From an uncultured Prevotellaceae bacterium (lineage in GTDB: Bacteria > Bacteroidota > Bacteroidia > Bacteroidales > Bacteroidaceae): a stretch of DNA of 64,000 nucleotides. A program made the translations under genes and the position numbers. Positions 1 through 64,000 of this stretch are shown piece by piece (position 1 is the stretch's first letter; every line of letters begins with the position of its first letter). Where the stretch lies: positions 22,615 to 86,614 of the forward strand of contig CAMHNI010000010.1 of the NCBI GenBank assembly GCA_946186505.1, given 5' to 3'. The notes beneath the pieces were generated by a model. It searched no databases. It saw nothing but the letters and a program-made list of their open reading frames with translations, and was not told where the DNA came from.

Positions 1-1
1 A

Positions 2-689
<688 letters not shown>

Positions 690-707
690 ATCTGAAATAT
701 TAGTGCT

Positions 708-1861
<1,154 letters not shown>

Positions 1862-1865
<4 letters not shown>

Positions 1866-2185
1866 TGACGCAACAAGAAAAGACTCTTATGGAAGAACGG
1901 ATCGTAGATGTGTTGAAAACCGTCTACGATCCGGAAATTCCTGTTAACATCTTTGACCTTGGGATGATATACCGTATCGATGTCAAGGATGACCAAACTG
2001 TGGAACTGGACATGACATTTACCGCCCCAAACTGTCCAGCAGCCGACTACATCTTAGAAGATGTACGCACGAAAGTGGAAAGCGTCGAGGGTGTCCATGG
2101 AGCCAATGTAAACCTCGTCTTTGAACCCGCGTGGGACCAAAGCATGATGACAGAAGAGGCGCGGATAGAATTAGGATTTGACTGA
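1862..2185 (+). CDS. MIP18/DUF59 family (SufT/PaaD-like) metal-sulfur cluster assembly protein
   Basis: VLKTVYDPEIPVNIFDLGMIYRIDV...MTFTAPNCPAAD is typical of DUF59; overlaps the preceding stop (ATGA). Confidence 0.88.
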
Positions 2186-2187
2186 CG

Positions 2188-2952
2188 ATGAAAAGCATCT
2201 ATTTCTTGTCTGACGCTCATTTAGGGTCGTGGGCCATCGACCACGGCCGTATGCATGAGCGCCGGCTTGTGCGCTTCCTTGACAGTATTAAGAATAAGGC
2301 GGCAGCCGTCTATCTGTTGGGCGACATGTTCGACTTCTGGTACGAATACCGCTACGTCGTGCCCAAGGGTTATACGCGATTCTTAGGAAAGCTATCGGAG
2401 CTGACCGACTTGGGCGTCGAGGTTCACTACTTCACCGGCAACCACGACATCTGGGCTTACGACTATCTGGAGAAAGAGTGCGGTGTCATCCTGCACAAGC
2501 AGCCGCTCACAACCGAGATCTACGGCAAGATTTTTTTCTTAGCTCATGGCGACGGCCTAGGTGATCCTGACAAATCCTTCAAGCTCATCCGTGGCATCTT
2601 TCACAACCGCACCTGCCAATGGCTCTTCTCAGCCCTCCATCCACGCTGGGGTATGTGGTTCGGCCTGACATGGGCCAAACATTCACGCCTCAAGCACGAG
2701 GCAGAAGGGCCGCCAGCCTATATGGGCGAAGATCGTGAGCATCTAGTACTCTTCACCAAACGGTACATCCAATACCACTCCAATGTTGACTACTTCATCT
2801 ACGGCCACCGCCATATCGAGGTTGACTTGCAGCTCACCAAGAAAGCCCGGATGGTCATTCTCGGCGATTGGATCAATCAGTTCACCTATGTCGTTTACGA
2901 CGGCGAGCATCTGTTCATGTCGCAGTACATCGAAGGTGAAAGCATCATGTAA
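2188..2952 (+). CDS. lpxH: UDP-2,3-diacylglucosamine diphosphatase (LpxH-like metallophosphoesterase)
   Basis: FLSDAHLGSW, LLGDMFDFWYEYR, GNHD, LAHGDGLGDPD, GHRH motifs. Confidence 0.88.
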   Translation: MKSIYFLSDAHLGSWAIDHGRMHERRLVRFLDSIKNKAAAVYLLGDMFDFWYEYRYVVPKGYTRFLGKLSELTDLGVEVHYFTGNHDIWAYDYLEKECGVILHKQPLTTEIYGKIFFLAHGDGLGDPDKSFKLIRGIFHNRTCQWLFSALHPRWGMWFGLTWAKHSRLKHEAEGPPAYMGEDREHLVLFTKRYIQYHSNVDYFIYGHRHIEVDLQLTKKARMVILGDWINQFTYVVYDGEHLFMSQYIEGESIM

Positions 2953-2983
2953 TCATATTCACTCACATAAACCACTAACCATC

Positions 2984-3646
2984 ATGAAAATGAAAGCCTT
3001 ATCCATTCTCACAGTTGCCGCCGTGTCTGCTCTGTTGGGCGGCTGTGGTTCCATGTCATCCATCAACAGCGCCCTGTACACAATCAACAATGTCCAGTCA
3101 ACCATCGGTAACGTGATGGGTAATAACAACAGCTACAGCCAAACACAAACGTCAACAACAGCACAGCCTGCCGCTACGCAGACAGGTGCAACAACGTCCA
3201 GTACCACTACTACGACAACACGAGCAGCAACACCCGCCACCACACGCACCGTCAGTTCACCGGCATCCGCAGCATCTTCCTCATCCTCTGCACAGCAGCG
3301 CAACACAGACCTCTACGTCAGCGGTTCACGTCGAGGCGAGATTCGCACTAATGGCGATGTCTATATCGGCGGCTCGCGAAAAGGAGAGTTCCGTTCCAAC
3401 GGAGACATCTACGTAGATGGCTCACGCAAAGGTGAGATACGTTCTAACGGCGACATCTACAAAAACGGTTCACGAGTTGGCGAGGTACGTTCCAACGGAG
3501 ACATCTATATCAACGGCTCACGTGTAGGCGAGGTGCGTTCCAACGGAGACATCTACAAGAACGGCTCACGCATCGGCGAGGCCCGCAACATGTCGGACAC
3601 CCGCCAGGTGGCAGTCGTCTATTTTTTCGGTTTCTTCAACCTGTAG
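2984..3646 (+). CDS. Lipoprotein with six 16-residue repeats (GSRxGExRSNGDIYxx), beta-flower-like
   Basis: Signal MKMKALSILTVAAVSALLGGCG; the ORF track start at 2783 overlaps lpxH, so the internal ATG at 2984 is preferred. Confidence 0.8.
   Translation: MKMKALSILTVAAVSALLGGCGSMSSINSALYTINNVQSTIGNVMGNNNSYSQTQTSTTAQPAATQTGATTSSTTTTTTRAATPATTRTVSSPASAASSSSSAQQRNTDLYVSGSRRGEIRTNGDVYIGGSRKGEFRSNGDIYVDGSRKGEIRSNGDIYKNGSRVGEVRSNGDIYINGSRVGEVRSNGDIYKNGSRIGEARNMSDTRQVAVVYFFGFFNL
3321..3590 (+). repeat. 48-bp tandem coding repeats (GSRxGExRSNGDIYxx)
   Basis: Units ggctcacg...gacatctac repeat with 48-bp period; last unit truncated. Boundaries approximate. Confidence 0.8.
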
Positions 3647-3648
3647 TC

Positions 3649-6600
3649 TTATTTCATCAGCAGTTTCTTGCCCTGCCTGATATAGACTCCCTGTCCGGGA
3701 GTCTTTTTTATGCGCCGTCCTTGCAGGTCAAACAACCAATCTTCGCCATAGTTCCGTCCAATGTCTTCTATTTCCGTCACAGTACCGTCACCAAACGACA
3801 ACACGATACGGGAGGCATCAAGGTTCGCCACCTTATCAGCGAGATCGAAATAGGCACGGAAGGCTTTTGACTGACTGCTACCGGTAGAATACCAGAACTT
3901 GTTGGAACTCAAGAACAAGCCTCCCACGGGAATAATCGTGCTTGCCGTATATGTACCGACGAAACTGGCGTTTAAACTGGGACTGCTGACAGGATTCTGA
4001 GGGTTAATGGCGACATCACTGACGCCGAATCGCGTCATGTCTTTCGTCACCTTTATGATATAAGGATGATTAGCCTCCATAGCTGTAACATCCGTGAAAT
4101 TAATACTAATCACACCTTCACTCTTATTGTAACCTGTGAACTCAGCCACCCTAAAATCACTTCCAAAGGCCGTACTCAACTGCTCTGAGTTCATGCTGAA
4201 CGGCAAGCAGACAGTGCTCCACTCGCCAGCCTTCAGCGTACGCTTCACAGACACATAGTTGACCTCTGCCATCTCGGGGGCCGTCGCTGACAGCTCGTCG
4301 AGCATTGTGACCATATAAGAAGATGTTGCCGACTGACAGCCAGGATAACTCGTTGTCACCTCCAGCGTACCCGGCTCCGTGACAGTAAAGTAATAGCCGT
4401 CAGTGCGGTAGATGCTGATGTTGTCGAGTTTGAAGTTGGAGGAATAGCGCCCCGTCACGAAGTAGAAGCCGTCCACTTCGCTGCTTGTACCATTGGGCAG
4501 AGTGAAAACGCCCTTGCTGCCATTGGAGATGGCCCAAGCCACGCTGTTCGCCAAGCGGTCCACCTCCAGCGTGATGTGGTACCATGTGTCTGCGGCCAAA
4601 TCCGTGGTGGTCTCTGTGCCATTGACATTAAAGGTGGTCATGTTTTTGGTTGGAGCGGTGATGTCGAACAGCAAATTTTTATTGCCGTTGATGGAGGCAT
4701 AATTATCCCAATAATTAGAAGGGTTAATGCCACCCTTACTCATAACGCAGAACTCTGCTCCATCCGTATTTCCAGTTTTTATGGCCATGTCCAATTCGAT
4801 GGCATACCTGCTGCATTGCGACACATCGACACCATTAAGACGGGTGTAACCATAGCGGGTATTCGTCCCTCCCAGATCAACCAAGAAGTAGTTACCATGC
4901 TCGGCATTGCCGGTTGCGATGCTCATAGGTGCTCCAGAGGTTGTCCAGCCACTGACTTCAGTCGTCTGCTCATAATCCTCACTGTAGAGTGTCAGCAGCT
5001 CTACCCCTTTCCCATTGAATGTAGCCGTGATGTTGGGTGTCAACTCAATACCGTTGTAACTGAACGTTCCGGGGTTGATACTGACGACAGGCTGCAGGCC
5101 GGCGGCAGTCTGCTGGTTGCTGTTGACAGCAAAAGTAGCTTCCGGGCAGTCAACACTCTCACCTGTACCTATAACAAGGTACAGTTTGCCATCTTTTACA
5201 GACAGCCGCGGAGTGGTTACACCGTCCAAGCCCTCGAGCACCACGTCATTCTCTATGTCGCCCGATATGCTACCCACAATGCCGATGAAGTATTTTCCGT
5301 CATAGAGACTACCGTGCATGGTGAATGCCACGACAGGCTTCAGATATTTGGGTCCGTACTGCTGCCAGACATCACTTGTCCGGGTGTTCAGCGTCAGCTT
5401 GCTGATGTTCACTGGGGCTGCTGTTCCGTCGGCATCGATATCTATCATAAGCCGTGCGCCGTGGTTCAGCGTCAGTGCCGTCGTCGTAAGTCCCTTGCGG
5501 CCGGTGACGATGCTGGCGCCGTAGTCGGCTGTGATGCCGCCGCCAAAAGTGCCGCCGTCGGTCTCAAGCGTGGTGAAGCGGTTCAGCCACACGGGGCTGC
5601 TCTCCATCGTGCCGTTGAAACGCAGCGTACCGGCCCAGACGTTGGTCTCACCAGTATAGGTCTCCGTCACGTCGGGCAGTTCGAGCACGCCATCGCCCTG
5701 CTTCACGAGCCGCATTCCGCCCGAGAAGGCTCCGCCGGTCAGCGTGTGGGTATAGGTTTCAGTAGTGATGTTGTTGTTATCGTCGTGTCCCTGTACCCAC
5801 GACGGCGTGTTGACCGTCAGTATGTAAGGTGCTGCACCGTCTTCCACGTTGACGGTCATGTCGTTCGTCTCGCACATCAGCAGATGATCTGCGGTCGTTG
5901 CGATTGTTTCGCCATTGGTCACCTTGGTTCGTCCGTCGTTGGTCAGCGTCGGCGGAGCCACGGTGATGCCTTCCATCTCGCCAAGGAAGTAGCTCAGATG
6001 GGGCGGCTGGTTGTAGGCCATCATCTGCCACACCATCGCTTGACGGTACTGGTGGTCGTTCCAAAGCGTAAGCAGGCTAAAGTCGGTGTACATGCCTGTG
6101 GTATAGACGCGCAGGTTCTGTCCGCAGCGCACCACAATCTCCTCACGCCAGTCGCCGATGATGTCGCCCTGGAAACAGGGGTTGTTTTTCGAGTCATTAT
6201 TCATGTTACAGCCACTTGAGGTGAAGAGCCTTCCGACACCGGGCTTCTCCACCTTGGCCTCTCTGGCTATGCCAGGACTGTTCAGAATCTCCGAGCAGAG
6301 GTCGCCGTCCCAGTAGATGCGGAAGTTCAGTTCGCCCCAGTCTATCGTCAATCCGTCTATCTCCTCATCGGTTACACTGCTGAACAATCCCGTCGAGACC
6401 GACCGTCCCTGAGAACCGGGGTAATTATTTGAGAAGTTGTCCATCAATGCTCGTCCGTCATCATCATCGGCCGTCCGTCTGATATACAATTCGCTGGTGG
6501 TTGCGTTACGATAGTTCATGGCTGGTTTGTCTTCGTTACATCCGAAGAACTCCAAACCCTTGCGATAAGGGTCAAAGTCGCCAACGTGCTGTGCGTCTCC

Positions 6601-7917
6601 ATGCCCCAATCCCGTGGTAGAGAGTCCCATACCATTGTCATCGATAACCATCGAGCCATAAACGATCTCATCACGCCCGTCTTCATCAACATCGGCAATA
6701 ATGTAGTTATGGTAACCGTTGCCGTACCAAGGGCTACTGGAGTCGTTACAATTCCAAGTCCACAGTGTGCTCCATGTATGGTTTTTACTATTCAGGTTCA
6801 TAGCAATCATTTTATGCCGAGTATAGATGCCGCGCCCTAGGAAAAGACTGGCTTTGCGCCCGTCAAGGAAAGGAGCACCGAAGAAATACTTCGACGAACG
6901 GTGACCCGATCCGTCACCCCAAGCACTAGCGCTCTCACGAGTCAGCGGATAATCTGTCACCTGATATTTTTCTCCCGTCTCACCGTTCATATAGATAAGG
7001 TACTCTGAACCTGTGCTTGTATAAGCAAGATTTGTTGTCGATGAGCCTTTTTCATTGGATGTGTACCAAACCGGACGAGTGTTGACCGACATATTACCGA
7101 TGGTAAAAAGCTGTTTCTTACCATCATTACCATAGACAATCATATTGTCGGCACCACGCAAGACCACCTCAGCCTTACCGTCTTCGTCCCAATCGTAGGA
7201 AATGATGTTGATTTCCGTAGAATTAGCACTAACCATATTCGGACCGCAGTCGATACGCCACAGCAGTGTAGCTTTACCCGTCTGCCAGTCCACGTCGTAC
7301 GCATCGAGCACGACAAATTCCCTGGAGTTTTGGGGGTAGATGATCCATCTTGCATTTCCTTTAGCATCTACTAAGCCCGAGTCGTATCCTTTTGCGTCCA
7401 CCGTGTTCAGCCGCTTGATGATGATTTCTAACTGTCCGTCGCCATCGAGGTCGGCCATCTCTGCATCGTTCGGTTCGTAATGACTGGTCACGTCATTGCC
7501 GTCACGGTCATAGACCGTAGCTAAAGGAATATCGAGATAGGCTGTGGCGTAACGGTTGTTTCCATTCTTGTACACATACTGTGTCCATGCTGTAACGGCA
7601 CCGCATTTTTCCTGCACCGCGCCGTTCACCACTGCTGCCACCTGATAAGTGGTCGTTGGCAGGCCGTTGCTGTTGTCTGCATAGCAGGTTGTGGTCAAGT
7701 TCGATGCCACCTCTTTTCCGTTCTTGTATAAGTTGTACTTCACATCGTAATATTCATTTGACAGCCGTCGCCAAGTCACGAGGTTGGTTGTGCTGCCGCT
7801 GGTGCTTCCCGTGGGTATGGCCACTAGTCCGCGGTCTAACTTGTCAGTATGACGCTGAGCTATCACTGCCGAACTCATCAAGCCCAAAAAGAAAATCAGG
7901 AAAAGTTTCTTATTCAT
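3649..7917 (-). CDS. Rhamnogalacturonan lyase (PL11-like) with autotransporter-type beta-strand repeats, carbohydrate-binding-like region and C-terminal sorting-like tail
   Basis: N-terminal DRGLVAI...LVTWRRLSNEYYDVKYNLYKNG and VDEDGRDEIVYG FG-GAP-like repeats; LVKQGDGVLELPDVTETYTGETNVWAGTLRF; ends FDLQGRRIKKTPGQGVYIRQGKKLLMK. Confidence 0.85.
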   Translation of the reverse strand: MNKKLFLIFFLGLMSSAVIAQRHTDKLDRGLVAIPTGSTSGSTTNLVTWRRLSNEYYDVKYNLYKNGKEVASNLTTTCYADNSNGLPTTTYQVAAVVNGAVQEKCGAVTAWTQYVYKNGNNRYATAYLDIPLATVYDRDGNDVTSHYEPNDAEMADLDGDGQLEIIIKRLNTVDAKGYDSGLVDAKGNARWIIYPQNSREFVVLDAYDVDWQTGKATLLWRIDCGPNMVSANSTEINIISYDWDEDGKAEVVLRGADNMIVYGNDGKKQLFTIGNMSVNTRPVWYTSNEKGSSTTNLAYTSTGSEYLIYMNGETGEKYQVTDYPLTRESASAWGDGSGHRSSKYFFGAPFLDGRKASLFLGRGIYTRHKMIAMNLNSKNHTWSTLWTWNCNDSSSPWYGNGYHNYIIADVDEDGRDEIVYGSMVIDDNGMGLSTTGLGHGDAQHVGDFDPYRKGLEFFGCNEDKPAMNYRNATTSELYIRRTADDDDGRALMDNFSNNYPGSQGRSVSTGLFSSVTDEEIDGLTIDWGELNFRIYWDGDLCSEILNSPGIAREAKVEKPGVGRLFTSSGCNMNNDSKNNPCFQGDIIGDWREEIVVRCGQNLRVYTTGMYTDFSLLTLWNDHQYRQAMVWQMMAYNQPPHLSYFLGEMEGITVAPPTLTNDGRTKVTNGETIATTADHLLMCETNDMTVNVEDGAAPYILTVNTPSWVQGHDDNNNITTETYTHTLTGGAFSGGMRLVKQGDGVLELPDVTETYTGETNVWAGTLRFNGTMESSPVWLNRFTTLETDGGTFGGGITADYGASIVTGRKGLTTTALTLNHGARLMIDIDADGTAAPVNISKLTLNTRTSDVWQQYGPKYLKPVVAFTMHGSLYDGKYFIGIVGSISGDIENDVVLEGLDGVTTPRLSVKDGKLYLVIGTGESVDCPEATFAVNSNQQTAAGLQPVVSINPGTFSYNGIELTPNITATFNGKGVELLTLYSEDYEQTTEVSGWTTSGAPMSIATGNAEHGNYFLVDLGGTNTRYGYTRLNGVDVSQCSRYAIELDMAIKTGNTDGAEFCVMSKGGINPSNYWDNYASINGNKNLLFDITAPTKNMTTFNVNGTETTTDLAADTWYHITLEVDRLANSVAWAISNGSKGVFTLPNGTSSEVDGFYFVTGRYSSNFKLDNISIYRTDGYYFTVTEPGTLEVTTSYPGCQSATSSYMVTMLDELSATAPEMAEVNYVSVKRTLKAGEWSTVCLPFSMNSEQLSTAFGSDFRVAEFTGYNKSEGVISINFTDVTAMEANHPYIIKVTKDMTRFGVSDVAINPQNPVSSPSLNASFVGTYTASTIIPVGGLFLSSNKFWYSTGSSQSKAFRAYFDLADKVANLDASRIVLSFGDGTVTEIEDIGRNYGEDWLFDLQGRRIKKTPGQGVYIRQGKKLLMK

Positions 7918-7980
7918 TTCGCTATCTATATTTATACCTTGTTAGTAGTTACGCCAGCCAAGTTCCGTTGGCCAACCGTG

Positions 7981-7988
7981 CAAAGGTA
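7981..7988 (-). promoter_or_regulatory. Bacteroidetes -7 element for the rhamnogalacturonan lyase gene
   Basis: caaaggta on the + strand = TACCTTTG on the - strand. Confidence 0.55.
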
Positions 7989-8113
7989 AGCAAAAAAAGC
8001 AAGATGCCCCACTCTTCCGGCCGGGAAACAGCCTTACGTCACAAAAAACATGGTATTTCAGCAAATTTTGCGATGACTTTCATTACCATAGTGATGAGTT
8101 TTAGGCTTATGGC

Positions 8114-8144
8114 TTTGCCATTTCAAGTATTTTTCTTACCTTTG
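8114..8144 (+). promoter_or_regulatory. Bacteroidetes promoter: -33 TTTG (8114-8117), 19-bp spacer, -7 TACCTTTG (8137-8144)
   Basis: Match to the TTTG/TAnnTTTG consensus, 31 bp upstream of the GH2 ATG. Confidence 0.7.
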
Positions 8145-8174
8145 TAGCGATTTAGCAAATGAATGAAATAAACT

Positions 8175-10580
8175 ATGAGAATCAAACTACTGGCATCAAC
8201 ACTGCTGTTCACCATAGCAACCGCAGCACAGAGACAAGAAATAACACTGAGTGACAATTGGCAGTTTTCCCTGGGAAAGTCTGGAGCCAACCAGTTATGG
8301 GAGACGGTGAGTGTTCCCCACGACTGGGCTATCAGTGGACCGTTCGACAAAAAATGGGACCTACAAGTAGTTGCCATAGAACAGAACGGTGAACAACAGG
8401 CCACCGAGAAGTCGGGACGTTCAGGAGCACTACCCTGGATAGGCGAAGGACACTACAAACGAGACATACAAATTCCATCAGGTTTTTCCGGATGTGCCGA
8501 ATTGGTGTTCGATGGTGCCATGGCAGAGCCTACGGTCAGTATCAATGGTCAGCGTGCTGGCTACTGGGCCTACGGATACAATACTTTTCGCGTAGATATT
8601 TCTAAGTTTGTAAAGCCAGGTAATAATCTTCTAGAGGTTGATCTAAAGAATGTTGAAGAAAGTTCACGCTGGTACCCCGGTGCCGGACTTTACCGTCCTG
8701 TGACATTGGTACTAACAGGCAAGGCCCACCTCGACCGCTGGGGCACTTATTTTCGGACACTTCACATAGTCGATGGAAAAGCAGAGGTCGAAGTGACAGC
8801 GAAAGGCATTGGAGGAAATGCCATTGAGGTTTGTTTACTCGACAAAAAGGGGCAGCCAGTAGCTTCAGCCCATAATGACACGGACAAGAACGGTCAAACC
8901 TGCACATCTTTAGAGGTGGAGAGGCCACTACTTTGGTCACCAGAGTCCCCTAGCCTTTATACACTGCGAATACAGTTGATGGAAAACGGCAAAGTCATCG
9001 ATGAAATCAGTGAAAAGGTAGGAATCCGTACTATAAGTGTTTCCCGCGAAGGAGGTTTCCAACTAAATGGAACAACCCGCAAATTGAAAGGAGTCTGCCT
9101 TCACCATGATCTCGGTCCCTTGGGAGCTGCCGTCAACAAGGCCGCCCTCATCCGCCAGGTGAAGACCATGAAGGAAATGGGCTGCGACGCCATCCGTACA
9201 GCCCACAACATGCCAAGTCAAATGCAGATGGATATCTGCGATTCGTTAGGCATGATGGTCATGGCAGAAAGTTTCGACATGTGGATTTACCCAAAGTGCA
9301 AAAATGGTTACTCACGTTTCTTTAAGGAGTGGAGTGACCGAGACATTGAGAATCTGGTACTTGCCCACCGCAACCACCCAAGCATTGTGATGTGGTCCAT
9401 TGGTAACGAGATACCCGAGCAGGGTGACATGAAGGCTGTCAGCATTATCAACCGTCTGCAAGGATTATGTCACCAACTTGACCCATCACGTCCAGTTACC
9501 CAAGGCATGGACAGAGCCGAACCAGCATTAAAAGCAGGCTTTGCACAAGCGATGGACGTGCCGGGCTTTAACTATCGCGTACACAAATATCAAAAAAATA
9601 TAGAGCAACTACCACAAGGGTTCCTCCTCGGAAGCGAGACAGCCTCGACTGTCAGCAGCCGTGGCGTGTACAAATTCCCTGTCACGCCATCTGACCATGC
9701 CGTTTATCCCGATGGTCAATGTTCAAGCTATGACGTTGAGTGGTGTTCATGGTCGAACTTGCCCGATGATGACTGGGTGTGGCAGGATGACAAGCCTTGG
9801 GTCATTGGCGAGTTCGTGTGGACAGGATATGACTATTTAGGTGAACCGACACCTTATGATGAGTACTGGCCCAGCCGCAGCAGTTATTTCGGTATCTGCG
9901 ACCTTGCCGGGCTTCCCAAGGATCGCTATTATCTCTATCGCTCACATTGGAACACAAAGGAGCACACCATCCATCTGCTGCCACACTGGACATGGGGGAG
10001 AGAACGGCTGAACAAAATCACACCTGTTTATTGCTATACAGACTACCCAGAAGCCGAGTTATTTGTTAACGGCAAGAGCCAGGGACGGATAAAGAAGAAT
10101 TCCAAAGAGCGACTCGACCGCTACCGTCTGCGCTGGAACAACGTAAAGTACCAGCCAGGCGAGCTCAGGGTCGTTGTCTATGATGAAATGGGTAAGAATA
10201 GCGGCGAGCAAAGAGTGAAGACTGCCGACAAAGCAGACCGTCTGAGAGCAGATGTTTGGACACAACACGGCAAGACCATGCTGAAGGCTGATGGCGAGGA
10301 TTTAGCCTTTGTCACCGTTTCGCTGACAGATGCTAACGGCACACTCATCCCTAATGCTACCGACCAACTGACATTCGAAGTCGAGGGCTCCGGACGTTTT
10401 CGTGCCGTATGCAATGGTGATGCCACTTCTTTGGAGCCGTTCACCAAGCCCCAGATGAAACTGTTCAGCGGCCAACTCGTGGTTATCGTGCAGTCCTCCC
10501 AACAAGCCGGAAATATAACTTTGAATATTAATGACCCACAACAAAATTTATCAGAACGCATAACCATACCTGTCCAATGA
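8175..10580 (+). CDS. Glycoside hydrolase family 2 (beta-galactosidase-like)
   Basis: SVPHDWAISGPFD, GVCLHHDLGPLGAAVN, MWSIGNEIPEQGD (acid/base), GEFVWTGYDYLGEPTPY. Confidence 0.93.
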   Translation: MRIKLLASTLLFTIATAAQRQEITLSDNWQFSLGKSGANQLWETVSVPHDWAISGPFDKKWDLQVVAIEQNGEQQATEKSGRSGALPWIGEGHYKRDIQIPSGFSGCAELVFDGAMAEPTVSINGQRAGYWAYGYNTFRVDISKFVKPGNNLLEVDLKNVEESSRWYPGAGLYRPVTLVLTGKAHLDRWGTYFRTLHIVDGKAEVEVTAKGIGGNAIEVCLLDKKGQPVASAHNDTDKNGQTCTSLEVERPLLWSPESPSLYTLRIQLMENGKVIDEISEKVGIRTISVSREGGFQLNGTTRKLKGVCLHHDLGPLGAAVNKAALIRQVKTMKEMGCDAIRTAHNMPSQMQMDICDSLGMMVMAESFDMWIYPKCKNGYSRFFKEWSDRDIENLVLAHRNHPSIVMWSIGNEIPEQGDMKAVSIINRLQGLCHQLDPSRPVTQGMDRAEPALKAGFAQAMDVPGFNYRVHKYQKNIEQLPQGFLLGSETASTVSSRGVYKFPVTPSDHAVYPDGQCSSYDVEWCSWSNLPDDDWVWQDDKPWVIGEFVWTGYDYLGEPTPYDEYWPSRSSYFGICDLAGLPKDRYYLYRSHWNTKEHTIHLLPHWTWGRERLNKITPVYCYTDYPEAELFVNGKSQGRIKKNSKERLDRYRLRWNNVKYQPGELRVVVYDEMGKNSGEQRVKTADKADRLRADVWTQHGKTMLKADGEDLAFVTVSLTDANGTLIPNATDQLTFEVEGSGRFRAVCNGDATSLEPFTKPQMKLFSGQLVVIVQSSQQAGNITLNINDPQQNLSERITIPVQ

Positions 10581-11638
10581 AAAAAACTATTGTCCTTGCA
10601 TGTTTAGCTTTTACTTTGGGTAGCCATGCTGAAAATCGCGTATTCAGTCCTACCGACCCACACATCCAATATGTTGGTCGTATTAGCTTTCAAAATCCAG
10701 AACGTCCTAAATTCAGCTATCCCGGCACACAGATCAACGTTGCTTTCGAAGGCACTACGCTCCGCATGAAATGCAAGCCTGGCAGCGGGTACTTCATGGC
10801 CAGGATTGATGATGCCGAGCCGTTCAAGGTGGCCTTTCGAGGCGAACGCGACTCGGTGGTTACCCTCTGCACGGCCTTGTCTCAAGGACGTCATACGGCC
10901 CGCCTGATGTACTGCATAGAGGGCTATGAATACCTACCTGAGTTCTGGGGCTTTATCACCGACGGACAACTCGTCACCCCACCCGCCCTGCCATTAAAAA
11001 AGCTCGAATTCATCGGCAATTCCATTACCTGCGGCTATGGTAACGAGGGCAAACTTGGCGAGCCTTTTGCCTTTGAAACCGAGAATCACTACTATGCATA
11101 TGCCCAGATCACAGCACGCCAGCTAGGAGCCGTGGCCAGCATCGTAGCCCGCAGCGGCATCGGTGCCTACCGCAACTACGGGGAGGCGAAGACTGGGTCA
11201 CCAGACTACAACATGCCCGCGCAGTATGAATACACACTCTACAACAACCACTCCGAACGTTGGGACTTCAGCCGCTACCAACCTGACGTGGTCTGCATCA
11301 ACCTCGGCACCAACGATCTGTCAACCAACAACTACGACACCACACTACTGAAGCAAGGCTACAAGCGTCTCTTAGGACAGGTACGGACGAACAATACCAA
11401 AGCAAAGATTGTGTTCCTCTGCGGTTCAATGCTACAGGGGCAGGAACTTGACATCTGTAAACAGCTGCTCAACGAGGTGGCTGCAGAGGCCCGTCAAGCA
11501 GGCGACAAGGAAGTATTCCGCTTCGACTTCACACCCCAAGGCGACCTTGGTTACGGCTCCGACTGGCATCCCAGTCTGGTCCAGCACCAGAAGATGGCAG
11601 ACGAGCTGACAGTCTACCTTAGACAGCTGATGAAGTAA
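10577..11638 (+). CDS. SGNH-hydrolase carbohydrate esterase, CE2-like (acetyl-xylan esterase type)
   Basis: N-terminal YVGRISFQNPERPKFSYPGTQI beta-domain; FIGNSITCGYGNEG, INLGTNDLS, SDWHPSLVQHQKMA. Overlaps the GH2 stop by ATGA. Confidence 0.88.
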   Translation: MKKTIVLACLAFTLGSHAENRVFSPTDPHIQYVGRISFQNPERPKFSYPGTQINVAFEGTTLRMKCKPGSGYFMARIDDAEPFKVAFRGERDSVVTLCTALSQGRHTARLMYCIEGYEYLPEFWGFITDGQLVTPPALPLKKLEFIGNSITCGYGNEGKLGEPFAFETENHYYAYAQITARQLGAVASIVARSGIGAYRNYGEAKTGSPDYNMPAQYEYTLYNNHSERWDFSRYQPDVVCINLGTNDLSTNNYDTTLLKQGYKRLLGQVRTNNTKAKIVFLCGSMLQGQELDICKQLLNEVAAEARQAGDKEVFRFDFTPQGDLGYGSDWHPSLVQHQKMADELTVYLRQLMK

Positions 11639-11756
11639 GCTTCGCCCAACAAAGAACAGTTGGGAGTTAAAATAACCCAATTTACAACTTTTTAGGGAGA
11701 AAAATATGGCCATTTGAAGATAAATCGCTAATTTTGCAAGCCAAAACAGACAAGGC

Positions 11757-12191
11757 ATGGAAATCAAAGTCGTCAACAAAGGGCATCAGCCCCTGCCACA
11801 GTATGCAACGCCCCAGAGTGCGGGCATGGACTTGCGGGCCAATCTCGATACGCCTATCACGTTGCGCCCCATGGAGCGACGGCTCATCCCTACGGGGCTC
11901 TACATCGCCCTGCCTCCGGGCTATGAGGCCCAGGTGAGGCCGCGCAGCGGACTGGCCCTGAAGAAAGGCATCACCGTTCTGAACTCACCAGGCACCATCG
12001 ATGCCGACTATCGCGGCGAGATAGGTGTCCTGCTCATAAACCTGTCACAGGATGACTTTATGTTGAATGACGGCGAGCGCATTGCCCAGATGGTGGTTGC
12101 ACGCTGCGAGCAAGGACAATTTCTGTCAGTAGATGCACTTGACGAGACCATTCGGGGCGAAGGCGGCTACGGACATACGGGAGTGAAATAA
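11757..12191 (+). CDS. dut: dUTP diphosphatase
   Basis: [54 protein letters not shown] motifs. Confidence 0.96.
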
Positions 12192-12204
12192 TCGATTTAT
12201 TAGA

Positions 12205-13902
12205 GTGAGGAAGTTAGGTTTACCGCTACTCCTGCTGTTTTTCAGCACTGTCGGGCTGGCCGAAGAAACGGTCGGTCTGATTTATGACACATTCTTCTTT
12301 GAAGCCATGGTACAGCGGCAGAAAGGCAACAACGATGCTGCCTTTGACCTTCTACAGCACTGCATCAGCCTGAACCCGCAGGCTGCAGAGGCCTACTACT
12401 ATCTGGCGCAGTACTATCAGATGCTGAAGAATGACAGCCTAGCCCAGCAACATTACCTGAAGGCTGCGGAGCTGGAGCCTGACAATCCGACATTCCTTGA
12501 AACGGTGGCACAGTCGTACATCAGCCAGCAGGACTACGACAAGGCCATCACCGTCGTGAACCAGCTCTACGAGCAGGACAAGGGCCGCGAAGAACTGCTT
12601 GAAATGCTTTACGAGCTATACCTGCAAACAGAGAACTACGACAAAGCCATTGAGACCCTAAACCTCATAGAGGCCGCCGAGGGCAAAAGCGAACGGTTGT
12701 CATATACCAAGAGTGAGCTGTTCACCAAGATGGGCGACAAAGAGGCGGCCATCGCCGAGATGAAAGCACTGTCAGGCCATTACCCCAACGACTTGAACTA
12801 CAAGGGCATGTACGCCGATATGCTGCTGCGCAACGACGAAGAGCGGCTAGCGGTGGAAATCTACAACCAGATTCTGTCCGAGGAGCCTGATAACACCCGT
12901 GCCCAGGTGTCGCTCCGCAGCTACTACCGTGTGCAGGGTGAGGACGAGAAGGCAGACTCCATCACCGAGCGCATCCTACTGAACAAGAATACCACTACCG
13001 AACAGCGTATCTACTTGTTGCGGCAGGTAGTGGCCGACAACGAGCGTACCGACGGTGACAGCACAAAGGTGCTGGCCATGTTCCATAAGTTGCTGGCAAA
13101 ACCCCAGCAAAATGCCGACATTGCCACACTCTGTGCCGCCTACATGGACTTGAAGAAGATGCCCCGCGACAGTGTGAAAGCCATGCTCCAGACCGTTCTC
13201 CGCATCGCCCCCGACAACGCCTCCGCCCGACTGCAGCTGGTCAGCTTTGCCTGGGATGACAAGAACCGGGACGAGGTCATCACCCTGTGTCAGGAGGCTC
13301 GCCAGTACAACCCGGAGGAAATGGCGTTCTACTACTATCAGGGCATGGCCTATTACCAGGAGGAAGATCACGACAAGGCCTTGGAGGCATTCCAGAACGG
13401 CATTGACGTGATTAACGAAGAGAGCAACCCAGCCATCGTCAGCGATTTCTACGCCATACTGGGCGACCTGCTACATCAGAAGGGAATGGCCCAAGAGGCT
13501 TTCGAAGCCTACGATTCGTGCCTTGTGTGGAAGGATGACAACATCATGTGCATGAACAACTACGCCTACTATCTCAGTGAACTGGGACAGCAATTGGACA
13601 AAGCCGAGGAGATGAGCTACAAGACCATCAAAGCCGAGCCCAAGAGTGCCACCTACCTCGACACCTACGCCTGGATACTGTTCATGCAGAACCGCTATGC
13701 CGAGGCAAAAATTTACATTGACCAGGCCTTGCAGAACGACTCCGACAGTAGTGCCGTCATCACCGAGCATGCCGGCGACATCTACATCCAGAACAACGAC
13801 CCCGAGCGTGCCGTTGCCCTGTGGCAGCAAGCCCTGCAAAAAGCCCCGGAGAACAAAGTGCTCATCAGAAAAATAAAAAAAAGAAAATACATTAAGAAAT
13901 GA
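12205..13902 (+). CDS. Tetratricopeptide repeat protein (GTG start)
   Basis: Multiple TPR helices (AAEAYYYLAQYYQMLKNDSLAQQHYLKAAELEPDN and others); signal-like N-terminus. Confidence 0.88.
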   Translation: MRKLGLPLLLLFFSTVGLAEETVGLIYDTFFFEAMVQRQKGNNDAAFDLLQHCISLNPQAAEAYYYLAQYYQMLKNDSLAQQHYLKAAELEPDNPTFLETVAQSYISQQDYDKAITVVNQLYEQDKGREELLEMLYELYLQTENYDKAIETLNLIEAAEGKSERLSYTKSELFTKMGDKEAAIAEMKALSGHYPNDLNYKGMYADMLLRNDEERLAVEIYNQILSEEPDNTRAQVSLRSYYRVQGEDEKADSITERILLNKNTTTEQRIYLLRQVVADNERTDGDSTKVLAMFHKLLAKPQQNADIATLCAAYMDLKKMPRDSVKAMLQTVLRIAPDNASARLQLVSFAWDDKNRDEVITLCQEARQYNPEEMAFYYYQGMAYYQEEDHDKALEAFQNGIDVINEESNPAIVSDFYAILGDLLHQKGMAQEAFEAYDSCLVWKDDNIMCMNNYAYYLSELGQQLDKAEEMSYKTIKAEPKSATYLDTYAWILFMQNRYAEAKIYIDQALQNDSDSSAVITEHAGDIYIQNNDPERAVALWQQALQKAPENKVLIRKIKKRKYIKK

Positions 13903-14753
13903 AGACATCGAATATCTTAAAGACGGCCGCCATTGCACTGACCCTGCTGCTGGCATCGTGCGGCACGAAGAAAAAGGTGGCTGAAGAACAGAAGCCCGCA
14001 GTTGTCATCAACACCGGCCAGACAGAGTTCTTGAACAAGGTGACCAAGAACATGCAGCAGACGAAATTCATCACTTCCAAGGTGAAATTCTCTGTCGAGG
14101 TGGGCGCACAGGATATCACACTCACCGGCAACCTCAAGATGAAGCGCGACGATGTCATCCGCCTGCAGCTCATGGCCTTTGGCTTTGTCGAGGCAGCACG
14201 CATCGAGTTCACCAAGGACTATGTGCTCATCATGGACCGCATCAACAAGCAATACATCAAGGCACCCTACGTCCACATTGACTTCCTGCGCAACAGCGGT
14301 CTGAACTTCTATTCACTGCAGGCTCTGTTCTGGAACGAGCTGTTCCAGCCCAACCATGTCACGTTAGCCGCCGAGGACATGCAGAAGTTTACGACAAACA
14401 CCGATAACGAGGATGCCCTCATCGGCTATGAGGACGGCAAGATAGACTACAGCTGGCTGGCCAACCAGAGCACAGGCATCATCAAGATGGCCAACATCAT
14501 GTACAAAGACCGCTTCAATGGCAACACACAGCTCAATTGGGACTACGACAACTTCAAAGTGATGGAGAATACCAACAAGCAATTCCCCAACGACATGAAT
14601 GTCATCCTGACAACACCCAAGAAGGAAATCAAACTGGGCATCAAGTTGAACTACATCAACAACGAAACTGAGTGGGAGACACGTACGGAAGTCTCGACCA
14701 AGTACCGCGAGGTGAGCATTGACGAAATCCTGCGGCGTTTCATGGCATTGTAA
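13899..14753 (+). CDS. DUF4292-like outer-membrane lipoprotein
   Basis: Lipobox LLLASCGTKKK; LKMKRDDVIRLQLMAFGFVEAARIEFTKDYVLIMDR, LolA/DUF4292-like. Confidence 0.75.
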   Translation: MKTSNILKTAAIALTLLLASCGTKKKVAEEQKPAVVINTGQTEFLNKVTKNMQQTKFITSKVKFSVEVGAQDITLTGNLKMKRDDVIRLQLMAFGFVEAARIEFTKDYVLIMDRINKQYIKAPYVHIDFLRNSGLNFYSLQALFWNELFQPNHVTLAAEDMQKFTTNTDNEDALIGYEDGKIDYSWLANQSTGIIKMANIMYKDRFNGNTQLNWDYDNFKVMENTNKQFPNDMNVILTTPKKEIKLGIKLNYINNETEWETRTEVSTKYREVSIDEILRRFMAL

Positions 14754-14761
14754 CCTAACCC

Positions 14762-16468
14762 ATGAGGCCATTTCATTTCTGGATACTGACTGTCAGCTGC
14801 TGGCTGCTGGCTTTCACTGCTGTTCCTGCACAGACACGTAAGTCTGCGCAGCAAAAAGCACGTACCGCCCAAGTACAAAAGACCAAAGCCAAAAGCCAAC
14901 CGGCCAAAGCCAAGTCCCAACAGGCAAAAGGCAAGTCCAAGATCCAGCCGGCAAAAGGCAAGCCCCAGCAGGCCAAGGGCAAGGGACAGAATACGAAAGC
15001 AAAAACACCTCAAGGACCTACCGTCAAAGGTCTGCAGAGCCAGCGCCAACTGCTGCAGAAACAGATTAAGGAGCAGGAACTCAAGCTGCAAGCCAACCGT
15101 AAGGATGTGAAGAAGCGTCTGGAGAATCTTCAGATGATTAACACTGAGATTGCCGACAAGCGCCGAACCATCGACACCATTCGCCACGACCTGAACATCC
15201 TTGACGGCAACATCGCCACTCTGGACATCCAGCTGAAAACCCTGGAACAGAAGCTCACCGAGCGTAAGCAAAACTACATGAAGTCCATGCGCTACATGCA
15301 CCGCAATCGTTCACTCCAAAACCAGCTCATGTTCATCTTCAGCGCACAGAACTTCACACAGATGTACCGCCGTATGCGCTTCACCCGCGAATACGCCCAG
15401 TACCAGCGGGCACAGGGCGAGGCGGTCATGATCATGCAAGAGCAGGTGGAACAGGCCAAGAAGGAACTCTCCAGCACCAAACAGCAGAAGAGTACCCTGC
15501 TCGACCGCGACGAACAGGAACGCAAGGACCTCGAAGGCAAGCAAGCCGAACAGCAGCAAGTGGTCAACACCTTGCAGAAAGAACAAAAGACCATACAGGG
15601 ACTTATTGACGAACAGCGTAAGAAAGATGCTGCCCTCAACGCCCAAATTGAGAAGCTTATTGCCGAGGAAGTAGCCCGTGCCAAGGCCCGTGCCGAAGCC
15701 GAGGCCAAGCGCAAGGCCGCCGAAGAGGCTGCTAAGAAAAGGGCTGCCGAGCTGGCCCGCAAGAAAGCCGCTGCAGAGGCTGCCGCCCGCGAGAATGCCC
15801 GCCGCATTGCTGAGGCCAAGGCTCGTGAGGAGCGTGCCAAGCAGGAGGCTCTGGCCGCCGCCAAAAAGAGTGAGGATGAGAAGAAAGCTGCCGAACAGGC
15901 GGCCCGTGAGGCGGAACAGGCCCGCCGTGCCGCCGAGCGTAAGGCTGCCGAAGATGCCAAGGCTCATGAACGTGAGATGGCTGAAGCTCAGCGCAAGTCC
16001 CTTCGCGAGACCCCAAAAGTAGAGAAATCATCGTTCAAGTCTTCCAACACTGTTGCCGACCGCCATCTCAGCGGCAGTTTCGAGAGCAACCGGGGCCGGC
16101 TGCCCATGCCCATATCAGGCAAATACCGCATTGTCAGCGGCTTCGGTCAGAACGACGTCGAAGGTCTGAAAGGAGTTCGTCTCGACAACAAAGGCATCAA
16201 CATCAAGGGAGATGCCGGTGCACAGGTCCGGAGCATCTTCGATGGGGAAGTATGTGCTGTCTTCAATATCAGCGGCATCATGGGTGTCATGGTGCGCCAT
16301 GGCCGTTACATCTCGGTCTATTCCAACCTATCGTCTGTCAGTGTCCAGCGTGGCCAGCGTGTCAGCACCCGTCAGGCACTGGGTTCCGTCGGTTCCGACG
16401 GCATCCTCAAGTTCCAGTTACGCAACGGCAGCGACCCGCAGAATCCCTCCCGCTGGCTGGCTCGCTGA
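14762..16468 (+). CDS. EnvC-like murein hydrolase activator (coiled coil + degenerate LytM/M23)
   Basis: Long coiled coil; C-terminal GKYRIVSGFGQNDVEGLKGVRLDNKGINIKGDAGAQVRSIFDGEVCAVFN...VRHGRYISVYSNLSSVSV. Confidence 0.87.
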   Translation: MRPFHFWILTVSCWLLAFTAVPAQTRKSAQQKARTAQVQKTKAKSQPAKAKSQQAKGKSKIQPAKGKPQQAKGKGQNTKAKTPQGPTVKGLQSQRQLLQKQIKEQELKLQANRKDVKKRLENLQMINTEIADKRRTIDTIRHDLNILDGNIATLDIQLKTLEQKLTERKQNYMKSMRYMHRNRSLQNQLMFIFSAQNFTQMYRRMRFTREYAQYQRAQGEAVMIMQEQVEQAKKELSSTKQQKSTLLDRDEQERKDLEGKQAEQQQVVNTLQKEQKTIQGLIDEQRKKDAALNAQIEKLIAEEVARAKARAEAEAKRKAAEEAAKKRAAELARKKAAAEAAARENARRIAEAKAREERAKQEALAAAKKSEDEKKAAEQAAREAEQARRAAERKAAEDAKAHEREMAEAQRKSLRETPKVEKSSFKSSNTVADRHLSGSFESNRGRLPMPISGKYRIVSGFGQNDVEGLKGVRLDNKGINIKGDAGAQVRSIFDGEVCAVFNISGIMGVMVRHGRYISVYSNLSSVSVQRGQRVSTRQALGSVGSDGILKFQLRNGSDPQNPSRWLAR

Positions 16469-16475
16469 CCACCTG

Positions 16476-17762
16476 TCAATTACCAGAATAGCTGTTCAGG
16501 ATATTCAGATAATATTCCTTGAAATCTTTCCACCTATAATAAGGAGCCATGTTCGTCTTGAGCGGCAGCGTGACCTCATCCTCGTTGAGCAAAACCTTAA
16601 AGATGACGTCCGTATCTCGCGTGTTTCTACAATAAAAGACGAACTGTATGTTTGCTGACATGGGAATAATCCTATAGTTACGCCATCCCTTACGGTCTAT
16701 CTGTTCCAGGTCATTGATCTGCTGGCCGTAACCGTTCAGGTCAAGGAGGCAAACCAGCGACAGCAATGCCCTCTCATGGCCAAAGCGGAGCGAGGCACAA
16801 GGCTGTCCCTTGCCAATGCAGCTGTCAGCCTCAAGGATGATGCGGCGGAGCAGGTTCCGCTGTGAGAATGGCTGACGGCCATCGTTTTGGGGAGAGGCAG
16901 CGAAACCGAGATAATAGCGGGCGTTTTCGCGCAGCCAGTTCTGGTACAGTTCCTCGTCCGAGTACGCATCGTATAGGGTCAGGTGCTTACGCTGTTCCGT
17001 ATTCTGGATATTAGAAGCCACCTTGAAAAAACTGTAGTTGAGAAGTGAGGCATTCACTTCTCGCTTGATGTATGCCGTATCGTTGAAGAGGCGCTCCATC
17101 AACTGTGCAGGACGGTCGTGATGCCAGTAAAACATCTGGAACGGTTCTCCGGTGGTCATGTCAACTCCGGCTTTCTCCAATAAAGTGTCTTTCTGGTCCA
17201 TGTAATACATGTCGGACATGCTAGCATCATGCGTGATCCTCAGGCGGGGATTCTTTAGAAGAAACTGTTGCAAGGCGTTTTCCATAGACAGCAAGCTGCG
17301 TATGGTCACGGTACTCTTGGCATCAACATGCGCACTGCCGGCAAACACCTCGGGGAAGCGTTCATACATCCGCCGAGCTATCTGCTTCTGCTGCTCCGCC
17401 CCCAACAGGGTCAATTCCCCCTGCCGTCCCTCCACATCTTGGCGTATGACTTCCAAGCGCAGCAGGATATTCTCGCCGAAAAGGGTCAGTTTACCCGCCG
17501 TGGAGGCACGGCGCAAGGTATTCAGCGAATAGTCGTACTCCTGCATACTGGTAAGATAGCAGGAACCATGGCTACCGTAATGGCTGATATGGAAAGGCCG
17601 CCAGCCGTCAGGAGCCGGCGACAGGCGTTTCTGCGGTCCCATGTAGGCCAGCAAGTTGCTGGCCGACAACCTCAGATTATTCGCGATCTCCTCCTTAGCT
17701 GTCTGCCCCATGAGGAGTACTGACATAAATACCGAGAAGAGAAATGATACCGTTCTTCTCAT
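16476..17762 (-). CDS. Histidine-type acid phosphatase / MINPP-like protein with altered RHG motif
   Basis: HISHYGSHGSCYLTSMQEYDYSLNTL and RFGHERALLSL positions match the family; MRRTVSFLFSVF signal start at 17762 preferred over 17792. Confidence 0.72.
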   Translation of the reverse strand: MRRTVSFLFSVFMSVLLMGQTAKEEIANNLRLSASNLLAYMGPQKRLSPAPDGWRPFHISHYGSHGSCYLTSMQEYDYSLNTLRRASTAGKLTLFGENILLRLEVIRQDVEGRQGELTLLGAEQQKQIARRMYERFPEVFAGSAHVDAKSTVTIRSLLSMENALQQFLLKNPRLRITHDASMSDMYYMDQKDTLLEKAGVDMTTGEPFQMFYWHHDRPAQLMERLFNDTAYIKREVNASLLNYSFFKVASNIQNTEQRKHLTLYDAYSDEELYQNWLRENARYYLGFAASPQNDGRQPFSQRNLLRRIILEADSCIGKGQPCASLRFGHERALLSLVCLLDLNGYGQQINDLEQIDRKGWRNYRIIPMSANIQFVFYCRNTRDTDVIFKVLLNEDEVTLPLKTNMAPYYRWKDFKEYYLNILNSYSGN

Positions 17763-17789
17763 AGCCTTCAATTTTTCACATTTCGCGTG

Positions 17790-17797
17790 CAAAGGTA
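17790..17797 (-). promoter_or_regulatory. Bacteroidetes -7 element
   Basis: caaaggta = TACCTTTG on - strand upstream of 17762; divergent TATCTTTG at 17843-17850. Confidence 0.5.
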
Positions 17798-17842
17798 CAA
17801 AAATAATTCATAAATCATGGGCCATAATTCACAATTATTTTT

Positions 17843-17850
17843 TATCTTTG
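17843..17850 (+). promoter_or_regulatory. Bacteroidetes -7 element for the rpoN-linked gene pair
   Basis: TATCTTTG 21 bp upstream of ATG 17871. Confidence 0.5.
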
Positions 17851-17870
17851 CACACAAATTGGTAACGCTT

Positions 17871-18524
17871 ATGGGTAAAAGTTCAAAATGGCACGATGAC
17901 AACTGGCTGCTGCTCATGCAAATCTACCTGCGCCGCCCCGTCGGTGTGAAGGCTGTATATAACCGCGAGATGGTGAACTTAGGGCTGGAATTGCATATAC
18001 ATCCCCAGATCCTGAATTCTAAAATGCGCGACATCGCATCGTTGGAGACACCACGTATAGAGCACATCTGGCAAACCTACGGCAACAACCCGCGCAAACT
18101 AGCACGGGCAGCAAGCCTGTTGCGCGAGATGAAAGGATTCGGACGGGCAGACGAGTTCTACGACGGTGTCGAATTGAACAAAACATGGGAAAAGGACTGG
18201 GAACCGCTGGCTGAGGACAAATCACTGACTCCCATCATACTGATACTGGTTCTCGACCTGTACTTCCGTCTGACACCAGCCACCATGGTGAGAGAGACAC
18301 CCGAAGTCCAAGAACTGGCACGCCTTATAGGCATCAGCACCAGCGTAGCTGTGGAAATATTAGACGGTTTCCAGCACTGCGACCCATACCTGAACCGCCG
18401 CGATGTCTCGCTGAGTCCTCTGTTGCTGCCCTGTCAGAAGGTATGGCAACGCTACGGGAACGGCGATACGGAAGACCTGGCGGAACTGGCCAGGCAACTC
18501 ATGGAATACTATAGGACGAAATAA
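17871..18524 (+). CDS. Conserved hypothetical protein upstream of rpoN
   Basis: ORF with plausible start MGKSSKWHDDNWLLLMQIY; family not recognised. Confidence 0.7.
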   Translation: MGKSSKWHDDNWLLLMQIYLRRPVGVKAVYNREMVNLGLELHIHPQILNSKMRDIASLETPRIEHIWQTYGNNPRKLARAASLLREMKGFGRADEFYDGVELNKTWEKDWEPLAEDKSLTPIILILVLDLYFRLTPATMVRETPEVQELARLIGISTSVAVEILDGFQHCDPYLNRRDVSLSPLLLPCQKVWQRYGNGDTEDLAELARQLMEYYRTK

Positions 18525-18530
18525 ACTGAG

Positions 18531-20039
18531 ATGAGCGAAAGACAGGGACAAATACAGGAGCTGAAACAAGAGCAGAAACTCATACAGAGTATCTCACAAC
18601 AGCAGTTGCTACAGGCGCAGCTGGTGGAGCTGCCCATTGCCCAGCTTATAGAGCGTATCAACACCGAGATGGACGACAATCCGGCCTTGGAGACCAATAC
18701 CGATGCCACGGAGTCTCCCGACTACCCGGACTATTCGGAATCTTCAGACACTTCAGAAGATATAGAAGACTATGACACCCAGCGCGAGCGTGAAGAACGC
18801 CAATCGGCCCTTGATGCTGCCTTAGAGGGCATTGGCCGTGACGATGAAGATCTGCCTGTCTTTCAAGGCGACAGCAATGTGGGTGAGGAGCGTGAAGAAT
18901 TACTGTTCGGTGAAACGACATCGTTCCACGACCTGCTGAAAGAACAGATGAGTCTGGCCAACCTAACAGAACGCGAACGCGACATCATGGAATACCTCAT
19001 CGGCTCACTCGATGATGACGGACTGCTGCGCAAGCAGTCGGCGGCCATCAGCGACGAATTGGCCATCTACCATAACATTGAGGCTACGCCACAGGAGATT
19101 GACAGCGTCATCGCGATACTCCAGCAGTTCGACCCTGCCGGCATCGGGGCACACACACTGCAAGAGTGCCTGCTGCTACAGATTGCCCGCCGCGAAGACT
19201 CTACTCTGAAGACCCTGATGCAACGGGTGGTCACCAATTATTTCGAAGCTTTCACCAAGAAGCACTGGGACAAGATCCAGTCTGCACTCAAACTAAACGA
19301 CCTGCAGACGCAGGCCCTTTTCGGTGAACTGCGGAAACTGAACCCCAAACCCGGTGCCTCGATGGGAGAGACGGTCGGACGGTCAATACACCAGATAACC
19401 CCCGACTTCTTCGTCGAGACTCAGGACGACGGCACCGTCACCTTCACCTTGAATCAGGGCGACCTGCCAGAGTTGCAGGTGTCGCAGTCGTTTGCCGACT
19501 CCATGAAGGAATATCAGCAGAACAAGGAGCACATCACCCGCCAACAGAAAGAGGCCCTGCTCTATATAAAGAAAAAGGTGGAAGCCGCCCAAGGATTCAT
19601 CGAAGCACTCCGTGTACGTCGTCACACATTAACTGTAACCATGCAAGCTATCATCCAGCTGCAGCGACAGTACTTCATCGACGGCGACGAGAGTTCACTG
19701 AAGCCGATGATCCTGAAAGACGTGGCCGAACGCACCGGACTTGACCTGTCAACCATCTCCCGCGTCTCCAACTCGAAGTACGCACAGACGAGGTGGGGGA
19801 CCTTCCCCTTGCGCCATTTCTTCAGCGACAGCTATGTGACAGACCAGGGAGAAGAACTGTCCACACGCCAGATCAAGGCGGCTCTGCGCGACATTATCAA
19901 TGCCGAAGACAAGCGTAAGCCGCTGAGCGACGATGCGCTGACCAGACTGCTGGCCGAACAGGGATTCCCCATTGCCCGCCGTACCGTGGCAAAATACCGC
20001 GAACAGATGGGCCTACCTGTGGCAAGACTAAGAAAATAA
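18531..20039 (+). CDS. rpoN: RNA polymerase sigma-54 factor
   Basis: Q-rich region I (LKQEQKLIQSISQQQLLQAQLVELP), GIGAHTLQECLLLQ, RpoN box IARRTVAKYREQMGLP. Confidence 0.95.
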   Translation: MSERQGQIQELKQEQKLIQSISQQQLLQAQLVELPIAQLIERINTEMDDNPALETNTDATESPDYPDYSESSDTSEDIEDYDTQREREERQSALDAALEGIGRDDEDLPVFQGDSNVGEEREELLFGETTSFHDLLKEQMSLANLTERERDIMEYLIGSLDDDGLLRKQSAAISDELAIYHNIEATPQEIDSVIAILQQFDPAGIGAHTLQECLLLQIARREDSTLKTLMQRVVTNYFEAFTKKHWDKIQSALKLNDLQTQALFGELRKLNPKPGASMGETVGRSIHQITPDFFVETQDDGTVTFTLNQGDLPELQVSQSFADSMKEYQQNKEHITRQQKEALLYIKKKVEAAQGFIEALRVRRHTLTVTMQAIIQLQRQYFIDGDESSLKPMILKDVAERTGLDLSTISRVSNSKYAQTRWGTFPLRHFFSDSYVTDQGEELSTRQIKAALRDIINAEDKRKPLSDDALTRLLAEQGFPIARRTVAKYREQMGLPVARLRK

Positions 20040-20051
20040 GGAAAAGGAGCC

Positions 20052-20672
20052 ATGACAAGAGAACGACAAATCATCATAGCGGCAAGGGTGGCCAGCATGG
20101 TCTTCACCCCTTTCTACCTGCCCATCCTGGGTCTGATAGTGCTGTTTTTCCTGACCTATCTTAGCCAGTATCCGCCCAGCTACAAGTTCTTTGTGCTGGC
20201 AGTAGTCTATTTCTTCACCATCTTGTTACCCACCTTCCTCATCCACATCTACCGCCGCTACCAGGGCTGGACGCTTTTAGAACTAGGCACCAAAGAGCGC
20301 CGTATCGTCCCATACGTCGTTTCCATCCTGTGCTATTTCACCTGTCTCTATATCATGGAGCAGATGCACATACCCTACTTCATCCGCAGTATCGTGGTTT
20401 GCGCCCTGGTCATCCAGATTGTTTGCGCACTCATCAACGTGTGGTGGAAGATTTCCACCCACACGGCAGCCATCGGGGGTGTGGCAGGAGCCTTGTTCAT
20501 CTTCTCCGAGGTGTTCCGCTTCAACCCGATGTGGTGGTTCTGCCTTGTACTCATCATCGCAGGCATGCTCGGCACCAGCCGCATGATTCTGCGACAGCAC
20601 TCCCTGCTCCAAGTGGTTGTCGGCTTTGTCATCGGCTTCGCCTGTGCCATCGTCGGCATCCTCTATCTGTAG
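20052..20672 (+). CDS. PAP2-superfamily-like membrane protein
   Basis: Hydrophobic helices; KISTHTAAIGGVAGA and SRMILRQHSLLQVVVGFVIG match the PAP2 C-terminus. Confidence 0.65.
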   Translation: MTRERQIIIAARVASMVFTPFYLPILGLIVLFFLTYLSQYPPSYKFFVLAVVYFFTILLPTFLIHIYRRYQGWTLLELGTKERRIVPYVVSILCYFTCLYIMEQMHIPYFIRSIVVCALVIQIVCALINVWWKISTHTAAIGGVAGALFIFSEVFRFNPMWWFCLVLIIAGMLGTSRMILRQHSLLQVVVGFVIGFACAIVGILYL

Positions 20673-20695
20673 ATTAACAGTTCACAAAAGACATC

Positions 20696-21202
20696 ATGAA
20701 AGCAATAGTAAGCATTATCATGGGCAGCACCAGCGACCTGCCCGTCATGGAGAAAGCCTGTAAGCTGCTTGACGAGCTGCAGGTACCGTTCGAAGTCAAC
20801 GCCCTCTCGGCCCACCGTACACCCGAGGCCGTCGAGGCGTTTGCACGTACCGCCAAGGAGCGCGGACTGAAAGTCATCATTGCCGGCGCCGGCATGGCCG
20901 CTGCCCTGCCTGGTGTCATCGCCGCCTCTACCACACTGCCGGTCATTGGCGTGCCTATCAAAGGTATGCTCGACGGCTTGGATGCCATGCTTAGCATCAT
21001 CCAGATGCCACCGGGCATTCCCGTGGCTACCGTCGGTGTCAACGGTGCCCAGAACGCCGCCATCCTCGCTGTCGAGATGCTGGCACTGGCCGATGAGGCA
21101 CTGGCTCAGCGTCTGACAGCCTACAAGTCGGGCCTGAAGGCAAAGATTGAGAAGGCCAACCACGACTTAGCTGAAGTAAAGTATGAGTACAAGACGAATT
21201 AG
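20696..21202 (+). CDS. purE: N5-carboxyaminoimidazole ribonucleotide mutase
   Basis: IIMGSTSDLPVMEKACKLLDELQVPFEVNALSAHRTP; GVPIKGMLDGLDAMLSIIQMPPGIPVATV. Confidence 0.96.
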   Translation: MKAIVSIIMGSTSDLPVMEKACKLLDELQVPFEVNALSAHRTPEAVEAFARTAKERGLKVIIAGAGMAAALPGVIAASTTLPVIGVPIKGMLDGLDAMLSIIQMPPGIPVATVGVNGAQNAAILAVEMLALADEALAQRLTAYKSGLKAKIEKANHDLAEVKYEYKTN

Positions 21203-22580
21203 CAGTGTCTGCCATGTCGGCAACATCGCCATTGGCGGCGACAACCCCATCCGCATCCAGTCGATGGCCACCACCGATACTAACGACACGGAGGCCTCTG
21301 TGGCACAGGCCAAGCGCATCATTGATGCCGGTGGTGAGATGGTGCGCTTCACCACCCAGGGCACCCGTGAGGCAGAGAACATGAAGAACATCTCGGCCCG
21401 TCTGAAGGCCGACGGCTACAACCAGCCGTTAGTTGCCGACGTCCACTTCACCGCCCATACCGCCGACATCGCCGCACAGTACTGTGAAAAAGTACGCATC
21501 AATCCTGGCAATTATGTTGACCCGGGGCGCACCTTTAAGCATCTGGAGTACACCGACGAAAAGTATCATGAGGAACTGAAGAAGATTGAGGCCAGACTCG
21601 TGCCTTTTATCAATATCTGTAAGGAACACCACACCGCCGTCCGCATCGGCGTGAACCACGGCTCGCTCTCCGACCGCATCATGTCACGCTACGGCGACAC
21701 CCCAGAGGGTATCGTTGAGAGCTGCATGGAGTTTCTCCGTATTTTCCGCCGTGAGCAGTTCGATGACGTGGTCATCTCCATCAAGGCCTCAAACACCGTG
21801 GTGATGGTACAGTCCGTCCGTCTGCTGGTCAAGACGATGGACCGTGAGGACATGCACTACCCGCTACACCTTGGCGTCACCGAGGCCGGAGACGGCGAAG
21901 ACGGGCGCATCAAGTCGGCCGTCGGCATCGGTGCCCTGCTGACCGAGGGCATTGGCGACACTATCCGCGTGTCACTCTCTGAGGAGCCTGAGTGCGAGAT
22001 TCCCGTTGCCCGTAAGCTTATCGACATGATTGATGAGTGTACCCGCCTGCGTGAGGAGGCAGAGACGAAAATCCACGACGGCTGGCTGACACTTGAATTC
22101 CCTGACCACATGGAGTGGGAAGACCTGCAGTTGAAATGTGCTATGGCGGCCGGAGCGGCACTCATCGACAAGAAGGCCGACAAGTTGTGCATCGTTTATG
22201 GCCAGACCTTCTCTTTCGTTCCACAGGAGCGGCTACGACAGTTGGCGGATGTCATCCTCCAGGCCGCCCGTGTGAAGTTCACCAAGACGGAGTATATCTC
22301 CTGTCCCGGCTGTGGCCGTACTCTCTACAATCTCCAGGACACCATCCGGCGCATCAAGGCTGCCACCAGCCACCTCGTAGGCCTGAAAATCGGCATTATG
22401 GGCTGCATCGTCAACGGCCCAGGGGAAATGGCCGATGCCGACTTCGGCTACGTCGGCGCCGGCCGAGGGAAAATCTCACTCTATCGCCAGAAAGAGTGCA
22501 TCCTGAAGAACATCCCCGAGGAGGAAGCCGTCGATCGCCTATTGGAACTCATCGAAAAAACTCAAAACCCAACGAAATGA
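21183..22580 (+). CDS. ispG: 4-hydroxy-3-methylbut-2-enyl diphosphate synthase (IspG/GcpE)
   Basis: NPIRIQSMATTDTNDT, VADVHFTAHTADIAA, KVRINPGNY, CPGCGRTLYNLQ, IGIMGCIVNGPGEMADADFGYVG. Confidence 0.95.
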   Translation: MSTRRISSVCHVGNIAIGGDNPIRIQSMATTDTNDTEASVAQAKRIIDAGGEMVRFTTQGTREAENMKNISARLKADGYNQPLVADVHFTAHTADIAAQYCEKVRINPGNYVDPGRTFKHLEYTDEKYHEELKKIEARLVPFINICKEHHTAVRIGVNHGSLSDRIMSRYGDTPEGIVESCMEFLRIFRREQFDDVVISIKASNTVVMVQSVRLLVKTMDREDMHYPLHLGVTEAGDGEDGRIKSAVGIGALLTEGIGDTIRVSLSEEPECEIPVARKLIDMIDECTRLREEAETKIHDGWLTLEFPDHMEWEDLQLKCAMAAGAALIDKKADKLCIVYGQTFSFVPQERLRQLADVILQAARVKFTKTEYISCPGCGRTLYNLQDTIRRIKAATSHLVGLKIGIMGCIVNGPGEMADADFGYVGAGRGKISLYRQKECILKNIPEEEAVDRLLELIEKTQNPTK

Positions 22581-23125
22581 AAAAAACACTTTTCCTTTGC
22601 TTCACCGTCCTGCTGGCTGTAGCATGCAACCGGAAAGGTGCCGACACCCCCGTCAATCAGCAAAACGCCACCACGACAGAAAGCGAACAGCCCAGTGGCA
22701 CCGAAGTCGGCGAATACTATACCGACATCGAACTACCTGGTATCCAAGGTAATAGCGTAAAAGTCAGCGACTATGTGGCCAAGAACAAGTACACACTTAT
22801 TGATTTCTGGGCTTCCTGGTGCGGTCCCTGCCGTGCAGAGATGCCCACCGTCGTTAAGGCTTACACCGACTATCACGACAAAGGCTTTGAGGTCGTCGGC
22901 GTGTCCTTGGACAACAGCAAGGAAGCCTGGGTGAAGGCCATCGACAAGCTGAAGATGCCGTGGCCACAGATGAGCGACCTGCGGGGCTGGGAGTGCAGGG
23001 GTGCCCGACTTTACAACATCCAAAGCATTCCCGCCAACATCCTCATCGACCAGCAGGGCAAGATTGTCGCCAAGAACCTGCGTGGCGAAGGGCTGCTCAG
23101 CAAGATGGCTGATCTGATGAAGTAG
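22577..23125 (+). CDS. TlpA/ResA-like thiol:disulfide oxidoreductase lipoprotein
   Basis: LLAVACNRKG lipobox; FWASWCGPCRAEMPTV active site; start at 22577 within the longer 22115 ORF. Confidence 0.9.
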   Translation: MKKTLFLCFTVLLAVACNRKGADTPVNQQNATTTESEQPSGTEVGEYYTDIELPGIQGNSVKVSDYVAKNKYTLIDFWASWCGPCRAEMPTVVKAYTDYHDKGFEVVGVSLDNSKEAWVKAIDKLKMPWPQMSDLRGWECRGARLYNIQSIPANILIDQQGKIVAKNLRGEGLLSKMADLMK

Positions 23126-24359
23126 AACGGACCAGTTTGAACAGTTTGTCCGAAGGACGGACCTTATCGGGCACAGCTATACTAACCCGGGTGCCCTGCT
23201 TCGCCACCTCCACGGGGCCTTCATCGTCGTGTATCTCGTTGGCAGTGACGTACATCACACCAGTCGTCGGGCCGGTAATCAGGAGTTTGTCTCCCCGGCA
23301 GAACGTTGTGGCCTCAACAGTGAATTCTGCCACGCCGAGCCGTGAGTAGTATTTCGTGCCTTTGCCGATATAGACTTTGCGCTCGGTAGCATTCGAACCG
23401 TAGTGCTTGTTCCACTCGCCCATCAGCTGTCCCTGGTAGTAGCCGTCCCAGAAGCCCCGGTTGAAGACGGTGGCCAGACGCACATCCCACTCATCCTTGC
23501 GCTCCTCGGTGAAGGTCTCGTCAAGTACCGCACGGATGGCCTCCTTATAGCACTTCACCACGGTATAGACATATTCCGGGCCACGGGCACGGCCCTCAAT
23601 CTTGAAGACCCGCACACCGGCCTTCATCAGCTTGTCGATGAAGCGCACGGTCTTTAGGTCCTTAGGCGACATGATATACTTGTTGTCTATCTCCAGCTGA
23701 TAGCCAGTCTCGTTGTCGGTCACGGTGTAGGAACGGCGGCAGACCTGGATGCATTCACCACGGTTGGCACTGCGGTTGGCGGCGTCAAGGCTCATGTAGC
23801 ACTTGCCGCTGATGGCCATGCACAGCGCTCCATGACAGAACATCTCGATGCGTATCAGCTGACCTGACGGTCCGCAGATATGCTCTTCTTCCACCTGCCG
23901 GTAGATCTCGGCAACCTGCTCCATATTCAGTTCGCGTGCCAACACTACGACATCGGCAAACTGGGAATAAAAGCGCAGTGCCTCGATATTCGAGATGTTC
24001 AGTTGTGTAGAGAGATGAACCTCCTGCCCCACCCTATTGCAATATTGCATGACAGCCACGTCTGAGGCGATGACAGCCGAGATGCCGGCCTCGTGGGCCG
24101 CATTGATAATCTCACGCATCAGTGGCAGGTCTTCGCCGTAGATGATGGTGTTCACCGTCAGATAGCTCTTGATGCCGTGGGCATCACACTGTCTGGCAAT
24201 TTCTCTCAGGTCGTCAATCGTGAAGGTCGAGGCCGAATGTGCCCGCATATTCAGTTTCTCAATACCGAAATAGACAGAGTCGGCACCTGCCTGAATAGCC
24301 GCTGCCAGCGAGTCGTGCGTACCGACAGGAGCCATGATTTCAAATTCTTCAAGTTTCAT
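23097..24359 (-). CDS. Peptidase U32 family protein (TrhP/YegQ-like)
   Basis: EIMAPVGTHDSLAAAIQAGADSVYFGIEKLNMRA; MEMFCHGALCMAISGKCYMS-type U32 signature. Confidence 0.92.
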   Translation of the reverse strand: MKLEEFEIMAPVGTHDSLAAAIQAGADSVYFGIEKLNMRAHSASTFTIDDLREIARQCDAHGIKSYLTVNTIIYGEDLPLMREIINAAHEAGISAVIASDVAVMQYCNRVGQEVHLSTQLNISNIEALRFYSQFADVVVLARELNMEQVAEIYRQVEEEHICGPSGQLIRIEMFCHGALCMAISGKCYMSLDAANRSANRGECIQVCRRSYTVTDNETGYQLEIDNKYIMSPKDLKTVRFIDKLMKAGVRVFKIEGRARGPEYVYTVVKCYKEAIRAVLDETFTEERKDEWDVRLATVFNRGFWDGYYQGQLMGEWNKHYGSNATERKVYIGKGTKYYSRLGVAEFTVEATTFCRGDKLLITGPTTGVMYVTANEIHDDEGPVEVAKQGTRVSIAVPDKVRPSDKLFKLVRSTSSDQPSC

Positions 24360-24364
24360 GGGTG

Positions 24365-24372
24365 CAAAATTA
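24365..24372 (-). promoter_or_regulatory. Bacteroidetes -7 element (TAATTTTG)
   Basis: caaaatta on + strand, immediately upstream of the U32 start. Confidence 0.4.
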
Positions 24373-24416
24373 CGATTTTTATTCCACTTCTTTACCTTAA
24401 TCTGAAAAAACTTTTG

Positions 24417-24424
24417 TATATTTG
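24417..24424 (+). promoter_or_regulatory. Bacteroidetes -7 element (TATATTTG)
   Basis: 19 bp upstream of ATG 24443 of the C1 peptidase. Confidence 0.5.
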
Positions 24425-24442
24425 CACCCCGAAGGCCAATAC

Positions 24443-25291
24443 ATGGAAAAGAATCTGACTATAACACATAGCTTTAGCTATGGAAACAGGTTGGCTGCCG
24501 TCATGCTCTGCCTGTTGACGGCAGGGGCGACGAGCGCCCCATTCCTTCTAGCCTTCACGCTATGCACCGGCTGCACCCAACAGCCGCCCGAGCATTTTGT
24601 CTATGAAGTGCTCAACCCCATGACCCCCGTCAAAGACCAAGGGAAGAGCCAGCTGTGCTGGGCTTATGCCATGCTCGCCGCCATTGAGACCGAGCACCTG
24701 CGCTGGGGCGACTCGGTCAATCTGTCACCATACTATATCGGGAAGATGATAGAGCACGAGCCAGGAGCGCCCAAGTCGGGACGCGGCATGGGAATAACTC
24801 TCATCAACCTGATACAGAAATACGGCATCGTGGGCTACGATGCCATGCGCAGTGCCGACACGCCTCCCCCGCGATGGGTGTTCATGCTCGGAGCGGAATA
24901 TACACCGCAGGAGTTTGCCCGCAGCGTCTGCGCCCCCGGTGAGTATGTAGCACTCACCAGCACCGACAAAGTTCCTTACGGACAGGAGGTAGAGCTGGAC
25001 GTGGACGACAACTGGATGCACGACAGGTTTCTGAACGTACCGATGGACACGCTGCTGCGGCGGACAGTACATGCCGTGCGCCGCCACCACGGCGTCTGCT
25101 GGGAGAGCCGCCGCCACGCCATGGCCATCGTCGGCATTGCCCACGATGACAACGGCAGGAAGTACTTCGTGATGAAGAACTCATGGGGCACCGCCCGCCG
25201 TAACAAGGGGTTGGAGTTCCTGGCGTTCGATGACTTCCGTGACGAGACACTGGCCGTGGAGATGCCGCAAAACGTCTTTTATGAACAATAG
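24443..25291 (+). CDS. C1-family papain-like cysteine peptidase, putative lipoprotein
   Basis: VKDQGKSQLCWAYAMLAAIETE (Gln/Cys), RRHAMAIVGIAHDD (His), MKNSWGTARRNKG (Asn). ORF-track start 24422 is TTG; ATG 24443 preferred. Confidence 0.85.
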   Translation: MEKNLTITHSFSYGNRLAAVMLCLLTAGATSAPFLLAFTLCTGCTQQPPEHFVYEVLNPMTPVKDQGKSQLCWAYAMLAAIETEHLRWGDSVNLSPYYIGKMIEHEPGAPKSGRGMGITLINLIQKYGIVGYDAMRSADTPPPRWVFMLGAEYTPQEFARSVCAPGEYVALTSTDKVPYGQEVELDVDDNWMHDRFLNVPMDTLLRRTVHAVRRHHGVCWESRRHAMAIVGIAHDDNGRKYFVMKNSWGTARRNKGLEFLAFDDFRDETLAVEMPQNVFYEQ

Positions 25292-25297
25292 TTATAT

Positions 25298-27640
25298 ATG
25301 AGAAAACAATTGTTAATAGCTGCGCTGGCCATCGTGACTGGCATATCAGCACAAAAGCAGCCGCCCATGACGCTGCAATACGACCGGTCGGCCGACTACT
25401 TCGAAGAGTCGCTGCCCATCGGTAACGGCAGACTCGGTGCCATCGTTTATGGCGGCACCGACGACAATATCATCTACCTGAACGACATCACCCTGTGGAC
25501 GGGAAAGCCCGTTGACCGTAACCTTGACCGCGAAGCCCACAAGTGGATTCCGCAGATTCGCGAGGAGCTGTTCCGCGAGGACTACCGAAAGGCTGACTCA
25601 CTGCAGCTGCACGTACAGGGGCCGAACTCACAGTTCTTCCAGCCGCTGGCCACACTCCACATACGCGACCTAAACAAAGGCAATGTCAGCAGCTACCGCC
25701 GACAGTTGGACCTCGACTCGGCACTCGTCAGCGACTGCTACGAACGCGGTGGCTGCACCGTTGCGAGGGAATACCTGGCATCCTTCCCTGATAGTCTTAT
25801 CGCCATACAGCTGACAGGAAAGGTGAACATTGCTGTCAGCATGACAGGACAGACGCCGCACAGTGCCAAGGCTGCCAACGGACAGATCACCATGACCGGC
25901 CACGCCACAGGCGACCCGCAGCAGAGCATACACTTCTGCACCATACTTCGTGCCGAGACTGACGGCATAGTGAAGGCTGCCGACTCTACGCTGACCATTA
26001 GTGGTGCCAGCCAGGCGACGCTCTACATTGTCAACAGAACCAGTTTCAACGGTTTCGACCACCACCCCGTCAGCGAAGGTGCCGACTACTTAGAACAGGC
26101 CACAAACGACAGCTGGCACACCCGGAACCTGACATACGCCGACATGCGCCGCCGCCACATCGCCGACTACCGCCACTTCTACGACCGTGTAAAGCTATTA
26201 CTGGGAACCCATGAGCCCTATACTCCCCTCCTAACCACCGACGCCCTGCTAAAAGCCTACCCCGCCAACGACAGCAACAACCGCTACCTCGAAATGCTCT
26301 ATTTCCAGTATGGCCGTTATTTGCTGATCAGCTGTAGCCGTACCGAGAGCGTGCCCGCCAACCTACAGGGACTCTGGACGCCACACCTCTGGTCGCCCTG
26401 GCGTGGCAACTACACCGTGAACATTAACTTGGAGGAAAACTACTGGCCAGCCTTCACGGCAAACCTGGCCGAGATGGCACAGCCGCTTGACGGTTTCATC
26501 AGCGCATTAGCCGCCAACGGACAGTTTACTGCCCGCAACTACTACGGCATCAACCGGGGCTGGTGCTCCAGCCACAACAGCGACATCTGGGCCATGACCA
26601 ACCCCGTGGGCGAGAAGAACGAGAAACCCGAATGGGCCAACTGGAACTTAGGCGGTGCATGGCTTGTGAACACCCTCTGGGAGCGGTTCCTCTTCACACA
26701 GGACAAGGCATATCTGCAAGACGTGGCCCTGCCCCTGATGAAGGGCGCTGCTGACTTCTGTCTCGACTGGCTCATCGACAACCCGCGGAAGCCAGGCGAG
26801 TTGATTACCGCCCCCAGCACATCGCCCGAGAATGAGTACGTCACTGACCAGAACTACCACGGCATGACTTGCTATGGAGGCACCGCCGACCTGGCCATCA
26901 TCCGTGAACTGTTCCAGAACGTCATCACCGCCTGCCGGCTATGCGGCAGCAACGACACCACACCCTATGAGGCAGCCCTTGCACGACTCCATCCCTACAC
27001 TATTGGCAGCAACGGCGACCTGAACGAATGGTACTACGACTGGCGCGACTATGACCCGCACCACCGCCACCAGAGCCACCTTATCGGTCTGTACCCCGGC
27101 AGCCATCTGACCAGTCCCGACCTGCTGAAAGCTTGCCAGCAGACGCTCATTCAGAAAGGCGACGAGAGCACCGGTTGGTCCACCGGCTGGCGCATCAACC
27201 TCTGGGCACGGCTCGGAAGGGGCAAGGAGGCCTATCATATCTACCAGAAGCTATTGAGCTACGTGTCGCCGAGTGGGGGAACGAACTATCATCGCGGCGG
27301 CACCTACCCGAACATGATGGATGCTCACCCACCTTTCCAGATTGACGGCAACTTCGGCGGCACGGCCGGCGTCTGCGAAATGCTGATGCAGAGCCGTTTT
27401 TCCGATACCCACTCCACTATTGAACTGTTGCCCGCCTGCCCTGAGCAGTGGAAGGATGGCAGCGTCAGCGGACTCTGTGCCCGCGGCGGCTATGAAGTAT
27501 GCTTCTCGTGGAAAGACGGCAAGGTGCGCGACTGCACCATCAAGGCCGGCAAGGACGGCACCGTCACCTTATCGTATAATAATATGAGCAAGACGCTCAA
27601 ACTAAAAGCTGGGCAGACGCTGCCCGTGAAGACATGGTAA
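25298..27640 (+). CDS. GH95 alpha-L-fucosidase/galactosidase-like enzyme
   Basis: ESLPIGNGRLGAIVYGG, NDITLWTGKP, NLQGLWTPHLWSPWRGNYTVNINLEENYWPA, NLWARLGRGKEAY, QIDGNFGGTAGVCEML. Confidence 0.93.
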   Translation: MRKQLLIAALAIVTGISAQKQPPMTLQYDRSADYFEESLPIGNGRLGAIVYGGTDDNIIYLNDITLWTGKPVDRNLDREAHKWIPQIREELFREDYRKADSLQLHVQGPNSQFFQPLATLHIRDLNKGNVSSYRRQLDLDSALVSDCYERGGCTVAREYLASFPDSLIAIQLTGKVNIAVSMTGQTPHSAKAANGQITMTGHATGDPQQSIHFCTILRAETDGIVKAADSTLTISGASQATLYIVNRTSFNGFDHHPVSEGADYLEQATNDSWHTRNLTYADMRRRHIADYRHFYDRVKLLLGTHEPYTPLLTTDALLKAYPANDSNNRYLEMLYFQYGRYLLISCSRTESVPANLQGLWTPHLWSPWRGNYTVNINLEENYWPAFTANLAEMAQPLDGFISALAANGQFTARNYYGINRGWCSSHNSDIWAMTNPVGEKNEKPEWANWNLGGAWLVNTLWERFLFTQDKAYLQDVALPLMKGAADFCLDWLIDNPRKPGELITAPSTSPENEYVTDQNYHGMTCYGGTADLAIIRELFQNVITACRLCGSNDTTPYEAALARLHPYTIGSNGDLNEWYYDWRDYDPHHRHQSHLIGLYPGSHLTSPDLLKACQQTLIQKGDESTGWSTGWRINLWARLGRGKEAYHIYQKLLSYVSPSGGTNYHRGGTYPNMMDAHPPFQIDGNFGGTAGVCEMLMQSRFSDTHSTIELLPACPEQWKDGSVSGLCARGGYEVCFSWKDGKVRDCTIKAGKDGTVTLSYNNMSKTLKLKAGQTLPVKTW

Positions 27641-28512
27641 AGAACGCGATTACTGAAACCAGCCTTGAAGAGGCAAAGACGTGGGGCAACACCTCAGTCC
27701 TCGGCGACGGCCTCGTCCTGTCAGACCGCATTGCTGGCACTGACGCTTCGGACACACCACAACGCATGAACTTCATCATGATGGCCCTCTGCCGACAGGG
27801 GGAGGCCCGCTACGCCATCGACACTAGGGAACAGACGGTGAAAGCCGGCGACCTGCTATTCATTTCCGAAGGTCACATCATGGACTTCTTCCGTGCCTCG
27901 CCTGACTTCGACTGTCTGTCCATCATGCTCAGCACGGAGTTCTATCACAGTTTCGTCCTTAACGTGAAGAACGTATCCTCACTGTTGCTCTTCTCTACAA
28001 ACAATCCTGTGGTGCAGCTCACCGCCAAGGAGGTGCAGACCTACACCAACTTTCATAACGCCATCAGCGATAAGATAGCCGACAGGGGACACCACTTCCG
28101 TACACAACTAGTGAAAGCCCTGCTTCTGGCCATGTTCTACGACATGTCGGGAGTCATCTGGCGCGTGGAGCAGCAGGGACAAAAGGTTCAGACCCGCGCC
28201 GACAGCATCTTTGCCAATTTCATCAGGCTACTTGAAGAGCACTTCCGGAAAGAGCGCCGCGTCAGGTGGTACGCCCTCCAGTTAGGCATCACGCCCAAGT
28301 ACCTGTCTGAGGTGGTCAAACAGGTCAGCAAGCGCACACCGAACGAATGGATTGACCATTATGTCGTGCTGGAACTACGTGTCCTGCTGAAGAACTCAAC
28401 CAAAAGTATCAAGGAGATTTCTGACGAACTCAACTTCCCCAACCAATCTTTCCTCGGCAAATACTTCAAGGAGCATATTGGCATGAGTCCGTCGGAATAC
28501 CGGAAGGAGTAG
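27634..28512 (+). CDS. AraC-family transcriptional regulator
   Basis: C-terminal HTH (YALQLGITPKYLSEVVKQVSKRTPNEWIDHYVVLELRVLL...IKEISDELNFPNQSFLGKYFKEHIGMSPSEYRKE); cupin-like N-terminus. Confidence 0.92.
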   Translation: MVKNAITETSLEEAKTWGNTSVLGDGLVLSDRIAGTDASDTPQRMNFIMMALCRQGEARYAIDTREQTVKAGDLLFISEGHIMDFFRASPDFDCLSIMLSTEFYHSFVLNVKNVSSLLLFSTNNPVVQLTAKEVQTYTNFHNAISDKIADRGHHFRTQLVKALLLAMFYDMSGVIWRVEQQGQKVQTRADSIFANFIRLLEEHFRKERRVRWYALQLGITPKYLSEVVKQVSKRTPNEWIDHYVVLELRVLLKNSTKSIKEISDELNFPNQSFLGKYFKEHIGMSPSEYRKE

Positions 28513-28514
28513 AG

Positions 28515-29126
28515 TCACAAATATCCCTGCAAGCGCAACTCATCGGCCAACTCACAGAGTTCGAGGTACCAGGCTTCACCAAAACGCCGGATGAGAGGCT
28601 CCTTCAAGAACTTATAGAGAGGAAGGTCGAGTTCACGTCCTTTCTTGACGGCATCCTCGCAGATTTTCCAGCGGTGATAGTTCAGGCCCGTCAGTCCGCC
28701 GCCAAACTGTTTCTCACGGATAGGATAGAGCGCACAACTGACAGGTTTGCAGAATGAGCAGCGCCCGGCATGGTAGGCTTTCTCCAGCGCACACAGACAA
28801 GTGCCACCCTCTCCATAACAGGTGAAGACACAATCCCTGCCGCCGACAATACTTGTCACCAGGTCGCCGTCACGGTCGGTATAGGCCACACCCTGACGGT
28901 CGATAACACTTTGGGCCGAAGCGCAGAGGTCACCCCATACCACATCAAGGGCATCCTCTATGCCGCCTATCTCGTCCACCGTCACTGGGGCTCCTGCGTC
29001 GCCTTCTACACAGCAGATGCCCTTACACTTCTCGTAGTCACAACAGAACCTCTCTGTCAGGATGTCTGATGATAGCAGCACACCGCCGACTTCAAAAATT
29101 GGGGGAAGACAGCGTTTGGCTACCAT
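28515..29126 (-). CDS. DUF3109 family cysteine-rich protein
   Basis: ERFCCDYEKCKGICCVEGDAGAPVTVDEI; FCKPVSCALYPIR; LNYHRWKICEDA. Confidence 0.85.
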   Translation of the reverse strand: MVAKRCLPPIFEVGGVLLSSDILTERFCCDYEKCKGICCVEGDAGAPVTVDEIGGIEDALDVVWGDLCASAQSVIDRQGVAYTDRDGDLVTSIVGGRDCVFTCYGEGGTCLCALEKAYHAGRCSFCKPVSCALYPIREKQFGGGLTGLNYHRWKICEDAVKKGRELDLPLYKFLKEPLIRRFGEAWYLELCELADELRLQGYL

Positions 29127-29785
29127 ACTATTGGCTCTATTCCGTTTTCTTGTAGATACTGATTGCAGCGCGAGAACTGGTGCTGGCCGAACCAGCCGCC
29201 ACGGTTGGCGCTAAGCGGTGAGGGATGGACGGACTCCAAGACGAGGTTCTTCGTCTTGTCTATCATATACGCCTTGCCACGGGCAAAGCCGCCCCAAAGC
29301 ATATAGACCAGATGCTCACGGTGGGTGGCCAGAACCTGGATGGCAGCATCGGTGAACTTCTGCCAACCCAGCGTAGAGTGGCTGTTGGCCTGATGGGCAC
29401 GTACCGTCAGCGTGGCATTGAGCAGCAGCACCCCCTGCTGCGCCCACCGCGTCAGGTTGCCCGATGCTGGGATAGGCGTGCCCAGATCATCGTGTATCTC
29501 CTTGAAGATGTTTTGCAACGACGGAGGGAACATCACCCCGTCCTGTACCGAGAAACTCAGCCCGTGGGCCTGTCCCGGTTCATGGTACGGGTCTTGTCCG
29601 ATAATCACCACCTTCACCTTGTCGAAAGGGCAGAGGTTGAACGCATTAAAAATCAACTTGCCCGGCGGATAGCACGTAGTCTGCATATACTCCTGCCGCA
29701 CTGCCCCTGTCAGCTGGGCGAAGTACGGCTTCTCAAACTCCGGAGCCAGGTGCTCCTTCCATGTATTCTCTATCTGTACATTCAT
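29120..29785 (-). CDS. ung: Uracil-DNA glycosylase
   Basis: VVIIGQDPYHEPGQAHGLSFSV; LLLNATLTVR; ESVHPSPLSANRGGWFG. Confidence 0.97.
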   Translation of the reverse strand: MNVQIENTWKEHLAPEFEKPYFAQLTGAVRQEYMQTTCYPPGKLIFNAFNLCPFDKVKVVIIGQDPYHEPGQAHGLSFSVQDGVMFPPSLQNIFKEIHDDLGTPIPASGNLTRWAQQGVLLLNATLTVRAHQANSHSTLGWQKFTDAAIQVLATHREHLVYMLWGGFARGKAYMIDKTKNLVLESVHPSPLSANRGGWFGQHQFSRCNQYLQENGIEPIVW

Positions 29786-29806
29786 AGTCTCTCATTTTCT
29801 GTTAGG

Positions 29807-31102
29807 TCAGAAAGGGGCCTCAATCTCAAAACGCTGTCGCACGCCCGTCACCGGATGGTTCAACTCTATTCGCTCAGCATGCAGGTAGAGCCGGTCATCC
29901 GGCCGGCCGTAAAGTTCGTCACCCCTGATGGGACACCCCAGACCGTCGGGATGAGCGCAGTGCATACGCAACTGGTGGGTACGACCAGTGTGAGGAAACA
30001 GCCAGACACGGTTGTCATCCACCAGTTCATAGTCGGTCACAGCCGGCTTGCCTCGCTCGTAGTCCACCACCTGCCGGGGCCGGTTAATGGGGTCGCTAAG
30101 CAGTGGCAGGCTGATGCGACCCTGTCGCCGTGACGGTACACCGTCGAGCAGGGCAACATAGCGCTTACTGATGGTATGGTCGGAAAACTGCTGCTGCAGG
30201 GCGGCATGGACACTGCGGCTCTTCGCTGCCACCATCAACCCGCTAGTCCACATGTCGAGACGGTGAGCCAGCATGCTGTTCGGGAAACGCTGATGCAGGA
30301 TGGTGGCCACAGAGTGCGTACCGATACGGCCAGGTACACTGAGCAATCCCGAGGGCTTGTTCACCACAACCATCCAGTCATCCTCATAGACTACCTCAAT
30401 ATCAAGCTGGGGCAGTCCCCGTTCCTCAGGATTCGGATCAACCTCCAGTCCCTGCAGCATCCAGGTCAGCACGGGCTTGCACTTGCCTCGGCAGGCAGGA
30501 TAGAACTGGCCGTGCTGGCGAATTTCCGTGCGGGGCGACTCACCCCACCAGAATTCAGCCATGGCCACCGGCTTCAGCCCCTGCCTGTAGGCAAACTGCA
30601 ACAGCTTTGGTGCACAGCAGTCACCCGTACCACCAGGCGGCAGCGGGTATTTCCTACGTATGCGCTCTGAGCTGTGGTAGTCCTGCCATATACTAACCAG
30701 GTCTCTCTCCTCACCCCGGGCGTTCAGCAAGCGGTACTGCGTAAAAAGCCACATCTGTAACTCCTGCGACATCTGCCTATGATTGGCAGCGTCCTTGATC
30801 TGTCGTTCCGCCAGCTTGAAATAGCCGTCAGGCTGCTGGGCATCAAACACAGGCGGAACGAAGTAAGGCCAGTCGTTGCGCCCTTCGAGCAACCCGGAAT
30901 AGGCTGCGAGGAAACCCAGTTTGCCGTCACCGTCTTCAACCACCAGCACACCGAACATCTTCCCTTCCGTAAGCGTCATCGTCTGTATCTCCTGTTGCAG
31001 CTCTTTGGCTGCCAGAAGACACAACGGGTGTGGCTCGTAGCAGAAGGGATAGGTGAACCGCTTCGGGCACTCTATGTCGGTATGTAACGGATGAACTCTC
31101 AT
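29807..31102 (-). CDS. RluA-family RNA pseudouridine synthase
   Basis: LLSVPGR..., NSMLAHRLDMWTSGLMVAAKS, FPHTGRTHQLRMHCAHPDGLGCPIRGDELYG. Start 31102 chosen because a -7 element lies at 31136-31143. Confidence 0.9.
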   Translation of the reverse strand: MRVHPLHTDIECPKRFTYPFCYEPHPLCLLAAKELQQEIQTMTLTEGKMFGVLVVEDGDGKLGFLAAYSGLLEGRNDWPYFVPPVFDAQQPDGYFKLAERQIKDAANHRQMSQELQMWLFTQYRLLNARGEERDLVSIWQDYHSSERIRRKYPLPPGGTGDCCAPKLLQFAYRQGLKPVAMAEFWWGESPRTEIRQHGQFYPACRGKCKPVLTWMLQGLEVDPNPEERGLPQLDIEVVYEDDWMVVVNKPSGLLSVPGRIGTHSVATILHQRFPNSMLAHRLDMWTSGLMVAAKSRSVHAALQQQFSDHTISKRYVALLDGVPSRRQGRISLPLLSDPINRPRQVVDYERGKPAVTDYELVDDNRVWLFPHTGRTHQLRMHCAHPDGLGCPIRGDELYGRPDDRLYLHAERIELNHPVTGVRQRFEIEAPF

Positions 31103-31135
31103 AAACAGCGGCACGTCTTTTTCGCACATTCGCTG

Positions 31136-31143
31136 CAAAGGTA
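31136..31143 (-). promoter_or_regulatory. Bacteroidetes -7 element (TACCTTTG)
   Basis: caaaggta on + strand upstream of the RluA start. Confidence 0.55.
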
Positions 31144-31223
31144 CAAAATAATATCGAATTCCGACTTCCTCTTGTCACTTTTCTTCTCCATTGTGTTCTT
31201 TTGTTTGAAATCATGTTCACATT

Positions 31224-31255
31224 TTTGGTCAGTTCGCATTAATTTTGTACCTTTG
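31224..31255 (+). promoter_or_regulatory. Promoter for dgt: TTTG (31224-31227) and TACCTTTG (31248-31255)
   Basis: 20-bp spacing; the first ATG is only 8 bp beyond the -7 element. Confidence 0.65.
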
Positions 31256-31263
31256 CCGACGTA

Positions 31264-32640
31264 ATGATGAACTGGCAACAACTGATAAGCAATAAGCGGT
31301 TAGGGCAGGAGCACCGACACTTTGAGCAGCATGACGAAAGGCAACGCTTAGGCGAGTCGCCAGACTCTGGAATCCGCACGGAGTTCAAGCGCGACTACGA
31401 CCGGCTGATATTCTCAGCCCCTTTCCGCCGGCTGCAGAACAAGACACAGGTGTTCCCACTGCCTGGAAGTGTGTTCGTGCATAACCGTCTGACCCATTCG
31501 TTGGAAGTAGCCAGCGTCGGCATGTCGTTAGGCAACGATGTGGTCCGACAGTTGACACAGCGACATCCAGAGCTGAAGGACACTTTGTTCGATGAAATCG
31601 GACAGATAGTGGCTACGGCCTGTCTGGCTCACGACATGGGGAACCCGCCGTTCGGTCACTCTGGCGAGAAAGCCATCCAGACGTTCTTCACCGAAGGACC
31701 AGGCAGCGACCTGCAACGCATGGTGAGTCATGAGTTCTGGGACGACATCACCCATTTCGAGGGCAATGCCAACGCCTTCAGGCTGTTGACCCACCAGTTT
31801 GAGGGTCGTCGGCAGGGCGGTTTCGTGATGACCTACTCCACGCTGGCCAGCATCGTGAAATATCCTTACGCCTCGTCGGCAGCCTCGAAGAAAGGGAAGT
31901 TCGGATTTTTCTATTCTGAAAAGGAACTGTATCAAAGAATTGCCGATGAAATGGGTATTTTCTGCCTATCGCAGCCAGGTGATCCGTTGCGGTATGTGCG
32001 CCATCCGCTGGTCTATCTTGTCGAAGCCGCCGATGACATCTGCTACGAGATAATGGATTTAGAGGATGCCCATAAGCTAAAGCTGCTCAGCTATGAGGAG
32101 ATAGCCTCACTATTACTCAATTTCTTCGATGAAACCGCCAAAAATCATATCCTGCAACGTATCGAGGACGAGGGACTGACGGATGACAACGAGAAGGTGG
32201 TCTATCTGCGTGCCTGCGTTATCGGTAAGTTGGAAAACGAGTGCGTCAAGGTGTTTGCAGAGCATGAACAGGACATTCTCAACGGAACGTTCACGGGCAG
32301 CCTTATCGACCACATCTCGCCATTGCAGGCCGACGCCTACCGCAAGTGTGCCGCGCTCTCGAAGCAGCGCATCTACCGCAGCAAGGTGGTGCTCGACGTG
32401 GAACTCTCGGGTTACAAGATCATGGAGACACTGATGCACCAGATGACGGAGGCTATCATGCACCCCGAACGGTACTACTCGCAGCAGCTCATAGGGCGCG
32501 TCAGCAGCCAGTATGCCATCAACAGCCCCGACCTCGAGACCCGCATCATGGCAGTCATCGACTATATCAGCGGCATGACCGATGTCTATGCCCTTGACGT
32601 CTATCAGAAAATCAACGGAATATCACTACCTATTGTATAA
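31264..32640 (+). CDS. dgt: Deoxyguanosinetriphosphate triphosphohydrolase-like protein
   Basis: FKRDYDRLIFSAPFRRLQNKTQVFPL, RLTHSLEVASVG, ACLAHDMGNPPFGHSGE HD-domain motifs. Confidence 0.93.
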   Translation: MMNWQQLISNKRLGQEHRHFEQHDERQRLGESPDSGIRTEFKRDYDRLIFSAPFRRLQNKTQVFPLPGSVFVHNRLTHSLEVASVGMSLGNDVVRQLTQRHPELKDTLFDEIGQIVATACLAHDMGNPPFGHSGEKAIQTFFTEGPGSDLQRMVSHEFWDDITHFEGNANAFRLLTHQFEGRRQGGFVMTYSTLASIVKYPYASSAASKKGKFGFFYSEKELYQRIADEMGIFCLSQPGDPLRYVRHPLVYLVEAADDICYEIMDLEDAHKLKLLSYEEIASLLLNFFDETAKNHILQRIEDEGLTDDNEKVVYLRACVIGKLENECVKVFAEHEQDILNGTFTGSLIDHISPLQADAYRKCAALSKQRIYRSKVVLDVELSGYKIMETLMHQMTEAIMHPERYYSQQLIGRVSSQYAINSPDLETRIMAVIDYISGMTDVYALDVYQKINGISLPIV

Positions 32641-32645
32641 CCATT

Positions 32646-33890
32646 ATGAAGAAAAGACTTCTGACTATCGTACTGGGAGCCATCACTTCCATTTGTTCCG
32701 CCCAGCAACACTATGTGGGGGGCGACATCTCCATGCTACCCAAATACGAGAATGCTGGCGTTGTGTATAAGGACAAAAACGGAAAGACGGTCGGCGACAT
32801 CCTGGCCTTTTTCCGTCAGGAAGGTTTCAACGCCATGCGCGTTCGACTGTTTGTTGACCCCACGAAAGACAGTGAAAAAGCCGTCTGTCAAGATTTGGAC
32901 TATGTCAAGACTCTGGGAAAGCGCATCAAGGAAGCCGGTCTGGCACTAATGCTCGACTTCCACTACAGCGACACGTGGGCAGATCCCGGCAAGCAGTGGA
33001 CCCCCGACGCCTGGAAGAACCTGAACGACGCTGACTTGGCCACGAAAATCTATGACTACACCAAGGACTGTCTGCAACAGCTGAAAGCGGTGGGAGCAAC
33101 GCCTGACCTGATTCAGACAGGCAACGAGATTTCCTACGGCATGTTGTGGGGCACGAAGGCAGCCGCTGATGACGGTAAGACCAACCGCTGCTTCACCAGC
33201 AGCAGTGCCGCCAATTGGAACCGGTTTTTCAATCTGCTGAAGCATGCCGGCCAGGCTTGTCGTGAAGAGTGTCCCAACGCCAAGATTATCCTCCACAGTG
33301 AGCGGGTGCCAAAGACCAGCGTGCTGACCGACTACTTTGACCGTATGCAGAAAAACGGTGTTGACTACGACATCATCGGTCTAAGTTACTATCCTGCCTT
33401 CCACGGTAACCTTGCCACGTTGGAGAACGCCGTCAAGATCTTAGAAGACAAAGGCTATGGCAAAGATATCATGATTGTGGAAACTGGATACAGCTATGCA
33501 TGGGCATTAGGCGGCACCACCTTTGACTACACAGGCACCTATCCCTATACCGAAGAAGGCCAGCGGAAATTTACCGCCGACCTCGTCGCGATGCTGAACA
33601 GACATAGCAGCGTAAAGGGACTTTTCTGGTGGTGGCCGGAGGACAACGGCAACAAAAACGTGACTAACAACTGGTGGAATGCCGCCCTGTACGACCATAA
33701 CACCGGCAAACCCTACAGTGCGTTCTACGAGCTGAAAGCCTTTGTCAAAAGTACCGATGCCAGTGTAACTACGGTCAACAACATCGACCGCGACCAGCAC
33801 TGGTACAACCTACAGGGTATGCGTCTCGACACCCGCCCGCAGCGACGTGGTCTCTACATTACTAACCACAAAAAAGTATTCGTGAAATAA
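32646..33890 (+). CDS. GH53 arabinogalactan endo-beta-1,4-galactanase
   Basis: GGDISMLPKYENAGVVYKD, FNAMRVRLFVDP, LMLDFHYSDTWADPGKQ, LIQTGNEISYGMLWG, IMIVETGYSYA, GLFWWWPE. Confidence 0.94.
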   Translation: MKKRLLTIVLGAITSICSAQQHYVGGDISMLPKYENAGVVYKDKNGKTVGDILAFFRQEGFNAMRVRLFVDPTKDSEKAVCQDLDYVKTLGKRIKEAGLALMLDFHYSDTWADPGKQWTPDAWKNLNDADLATKIYDYTKDCLQQLKAVGATPDLIQTGNEISYGMLWGTKAAADDGKTNRCFTSSSAANWNRFFNLLKHAGQACREECPNAKIILHSERVPKTSVLTDYFDRMQKNGVDYDIIGLSYYPAFHGNLATLENAVKILEDKGYGKDIMIVETGYSYAWALGGTTFDYTGTYPYTEEGQRKFTADLVAMLNRHSSVKGLFWWWPEDNGNKNVTNNWWNAALYDHNTGKPYSAFYELKAFVKSTDASVTTVNNIDRDQHWYNLQGMRLDTRPQRRGLYITNHKKVFVK

Positions 33891-33916
33891 TTCGCCCCAT
33901 CTACAGGCAGTTTCCG

Positions 33917-34906
33917 TTACTTCTCTTTATAGATAACCTTATTGGCACCACTGGTAATCTTCAGGGCCTCGGGATGGTCTTTGATGAAGGAATCGATGTG
34001 GCGGATACGTTTCTGTTCCAGAATCTCATCGACGGCAATCAGGATGCCCGTCTCCTCAACATCACCGAAACCATAGTTGATAGCGGTGCCGAAGAGTTTC
34101 ATGGTGGGTGAGAGGCTCATGTAGGCATTGACCAATGGAGGGATGTTATACCCCAACTTGCGGATTTCGCGATTCAGGATGCGGTAGTCGGCATTGAAAT
34201 CATCCTCACAAAACAGCGTCTCCAGCTCATGCTCGTCAGCTTCAATTTTCAAAGGCTTCATCGGAATAATCAACCGTTCCTTGTCATCAAAATGCTTCTT
34301 CAGGAAATAGAGGATCATGTCGCGTCCCTTGCGGATATAGGAGGGGTACATGGTCATCTTGCCAAAGAAGTAGCGGACGTTGGGCTTGATGACGGTGAGG
34401 GCGCCCAGACCGTCCCAGAGATTGTCGAGTGCGAAGAGGCTCTTGGCTCCCATGCGCGAACTCTGATAGGGCAGCGAGACGAAAGAACGGCCCAATTCGA
34501 TGGTCTGATCCTTGTACTCCCGCAGGAACTTATCACTGAAATGGAACATGTGGCTGGTGGCAAGGATGGGCTGCCCCTGCGCGTCGAACTCCCAGGCCGT
34601 ACCCTCTAAGTAGCGGTAGCCGCCAATTATCTCCTGCTGCTCGGGGTTCCAGACGATGAGCTGCTTATAGCAGTTCGGACAGATGTCGAACTCATCGATG
34701 TCGCAGTCCTTGCCCGTGCCCCCTCCTGCTTCGCGGAAGGCAATCTCGCGCAACCGTCCTATCTCCCTCATCACGTTGGGCGCATTATGAGCGGTAACGA
34801 TGTAGATTTCGTTATTGCTCTTATTGGTCATTCGGAGCTGACGATCGGGTGTCAGCTCGCTGCGGAGAACATCTTTTGGGATAGGTGCGATAATTGGTTG
34901 TTCCAT
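33917..34906 (-). CDS. GNAT/hemolysin-family N-acyltransferase, GlsB/OlsB-like
   Basis: MREIGRLREIAFREAGGGTGKDCDIDEFD; YKQLIVWNPEQQEIIGGYRYL; IELGRSFVSLPYQ. Confidence 0.8.
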   Translation of the reverse strand: MEQPIIAPIPKDVLRSELTPDRQLRMTNKSNNEIYIVTAHNAPNVMREIGRLREIAFREAGGGTGKDCDIDEFDICPNCYKQLIVWNPEQQEIIGGYRYLEGTAWEFDAQGQPILATSHMFHFSDKFLREYKDQTIELGRSFVSLPYQSSRMGAKSLFALDNLWDGLGALTVIKPNVRYFFGKMTMYPSYIRKGRDMILYFLKKHFDDKERLIIPMKPLKIEADEHELETLFCEDDFNADYRILNREIRKLGYNIPPLVNAYMSLSPTMKLFGTAINYGFGDVEETGILIAVDEILEQKRIRHIDSFIKDHPEALKITSGANKVIYKEK

Positions 34907-34909
34907 AAA

Positions 34910-35734
34910 TTATAGTTCGTAAACTTTGTCTTGTACCCACTGGGCCCACTCAGACGCTTTACGACTCTTGTCGAAGGTCTGCCAAGGTATAGGCTTTCCG
35001 ATGGCCACACGGAAAGTCTTATGCACATTTTTGTACATTTCATCGACTAAAAACAGCATCGCCAGGTTAAACGGCAGGAATCTGTCGGAGAAGTTAGCCA
35101 GACGGTAGAAGAAGTTGCTGTTCTGACCACTGAAGTGAATGGGCACCACGTCGCGCTGGTACTCCACACTCTTGGAGATAAAGGTCTTTTTCCACGGGAT
35201 ATCGCGAACAACACCGTTCTTGCGGCGTGAGCAAAGACCTGCAGGGAACATCAGCATGTGGTTGTCGCTCTGGAAACCGGTCTCCACCATCTTGGGGAAA
35301 TCGCGGCCTTGCTTGCCCGTCTTGTTAATAGGGATACAGACAGGAGCCAGACCTGGAAGATTCATCAGCAGGTCGTTCACCAAGTAGCGGAAACGTCCGT
35401 CGTAATGGCGTCCGATGATGGCACCAAGGGCAACGCCGTCCTCGCCTCCCAAAGGATGATTTGACACGAAGGTATAGAGGCGCCCATCGTTCTTGTCAGG
35501 AAGATTCTCCTCACCGACGATGTCAAGCGTGGCATCAAGGTAGCGGACACATTCTTCGAGCCATTCCGTGCCGACGAGGTGGCGGCTTTCCCACAGATAG
35601 GCGTTCACCTGGTCCTGGTGAACGATGCGTTTCAGCCACGACACCAGCGGTCTGGGTACGAACTTAGCTTTCGCGCCCATCTTACTTTTCAGAATGACGT
35701 CAATATCGACTGTTTTCTCCGTTACTGTAACCAT
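34910..35734 (-). CDS. PlsC-like O-acyltransferase, putative GlsA-like partner
   Basis: FVSNHPLGGEDGVALGAIIG (NHPxxxxD), LMFPAGLCSRRKNG; 3 bp from the GNAT gene, same strand. Confidence 0.8.
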   Translation of the reverse strand: MVTVTEKTVDIDVILKSKMGAKAKFVPRPLVSWLKRIVHQDQVNAYLWESRHLVGTEWLEECVRYLDATLDIVGEENLPDKNDGRLYTFVSNHPLGGEDGVALGAIIGRHYDGRFRYLVNDLLMNLPGLAPVCIPINKTGKQGRDFPKMVETGFQSDNHMLMFPAGLCSRRKNGVVRDIPWKKTFISKSVEYQRDVVPIHFSGQNSNFFYRLANFSDRFLPFNLAMLFLVDEMYKNVHKTFRVAIGKPIPWQTFDKSRKASEWAQWVQDKVYEL

Positions 35735-35892
35735 TTTTTAGCAATTGGTACCATTCACGATGCAAAAGTAGCACAAATCTTTGAGAAACGACACATTTTC
35801 CCCAAAAAAGTGCAAAAGACACCTCATTTTTATTTCTCTGGAAGACCTGAAGCCCACCCAAATCAATAAAAGAATGTTAAATTCAAAAAAAT

Positions 35893-35917
35893 GTGGAGCA
35901 AAGTGGTGGATTGTGGG
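35893..35917 (+). promoter_or_regulatory. Putative MraZ box: three GTGGnG repeats at 10-bp spacing
   Basis: GTGGAGcaaaGTGGTGgattGTGGGG, GTGG starting at 35893, 35903 and 35913. Confidence 0.6.
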
Positions 35918-35927
35918 GGAAAATGTG

Positions 35928-35935
35928 TATCTTTG
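35928..35935 (+). promoter_or_regulatory. -7 element of the dcw/mraZ promoter (TATCTTTG)
   Basis: Match to TAnnTTTG 28 bp upstream of the mraZ ATG. Confidence 0.55.
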
Positions 35936-35963
35936 TCGCTGAATTCTTTAAATAAGGTATAAC

Positions 35964-36428
35964 ATGCGCTTTTTAGGCAACATTGAAGCCAAGACTGATA
36001 TGAAGGGAAGAGCTTTTCTGCCAGCCACTTTCCGCAAGGTGCTTGAGGCATCGGGCGGTGAGACGCTGATGCTGAGGAAAGACATCTTCCAGCGTTGTCT
36101 GGTGCTCTACCCCGAAAGCGTATGGAATGAGCAGGAGAATGCCCTTCGAAAGCGTCTGAACAGATTTAATGCCCGTCACCAGCAGATTTTCCGTCAGTAC
36201 GTCTCACAGGTAGAGGTAGTGACGCTTGACGGCAACGGACGTTTTCTGATACCGAAACGTTACATGGACATGGCCGACATCAAGCAGGACATCGTGTTTA
36301 TCGGCATGGACGATACTATAGAGATCTGGGCGGGCGAGAATATTGGTCAAACCCAGATGGAAAGTGAAGAATTCGGCAAAGCACTCGAAGAAATTATGGG
36401 TCAGGAGGCGACTCCGGCAGATATATAA
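35964..36428 (+). CDS. mraZ: Division/cell wall cluster transcriptional regulator MraZ
   Basis: FLGNIEAKTDMKGRAFLPATFRKVL; VTLDGNGRFLIPKRYMDMADI; first gene of the dcw cluster. Confidence 0.95.
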   Translation: MRFLGNIEAKTDMKGRAFLPATFRKVLEASGGETLMLRKDIFQRCLVLYPESVWNEQENALRKRLNRFNARHQQIFRQYVSQVEVVTLDGNGRFLIPKRYMDMADIKQDIVFIGMDDTIEIWAGENIGQTQMESEEFGKALEEIMGQEATPADI

Positions 36429-36431
36429 ATA

Positions 36432-37346
36432 ATGATTGTCACGGCAGAGACATACCACGTACCAGTGCTTCTGACAGAGAGCATTGACGGGTTGGCTATC
36501 CAACCCGGCGGTGTCTATGTGGACGTGACGTTCGGTGGCGGCGGTCATAGCCTTGAAATCCTGCGGCGTCTAGGTCCTAACGGTCATTTGTACAGTTTCG
36601 ACCAGGATGCCGATGCGGAAAAAAATATCGTTGCTGATGATAGATTAACCTTTGTCCGCAGTAACTTTAGATATATCAAGCAGTGGATGCGCTACTTCGG
36701 CGTGCAGAAAATTGACGGACTGCTGGCCGACCTCGGCGTGTCGAGCCATCATTTCGATGACGAGACGCGCGGATTCTCGTTCCGTTTCGATGCACCGCTC
36801 GACATGCGGATGAACAAGCGGGCGGGTATGACGGCGGCAGACGTGGTGAACGGCTATGACGAGCAGCAGCTGGCCGACATCTTCTACCTGTACGGTGAGC
36901 TGAAGAACGCCCGCAAGATTGCCTCGCTGATAGCGAAGGCCCGCTGCGGGAAAAAGATACAGACCACGGCAGACCTGACTGAGACGGTGGGAAGCCTGTT
37001 CAGACAGGACAGGGAAAAGAAGGAACTGGCCAAGCTGTTCCAGGCCCTGCGCATCGAAGTGAACCACGAGATGGAAGCCCTGAAGGAGATGCTGGCCGGA
37101 GCGACCGAAGTGATGGCGCAGGGCGGCCGTCTGTCGGTCATCGCCTACCACTCACTGGAGGATCGCATCGTAAAGAACGTGATGAAGGCAGGCAATGCCG
37201 AAGGTCGTATGCAGCAGGACTTCTTCGGCAGGACAGAGGCTCCGTTCCGTGTTGTAAGCAACAAAGTAATAGTCCCTTCGGACGAGGAACAGCAGCGCAA
37301 TCCACGAAGCCGGAGTGCCAAACTGAGAATAGCAGAAAGAGTGTAA
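36432..37346 (+). CDS. rsmH: 16S rRNA (cytosine1402-N4)-methyltransferase
   Basis: HVPVLLTESIDGL, YVDVTFGGGGHSLEIL, DLGVSSHHFDDETRGFSFR, VIAYHSLEDRIVK. Confidence 0.97.
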   Translation: MIVTAETYHVPVLLTESIDGLAIQPGGVYVDVTFGGGGHSLEILRRLGPNGHLYSFDQDADAEKNIVADDRLTFVRSNFRYIKQWMRYFGVQKIDGLLADLGVSSHHFDDETRGFSFRFDAPLDMRMNKRAGMTAADVVNGYDEQQLADIFYLYGELKNARKIASLIAKARCGKKIQTTADLTETVGSLFRQDREKKELAKLFQALRIEVNHEMEALKEMLAGATEVMAQGGRLSVIAYHSLEDRIVKNVMKAGNAEGRMQQDFFGRTEAPFRVVSNKVIVPSDEEQQRNPRSRSAKLRIAERV

Positions 37347-37347
37347 T

Positions 37348-37812
37348 ATGGCAGAACAAGAGACAGACATCCAGGACGAACTGAAGATGAAAGAGCAGAA
37401 GGCTCTGGACAAGCTGAAGGAGATCAAGCAGAACGTGAGCGAAGACGACAACATGCCGGTAGGTACACTGACGCTCCGCAAGATTCTGGGCGGTGACATC
37501 CTGTCGGCCGACCTGGTGCGCCGTAACATCTGGCCATTGGTGCTCGTGGTATTCTTCACGGTGGTCTATGTAGCAATCCGCTATCAGTGCCAGCAAGACA
37601 TCATCCAAATAGACAAGATGGAACGTGAGCTGAAGGATGCCAAGTACAAGGCACTGTCGAGTTCGAGCACGCTGACCGAACGCTGCCGTGAGAGCCAGGT
37701 GCTGAAAGTTCTCAGAGAGAACCACGACTCGTTGCTGCAAATCAGCGACCAGCCGCCCTATATAATTAATGTACCCGAGGATGGATTTCTAAGCAGAGGA
37801 GAGAATGAGTAA
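37348..37812 (+). CDS. FtsL-like cell division protein
   Basis: Position between rsmH and ftsI; single TM LVLVVFFTVVYVAIRY and coiled coil. Confidence 0.8.
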   Translation: MAEQETDIQDELKMKEQKALDKLKEIKQNVSEDDNMPVGTLTLRKILGGDILSADLVRRNIWPLVLVVFFTVVYVAIRYQCQQDIIQIDKMERELKDAKYKALSSSSTLTERCRESQVLKVLRENHDSLLQISDQPPYIINVPEDGFLSRGENE

Positions 37813-39949
37813 ATTTAACGGAAACAAAGTGATGCCGCGTTACTTTGCCATCGTGCTGGTGCTGACGGTCATCGGACTGATTATTGTTGGAAAGGCCTTC
37901 TACATTATGACGGCCCAAAAGGACTACTGGGCAAAGGTGCAGCAGCAGCTAAAGCATGACTCCATCCCCGTGAAGCCCAACCGCGGCAACATCCTGAGCT
38001 GCGACGGTCAGCTAATGGCCAGCAGCATACCCGAGTACAAGGTGTTTGTAGATTTCCAGCCCGGACGGGAAAAGGGACAGCCATTAGACACAGCAGCTAT
38101 ACACAGGCTGAACGACCTTTGGGACAACAACATCGACAGTCTCTGCATAGGTCTGAACGACATCTTCCCGCAGCAGACCGTCGAGGAGTTCAAGGAGCAG
38201 CTGCAGAAAGGCCGCAACAAGGTGAACCGCGACGGTACGGTAGGCGCCCGCCACTGGCCCGTATGGAAACAACGTATCGACTACAACACGTTCACCCTTT
38301 TAAGGAAGTTGCCCATCTTCAACCTGTCAGTGGGCAAGGGCGGATTCCACTGGGACGAGTTCAATGCCCGCAACCGTCCTTTCGGGACACTGGCCAAGCG
38401 CACGGTAGGAGTTATGTACGGCGAGATTGACTCTGCCCGCTGCGGCTTAGAGTTGTCGTTCGACTCTACCCTCCGGGGCCAGAACGGACTGGTACACCGC
38501 CAGAAGGTGCTCAACAAAATCATGGACATCACCGAGACATCGCCCGTCGATGGTGCCGACATCGTGACAACCATTGACGTGAACATGCAAGACTTAGCCG
38601 AACGCGCACTTGTCGAGGAGATGAAGCTGCCCGAGGTGAACGCCGACTTAGGCGTGGCCATCCTCATGGAAGTGAAGACCGGCGACGTGAAGGCCATCGT
38701 CAACATGATGCGCATGCGCGACGGCCAGTATGCCGAAGCCATCAACTCGGCCATCAGCTACCGCTGCGAGCCGGGCTCGGTGTTCAAGGTAGCATCACTG
38801 TTAGTGGCCTTAGACGATGGTGTCATACCCCGCGACACGAACTACATCATTCATACTGGCAGCGGCGTGATGGAGATGCACGGTCGCTGGATGAAGGACC
38901 ACAACTGGCGTCGTGGCGGCTATCAGGACATCAATGTTGCCCGCACCCTGGAGGTCAGTTCGAACATCGGCACGAGCTATGTCATCGACAAGTTCTACGG
39001 CGGTCATCCCGAGAAGTACGTCCAGGGACTGTACCGCGTAGGTATCGGCGAAGACCTGAAACTGCCGCTCCAGGGCTACCGTCCACCCAAGATACGCTAC
39101 CCCGATACCAAGACCACCGACCGCTCGAAATACTGGAGCAAGACGACACTGCCCTGGATGTCGATAGGCTACGAGACGCAGATAGCCCCCATCAACACGT
39201 TGGCTTTCTACAATGCCATAGCCAACGACGGCCGTATGATGCAACCCCGATTCGTCACCAAGATGGTGAAAGACGGTGAAACCGTCCAGGAATTCCCACC
39301 CGTGGTACTGAAGGAGCACATCGCCAAACCTGAGACCATCGAGATGATGCAGACCATCCTGGAGCACGTCGTCAGCCAGGGACTGGGACGCAAAGCCGGT
39401 TCGAAGTCGTTCAAGGTGGCCGGTAAGACAGGTACAGCCCAGATAGCCGACGAGCACGGCGGCTATCATTCGGGCATCACGCGCTACTGGCTGTCTTTTG
39501 CAGGATTCTTCCCCGCCAACAACCCCCGCTATTCGTGTATCGTCTGCCTGCGCAAGACCGGGCTTCCCGCCTCTGGCGGCGGCATGAGCGGCGTGGTGTT
39601 TCACAACATTGCCGAAGGTGTGATGGCACAGAACGTCAAGCGTCTGGTTGACGATGCACAGGACTCAACGTCCAACTTCACACCGATGGTAAAGAGTGGC
39701 AACGATGCCGCCTCTACCTACGTGCTGAACCGGCTGGGGTTGAAGGGCACTTCATCGAAGACAGTCAAGACGGACAATGGACAGGTGCCTGACGTAACCG
39801 GCATGGGCGTCCGTGATGCCGTCTATGAATTGGAGAGCCGTGGACTGAAGGTTGCCGTGGTGGGACGCGGCAAGGTGAAGTCGCAGAGCATTGCCGCAGG
39901 CAAGACCGTGATGCCCGGCATGCTGTGTGAACTGAAACTTGAGATATAA
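37805..39949 (+). CDS. ftsI: Penicillin-binding protein (FtsI/PBP3-type, PASTA)
   Basis: EPGSVFKVASL (SxxK), SSN, VAGKTGTAQIA (KTGT), C-terminal PASTA VPDVTGMGVRDAVYELESRGLKV. Confidence 0.95.
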   Translation: MSKFNGNKVMPRYFAIVLVLTVIGLIIVGKAFYIMTAQKDYWAKVQQQLKHDSIPVKPNRGNILSCDGQLMASSIPEYKVFVDFQPGREKGQPLDTAAIHRLNDLWDNNIDSLCIGLNDIFPQQTVEEFKEQLQKGRNKVNRDGTVGARHWPVWKQRIDYNTFTLLRKLPIFNLSVGKGGFHWDEFNARNRPFGTLAKRTVGVMYGEIDSARCGLELSFDSTLRGQNGLVHRQKVLNKIMDITETSPVDGADIVTTIDVNMQDLAERALVEEMKLPEVNADLGVAILMEVKTGDVKAIVNMMRMRDGQYAEAINSAISYRCEPGSVFKVASLLVALDDGVIPRDTNYIIHTGSGVMEMHGRWMKDHNWRRGGYQDINVARTLEVSSNIGTSYVIDKFYGGHPEKYVQGLYRVGIGEDLKLPLQGYRPPKIRYPDTKTTDRSKYWSKTTLPWMSIGYETQIAPINTLAFYNAIANDGRMMQPRFVTKMVKDGETVQEFPPVVLKEHIAKPETIEMMQTILEHVVSQGLGRKAGSKSFKVAGKTGTAQIADEHGGYHSGITRYWLSFAGFFPANNPRYSCIVCLRKTGLPASGGGMSGVVFHNIAEGVMAQNVKRLVDDAQDSTSNFTPMVKSGNDAASTYVLNRLGLKGTSSKTVKTDNGQVPDVTGMGVRDAVYELESRGLKVAVVGRGKVKSQSIAAGKTVMPGMLCELKLEI

Positions 39950-39963
39950 AATATAAATGAGAT

Positions 39964-41448
39964 ATGAAACTGAGTGAGCTGCTGAAGAAAGTGAAACCCC
40001 TGCGCATCGTAGGCGATGCAGAAGCAGAGATTGCCGGAGTTAAGATAGACTCCCGGCAAATAAGACCCGGCTATCTGTTCGTGGCCATGAAGGGAACTCA
40101 GGTGGACGGACACCGGTTCATTCCAAAAGCCATTGAACTGGGAGCCAGAGCCGTGCTATGTGAAGACATACCCGAGACACTTGCCGAGGGTGTGACCTAC
40201 GTACAGGTGACATCAACCGAGGATGCTGTCGGCCCGGTGGCCACACAGTTCCACGGCGACCCCACCCGGCGGCTGAAGCTGATCGGCGTGACAGGCACCA
40301 ACGGCAAGACCACCATCGCCACCTTATTATATAATATGTTCCGTCAGATGGGGCACCGCTGTGGTCTGCTATCGACGGTGTGCAACTACATCGAGGGTGA
40401 AGCGGTGCCTGCCAGTCACACCACGCCCGATGCCATCGAGCTGAACGAACTGCTGGAGCGCATGATGGCTGCCGGATGTGAGTACGTGTTCATGGAGTGC
40501 TCAAGCCACGCCATCGCTCAGAAGCGCATCGGCGGACTGACCTTCGCTGGTGGTCTGTTCACCAACCTGACCCGTGACCACTTAGACTACCACAAGACCG
40601 TTGAGAACTACCGCAATGCCAAGAAAGCATTCTTCGATCTGTTGCCGAAAAATGCCTTCGCCATCACCAATGCCGATGACAAGAACGGACTGTTCATGGT
40701 ACAGAACACCAAGGCTACCGTCAAGACCTACTCCACACGGACTATGGCCGACTTCCGGGCCCGTATCATCGAGTGCCATTTCGAAGGTATGTATCTTGAA
40801 ATCGACGGCCATGAGGTAGGCGTTCAGTTCATCGGACGCTTCAATGTCTCGAACCTGCTGTGCGTCTATGGCGCAGCCGTGATGTTAGGCAAGCAGCCCG
40901 AGGACATCCTCGTTGTAATGAGTACGCTGAAGAGTGTCAACGGCAGGTTGGATCCCATCCGCTCGCCGGAAGGCTACACAGCCATCATTGACTATGCCCA
41001 TACACCCGATGCCCTTGAGAACGTGCTGAACGCCATCCATGAGGTGCTGGGAACAGGGAAACAAGGAGACAAGGAGACAGGAAGACAGGGAGGGAAGGTC
41101 ATCACTGTCTGCGGAGCAGGAGGAAACCGTGACAAGGGCAAACGTCCGCTCATGGCTCAGGAGGCAGTGAAGCAGAGCGACCGCGTCATCATCACCAGCG
41201 ACAATCCGCGCTTCGAAGAACCGCAGGACATCATCAACGACATGCTGGCCGGGCTTGATGCGAAACAGATGAAGAAGGTCATCAGCATCACCGACCGGCG
41301 GGAGGCCATCCGCACCGCCTGCATGATGGCTGAGCGGGGCGATGTCATCCTCATTGCCGGCAAGGGCCACGAGGACTATCAGGAAGTCAAGGGTGTGAAG
41401 CACCACTTCGACGACCACGAGGTGGTAAAGGAATGCTTTCAGTCGTAA
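39964..41448 (+). CDS. murE: UDP-N-acetylmuramyl-tripeptide synthetase
   Basis: [67 protein letters not shown]. Confidence 0.97.
41053..41092 (+). repeat. Five 8-bp purine-rich tandem units (ACAGGGAA ACAAGGAG ACAAGGAG ACAGGAAG ACAGGGAG) inside murE
   Basis: Exact 8-bp phase; encodes the [14 protein letters not shown] segment. Confidence 0.9.
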
Positions 41449-41484
41449 TAACGATACAACTTAATAACGAAATAACGAAAAAAG

Positions 41485-42756
41485 ATGCTATACTATCTTT
41501 TCCGATTCTTAGAGCAGTACAACATACCAGGCAGTCACCTGTGGTCGTACATCTCATTCCGCTCGCTGCTGGCGCTCATCTTAGCGCTGGTCATCTCGGC
41601 ATGGTTCGGCGAGTACTTCATCAAGTTCATGCGCCGCAAGAAAATCTACGAGGTTGAGCGCGACCCGTTGATCGATCCCTTCGGCGTACAGAAGAAAGGT
41701 GTGCCTACCATGGGCGGCATCATCATCATTGTCAGCATCCTCATCCCGGTGCTGCTGTTTGCCCGCATCCGCAACATATACATCATCCTGATGCTGATGA
41801 CTACCGTGTGGTTAGGGTTCCTGGGCTTCCTCGATGACTATATCAAGGTGTTCCGTCAGAACAAGGCCGGCCTAAAAGGCAAGTACAAGATTGTGGGTCA
41901 GCTCTCCATAGGCTTCATCGTCGGTCTGACGCTCTGGCTCAGCCCCGATGCCGTGGTGCGTGAGAACGTCAGCGTGCAACAGCAGAACAAGGAAATCGTG
42001 GTGAAGCACAATACGGAGGCGGTGAAGTCGCTGAAGACCACCATACCCTTCGTCAAGAACCACAATCTGAACTACTCCGAGGTGCTGGGCTTCCTTGGAG
42101 ACTACAAGGTTGCCGCCGGGTGGGTGCTCTTCGTACTGATGACCATCCTCGTTGTCACCGCCGTATCGAATGGTGCCAATCTGAACGACGGCATGGATGG
42201 CATGTGCGCCGGCAACTCGGCCATCATCGGTGTGGCACTGCTAATCCTCGCGTACGTATCCAGCCATATCGTCTATGCGGCCTACTTCGACATCATGTAT
42301 ATCCCCCACGCCGAGGAGTTAGTGGTGTTCCTGTGTGCCTTCGTCGGAGCGATGATCGGTTTCCTGTGGTATAATGCCTTCCCCGCCCAGGTGTTCATGG
42401 GCGACACAGGGTCGCTGACCATCGGCGGCATCATCGGTGTCTGCGCCGTCATCATCCACAAGGAGCTGCTGCTGCCCATCCTCTGCGGCATTTTCTTCAT
42501 CGAGAGTCTGAGCGTCATCATCCAGACGCAGTGGTTCAAGCTGATGAAGCGCAAGGGGAAACGCGTCCGCGTGTTCCGTGCCACACCCATCCACGATACC
42601 TTCCGCCGTCTGGACTCTCAGCTCGACCCGACATCGACCTACATCCTACGCGGCTGGCCGAAGCGCCAGTTCCATGAGTCAAAAATCACATTCCGCTTCT
42701 GGATCATCACCATTATCCTAGCGGCAATGACCATCATAACACTGAAGATAAGATAA
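41485..42756 (+). CDS. mraY: Phospho-N-acetylmuramoyl-pentapeptide transferase
   Basis: KKGVPTMGGIIIIVS, LGFLDDYIKVF, NLNDGMDGMCAG, VFMGDTGSLTIGG. Confidence 0.97.
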   Translation: MLYYLFRFLEQYNIPGSHLWSYISFRSLLALILALVISAWFGEYFIKFMRRKKIYEVERDPLIDPFGVQKKGVPTMGGIIIIVSILIPVLLFARIRNIYIILMLMTTVWLGFLGFLDDYIKVFRQNKAGLKGKYKIVGQLSIGFIVGLTLWLSPDAVVRENVSVQQQNKEIVVKHNTEAVKSLKTTIPFVKNHNLNYSEVLGFLGDYKVAAGWVLFVLMTILVVTAVSNGANLNDGMDGMCAGNSAIIGVALLILAYVSSHIVYAAYFDIMYIPHAEELVVFLCAFVGAMIGFLWYNAFPAQVFMGDTGSLTIGGIIGVCAVIIHKELLLPILCGIFFIESLSVIIQTQWFKLMKRKGKRVRVFRATPIHDTFRRLDSQLDPTSTYILRGWPKRQFHESKITFRFWIITIILAAMTIITLKIR

Positions 42757-42757
42757 T

Positions 42758-44089
42758 ATGAAGAGAATAGTGATATTAGGATCTGGTGAGAGCGGCGCAG
42801 GAGCCGCCGTACTGGCCAAGAAAGAAGGGTTCGACGTGTTTGTATCAGACATGTCGAAGATTGCCGACAAGTACAAGAAGCAGATGGACGACCGACAGAT
42901 AGAATGGGAGGAAGGCCAGCATACCGAGGAGAGAATACTGTCGGCTGACGAGATAATCAAATCACCCGGCATTCCCGATACTGCACCGATGATGCAGAAG
43001 GTCATTGCCAAGGGGATACCTGTTATCAGCGAGATTGAGTTTGCGGGACGTTACACACAGTCGAAGATGATCTGCATCACAGGTTCCAACGGCAAGACCA
43101 CTACCACCAGCCTCATCTACCACATCTTCCGACAATCGGGCTACGACGCAGGTCTGGCCGGCAACATCGGGCGCTCACTGGCCCTGCAGGTGGCCGAGGA
43201 ACCGCACGAATACTACATCATCGAACTCAGCTCATTCCAGCTCGACAACATGTACCTGTTCCGCGCCAACATCGCCATCCTGCTGAACATCACGCCCGAC
43301 CATCTGGACCGTTATGACAACTCGATGCAGAAATACACCGATGCCAAGATGCGCATCGTGCAGAACCAGACGCCGCAGGATGCCTTCATCTACTGGGCTG
43401 ACGACCCCATCATCTCACGCGAATTGAAAAAATACGATATCAAAGCCGTGATGTGTCCCTTCTCTGATGTCAAGAAAGCGGGTGTCATCGGTTACATAGA
43501 GAAGGGAAAATACACCCTAGAGTTCCCGACACCCTTCAACATGGAGCAGGAGGAGCTGAGTCTGACCGGCCGACATAACATCTATAACTCGCTGGCAGCC
43601 GGACTGGCCGCCAACATCGCAGGCATCAAGAAAGAGGAGATACGCAAGTCACTGAGCGACTTCCCCGGCGTAGAGCATCGCTTAGAGAAGGTATGCGTCG
43701 TTCGCGGCGTGCAGTATGTCAACGACTCCAAAGCCACCAATGTCGATGCCTGCTGGTACGCCTTAGAGTCGATGAAGACCAAGGTGGTGCTCATCATTGG
43801 CGGTAAGGACAAAGGCAATGACTACACCCCCATCAAACCGCTCATCAAGGAGAAGTGCTCGGCACTGGTCTATCTCGGTGCCGACAACCAGAAGTTGCAC
43901 GACAATTTCGACCAGATGGGAATCCCCGTACGTGACACTCACTCGATGAAAGAGTGTATGCAGGCCTGCTACGAGCTGGCCCAGCCGGGCGAAACGGTGC
44001 TGCTCTCACCCTGCTGTGCATCCTTCGACCTCTTCAAAAACATGGAGGATCGCGGCGAGCAGTTCAAGGAACTGGCCCGCTCGCTATAA
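42758..44089 (+). CDS. murD: UDP-N-acetylmuramoylalanine--D-glutamate ligase
   Basis: VILGSGESGAGAAVLA, CITGSNGKTTTTSLIYHI, LSSFQLD, NDSKATNVDACWYAL. Confidence 0.97.
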   Translation: MKRIVILGSGESGAGAAVLAKKEGFDVFVSDMSKIADKYKKQMDDRQIEWEEGQHTEERILSADEIIKSPGIPDTAPMMQKVIAKGIPVISEIEFAGRYTQSKMICITGSNGKTTTTSLIYHIFRQSGYDAGLAGNIGRSLALQVAEEPHEYYIIELSSFQLDNMYLFRANIAILLNITPDHLDRYDNSMQKYTDAKMRIVQNQTPQDAFIYWADDPIISRELKKYDIKAVMCPFSDVKKAGVIGYIEKGKYTLEFPTPFNMEQEELSLTGRHNIYNSLAAGLAANIAGIKKEEIRKSLSDFPGVEHRLEKVCVVRGVQYVNDSKATNVDACWYALESMKTKVVLIIGGKDKGNDYTPIKPLIKEKCSALVYLGADNQKLHDNFDQMGIPVRDTHSMKECMQACYELAQPGETVLLSPCCASFDLFKNMEDRGEQFKELARSL

Positions 44090-44090
44090 C

Positions 44091-44117
44091 CCCCATTAGC
44101 CCCATAGGCCCCATAAG
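44091..44117 (+). repeat. Three 9-bp tandem units (CCCCATTAG CCCCATAGG CCCCATAAG) in the murD-ftsW spacer
   Basis: Exact 9-bp phase read directly. Confidence 0.9.
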
Positions 44118-44127
44118 AAAAAGTACA

Positions 44128-45390
44128 ATGAACAAGAAAATAGGAAATATCTTCAAGGGTGACAAGGTCATCTGGATGGTGTTCTTCTTCCTCTGTATGA
44201 TCAGCATCATCGAAGTCTTCTCGGCTTCGAGTAACCTGACGTACAAGACGCAGAACTACATGGGTCCCATCACCTACCACGCCATCATGATTCTTATCGG
44301 AGCCGCGGTAGCCGTGGTGACCCTCAACGTCCCTTGCCGCTACTTCAAGCTGATGACCCCCTTCCTACTCATCATCTCTGCCTTGACGCTGTTATGGGTG
44401 CTTATTGGCGGCGAGAGCATCAACGGTGCCAACCGCGTCATCTCCCTGCTGGGCTTCACCTTCCAGCCGTCGGAGATTGCCAAGGGCACGATGGTACTCA
44501 TCACGGCACAGATACTCAGTGCCATGCAGCGTGAGACGGGAGCCGACCGTAAGGCGTTCAAATACATCATGCTCATCCTGATGCCAACCACCTTCCTCAT
44601 AGGCATAGAGAACCTGTCAACTGCAGCACTGCTCTTTGCCGTTGTCGTCCTGATGATGTTCATCGGGCGCGTGCCGATGTCACAGATGGGCAAACTGATG
44701 GGGGGCATTGCCGTGGCCGTGGCCATCTTCCTAGCCCTTGTCATGACACTCGGCGGCATTGAGGAACAGCGCACGAAAGAGAACCAGATGACCGATGCTG
44801 TCAGTGCAACCAGTGAGAAACAGGTCGATAAGGATGCCATCAAGGGCGGTGGTGTGTTCCACCGCTTCGCGACTTGGCGCAACCGCATCCTGAAGCATTT
44901 CGGCGACGAGGACGTGCCTGCCGAGGAATACAAGATAGACGAGAATTTCCAGGTGGGTCATGCCAACATCGCTATTGCCTCGTCGGGCATCATCGGCAAA
45001 GGTCCTGGAAACTCCGTCGAGCGTGACTATCTGCCACAGGCATTCTCGGACTTTATCTACGCCATCATCATCGAGGAGATGGGCATCATCGGAGCCGCCT
45101 TTGTGGTGTTCCTCTACATTGTGTTACTCTACAGGGCGGCACGCATCGCCTCACGTTGCGAGAACAACTTTCCGGCGTTCCTCATCATGGGACTGGCCTT
45201 GTTGCTGGTCATACAAGCCACGTTCAACATGATGGTGGCCGTGGGGTTAGCGCCCGTCACGGGTCAGCCGCTGCCGCTCATCTCCAAGGGCGGAACCAGT
45301 ACCATCATCAACTGTGCTTATATCGGAGCTATACTAAGCGTCAGCCGGTCGGCGAAAATGAAGAAAGAAGTTAAGGAGTTAAGAAGTTAA
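44128..45390 (+). CDS. ftsW: Lipid II flippase/SEDS polymerase FtsW
   Basis: SEDS TM pattern; FQPSEIAKGTMVL; MVAVGLAPVTGQPLPLISKGGTS. Internal ATG 44128 preferred over 43954 (overlaps murD). Confidence 0.95.
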   Translation: MNKKIGNIFKGDKVIWMVFFFLCMISIIEVFSASSNLTYKTQNYMGPITYHAIMILIGAAVAVVTLNVPCRYFKLMTPFLLIISALTLLWVLIGGESINGANRVISLLGFTFQPSEIAKGTMVLITAQILSAMQRETGADRKAFKYIMLILMPTTFLIGIENLSTAALLFAVVVLMMFIGRVPMSQMGKLMGGIAVAVAIFLALVMTLGGIEEQRTKENQMTDAVSATSEKQVDKDAIKGGGVFHRFATWRNRILKHFGDEDVPAEEYKIDENFQVGHANIAIASSGIIGKGPGNSVERDYLPQAFSDFIYAIIIEEMGIIGAAFVVFLYIVLLYRAARIASRCENNFPAFLIMGLALLLVIQATFNMMVAVGLAPVTGQPLPLISKGGTSTIINCAYIGAILSVSRSAKMKKEVKELRS

Positions 45391-45392
45391 GG
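45369..45392 (+). repeat. Three 8-bp units (AGTTAAGG AGTTAAGA AGTTAAGG) spanning the ftsW stop and murG leader
   Basis: Exact 8-bp phase; the ftsW stop TAA (45388-45390) lies inside. Confidence 0.85.
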
Positions 45393-45396
45393 AGAC

Positions 45397-46506
45397 ATGA
45401 AGAAGGAGTTAAGAGTCATTGTCAGTGGCGGCGGAACGGGAGGCCATATCTTCCCGGCCGTATCTATCGCCAACGCCATACGCAAGCTGCGCCCGGATGC
45501 CAAGATACTGTTTATCGGCGCACAGGGGCGCATGGAGATGCAACGTGTCCCAGCGGCAGGCTATGAAATCAAAGGCTTGCCCATTCGCGGCTTTTTGCGT
45601 CCATTGTGGAAGCCCGGCAACATCGGAGTGGCCATAGATTATCTGAAAAGCAAATGGATAGCCAAGAGACTGCTCCGCGATTTCCGCCCCGACGTGGCCG
45701 TAGGCGTCGGCGGCTATGCCAGCAGTGCCGCCTTGGGGGCTGCCAATAGTCTCGGGATCCCCACACTGATACAGGAGCAGAACAGCTACGCAGGACTGGC
45801 CAACAAGCAACTGGCCGCCAAGGCACGGAAAATCTGTGTGGCCTACGAAGGTATGGAACGTTTCTTCCCAAAGGAGAAACTGATGCTGACAGGCAATCCC
45901 GTACGCCAGTCTCTGCTTGAGACAACTCTCAGCCGTGAGGATGCCGTCCGCAGTCTCGGATTCAACCCAGAGAAAAAGACCATCCTGCTGGTCGGAGGCA
46001 GTCTCGGTGCCCGCACTATCAACGAGAGCGTCTTGCAACACCTCGATCTGGTAGAGCAGAGCGATGTGCAGTTCATTTGGCAGACAGGCAAATACTACTA
46101 TGCAGACATCCAGCAACAGCTGAAGGACAAGAAGCTGCCCAACCTGAAGGCTACCGATTTCATCACCGACATGGGAGCCGCCTACCGTGCCGCCGACTTA
46201 GTCATCAGCCGAGCCGGAGCAAGCTCTATTTCTGAGTTCTGTCTCATCGGCAAACCCGTCATCCTGGTGCCTAGTCCCAACGTGGCCGAAGACCACCAGA
46301 CAAAGAACGCGCTGGCACTGGCCAACCGCGATGCTGCTCTCTACGTGAAGGACAGCGATGCACCTGCCACACTGTTAAAGCTGGCTGTGGAAACCGTGAA
46401 CGACGATGCCCGACTGAAATCGCTCAGTGACAATGTGCTGAAGCTGGCACTACCCGACTCTGCCGAAATCATAGCAAAAGAAGTCATTAAATTAGCAACA
46501 AGATAA
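45397..46506 (+). CDS. murG: UDP-GlcNAc:undecaprenyl-PP-MurNAc-pentapeptide transferase
   Basis: VSGGGTGGHIFPAVSIANAIR; VGGYASSAALGAA; ISRAGASSISEF. Confidence 0.97.
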   Translation: MKKELRVIVSGGGTGGHIFPAVSIANAIRKLRPDAKILFIGAQGRMEMQRVPAAGYEIKGLPIRGFLRPLWKPGNIGVAIDYLKSKWIAKRLLRDFRPDVAVGVGGYASSAALGAANSLGIPTLIQEQNSYAGLANKQLAAKARKICVAYEGMERFFPKEKLMLTGNPVRQSLLETTLSREDAVRSLGFNPEKKTILLVGGSLGARTINESVLQHLDLVEQSDVQFIWQTGKYYYADIQQQLKDKKLPNLKATDFITDMGAAYRAADLVISRAGASSISEFCLIGKPVILVPSPNVAEDHQTKNALALANRDAALYVKDSDAPATLLKLAVETVNDDARLKSLSDNVLKLALPDSAEIIAKEVIKLATR

Positions 46507-47892
46507 ATGGAAGCCAAAAACATAAAAGCCGTCTATTTCGTCGGTGCCGGCGGCATCGGCATGAGCGCCATCGCACGCTATTTCCTGAAGCGGGGACTTG
46601 TCGTGGCAGGTTATGACAAAACCGCCACAGAACTGACACACCAGTTGGAACGGGAAGGTATGCTCATACACTATGAGGAAAACATAGACGACATTCCCCA
46701 GGCCAACAGGAAGAAAGACTCCTGTCTCGTTGTCTATACACCTGCCATCCCGGAGGATCACCAAGAGTATCAGTGGTTCCGCAAAAACGGCTTCGAAATA
46801 GAGAAACGTGCTCAGGTTCTCGGTACTATCACCAAAGACCGCAAGGGACTCTGTGTGGCCGGCACCCACGGCAAGACCACTACATCGACCATGTGTGCCC
46901 ACATCCTGCACCAGTCAAGCCTGGACTGCAATGCCTTCCTCGGCGGCATCTCGAAGAACTACGGCACCAATTACATCCTGTCAGATTCGGACTACGTGGT
47001 CATCGAGGCCGACGAGTTCGACCGCTCATTCCACTGGCTGCGCCCCTATATAAGCGTCATCACCTCTACCGACCCCGACCACCTCGACATCTACGGCACC
47101 AAAGAGGCCTACCTTGAGAGTTTCCGCCACTATACCACGCTCATACAGCCTGGCGGTGCGCTCATCATCCACCGTGGACTGGAGATGAAGGAGTCGCTGC
47201 AAGAAGGTGTGCGCCGTTACGACTACAGCCTGACGGAGGGTGACTTCCATGCCGAGAACATACGGATCGAGAACGGCGGCATCACTTTCGACTTTGTGTC
47301 GCCCATCGAGTCAGTACCCAACATCGTGCTCGGACAACCTATACCTATTAATATTGAGAACGGCATCGCCGCCATGGCAATGGCTCAACTCTGCGGATGT
47401 ACTGCCGAGGAGCTGCGCTACGGCATGAGGACCTACGGGGGAGTGGACCGTCGCTTCGACTTTAAGATCAAGACCGACCAGCTCGTGCTGCTCAGCGACT
47501 ATGCCCACCATCCAAAGGAAATATACCAGAGTGCCCGCAGCATCCGTGAACTGTATAAGGAGCGACGCATCACGGCCATCTTCCAGCCCCACCTCTACAC
47601 CCGTACCCGCGATTTCTACCGCGAGTTTGCCGACGCGCTGAGCCAGTTGGACGAAGTGGTGCTGACAGAAATCTACCCGGCACGCGAACAGCCCATTGAG
47701 GGTGTGACATCACAACTTATCTACGACAACCTGAAACCCGGTGTCAGCAAGGAAATGATCCGTAAGGCTGATGTACTCGACTATGTCCGGAACCATGAGT
47801 TCGACGTGCTCGTCATCCTCGGTGCCGGTGACCTCGACAATGAAGTGCCCCAAATAACGAAACTCCTAAAAAACAGAATCAATGACCGTTAA
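46507..47892 (+). CDS. murC: UDP-N-acetylmuramate--L-alanine ligase
   Basis: YFVGAGGIGMSAIARYFL; VAGTHGKTTTSTM; LLSDYAHHPKEI. Confidence 0.97.
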   Translation: MEAKNIKAVYFVGAGGIGMSAIARYFLKRGLVVAGYDKTATELTHQLEREGMLIHYEENIDDIPQANRKKDSCLVVYTPAIPEDHQEYQWFRKNGFEIEKRAQVLGTITKDRKGLCVAGTHGKTTTSTMCAHILHQSSLDCNAFLGGISKNYGTNYILSDSDYVVIEADEFDRSFHWLRPYISVITSTDPDHLDIYGTKEAYLESFRHYTTLIQPGGALIIHRGLEMKESLQEGVRRYDYSLTEGDFHAENIRIENGGITFDFVSPIESVPNIVLGQPIPINIENGIAAMAMAQLCGCTAEELRYGMRTYGGVDRRFDFKIKTDQLVLLSDYAHHPKEIYQSARSIRELYKERRITAIFQPHLYTRTRDFYREFADALSQLDEVVLTEIYPAREQPIEGVTSQLIYDNLKPGVSKEMIRKADVLDYVRNHEFDVLVILGAGDLDNEVPQITKLLKNRINDR

Positions 47893-48631
47893 CTGGAGAA
47901 AGACCATTATCATCCTGCTGGATGTCATTATCGCGGTGTACCTCGCCCTAGCCGTTACCGTCTTCAACCGACCGGACGACAAGGCTACGGTGTGTACCGA
48001 GGTGAACATCCAGATAGCCGACACACCGGGTGGCGGTTTTCTCACTCCCGCCGAGGTGAAACGGTTGTTGGAGAAACAACGGCTGTACCCGCTGGCCCAG
48101 CCCATGCAGTTCGTCAGCACGCGCCAGATGGAGGAAGCCCTGCTGAAAAACCCCTATGTGGCCGAGACAGAGTGTTACAAAACCCAGAATGGCCATATCT
48201 GTATTAAGCTGACACAACGACAGCCCCTGCTCCACATCATGACCTCGAAGGGCGAGCAATACTACATAGACAAGCAGGGCGACATACTGCCTCACACACG
48301 CCTGGCCAGCAATCTGCTGGTAGCTACAGGCTCAATCACTAAGGGCTATGCACAGAAATGGCTGACTAACGTCGCTAACCAGATACAGTCCGACCGTTTC
48401 TGGAACGAACAGACCGAACAGCTAAACGTGCTCGCTGACGGCACACTGGAACTGGTTCCACGAGTTGGCGACCACGTAGTCTATCTCGGTGCCCCGCGTG
48501 ACATACCCAAAAAGCTGGAACGACTGCGCAAGTTCTATAAATACGGTCTGAGTCATGCCGGCTGGAACCGTTATGAGCGCATCAGCGTAGAATTCGGCAA
48601 CCAGATTATCTGCAAGAAGCGGAACAGTTAA
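47882..48631 (+). CDS. ftsQ: Cell division protein FtsQ-like
   Basis: Single N-terminal TM, POTRA-like region, position between murC and ftsA. Confidence 0.87.
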   Translation: MTVNWRKTIIILLDVIIAVYLALAVTVFNRPDDKATVCTEVNIQIADTPGGGFLTPAEVKRLLEKQRLYPLAQPMQFVSTRQMEEALLKNPYVAETECYKTQNGHICIKLTQRQPLLHIMTSKGEQYYIDKQGDILPHTRLASNLLVATGSITKGYAQKWLTNVANQIQSDRFWNEQTEQLNVLADGTLELVPRVGDHVVYLGAPRDIPKKLERLRKFYKYGLSHAGWNRYERISVEFGNQIICKKRNS

Positions 48632-48698
48632 GAAGCAAATGACAAAACATCAAATCTCAACAATATCAATAGTAAATAGCTAAATCGTCAATAGAAGT

Positions 48699-50150
48699 AT
48701 GGTGTCAAAGGAATTTATCGTAGCAATTGAACTCGGTTCATCTAAGATGACGGGTATCGCGGGCCAGAAGAACCTGGACGGCAGCATCTCCGTGCTGGCC
48801 GTGGCCAAGGAGGACTCTTCTGCATTCATCCGCAAGGGTGTAGTATATAATATCGACAAGACCGCCCAATGTCTGCAGGGCATCGTCAAGAAACTGGAAG
48901 CCCAGTTGAAGACACAAATCAAACAGGTTTATGTGGGTGTCGGCGGGCAGTCGGTCCGCGGGCTGCGCAACGTCGTTGCCAAAGACCTGCCTGCAGGAAC
49001 CATCGTCACCGATGCCATGGTTGACCAGTTGGTCGATGCCAACCGCAGCATGAACTACGCTGACCAGGAGATTCTCGACACCGCCGTTCAGGAATACAAG
49101 GTCGATTCACAATTCCAGCAGGATCCCGTCGGCATCCAGTGTACCCGTTTAGAGGGCAACTACCTGAACATCCTACAGCGGAAAGCTTTCTATAAAAACT
49201 TCAATAAGTGCTTCGAAGTGGCCGGCATCGCCATTGCCGAGATGCTCAACGCACCTCTGGCATTGGCTGATGCTGTGCTTACCGAAGCTGAACGCCGCTC
49301 GGGCTGCGCACTCATCGATATCGGTAGTGACACCACTACCGTCTCGGTCTATACCAAGAACATCCTGCGCCACCTGGCTGTCATTCCTCTCGGCGGCTCT
49401 AACATCACCAAGGATATTGCCACCCTGCAGATGGAGGAAAGTGATGCCGAGAAGATGAAGCTGAAGTACGCTTCGGCCTACACCGACAACAATGAGATTG
49501 ACAACAACCTGAAATACTCCATCGACCAGGACCGCCAAGTCGAGAGCCGTCGTTTTATCGACATCGTCGAAGGCCGACTCGAAGAGATTATCGAGAACGC
49601 TTGGTATCAGGTGCCCTCAGAGTATTACGACAAACTGCTCGGCGGCATCATCCTAACCGGAGGAGGGGCCAACATGAAGAACATCGAGCGTGCCTTCCAG
49701 AACCATACACACATTGAAAAAATACGCGTGGCCAAGTTCCCCACCCACACCATCACCGGAGGCAACGACGATGTCAAGTCGAGAAACGGCATGATGAACA
49801 CCGTACTCGGACTGCTGATGAAGGGTGACATCAACTGCGCCGGGGTGCCCATCGACCCCAATGGTGACCTTTTCGGCCAGCAGAAACCTGCAGCCGAACC
49901 CGGCGACCAGCGCCCGGCACGCAAAGCGGGTGAAATACCTGCCGGTGTCGTCCGTACAGAGGCTGAAAAACAAAAAGCCGAAGAAGAGGCTCGCCTGAAA
50001 CGCGAACAAGAAGAGCGCGAAGCCCGCGAAAAGGCTGAGGCTGAGGCCGCAGAGGCCGCCCGCATCAAGCGCGAGAACTCTAAATGGAACAAGTTCAAGA
50101 AGGGCATTGTCAACTTCGGCAAACAAATCATGACCGGCGATGACGACTAA
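48699..50150 (+). CDS. ftsA: Cell division protein FtsA
   Basis: FIVAIELGSSKMTGIAG; ALIDIGSDTTTVSVY; GGIILTGGGANMKNIE; charged C-terminal linker. Confidence 0.97.
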   Translation: MVSKEFIVAIELGSSKMTGIAGQKNLDGSISVLAVAKEDSSAFIRKGVVYNIDKTAQCLQGIVKKLEAQLKTQIKQVYVGVGGQSVRGLRNVVAKDLPAGTIVTDAMVDQLVDANRSMNYADQEILDTAVQEYKVDSQFQQDPVGIQCTRLEGNYLNILQRKAFYKNFNKCFEVAGIAIAEMLNAPLALADAVLTEAERRSGCALIDIGSDTTTVSVYTKNILRHLAVIPLGGSNITKDIATLQMEESDAEKMKLKYASAYTDNNEIDNNLKYSIDQDRQVESRRFIDIVEGRLEEIIENAWYQVPSEYYDKLLGGIILTGGGANMKNIERAFQNHTHIEKIRVAKFPTHTITGGNDDVKSRNGMMNTVLGLLMKGDINCAGVPIDPNGDLFGQQKPAAEPGDQRPARKAGEIPAGVVRTEAEKQKAEEEARLKREQEEREAREKAEAEAAEAARIKRENSKWNKFKKGIVNFGKQIMTGDDD

Positions 50151-50155
50151 CCCAT

Positions 50156-50182
50156 CCCATTAGCCCCATTATTCCCATTAAA
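50156..50182 (+). repeat. Three 9-bp tandem units (CCCATTAGC CCCATTATT CCCATTAAA) in the ftsA-ftsZ spacer
   Basis: Exact 9-bp phase; same family as the murD-ftsW spacer repeat. Confidence 0.9.
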
Positions 50183-50197
50183 AAAACAACTAAAAAT

Positions 50198-51529
50198 ATG
50201 GCAGACAATAACAGCACATTCGAAATCCTGGACTTCGGCGAGCCGGAGAAGGAGCATAGCATCATCAAAGTCATCGGCGTCGGTGGCGGTGGCGGCAACG
50301 CCGTCAACCACATGTATCGCGAGGGCATCCACGACGTCACGTTCGTACTCTGCAATACCGATGCGCAGGCATTGAACGACTCACCAGTACCCGTACACCT
50401 GCAGCTCGGTTCCGAAGGACTCGGTGCCGGCAACAAGCCCGAGCGCGCACGCCAGGCAGCCGAGGAGAGCTTGAGCGACATTCAGAACATGCTCAGCGAC
50501 GGCACCCGCATGGCATTCATCACCGCCGGCATGGGCGGTGGCACCGGCACTGGTGCCGCTCCAGTCATTGCACGCGTCTCAAAGGAGATGGGCATCCTCA
50601 CCGTTGGTATCGTCACCATCCCCTTCCGTTTCGAGGGAGCCAAGAAAATTGACCAGGCCCTGGATGGTGTCGAGGAGATGTCAAAGCACGTCGATGCACT
50701 GCTCGTCATCAACAACGAGCGCCTGCGCGAAATCTATCCTGACCTCTCGCTGACAGCCGCTTTCGGCAAGGCCGACGACACATTGTCAGTGGCAGCCAAG
50801 TCCATTGCTGAAATCATCACCGTCCACGGACTCATCAACCTCGACTTCAACGACGTGAAGACCGTACTCAAGGACGGTGGCGTCGCCATCATGTCCACTG
50901 GCTACGGCGAAGGCGAGGACCGCGTGAAGAAAGCTATCGACGATGCTCTGAACTCACCGCTGCTGAACGACAATGACGTATTCAACTCCAAGAAGATTCT
51001 GCTCTCCATAGCCTTCAACGAGGAGAAGGGCGGCAACGACAATTTCATGATGGAGGAGATGAACTACGTCAATGACTTCATGGACAAGTTCGGTGACTTC
51101 GAAATCAAGTGGGGTGTCGCCATCGATCCTGAACTGGGCAAGAAGGTCAAGGTTACCATCCTTGCTACCGGCTTCGGCATCACCAATGTTGACGGTATGG
51201 AGGCCCGCCTGAAGAAACACTCGCAGGAAGAGGCCAACCGCATTGCCGAGGAACAGGAGAAGGCCGCTGCACGTGAGGAGCGCCGCGGACGCTATTATGG
51301 TGGTGAAAGCGGTGCGAAGCGTTACAAGCGCCGTCCGCATATCTACCTCTTCCGTCCTGAAGATCTTGACAATGATGACGTTATCTCGGCCGTAGAGTCA
51401 ACACCGACATACAAGCGCACACGCGAAATCCTTGACAGCATTCACTCACAGGCCACGGGCGATATTCCTGTTGACCCGAAGAACGACATAACGCAGGAAC
51501 CTCAGCAGGGTATCATCAGCTTCGTTTAA
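50198..51529 (+). CDS. ftsZ: Cell division protein FtsZ
   Basis: IGVGGGGGNAVNHM; ITAGMGGGTGTGAAPVIA; NLDFNDVKTVLKDGGVAIMSTG. Confidence 0.98.
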   Translation: MADNNSTFEILDFGEPEKEHSIIKVIGVGGGGGNAVNHMYREGIHDVTFVLCNTDAQALNDSPVPVHLQLGSEGLGAGNKPERARQAAEESLSDIQNMLSDGTRMAFITAGMGGGTGTGAAPVIARVSKEMGILTVGIVTIPFRFEGAKKIDQALDGVEEMSKHVDALLVINNERLREIYPDLSLTAAFGKADDTLSVAAKSIAEIITVHGLINLDFNDVKTVLKDGGVAIMSTGYGEGEDRVKKAIDDALNSPLLNDNDVFNSKKILLSIAFNEEKGGNDNFMMEEMNYVNDFMDKFGDFEIKWGVAIDPELGKKVKVTILATGFGITNVDGMEARLKKHSQEEANRIAEEQEKAAAREERRGRYYGGESGAKRYKRRPHIYLFRPEDLDNDDVISAVESTPTYKRTREILDSIHSQATGDIPVDPKNDITQEPQQGIISFV

Positions 51530-51536
51530 GCTGGTG

Positions 51537-53006
51537 CTACCCTACTGTACCCTCCAATGACACACTGAGCAGTTTCTGCGCCTCTACGGCAAACTCCATC
51601 GGAAGTTTCTGAAGGACTTCCTTGGTATAGCCGTTGACTATCAGTCCGACTGCCTGTTCAGTGGGTATGCCACGCTGGTTGCAATAGAACAACTGGTCCT
51701 CGCTGATTTTCGACGTTGTGGCCTCATGTTCAAAGATGGCCGTGTCATTATGGACATCCATATAGGGGAAAGTATGGGCGCCACAGTCACTGCCTAACAG
51801 CAGCGAGTCGCAACTGGAGTAGTTACGGGCATTCTCAGCAGTGGCGGCAGCACGGACAAGTCCTCTGTACGAGTTCTGCGAATGACCGGCACTGATGCCT
51901 TTAGAGATAATAGTGCTGCGCGTGTTCTTGCCGATGTGTATCATTTTCGTGCCAGTATCCGCCACCTGATAGTTATTGGTAACGGCAACACTGTAGAACT
52001 CAGCTATGCTGTTGTCTCCTCTTAACACACACGACGGGTACTTCCACGTGACGGCAGAACCGGTCTCTACCTGCGTCCACGACAGTTTGGAGCCTTCACC
52101 GCGCAAATCGCCGCGTTTGGTAACGAGGTTCAGCACACCTCCCTTACCATGCTCGTCGCCCGGATACCAGTTCTGGACGGTGGAATACTTCACTTCAGCA
52201 CGATTCATAACTATAATCTCGACGATGGCGGCATGCAACTGGTTTTCGTCACGCATGGGAGCCGTACAGCCCTCCAGATAGGAAACGTAGGAATCATCGT
52301 CAGCCACGATAAGCGTGCGTTCAAACTGACCGGTATTCCGCGCGTTGATACGGAAATAGCTGCTCAGCTCCATGGGGCAGCGCACACCCTTGGGAATATA
52401 CACAAACGACCCGTCACTGAACACAGCCGAGTTCAGTGCTGCGAAATAATTGTCACGGTAGGGGACAACCGTACCCAGATACTTACGCACCAATTCGCCG
52501 TGCTCTTTCACAGCTTCACCGATGGAGCAGAAGATGACCCCCTTCTCACGCAGTTTCTCTTTGAACGTGGTCTTGACCGACACGCTGTCCATGATGGCGT
52601 CAACGGCAGTATTGCCGCTCAGCGCAAGCCGCTCTTCGAGAGGGATGCCTAACTTGTCGAACGTCTTCTCAAGTTCCGGGTCAATCCCGTTCCCGTTTCC
52701 GTTCCCGTTCCCGTTTCCGTTTTTCGCCGTCGGGTCAGCGTAGTATGAGATAGCCTGATAGTCTATGGGCGGCAGCGTGAGGTGCCCCCACGTCGGCTCC
52801 GACTGCTGCTGCCAGTAGCGAAAAGCCCTCAGACGGAAGTCGAGCATCCAGTCCGGCTCACCCTTCTTCTTCGAGATCAGGCGGACTACGTTCTCATTCA
52901 GTCCTTGCTCGATTATTTCTGTGTGGACATCAGTCGTAAAGCCGAACTCATACTTCTGTTCGGCGATTTGTCTGACCAATTCTTTGTCGTTGTTGTTTTC
53001 TGCCAT
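51537..53006 (-). CDS. sufB: Fe-S cluster assembly protein SufB
   Basis: [70 protein letters not shown]. Confidence 0.97.
52686..52721 (-). repeat. Six hexamer units (CCCGTT/TCCGTT on +) encoding (Asn-Gly)6 in sufB
   Basis: CCCGTT CCCGTT TCCGTT CCCGTT CCCGTT TCCGTT; translation NGNGNGNGNGNG. Confidence 0.93.
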
Positions 53007-53023
53007 AGTCGTAAATCAAGGTG

Positions 53024-53031
53024 CAAAGTTA
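53024..53031 (-). promoter_or_regulatory. sufB -7 element (TAACTTTG)
   Basis: caaagtta on + strand, 18 bp upstream of sufB. Confidence 0.5.
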
Positions 53032-53116
53032 GTGCAATTCGGGCGAAAAGCGCCATTTTAAGTGTTAATCTAACAAAAATAATCCGTTTCAAGCCGCTGA
53101 AACGGGATTTTCTTCT

Positions 53117-53124
53117 TACCTTTG
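53117..53124 (+). promoter_or_regulatory. cysS -7 element (TACCTTTG)
   Basis: 32 bp upstream of the cysS ATG. Confidence 0.55.
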
Positions 53125-53155
53125 CAACTCATAAACGTTTAATATAGTAAATGCT

Positions 53156-54649
53156 ATGGTAGAATCAAGACTGGTTATCTATAATACGCTGACGCGCCAG
53201 AAGGAGCGCTTCGAGCCGTTGAACGCCCCCAATGTGGGCATGTATGTGTGTGGTCCAACTGTCTATGGCGACCCACATCTGGGACACGCCCGCCCTGCCA
53301 TCACCTTCGACTTGGTGTTCCGCTACCTGAAGCACTTAGGCTACAAGGTGAGGTACGTGCGTAACATCACCGACGTGGGCCACTTGGAGCACGATGCCGA
53401 CGAGGGCGAGGACAAGATTGCCAAGAAGGCACGCCTGGAGCAGTTGGAGCCGATGGAGATTGCCCAGTACTACACCAACCGCTACCATCAGTATATGGAC
53501 GCACTGAACGTGCTGCGACCCTCAATCGAGCCCCATGCTACGGGCCATATCATTGAGCAGCAGCAGCTGGTGCAGCAGATTCTCGACCGAGGCTTCGCCT
53601 ACGAGTCGAACGGCTCCATCTACTTCGACATCGAGGCATATAATAAGAAGCACAAGTACGGCATCCTCAGCGGCCGATCGCTTGAGAACATCAAGGACGA
53701 GAGCCGCGAGCTGGCCGGCGTAGGCGAGAAGCGCAACCAGGCCGACTTCGCCCTGTGGAAGAAGGCACAGCCTGAGCACATCATGCGCTGGCCCTCACCC
53801 TGGAGCGACGGATTCCCTGGCTGGCACTGCGAATGCACGGCGATGGGCCGCAAGTACCTCGGCGAGGAGTTCGACATTCACGGCGGCGGTATGGACCTCG
53901 TCTTCCCCCATCACGAGTGCGAGATTGCACAGGCCGTGGCCGCGATGGGGCATCAGGCTGTGAAGTACTGGATGCACAACAACATGCTGACAATCAACGG
54001 CCAGAAGATGGGTAAGTCGTACAACAACTTCATCACGCTCGAGCAGTTCTTCACGGGCAACCACCCGCTGCTTGAGAAAGCCTACTCACCGATGACCATA
54101 CGCTTCTTCGTGCTCTCCGCCCACTACCGCGGCACCGTCGATTTCTCCAACGAAGCCCTCGTAGCCGCAGAACGCGGCCTCGAAAAGCTGATGAACGCCA
54201 TCGCCGACTTAGACCGCATTGCGGTTTCCCCGCAATGTGACGCCGAAACAGAAAAAGTGGTAAAAAACCTCCGCGAGAAATGCTACGACGCCATGAACGA
54301 CGACTTCGCCACCCCGCAGGTTATCAGCCACCTCTTCGAGGCTTGCACCACCATCAACAAACTCGTTGATCACAAAGCTACCATCTGCGCCGACTGCCTG
54401 AAGGAACTGAAGGAGGTGATGCACCTCTTCGCCGAGGACATCCTCGGACTGAAGGCAGAGAAATCAGGAACCAACGAAGCTCGTGAAGAAGCCTTCGGCA
54501 AGGTCGTCGATATGGTGCTCGACCTGCGTGCCAAGGCCAAGGCCGCCAAGGACTGGGCCACCAGCGACCAGATTCGCGACGCCCTCGCCGCTGCCGGCTT
54601 TGAAGTGAAGGACACCAAGGACGGTGTCACCTGGAAGCTGAACAAATAA
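53156..54649 (+). CDS. cysS: Cysteinyl-tRNA synthetase
   Basis: [62 protein letters not shown] (KMSKS-like). Confidence 0.97.
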
Positions 54650-54674
54650 TACTATACCCATATTATTGTAGCGT

Positions 54675-55367
54675 ATGAAAGAGAATCGGATCATTGCATC
54701 GGCCCTCATTGCTGTGGGCATCGTATGTTTGGGTTGGTTTATCAAGGCTGGCATTGACAATTTCGCCAACAAAGACCGTAAGGTAACCGTTAAGGGACTG
54801 GCTGAGCGTGAGGTCCCTGCCGACAAAGTTACATGGAGTATCGGCACAAAGGTAACGGGCAATGACCTGCCTATACTCTATGAAAGCATCAACATCCAGA
54901 CCGACAAGATCAAGAAATTCCTGCGACAGAACGGACTTGACGAGAAGGAGATCACAGTGAATCCCCCTACGATAAGTGACCTGGAAGCCCGCGAATGGGG
55001 GGATAACCAGAAGAACTTCCGCTATATCGTCAACACCACGATTACCATCGCTACCAATAAAGTGGCTGAGGTGAACAAAGCCATCTTCAAACAAGCAGAG
55101 TTGCTGAAGCAGGGGGTGGCCATCGAGAACAGCGACCCTCAATATGAGTATGCCTCGTTCCAACAGATGAAGCCGGAGATGATGGCCGAAGCCATCAAGA
55201 ATGCCCAGAAGACGGCAGAGCAGTTTGCAGAGGCCAGCAAATCTGAATTAGGACAGATACAAACGGCAGGCCAAGGGCAGTTTGAGATAGAGGATCGTGA
55301 CCAGAACACACCCTACATCAAGAAACTCCGGGTAGTGACCACCATCACCTACTCGCTCAAGGACTAA
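54675..55367 (+). CDS. SIMPL-domain (DUF541) protein
   Basis: [57 protein letters not shown]. Confidence 0.85.
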
Positions 55368-55413
55368 CCCGAAGCATGGCCATTGGCCTTTATTGTTTTT
55401 TAAGTATTCAGAT

Positions 55414-55444
55414 TTTGTCATCCGTATTATAATTGTTACCTTTG
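55414..55444 (+). promoter_or_regulatory. Promoter for kduI: TTTG (55414-55417), 19-bp spacer, TACCTTTG (55437-55444)
   Basis: Same spacing and elements as the GH2 promoter. Confidence 0.7.
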
Positions 55445-55468
55445 CACGCAAACTAATCGCAACTACTG

Positions 55469-56311
55469 ATGAAAACGAACTACGAGATACGCTACGCGAC
55501 CAATCCCGAAGACGCACGGCGATACGACACGGCACGGCTGCGGCGTGACTTTCTCATCGAAGGCCTTTTCGCTGCCGACACAGTAAACATGGTCTATTCC
55601 ATGTACGACCGCATGATCGTCGGCGGAGCCATGCCTGTCGGCGAGCAGCTGACGTTAGAGGCCATCGACCCGCTGAAGACCAAGTGGTTCACAGAGCGCC
55701 GCGAGGTTGGCGTCTATAATGTAGGCGGTCCCGGCAAGGTGGTCATCGGCGATGACACCTACAGTCTCGGCTTCAAGGAAGCACTTTACATTGGCCGTGG
55801 CAACCGCAGCGTGGTGTTTGTCAGCGACAGTCCGGATAATCCCGCCAAGTTCTACTTCAACTCTGCAACGGCACATGCCGCCTACCCCTGCCGTAAGGTA
55901 ACCAAACAGGACGCTGTGGTTGCGCACATGGGCAGCCTGGAGATGTCCAATGAGCGCAACATCAACAAGATGCTGGTCAATCAGGTGCTGCCCACCTGCC
56001 AGCTGCAGATGGGCATGACAGAACTCTCGCCAGGCTCAGTATGGAACACCATGCCGGCTCACGTCCATTCACGCCGGATGGAAGCCTATTTCTACTTCGA
56101 GCTGCCGGAAGACCAGGCTGTCTGCCACTTCATGGGCGAGCCACAGGAGACACGCCACATCTGGATGCGTAACGAGCAGGCCGTTCTGTCACCCGAATGG
56201 AGTATCCACAGCGCCGCCGCCACCCATAACTACACGTTTGTCTGGGGGATGGCTGGCGAGAACCTTGACTACGGCGATCAGGATTTCAGCAATATAACTG
56301 ACTTGAAATAA
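55469..56311 (+). CDS. kduI: 5-dehydro-4-deoxy-D-glucuronate isomerase
   Basis: YDTARLRRDFLIEGLF; VYSMYDRMIVGGAMP; WNTMPAHVHSRRMEAYFYFELP. Confidence 0.96.
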   Translation: MKTNYEIRYATNPEDARRYDTARLRRDFLIEGLFAADTVNMVYSMYDRMIVGGAMPVGEQLTLEAIDPLKTKWFTERREVGVYNVGGPGKVVIGDDTYSLGFKEALYIGRGNRSVVFVSDSPDNPAKFYFNSATAHAAYPCRKVTKQDAVVAHMGSLEMSNERNINKMLVNQVLPTCQLQMGMTELSPGSVWNTMPAHVHSRRMEAYFYFELPEDQAVCHFMGEPQETRHIWMRNEQAVLSPEWSIHSAAATHNYTFVWGMAGENLDYGDQDFSNITDLK

Positions 56312-56346
56312 CTCCAAACTTACAAACTAATAAACTTAAAAGAATT

Positions 56347-57150
56347 ATGACAAACATGTTTTCATTAGAGGGTAAGAACGCCTGGATTACCGGCGCTTCC
56401 TATGGTATCGGTTTCAACATTGCCAAGGCATTCGTGGCCGCTGGTGCCAAGACTATCATCTTTAACGACATCAACGAAGCCGCCCTGCAGCGCGGCTTGG
56501 ACAACTACAAGGAAGCCGGCATCCAGAATGTGAAGGGCTACGTCTGCGACGTTACCGACGAAGAGGCCGTGAAGAACCTGGTAAACAAGATTCACGAGGA
56601 AGTGGGACAGATTGACATCCTGGTCAACAACGCCGGCATCATCAAGCGCATCCCCATGCACGAGATGAAGCGTGCCGAGTTCCAGCAGGTCATCGACATC
56701 GACCTCGTCGGACCGTTCATCTGCAGCAGCGCCGTCATTCCTGAGATGATGGAGCGCCGAGAGGGTAAGATTATTAACATCTGCTCGATGATGTCTGAAC
56801 TGGGCCGCGAGACTGTCAGTGCCTACGCTGCTGCCAAGGGTGGTCTGAAGATGCTCACGCGCAACATCTGCTCGGAATACGGTGAGTACAACATCCAGTG
56901 TAACGGCATCGGGCCGGGCTACATCGCCACGCCGCAGACCGCTCCGCTACGCGAGCGCCAGCCTGACGGCTCACGTCATCCGTTCGACTCGTTCATCTGT
57001 GCCAAAACACCTGCCGGCCGTTGGCTCGACCCGTCAGAACTCGGCGGTCCTGCCGTGTTCCTCGCTTCGCACGCCTCTGACGCCGTCAACGGCCATGTGC
57101 TCTATGTTGACGGAGGTATCTTAGCCTATATCGGCAAGCAGCCTAAGTAA
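56347..57150 (+). CDS. kduD: 2-dehydro-3-deoxy-D-gluconate 5-dehydrogenase (KduD-like SDR)
   Basis: NAWITGASYGIGFNIAKAF; NNAGIIKRIPMHEM; YAAAKGGLKMLTR; paired with kduI. Confidence 0.92.
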   Translation: MTNMFSLEGKNAWITGASYGIGFNIAKAFVAAGAKTIIFNDINEAALQRGLDNYKEAGIQNVKGYVCDVTDEEAVKNLVNKIHEEVGQIDILVNNAGIIKRIPMHEMKRAEFQQVIDIDLVGPFICSSAVIPEMMERREGKIINICSMMSELGRETVSAYAAAKGGLKMLTRNICSEYGEYNIQCNGIGPGYIATPQTAPLRERQPDGSRHPFDSFICAKTPAGRWLDPSELGGPAVFLASHASDAVNGHVLYVDGGILAYIGKQPK

Positions 57151-57159
57151 GCATTTTCG

Positions 57160-57196
57160 CCTGATTGTGGTTTAACGCTTGTAAACCACAATCAGG
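57160..57196. terminator. Perfect 15-bp-stem hairpin between convergent kduD and ribD (no clear T-tract)
   Basis: CCTGATTGTGGTTTA-acgcttg-TAAACCACAATCAGG; the right arm contains ribD 3' codons. Confidence 0.65.
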
Positions 57197-58113
57197 TTGT
57201 CGTCATAGAGTTCACGACTTTTTACTTTAGCATTGGCCGGCAGTTGTGGTACACGTGTACCGCCGCTGACGGCCAGTTTCAGATTAGTCTCTACGCGGAT
57301 TTCGTCCCACAGGTTCTGGACGAGAAACGACTGGAGCGTCTTGGCACCGCCCTCGACGATGAGCGACTGCAGTCCGTGGGCATGCAGACTTTCCAGGTTC
57401 AGAGGATGCAGGCGGTCGATGACCAGTTTCTTGGGATTGTTGCCCCGCCACTCACGGACGGTCAGCTGCGGGTGCTCACGGTCGGCGGTGACGCGCCCTA
57501 CGAGGATGGCATCCTCCTCGGCCCGCAGCTTGTGGCTGAGCATACGGGTGAACGGCGACGAGATCGACAGCGGCTGTCCGTTATCGTCGATGAAGCCGTT
57601 GGCCGTCTGCGCCCATTTCAGGATGATGTACGGGCGTTGCTCCCTGTGGAAGGTGAAGAAACGGCGGTTCAGCTGACGGCATTCTTCTTCGAGCACGCCG
57701 ACTTTGACATCAATGCCCGCCTCCTGCAGTCGGCGGATGCCGCGGCCCTGTACCTCGGCAAACTCGTCCTTGCACCCCACAACCACGCGGCGCACCCCCT
57801 TCCTTATTATCAGGTCGGCGCAGGGAGGTGTCTTGCCGTAGTGCGAACAGGGTTCTAAAGACACATAGACCGTAGCTTCCGGCAGCAGGGGCTCATCTTC
57901 GGGTCTGACTGACGCGAAAGCGTTCACCTCGGCATGTCCTTCGCCACAGCGCACGTGGTAGCCTTCGCCGATAATCCTGCCTTCAGCACTCACTATGACA
58001 GCCCCCACCATCGGGTTGGGCTTCGCGTTCTGCCAGCCGTTACGAGCTATCTGCAGGCAACGCCGCATGTATCTCTCGTCTTCTGTCTCTGTTCTCATTT
58101 GATGGTTATTCAT
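57172..58113 (-). CDS. ribD: Bifunctional diaminohydroxyphosphoribosylaminopyrimidine deaminase/reductase
   Basis: MRRCLQIARNGWQNAKPNPMVGAVIV; GEGHAEVNAF; VSLEPCSHYGKTPPCADLII; LKWAQTANGFID. Confidence 0.95.
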   Translation of the reverse strand: MNNHQMRTETEDERYMRRCLQIARNGWQNAKPNPMVGAVIVSAEGRIIGEGYHVRCGEGHAEVNAFASVRPEDEPLLPEATVYVSLEPCSHYGKTPPCADLIIRKGVRRVVVGCKDEFAEVQGRGIRRLQEAGIDVKVGVLEEECRQLNRRFFTFHREQRPYIILKWAQTANGFIDDNGQPLSISSPFTRMLSHKLRAEEDAILVGRVTADREHPQLTVREWRGNNPKKLVIDRLHPLNLESLHAHGLQSLIVEGGAKTLQSFLVQNLWDEIRVETNLKLAVSGGTRVPQLPANAKVKSRELYDDNLIVVYKR

Positions 58114-61100
58114 TATTTCTGAATGTATTTCTTTCCTTGGCTGATGTTTACACCCCGCTGAGGGCTTTTCTGCCTGATGCCCTGAAGGCTGTAGGTCACG
58201 GACGGCATATCACCGGCTTTCGCCTGACTGATGCCCAGTGACGTGGCGGGCGTTACGCGACGACCTAACACCCCCTGTTGGCTAATGGCTTGCACACTGA
58301 TGTTCTGGCCAGTGGTGTAGGGCGCGCTCTCGTCGGTAGTAACGGTTGCCTGGCCATCGGCGACAACAAGGTAGCAGGCGGCCTGGCCCGTATGGTCCTT
58401 CCACGTCAGACGGTCAGCCGTGACGGTCATCTGCGGTGCGTTCAAGATACGGCCGGCATCGTCGGCATCCCACTGGTCGGTCCCACCGAGTACGTTCTTA
58501 ACAGTGTATGTGGCAGCCTCAGCCTCGGTAAGCACGGCCTTGCTCGTGACGGTCTTGCCATCGGCGGTAAAGGAGGTCTTACGCTTCGACAGGTCAACAG
58601 CCTGACCTGCGGCATCCATCGTGTTATACTCTGCCATCTGGACAGGCAACCCGCTCATGTCACGCCATCCGGCGGGGGTGACGCTGACGTTCTCTGACAG
58701 ACGGGTGTCGATGAACGACACCTTCGGCGTGTCGCCCCAGGGACGGCCAAGGTCGGTAGTAGCACTCGTCAGGCTGGTGGTGATGTAGGCATCGCGGAAG
58801 ACGTAGCCCCACTGTGGGTTGATGTGCGAGGGGGCGGTGATGACGTTCGTCGTGTTCGTCAGTTCCAACGTGTCACGGTCGAAATAGACGTCGCCAGCGT
58901 TGTAGATGAAGTCGGTAGTTCCGCTGATGCGGCATTCACGGACAAGGTGCCGCTGGCCGCTTTTGCCCGTGCGGTAGGTATCCTGCCAGCCCTCGATGCA
59001 ACACTGCGTAACGCTGATGCGGTCGCCCAAGGTGTAGAGTGCCAAAGCCTGCTCGCCGCTGCCGAAGGTATTGCGGATGGTCAGGTTGTCAAGGCTCACA
59101 TCGTTGGCATTGACATACACGGTAGCTGTCTTGCCGAGGTTGCCGTTGTAGGACTTGCTTTTGTTGTCAGTGATGATGACCTGGTCACGCCCTTGTCCGG
59201 TCAGGTGGATGAACGGTTTGTTAATCTCCACATGCTCGTTATACGTTCCTGCCTTAATAAAGATATAGCAAGGTGAATCCTTCGCAGCTTTCTGTTCGGC
59301 ATCGCTGACGGCTGCGCTGATGGTCTGGAAGGCACTGACGTCCGTCGGATCTACCGTGGCATTGAAAACGTTATGCTTCTCCACCGCAGGAGCCTTTTTG
59401 TAGGGTGTCAGGTCAATGGTGCCGTCGGCCACGCCGTTGAGGAACTCTTCCAAGTTGGAATAGCCGCTTGCGGTGAGCCTGTAACCGTCGGAGGCATCGT
59501 TGGGATTAAGCCCCACCGACAGCTCGTAGTCGTCGGGCATACCGTCCTGGTCGGAGTCCTTCATCAGCTGTTCGTCCTCGCCCATACCGAGCCACGGCCA
59601 CATCGTCGTCTTGACGGTCTGGCCCGTAGCCTCGTCCAAGACAAAGAACTCGTCATGCTGCGAGAGGACGATGTCTGAGGGTGAGTCGATGATGCCATAC
59701 TTGCCCAGCACGCCGCCATACTTCGGATCCTGGGTTCCGGCAGCCTCGGCTAACAGACGGCGGTCCACCTCGTCATAGCGGGGCAGAGAGGCACCTGCCT
59801 GTTGCGTGACACTGCGGTAAGCCTCGTCGGCCGTCTCGTATTCCAGCCCGCTCAACGAGTATGGCAGTTCGGTAAGCAGTGCCTTGTCAGCCACGGACTG
59901 CGAAGGCGACACCGACCAAAAGTTCATGGCCCGCGAGGCATTGTCGCTGACGAAACCGTAGTAGTTGTCGGCGTTCACTTTCTGCAGTTCGGCGTTCGTC
60001 CAAATGTTCGATGACGGTGCCCAGCGGCTCGACAGTTCAAATTTGTTCCCCTTCAGATACCACTCTCCCAGTTCATTGATGTTGCTGCCTGTACCCGACA
60101 CAAAGTAGCGGTGGCTGGCAGTGTTCTGCTTCGACTGGGGGCCCGGACGGAAGTAGTTGTTAATCATATACACACGGTTGTAGTAGTCATCACCTGTCAC
60201 CGTACACTCACCGCCATAGACAGAGTTGTTTTTCCCAAAGTTAAAGATGACGTTATTGGCAAACTCATTATCTACCCGGCGGTCGTTGGTGCTGGGGCGT
60301 GCACCGTTGAAACGCGGCATGCGGCTCATGCAGTTGCTGACTAAGCAGTGGTGCATGGTGCCGTGCTCGCCACCCCACTGCATGGCGTACGAGCGTTCGC
60401 CCTTCACGTTCTTCGAGTAGTACAGCCCCTCGGCCGATATACACCACTGCAGGGTCGTGGAATCGGTGTCGTAGAGGGTCAGGTTCTCTTCCATCGACCA
60501 CGAGAACGAGCAGTGGTCGAGCACGATATGGTGGGTGTTCTCTACGTCTAACGGCGACATGCTGCTGTTGGGCAGGTCGCCAGCACGGAAGCGGATGTGT
60601 CGGATGATGATGTTCGGCTGGTTCAGCTTCATCTGGTAGCCTGCTATACAGATGCCGCCGCCGGGAGCCGTCTGTCCGGCAATGGTGATGTTGGGGTGGT
60701 TCAGCGACAGCTTCGACGTCAGGTAGATGGTACCGCAGGTGCGGAAGAGTATGGTACGAGGCGTGTCGTCACCCGTCTTCAGCGCCCAGCGCAGGGTGCC
60801 TTCCACAAGGGCGTTGTCCGGACAGTCATCGGTGCGGGTGACATAATAGACGCGGGCCCCGCGATTGTCGGTCATGCGGCCGCCGGTAGTAAAGCGACCG
60901 TAGCCCTCGGCACCAGGGAAGGCTATGAGGTCGGACTTGTAGTTGTCAATCATGGCAAACACGGCGTTGACCGTCTGGTCGCTGTCCAACGTGAATGTAT
61001 ATTGTGCCGATGTTGATAGTTCCTTGCCGTCACCGTCCACCCAGCACACGAAGTAGTGGCCTTTGGCGGCGGTGGCCGTCAGCGTCAATACCGTACCGGC

Positions 61101-62090
61101 ATTGTATTTGCCGTTGTCGCCTTGCTCACTCACATTGACGGTGCCCATGCCTGCTGTCAGAGTGCCGTAGGTCAGCGTAGCCTCCGGCAACTTGGTGAAG
61201 CGGGCCTCTACCTCAGTGTCGGTCGTGATGTTAAAGACATGTGGATTGTCGCTTGCCACGAGTGTGCCAGCCTGATACCAAGCCTCAAAAGCGTAGCCGA
61301 TGACAGGAGTGGCTGAGCAGGTGACATTGTCGCCCGTCACCACCGATGTCTGTGCCGGGCTCACAGTTCCTGCCCCCTCGGGTGTTACCGTTGCCTTGAA
61401 ACTGCTGGTGGCAACGCTACCGCCGAGCATGGCGTTACCCGTCAGCGTCACGTTGCCCATCGCCAGGTTGCGCCCGTTGGGATAGCCACTGACCATACGC
61501 ACCACCACCTGCCAGATGTCCTTGCCAGGCGTGGCTGTGACAGGCACGTCAAACGTCACGTCATCATACTGCGCATCCACCTCAGCGTGACTGTTCACCT
61601 TGCCAAGGGCGTACTCCTGAGTTGTCTCGCCGGCGGCGTTCAGCTTGCGCAGCAGCACCTCGAAGGCAGGCTTGGCATCCTTCACCCATGAGGCGACACT
61701 CACACTGACACGTGTGGGGACGTATGTCAGGTCGGCGGTGGGTTTCAGGCTGAGTGTCATACTGTAGTCGTCACTGCCGTCGGAGGCTCCCTGCGTCTTG
61801 AAGCGCAGTATCTGCAAACCTGTCTGTTTGGTGATGTAGTTTGCCGGTGTGATCGTATTCTGGAAAGCCAGTTTGGAACCGAAGACCACACTCGTTTCCA
61901 GCAACTTCGACACGTCGGTACCATCGCAAGTGATGACCGACGCTGTAGCCTTGTTGTAGGCTGCGCTTCCCGGCGCCAGGTCCTTGATGGTCTTGTCCAA
62001 TGCCCAGTGGGTACTGACTGTCGTCTGGGCTCGCAAAACCGTGACGGCCAAAAGAAGAGCCATCAAGGAAAGAACGATTTTTCTCTGCAT
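58113..62090 (-). CDS. Large secreted pectinase: pectate lyase (PL1-like) + pectin methylesterase (CE8-like) with InlB-B-like repeats
   Basis: CE8 motifs AGTYNEHV, WQDTYRTG, TDFIYNAGDVYF, LGRPWGD; PL1-like region FPGAEGYGRFTTGG...SRMPRFNGARP. MQRKIVLSL start (62090) agrees with -7 at 62119. Confidence 0.88.
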   Translation of the reverse strand: MQRKIVLSLMALLLAVTVLRAQTTVSTHWALDKTIKDLAPGSAAYNKATASVITCDGTDVSKLLETSVVFGSKLAFQNTITPANYITKQTGLQILRFKTQGASDGSDDYSMTLSLKPTADLTYVPTRVSVSVASWVKDAKPAFEVLLRKLNAAGETTQEYALGKVNSHAEVDAQYDDVTFDVPVTATPGKDIWQVVVRMVSGYPNGRNLAMGNVTLTGNAMLGGSVATSSFKATVTPEGAGTVSPAQTSVVTGDNVTCSATPVIGYAFEAWYQAGTLVASDNPHVFNITTDTEVEARFTKLPEATLTYGTLTAGMGTVNVSEQGDNGKYNAGTVLTLTATAAKGHYFVCWVDGDGKELSTSAQYTFTLDSDQTVNAVFAMIDNYKSDLIAFPGAEGYGRFTTGGRMTDNRGARVYYVTRTDDCPDNALVEGTLRWALKTGDDTPRTILFRTCGTIYLTSKLSLNHPNITIAGQTAPGGGICIAGYQMKLNQPNIIIRHIRFRAGDLPNSSMSPLDVENTHHIVLDHCSFSWSMEENLTLYDTDSTTLQWCISAEGLYYSKNVKGERSYAMQWGGEHGTMHHCLVSNCMSRMPRFNGARPSTNDRRVDNEFANNVIFNFGKNNSVYGGECTVTGDDYYNRVYMINNYFRPGPQSKQNTASHRYFVSGTGSNINELGEWYLKGNKFELSSRWAPSSNIWTNAELQKVNADNYYGFVSDNASRAMNFWSVSPSQSVADKALLTELPYSLSGLEYETADEAYRSVTQQAGASLPRYDEVDRRLLAEAAGTQDPKYGGVLGKYGIIDSPSDIVLSQHDEFFVLDEATGQTVKTTMWPWLGMGEDEQLMKDSDQDGMPDDYELSVGLNPNDASDGYRLTASGYSNLEEFLNGVADGTIDLTPYKKAPAVEKHNVFNATVDPTDVSAFQTISAAVSDAEQKAAKDSPCYIFIKAGTYNEHVEINKPFIHLTGQGRDQVIITDNKSKSYNGNLGKTATVYVNANDVSLDNLTIRNTFGSGEQALALYTLGDRISVTQCCIEGWQDTYRTGKSGQRHLVRECRISGTTDFIYNAGDVYFDRDTLELTNTTNVITAPSHINPQWGYVFRDAYITTSLTSATTDLGRPWGDTPKVSFIDTRLSENVSVTPAGWRDMSGLPVQMAEYNTMDAAGQAVDLSKRKTSFTADGKTVTSKAVLTEAEAATYTVKNVLGGTDQWDADDAGRILNAPQMTVTADRLTWKDHTGQAACYLVVADGQATVTTDESAPYTTGQNISVQAISQQGVLGRRVTPATSLGISQAKAGDMPSVTYSLQGIRQKSPQRGVNISQGKKYIQK

Positions 62091-62118
62091 GTTATTAGTC
62101 GTTTTGATTAGTTTGTGG

Positions 62119-62126
62119 CAAAGGTA
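62119..62126 (-). promoter_or_regulatory. -7 element (TACCTTTG) of the pectinase-ribD unit
   Basis: caaaggta on + strand. Confidence 0.55.
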
Positions 62127-62220
62127 CACATTTATTCTGAATTCAGCAAGCAATTTCCCTTGACTTTTTAAGTATTTTATGTTACGCATGCTACACTTAA
62201 GGAAATCAAAGGGAGTTTAA

Positions 62221-62243
62221 GGAGCAGCGCATGTTTCTGCTCC
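62221..62243. repeat. Hairpin GGAGCAG-cgcatgttt-CTGCTCC
   Basis: Perfect 7-bp arms. Confidence 0.6.
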
Positions 62244-62321
62244 GGCGTGCGGGTGTCGGCAACTTTCCCATGCTCGGCGTAGCCTCCTTCGTAGCACGAG
62301 GGACCGCTCAGCCGGAGGATG

Positions 62322-62336
62322 CTTCGCTTTGCGAAG
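62322..62336. repeat. Hairpin CTTCGC-ttt-GCGAAG adjacent to the 22-bp-spaced boxes
   Basis: Perfect 6-bp stem, 3-nt loop. Confidence 0.65.
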
Positions 62337-62414
62337 AACTATCATACTATCAGGCGCTAACTATCATACTTACGTTGTCTAAACACCATACTTAGGAGTC
62401 GTAAACAGCATACT
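62337..62414 (+). repeat. Four iteron-like boxes AA(C/A)(T/C)A(T/C/G)CATACT at exact 22-bp spacing
   Basis: CATACT at 62343, 62365, 62387, 62409; boxes AACTATCATACT x2, AAACACCATACT, AAACAGCATACT. Confidence 0.85.
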
Positions 62415-62436
62415 TTTGAATGGCATCTTTGGCGAG

Positions 62437-62511
62437 TGTGACAGATGTGACAGAAGAAATATAAACTTTCCTATAGAGAAAGTTGCAAAACAATCTGTCA
62501 CATCTGTCACA
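62437..62511. repeat. Perfect 18-bp inverted repeat, each arm a doubled 9-mer (TGTGACAGA)2 / (TCTGTCACA)2, with a nested hairpin in the loop
   Basis: Arms 62437-62454 and 62494-62511; nested AACTTTC (62464-62470) / GAAAGTT (62478-62484). Confidence 0.92.
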
Positions 62512-62651
62512 ACGTTAGTAATATGAGAACAAGAACCGTTAATTCACATATGCCGAGAGTCGGAAGAGTACAGAGCGTGTCAGCGGTCTTCCCTACTCGA
62601 TCGTCTATAAACTAAAGAAATAATGATAGAATCAAATACCTGTCCCCATGA

Positions 62652-62768
62652 TTCAGCGAAATTGGCGTCAGTCCGTCACGTATCAGCGACTATGTTTCAG
62701 GTCGGGCAGAGCCGACGCTGAAGATAGCCCGCCTACTCTGTATGAATCTTGGAATCACACCCGCCGCC
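62652..62768 (+). pseudogene. Remnant of an XRE/HigA-like helix-turn-helix antitoxin
   Basis: Frame translation FSEIGVSPSRISDYVSGRAEPTLKIARLLCMNLGITPAA preceded in frame by a stop and followed by unrelated residues. Confidence 0.6.
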
Positions 62769-62792
62769 AGGAATCACCGGGGACGGTTCTCG

Positions 62793-62818
62793 AAATCACC
62801 GGGACGTCCCCGCGATTT
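62793..62818. repeat. 26-bp imperfect palindrome AAATCACCGGGAC/GTCCCCGCGATTT
   Basis: 11 of 13 positions pair; near direct repeats aatcaccggg and ccgcgatttt. Confidence 0.7.
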
Positions 62819-62850
62819 TGCCCGCGATTTTAAGCTTTTACAGATTCCTG

Positions 62851-63054
62851 TTACATCTTATACTCAAGGATGTCGCCCGGCTGGCAGTCGAGAGCCTGAC
62901 AGATAGCCTCTAAGGTAGAGAAGCGAATGGCCTTTGCCTTGCCCGTCTTCAGGATGGAGAGGTTGGCTTGGGTGATGCCGATTTTCTCCGCCAGTTCACC
63001 TGATGACATCTTGCGCTTTGCCATCATCACATCTACATTTACTATGATACTCAT
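62851..63054 (-). CDS. XRE-family HTH regulator (YozG-like, small)
   Basis: MIVNVDVMMAKRKMSSGELAEKIGITQANLSILKTGKAKAIRFSTLEAICQALDCQPGDILEY-type HTH. Confidence 0.92.
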   Translation of the reverse strand: MSIIVNVDVMMAKRKMSSGELAEKIGITQANLSILKTGKAKAIRFSTLEAICQALDCQPGDILEYKM

Positions 63055-63066
63055 AAGGCTCGGTGT

Positions 63067-63804
63067 TTAGATGGTTAATTCCTGCTCTTCCTTCAAATCC
63101 TTACCCATCAGGATAATCTGTGAGATAATCATCAGCACAAGGCCAAAGACGATGTAGTAGATACTTGCAGACTCCCAAGGAATGTGGTAGTAAGCCATCA
63201 TCACAGTCTCACGGAGTATCTGTATCTGGATGTAGCCCACCACATTGGCCAGGATCCAGAAGGCTACGAGTAACCACCCTGCCGTTTCCAGCCGTTTGGC
63301 AATCTGCGTCACAAAGATTTCGCCTTTGTAGATGGAGTGTACCACTTTCAAGACGATGACAAGCAGCCAAAGGAACGGTAACAACAGACAAATCGATAGT
63401 GCGAAGATAATATTGAAAGTGTTCGAGCCCTTCTCCATAGGCACTTTCAGTTTCACTTGCTGCATTTCCACCATGCAAGTTTGTCCTTTTACATTGCTAT
63501 AGAGGAACTTGTCGTTGCCAAAACGATTAGGTCTGACAGGAACAGTCACCTCAAAGGTCGGCTTGAATTGGACATTATATGAGGTAGTGGTGCCGATAGT
63601 GTCGCACTTACCGTCAATGGTATCCACGTGTACTGTTATTTTCTTGTCGACCTTACCAAACTCTTCGGTCAGGGAATCCAGAGTGAGTACTTCGCCATCG
63701 TGCGTACTCCCCGAGTAGTTTTCACGATGATACGTGTTGGAGATAACTGATCCCACTAATACGATAGCCAGCAGAGCGCTGTAAATCTTAAGCTTTTTGT
63801 TCAT
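63067..63804 (-). CDS. DUF2975-like membrane protein
   Basis: Four hydrophobic helices, adjacent to an XRE regulator; MNKKLKIYSALLAIV start (63804) preferred over 63849. Confidence 0.78.
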   Translation of the reverse strand: MNKKLKIYSALLAIVLVGSVISNTYHRENYSGSTHDGEVLTLDSLTEEFGKVDKKITVHVDTIDGKCDTIGTTTSYNVQFKPTFEVTVPVRPNRFGNDKFLYSNVKGQTCMVEMQQVKLKVPMEKGSNTFNIIFALSICLLLPFLWLLVIVLKVVHSIYKGEIFVTQIAKRLETAGWLLVAFWILANVVGYIQIQILRETVMMAYYHIPWESASIYYIVFGLVLMIISQIILMGKDLKEEQELTI

Positions 63805-63846
63805 AATTGATAAAGTATTATTGTTAAACGATAAATAATTTCGGTG

Positions 63847-63854
63847 CAAAGATA
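63847..63854 (-). promoter_or_regulatory. -7 element (TATCTTTG) of the DUF2975-HTH pair
   Basis: caaagata on + strand. Confidence 0.5.
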
Positions 63855-63980
63855 AGGATTATTTTTGAAACTTTCAAGAAAAACAATGTTAATTTATCGT
63901 AAAACAATAAATTTATATTGGAAAGAGCGTTTTTTGGAATCGCGAGGACTCTAACTTTGCGCTCTAATAATTAAAGTGGA

Positions 63981-64000
63981 ATGAAAATTTGCATATTTCA
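63981..64000 (+). CDS. Possible start of a CDS truncated by the window edge (MKICIF...)
   Basis: ATG after taactttg (63952-63959) and a purine-rich leader; only 6 codons visible. Confidence 0.35.

Follow-up and report, generated by a model that had tools for sequence, protein, structure and literature searches.

SaPI replication origins consist of two sets of iterons flanking an AT-rich region. The initiators of these elements are helicases in which the C-terminal domain recognizes iterons just downstream of the helicase gene and which apparently act as two hexamers, and the SCCmec helicase Cch2 likewise has a C-terminal domain that binds DNA behind its own gene (PMC7581432). In the PLE satellites of V. 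cholerae, the DNA-binding domain of the initiator covaries with the origin while the remaining protein is conserved (PMC7145576, PMC8263062), and an origin-targeting phage nuclease selects for change (PMC8263062). Archaeo-eukaryotic primases of mobile elements, among which the BT4734-like family is named, occur as fusions with a VirE-type (PF05272) ATPase and a C-terminal winged helix that has been proposed to recognize origins; the part of that account considered here gives the BT4734 family without an origin or iterons (PMC5862659). A large inverted repeat at a Bacteroidales HU-gene locus has also been described, namely the 77-bp repeat near the HU gene PG0121 of P. gingivalis, which is associated with the capsule operon and whose transcribed loop is an antisense RNA (PMC8757827).

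Here we describe a nested palindrome in the window, the 64,000-nt stretch of DNA that was analysed. The hairpin is probably a SaPI-type replication origin left by a decayed chromosomal cassette. The findings behind this are its architecture, the position 3' of a helicase gene, the enrichment of repeats at that position, the co-divergence of iterons and winged helix, and the decay of the window copy. A SaPI-like initiator-origin module is a known kind of element, and the window element is best explained as an added case of it, orphaned.

Structure of the palindrome

The two arms, at positions 62437–62454 and 62494–62511, were complementary at 18 of 18 positions, and both consisted of TGTGACAGA twice, on the + strand in the first cluster and as an exact sequence on the − strand in the second, which gives four copies of the 9-mer altogether. 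The 39-nt spacer between them (62455–62493) had a GC content of 26%, as compared with 54% across the window, and contained an inner inverted repeat, AACTTTC at 62464–62470 and GAAAGTT at 62478–62484. An earlier note on this DNA had claimed an 18-bp perfect inverted repeat with arms that are duplications of a 9-mer, as well as a 39-nt loop with this inner repeat, and both were found exactly as described. Such a structure is far outside chance expectation: the stem folded 8.5 s.d. better than shuffled sequences (z-score −8.5), with 0 of 200 shuffles equally stable, and a program scanning for inverted repeats with tandemly repeated arms recovered the window palindrome and found no nested inverted repeat of its type in a Markov-shuffled genome of 3.9 Mb. 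The nested palindrome is confirmed as a real feature. In the 3.9-Mb genome to which it belongs, the exact 17-mer occurred at the window hairpin and at no other site, the hairpin pattern with the window 9-mer was present in 13 stretches when 85,462 species genomes were scanned, and Rfam gave no match. The P. gingivalis repeat, which resembles the palindrome in being a large inverted repeat at a Bacteroidales HU-gene locus, was considered as its counterpart and rejected because the architecture differs, with 77-bp arms and with tandem 9-mers unreported in the part of its description considered here (PMC8757827).

To the right of the hairpin, 62513–62654 is occupied by another dispersed repeat (AATATGAGAACAAGAACCGT ... 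GAATCAAATACCTGTCCCCATGATTC), which looks like a REP-type element and has copies at L014, L015 and L018. From about position 1595, L015 (G000:C18, about 54.2 kb, reversed) also carries a regular repeat, ...TATATCTGTCTTTTCCTACATCAAACCACAAC, with unique spacers of about 30 nt, which is probably a CRISPR array. A gene pair on the − strand (62854–63804), coding for an HTH_26 regulator and a DUF2975 membrane protein, is found to the right of the locus, and no tie between this pair and the cassette was seen.

The window locus as a decayed cassette

A 321-bp region of the window matched contig C48 of the same genome at 85%. It includes an array of four boxes spaced by 22 bp on the − strand (62337–62415; cassette strand AAGTATGnTnnTTA...), with starts at 62337, 62359, 62381 and 62403 and a first box identical to that of the C48 cassette; the hairpin begins 21 nt past the end of the last box at 62415. 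Immediately beyond the array, on the cassette strand, we found a 75-bp fragment of an N-acetylmuramoyl-L-alanine amidase gene (CYEGGYAEHGKVADTRTPEQKHA; 62222–62296, − strand), detected both by tblastn against the whole window (65% over 23 aa, E 6e-5) and by blastn against the C48 cassette (76% over 75 bp, E 3e-11). A tblastn search of the window returned neither a primase gene nor a DUF4248 or HU gene. In an alignment with L117, L261 and L260, the window spacer was homologous to the 80–90 bp spacer of intact cassettes and was without the central GGAAA..TTTA..TAAA..TTTCC stem present in intact origins. The AAA+ initiator helicase gene, which lies directly upstream in L117, L251 and L261, was absent at the window copy, which is read as a remnant since it has no primase. 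No cognate initiator was found near this copy, and none of the VapE proteins seen in its own genome had a matching wing. What stands at this locus is a wrecked cassette, in which origin and array survive and a piece of the amidase gene is left.

In the genomes of other rumen Prevotella, too, most copies of TGTGACAGA were orphans. L254 and L260 retained the primase tail, and L250 carried, at about 5835–6184, tandem origins with two 9-mers (the TGTGAAGGA type and TGTGACAGA) and array boxes beside each, with no primase within the stretch fetched around them. As regards retention of the orphan in two species, the flanks of L255 and L257 were too alike to discriminate.

Intact cassettes and their comparison with SaPI and SCCmec

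In C48, the array and a hairpin made up of TGTGAGAGA repeats occupy the interval from the 3' end of a VapE-like AAA+/DUF3874 ORF to a DUF4248 gene, with genes for an HU-like protein and then an amidase further downstream. The order in intact cassettes is BT4734/VapE primase-helicase, origin, 22-bp array, DUF4248, HU-like protein and amidase, and the palindrome-type module of intact relatives lies immediately 3' of the primase-helicase stop codon. Hairpins of the same type with other 9-mers were present in related genomes, and the 85,462 species genomes held two intact cassettes of the C48 primase type with the window hairpin, L261 and L251; the window 9-mer stands directly 3' of both primase genes. 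Primases of this type have the domains BT4734-like_N, VapE-like and DUF3874, and the AAA+ part of the L117 protein matched PDB 7pds, 'Similar to D. nodosus vapE' (E 6e-7), a sequence relative that adds to the likeness on the SaPI side.

These cassettes resemble SaPI Rep-ori and SCCmec Cch2-ori in that iterons stand immediately 3' of a gene for a putative self-loading initiator, an AAA+ helicase with a predicted C-terminal DNA-binding domain. Unlike those systems, the Prevotella protein carries a fused N-terminal BT4734-type primase, and the cassette includes DUF4248, HU-like and amidase genes and is known without an integrase or phage induction; the iterons here are 9-mers, in strict opposed pairs within the C48 primase clade. 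No integrase was apparent by eye near C48 or L261, so the element is not classed as a phage-inducible chromosomal island (PICI), a type marked by an integrase and att sites, phage induction and packaging. Near-identical G024 copies gave no clean boundaries for the element ends, and viral contigs yielded no close primase relatives by direct query and distant ones alone with a profile. None of the papers searched was found to describe these cassette origins.

Repeat clusters behind VapE genes

The DNA behind 60-odd VapE (PF05272) genes contained short locus-specific repeat clusters around a spacer, directly after the stop codon. With a threshold of at least four copies of one locus-specific 7-mer in the 3' flank, 32 of 64 Prevotella VapE flanks were positive, as compared with 12 of 424 control flanks (Fisher p 1e-22), the latter including at least one true VapE gene (L098), and with 0 of 1280 shuffled flanks; about half of the VapE flanks stay below the threshold. 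Distant VapE genes on viral contigs reached it in 29 of 64 cases against 5 of 316 controls. The enrichment next to VirE-like primases that the earlier note had proposed looking for was thus borne out. The spacer between the clusters was AT-rich (median 34% GC over loci), which, like the 26% of the window spacer against 54%, matches the SaPI arrangement of two iteron sets around an AT-rich region. Among loci with at least four copies of a 6-mer, the clusters were inverted in 19, in the same orientation in 5 and mixed in 28; pairing is therefore not the common denominator, and the repeat is. The functional unit would be the 9-mer and not a cruciform, and a hairpin need not form.

At L098, a hairpin of TACTTACAT-type repeats flanks one VapE gene on both sides (6107–6209 and 8890–8972). 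At L259 (2984–5392), from a Desulfocapsa MAG, TGTGACAG/TGTCACAC clusters lie directly behind an unrelated Toprim-domain ORF, an identical iteron word in a different phylum.

Co-divergence of the 9-mer and the winged helix

In 20 close homologues of the C48 primase, the spacer was homologous and the 9-mer copies varied as one set; these 9-mers were read by eye and afterwards checked by script. For 18 of the close homologues, winged-helix identity correlated with 9-mer similarity (rho 0.65), the partial correlation given AAA+ identity was 0.71 (permutation p 2e-4; 0.67 with n=20), and AAA+ identity had no positive effect on 9-mer similarity. L210 and L211 were about 99% identical across the AAA+ segment compared and had unrelated iterons, and L215 and L251, also about 99% identical there, had different 9-mers. 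Prediction of the 9-mer from the nearest neighbour was modest, with 9 of 14 correct by winged helix versus 5.3 of 14 by AAA+, and a Mantel test of repeat versus C-terminal domain across 58 diverse loci, with close relatives excluded, gave no correlation, so that the co-divergence is shown within one clade alone. In that clade, changes in the 9-mer follow the C-terminal winged helix and not the AAA+ domain.

Particular wings went with particular 9-mers: HTM(Q/R/H)GNF with TATGAAGGA, HTRAGEF with TGTGAGAGA, G(G/A)F with GTGACGATA and SQGCYY with TGTAACGAG. L261 and L251, both primases found with TGTGACAGA, had the wing HTRxGWFY in common, with winged helices 62% identical, and this motif was absent from every primase in the set carrying another 9-mer; L247 has a GWF wing too, on a contig that stops at the gene. 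A wing-to-9-mer code would be a reading from few sequences. A moderate-confidence AF2 model of the C-terminal domain (single sequence, core pLDDT about 80–87) gave a helix-turn-helix and a beta-hairpin, the latter bearing the tryptophan of the GWF motif, and Foldseek found no significant PDB fold match for the wing model.

The PLE RepA-ori system is alike in that its origin and the DNA-binding domain of its initiator vary together, and differs in its unrelated RepA_N initiator, without helicase or primase, and its ~30-bp iterons. By analogy, a similar phage pressure or plasmid-like incompatibility may drive the change in the Prevotella series. Among the close homologues, helicase cores about 99% identical carry different winged helices and iterons, a natural series from which simple binding assays, together with domain swaps in laboratory strains, could reveal the rules of initiator specificity. 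The single window hairpin is a relic, and the matched wing/iteron series is the part worth following. Repeated short words just behind VapE-type helicase genes also offer a way to find replication origins. The results suggest in addition that the Bacteroidales cassettes, widespread and unexplained, replicate or once did so.

Proposed function and alternatives

Because the protein parts match the published SaPI/Cch2 scheme, the element is read as an origin. The C-terminal winged-helix domain of the primase-helicase would bind the four 9-mer iterons, the opposed clusters would position two helicase rings, one on each side of the AT-rich spacer, the spacer would then be opened, and the N-terminal primase domain would prime DNA synthesis. 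The best reading of the four 9-mers is as initiator-binding iterons, and we infer binding, unwinding and replication at this origin. The interpretation in the earlier note is partly supported: among the functions it listed, a replication origin is favoured, this copy being a remnant without a primase, and a shallow look at the palindrome showed no pointer to a recombinase site.

It is also conceivable, if unlikely, that the multi-copy VapE-DUF4248-HU-amidase cassettes of Prevotella are an undescribed small-replicon family that swaps the wing together with all iterons. A readable protein-DNA code would be part of this (HTRxGWF for TGTGACAGA, HTMxGNF for TATGAAGGA), and orphan origins would persist because they serve as decoys or are replicated in trans. 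We consider it improbable that the 9-mers are instead an operator, at which the primase C-terminal domain would regulate transcription of its own or the DUF4248 operon and not replication. Evidence of binding would serve this equally, and the element does precede the array and the DUF4248 gene in the cassette, but the site is 3' of the primase gene rather than at its promoter, and paired clusters round an AT-rich spacer and fusion to an AAA+ helicase suit origin unwinding better. A transcription terminator or RNA stem-loop in the 3' UTR of the primase gene or of one next to it would account for the strong RNA stem and the position after the stop codon in intact cassettes, yet this is quite improbable, as the window hairpin is about 340 bp away from the closest 3' end and RNA pairing leaves the repeated 9-mers, the same-orientation clusters and the tracking by the wing unaccounted for. 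An intrinsic terminator (GC-rich stem and T-run), the simple outcome against which the earlier note had weighed its proposal, was rejected for want of a T-run, there being one on neither strand and no terminator-like site in 62100–62900. Scarcely credible is a functionless dispersed repeat of the MITE or REP kind, or an equally functionless palindrome whose arms template-switch correction keeps perfect: most TGTGACAGA copies are orphan, some at unrelated sites and one in tandem with a second origin, and template switching could hold palindrome arms identical, but the orphans retain cassette parts (array, primase tail, amidase fragment), common ends were not observed among them, and a mutational process predicts no matching change in the protein wing.

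More nested period-9 hairpins (CACAGATCT, ACGAATTTC) were seen at L117 (18865–18990 and 19209–19312) and L113 (11935–12060 and 12312–12422), between the HU-like and amidase genes and away from the helicase gene; these are outside what the origin model explains. The C48 primase (L117, 14780–17272) is interrupted in frame at two places by a similar repeat (HPSPP.GRDVQI ... NQTSPP.EGLGEA), which looks like insertion of a palindromic repeat into the coding sequence.
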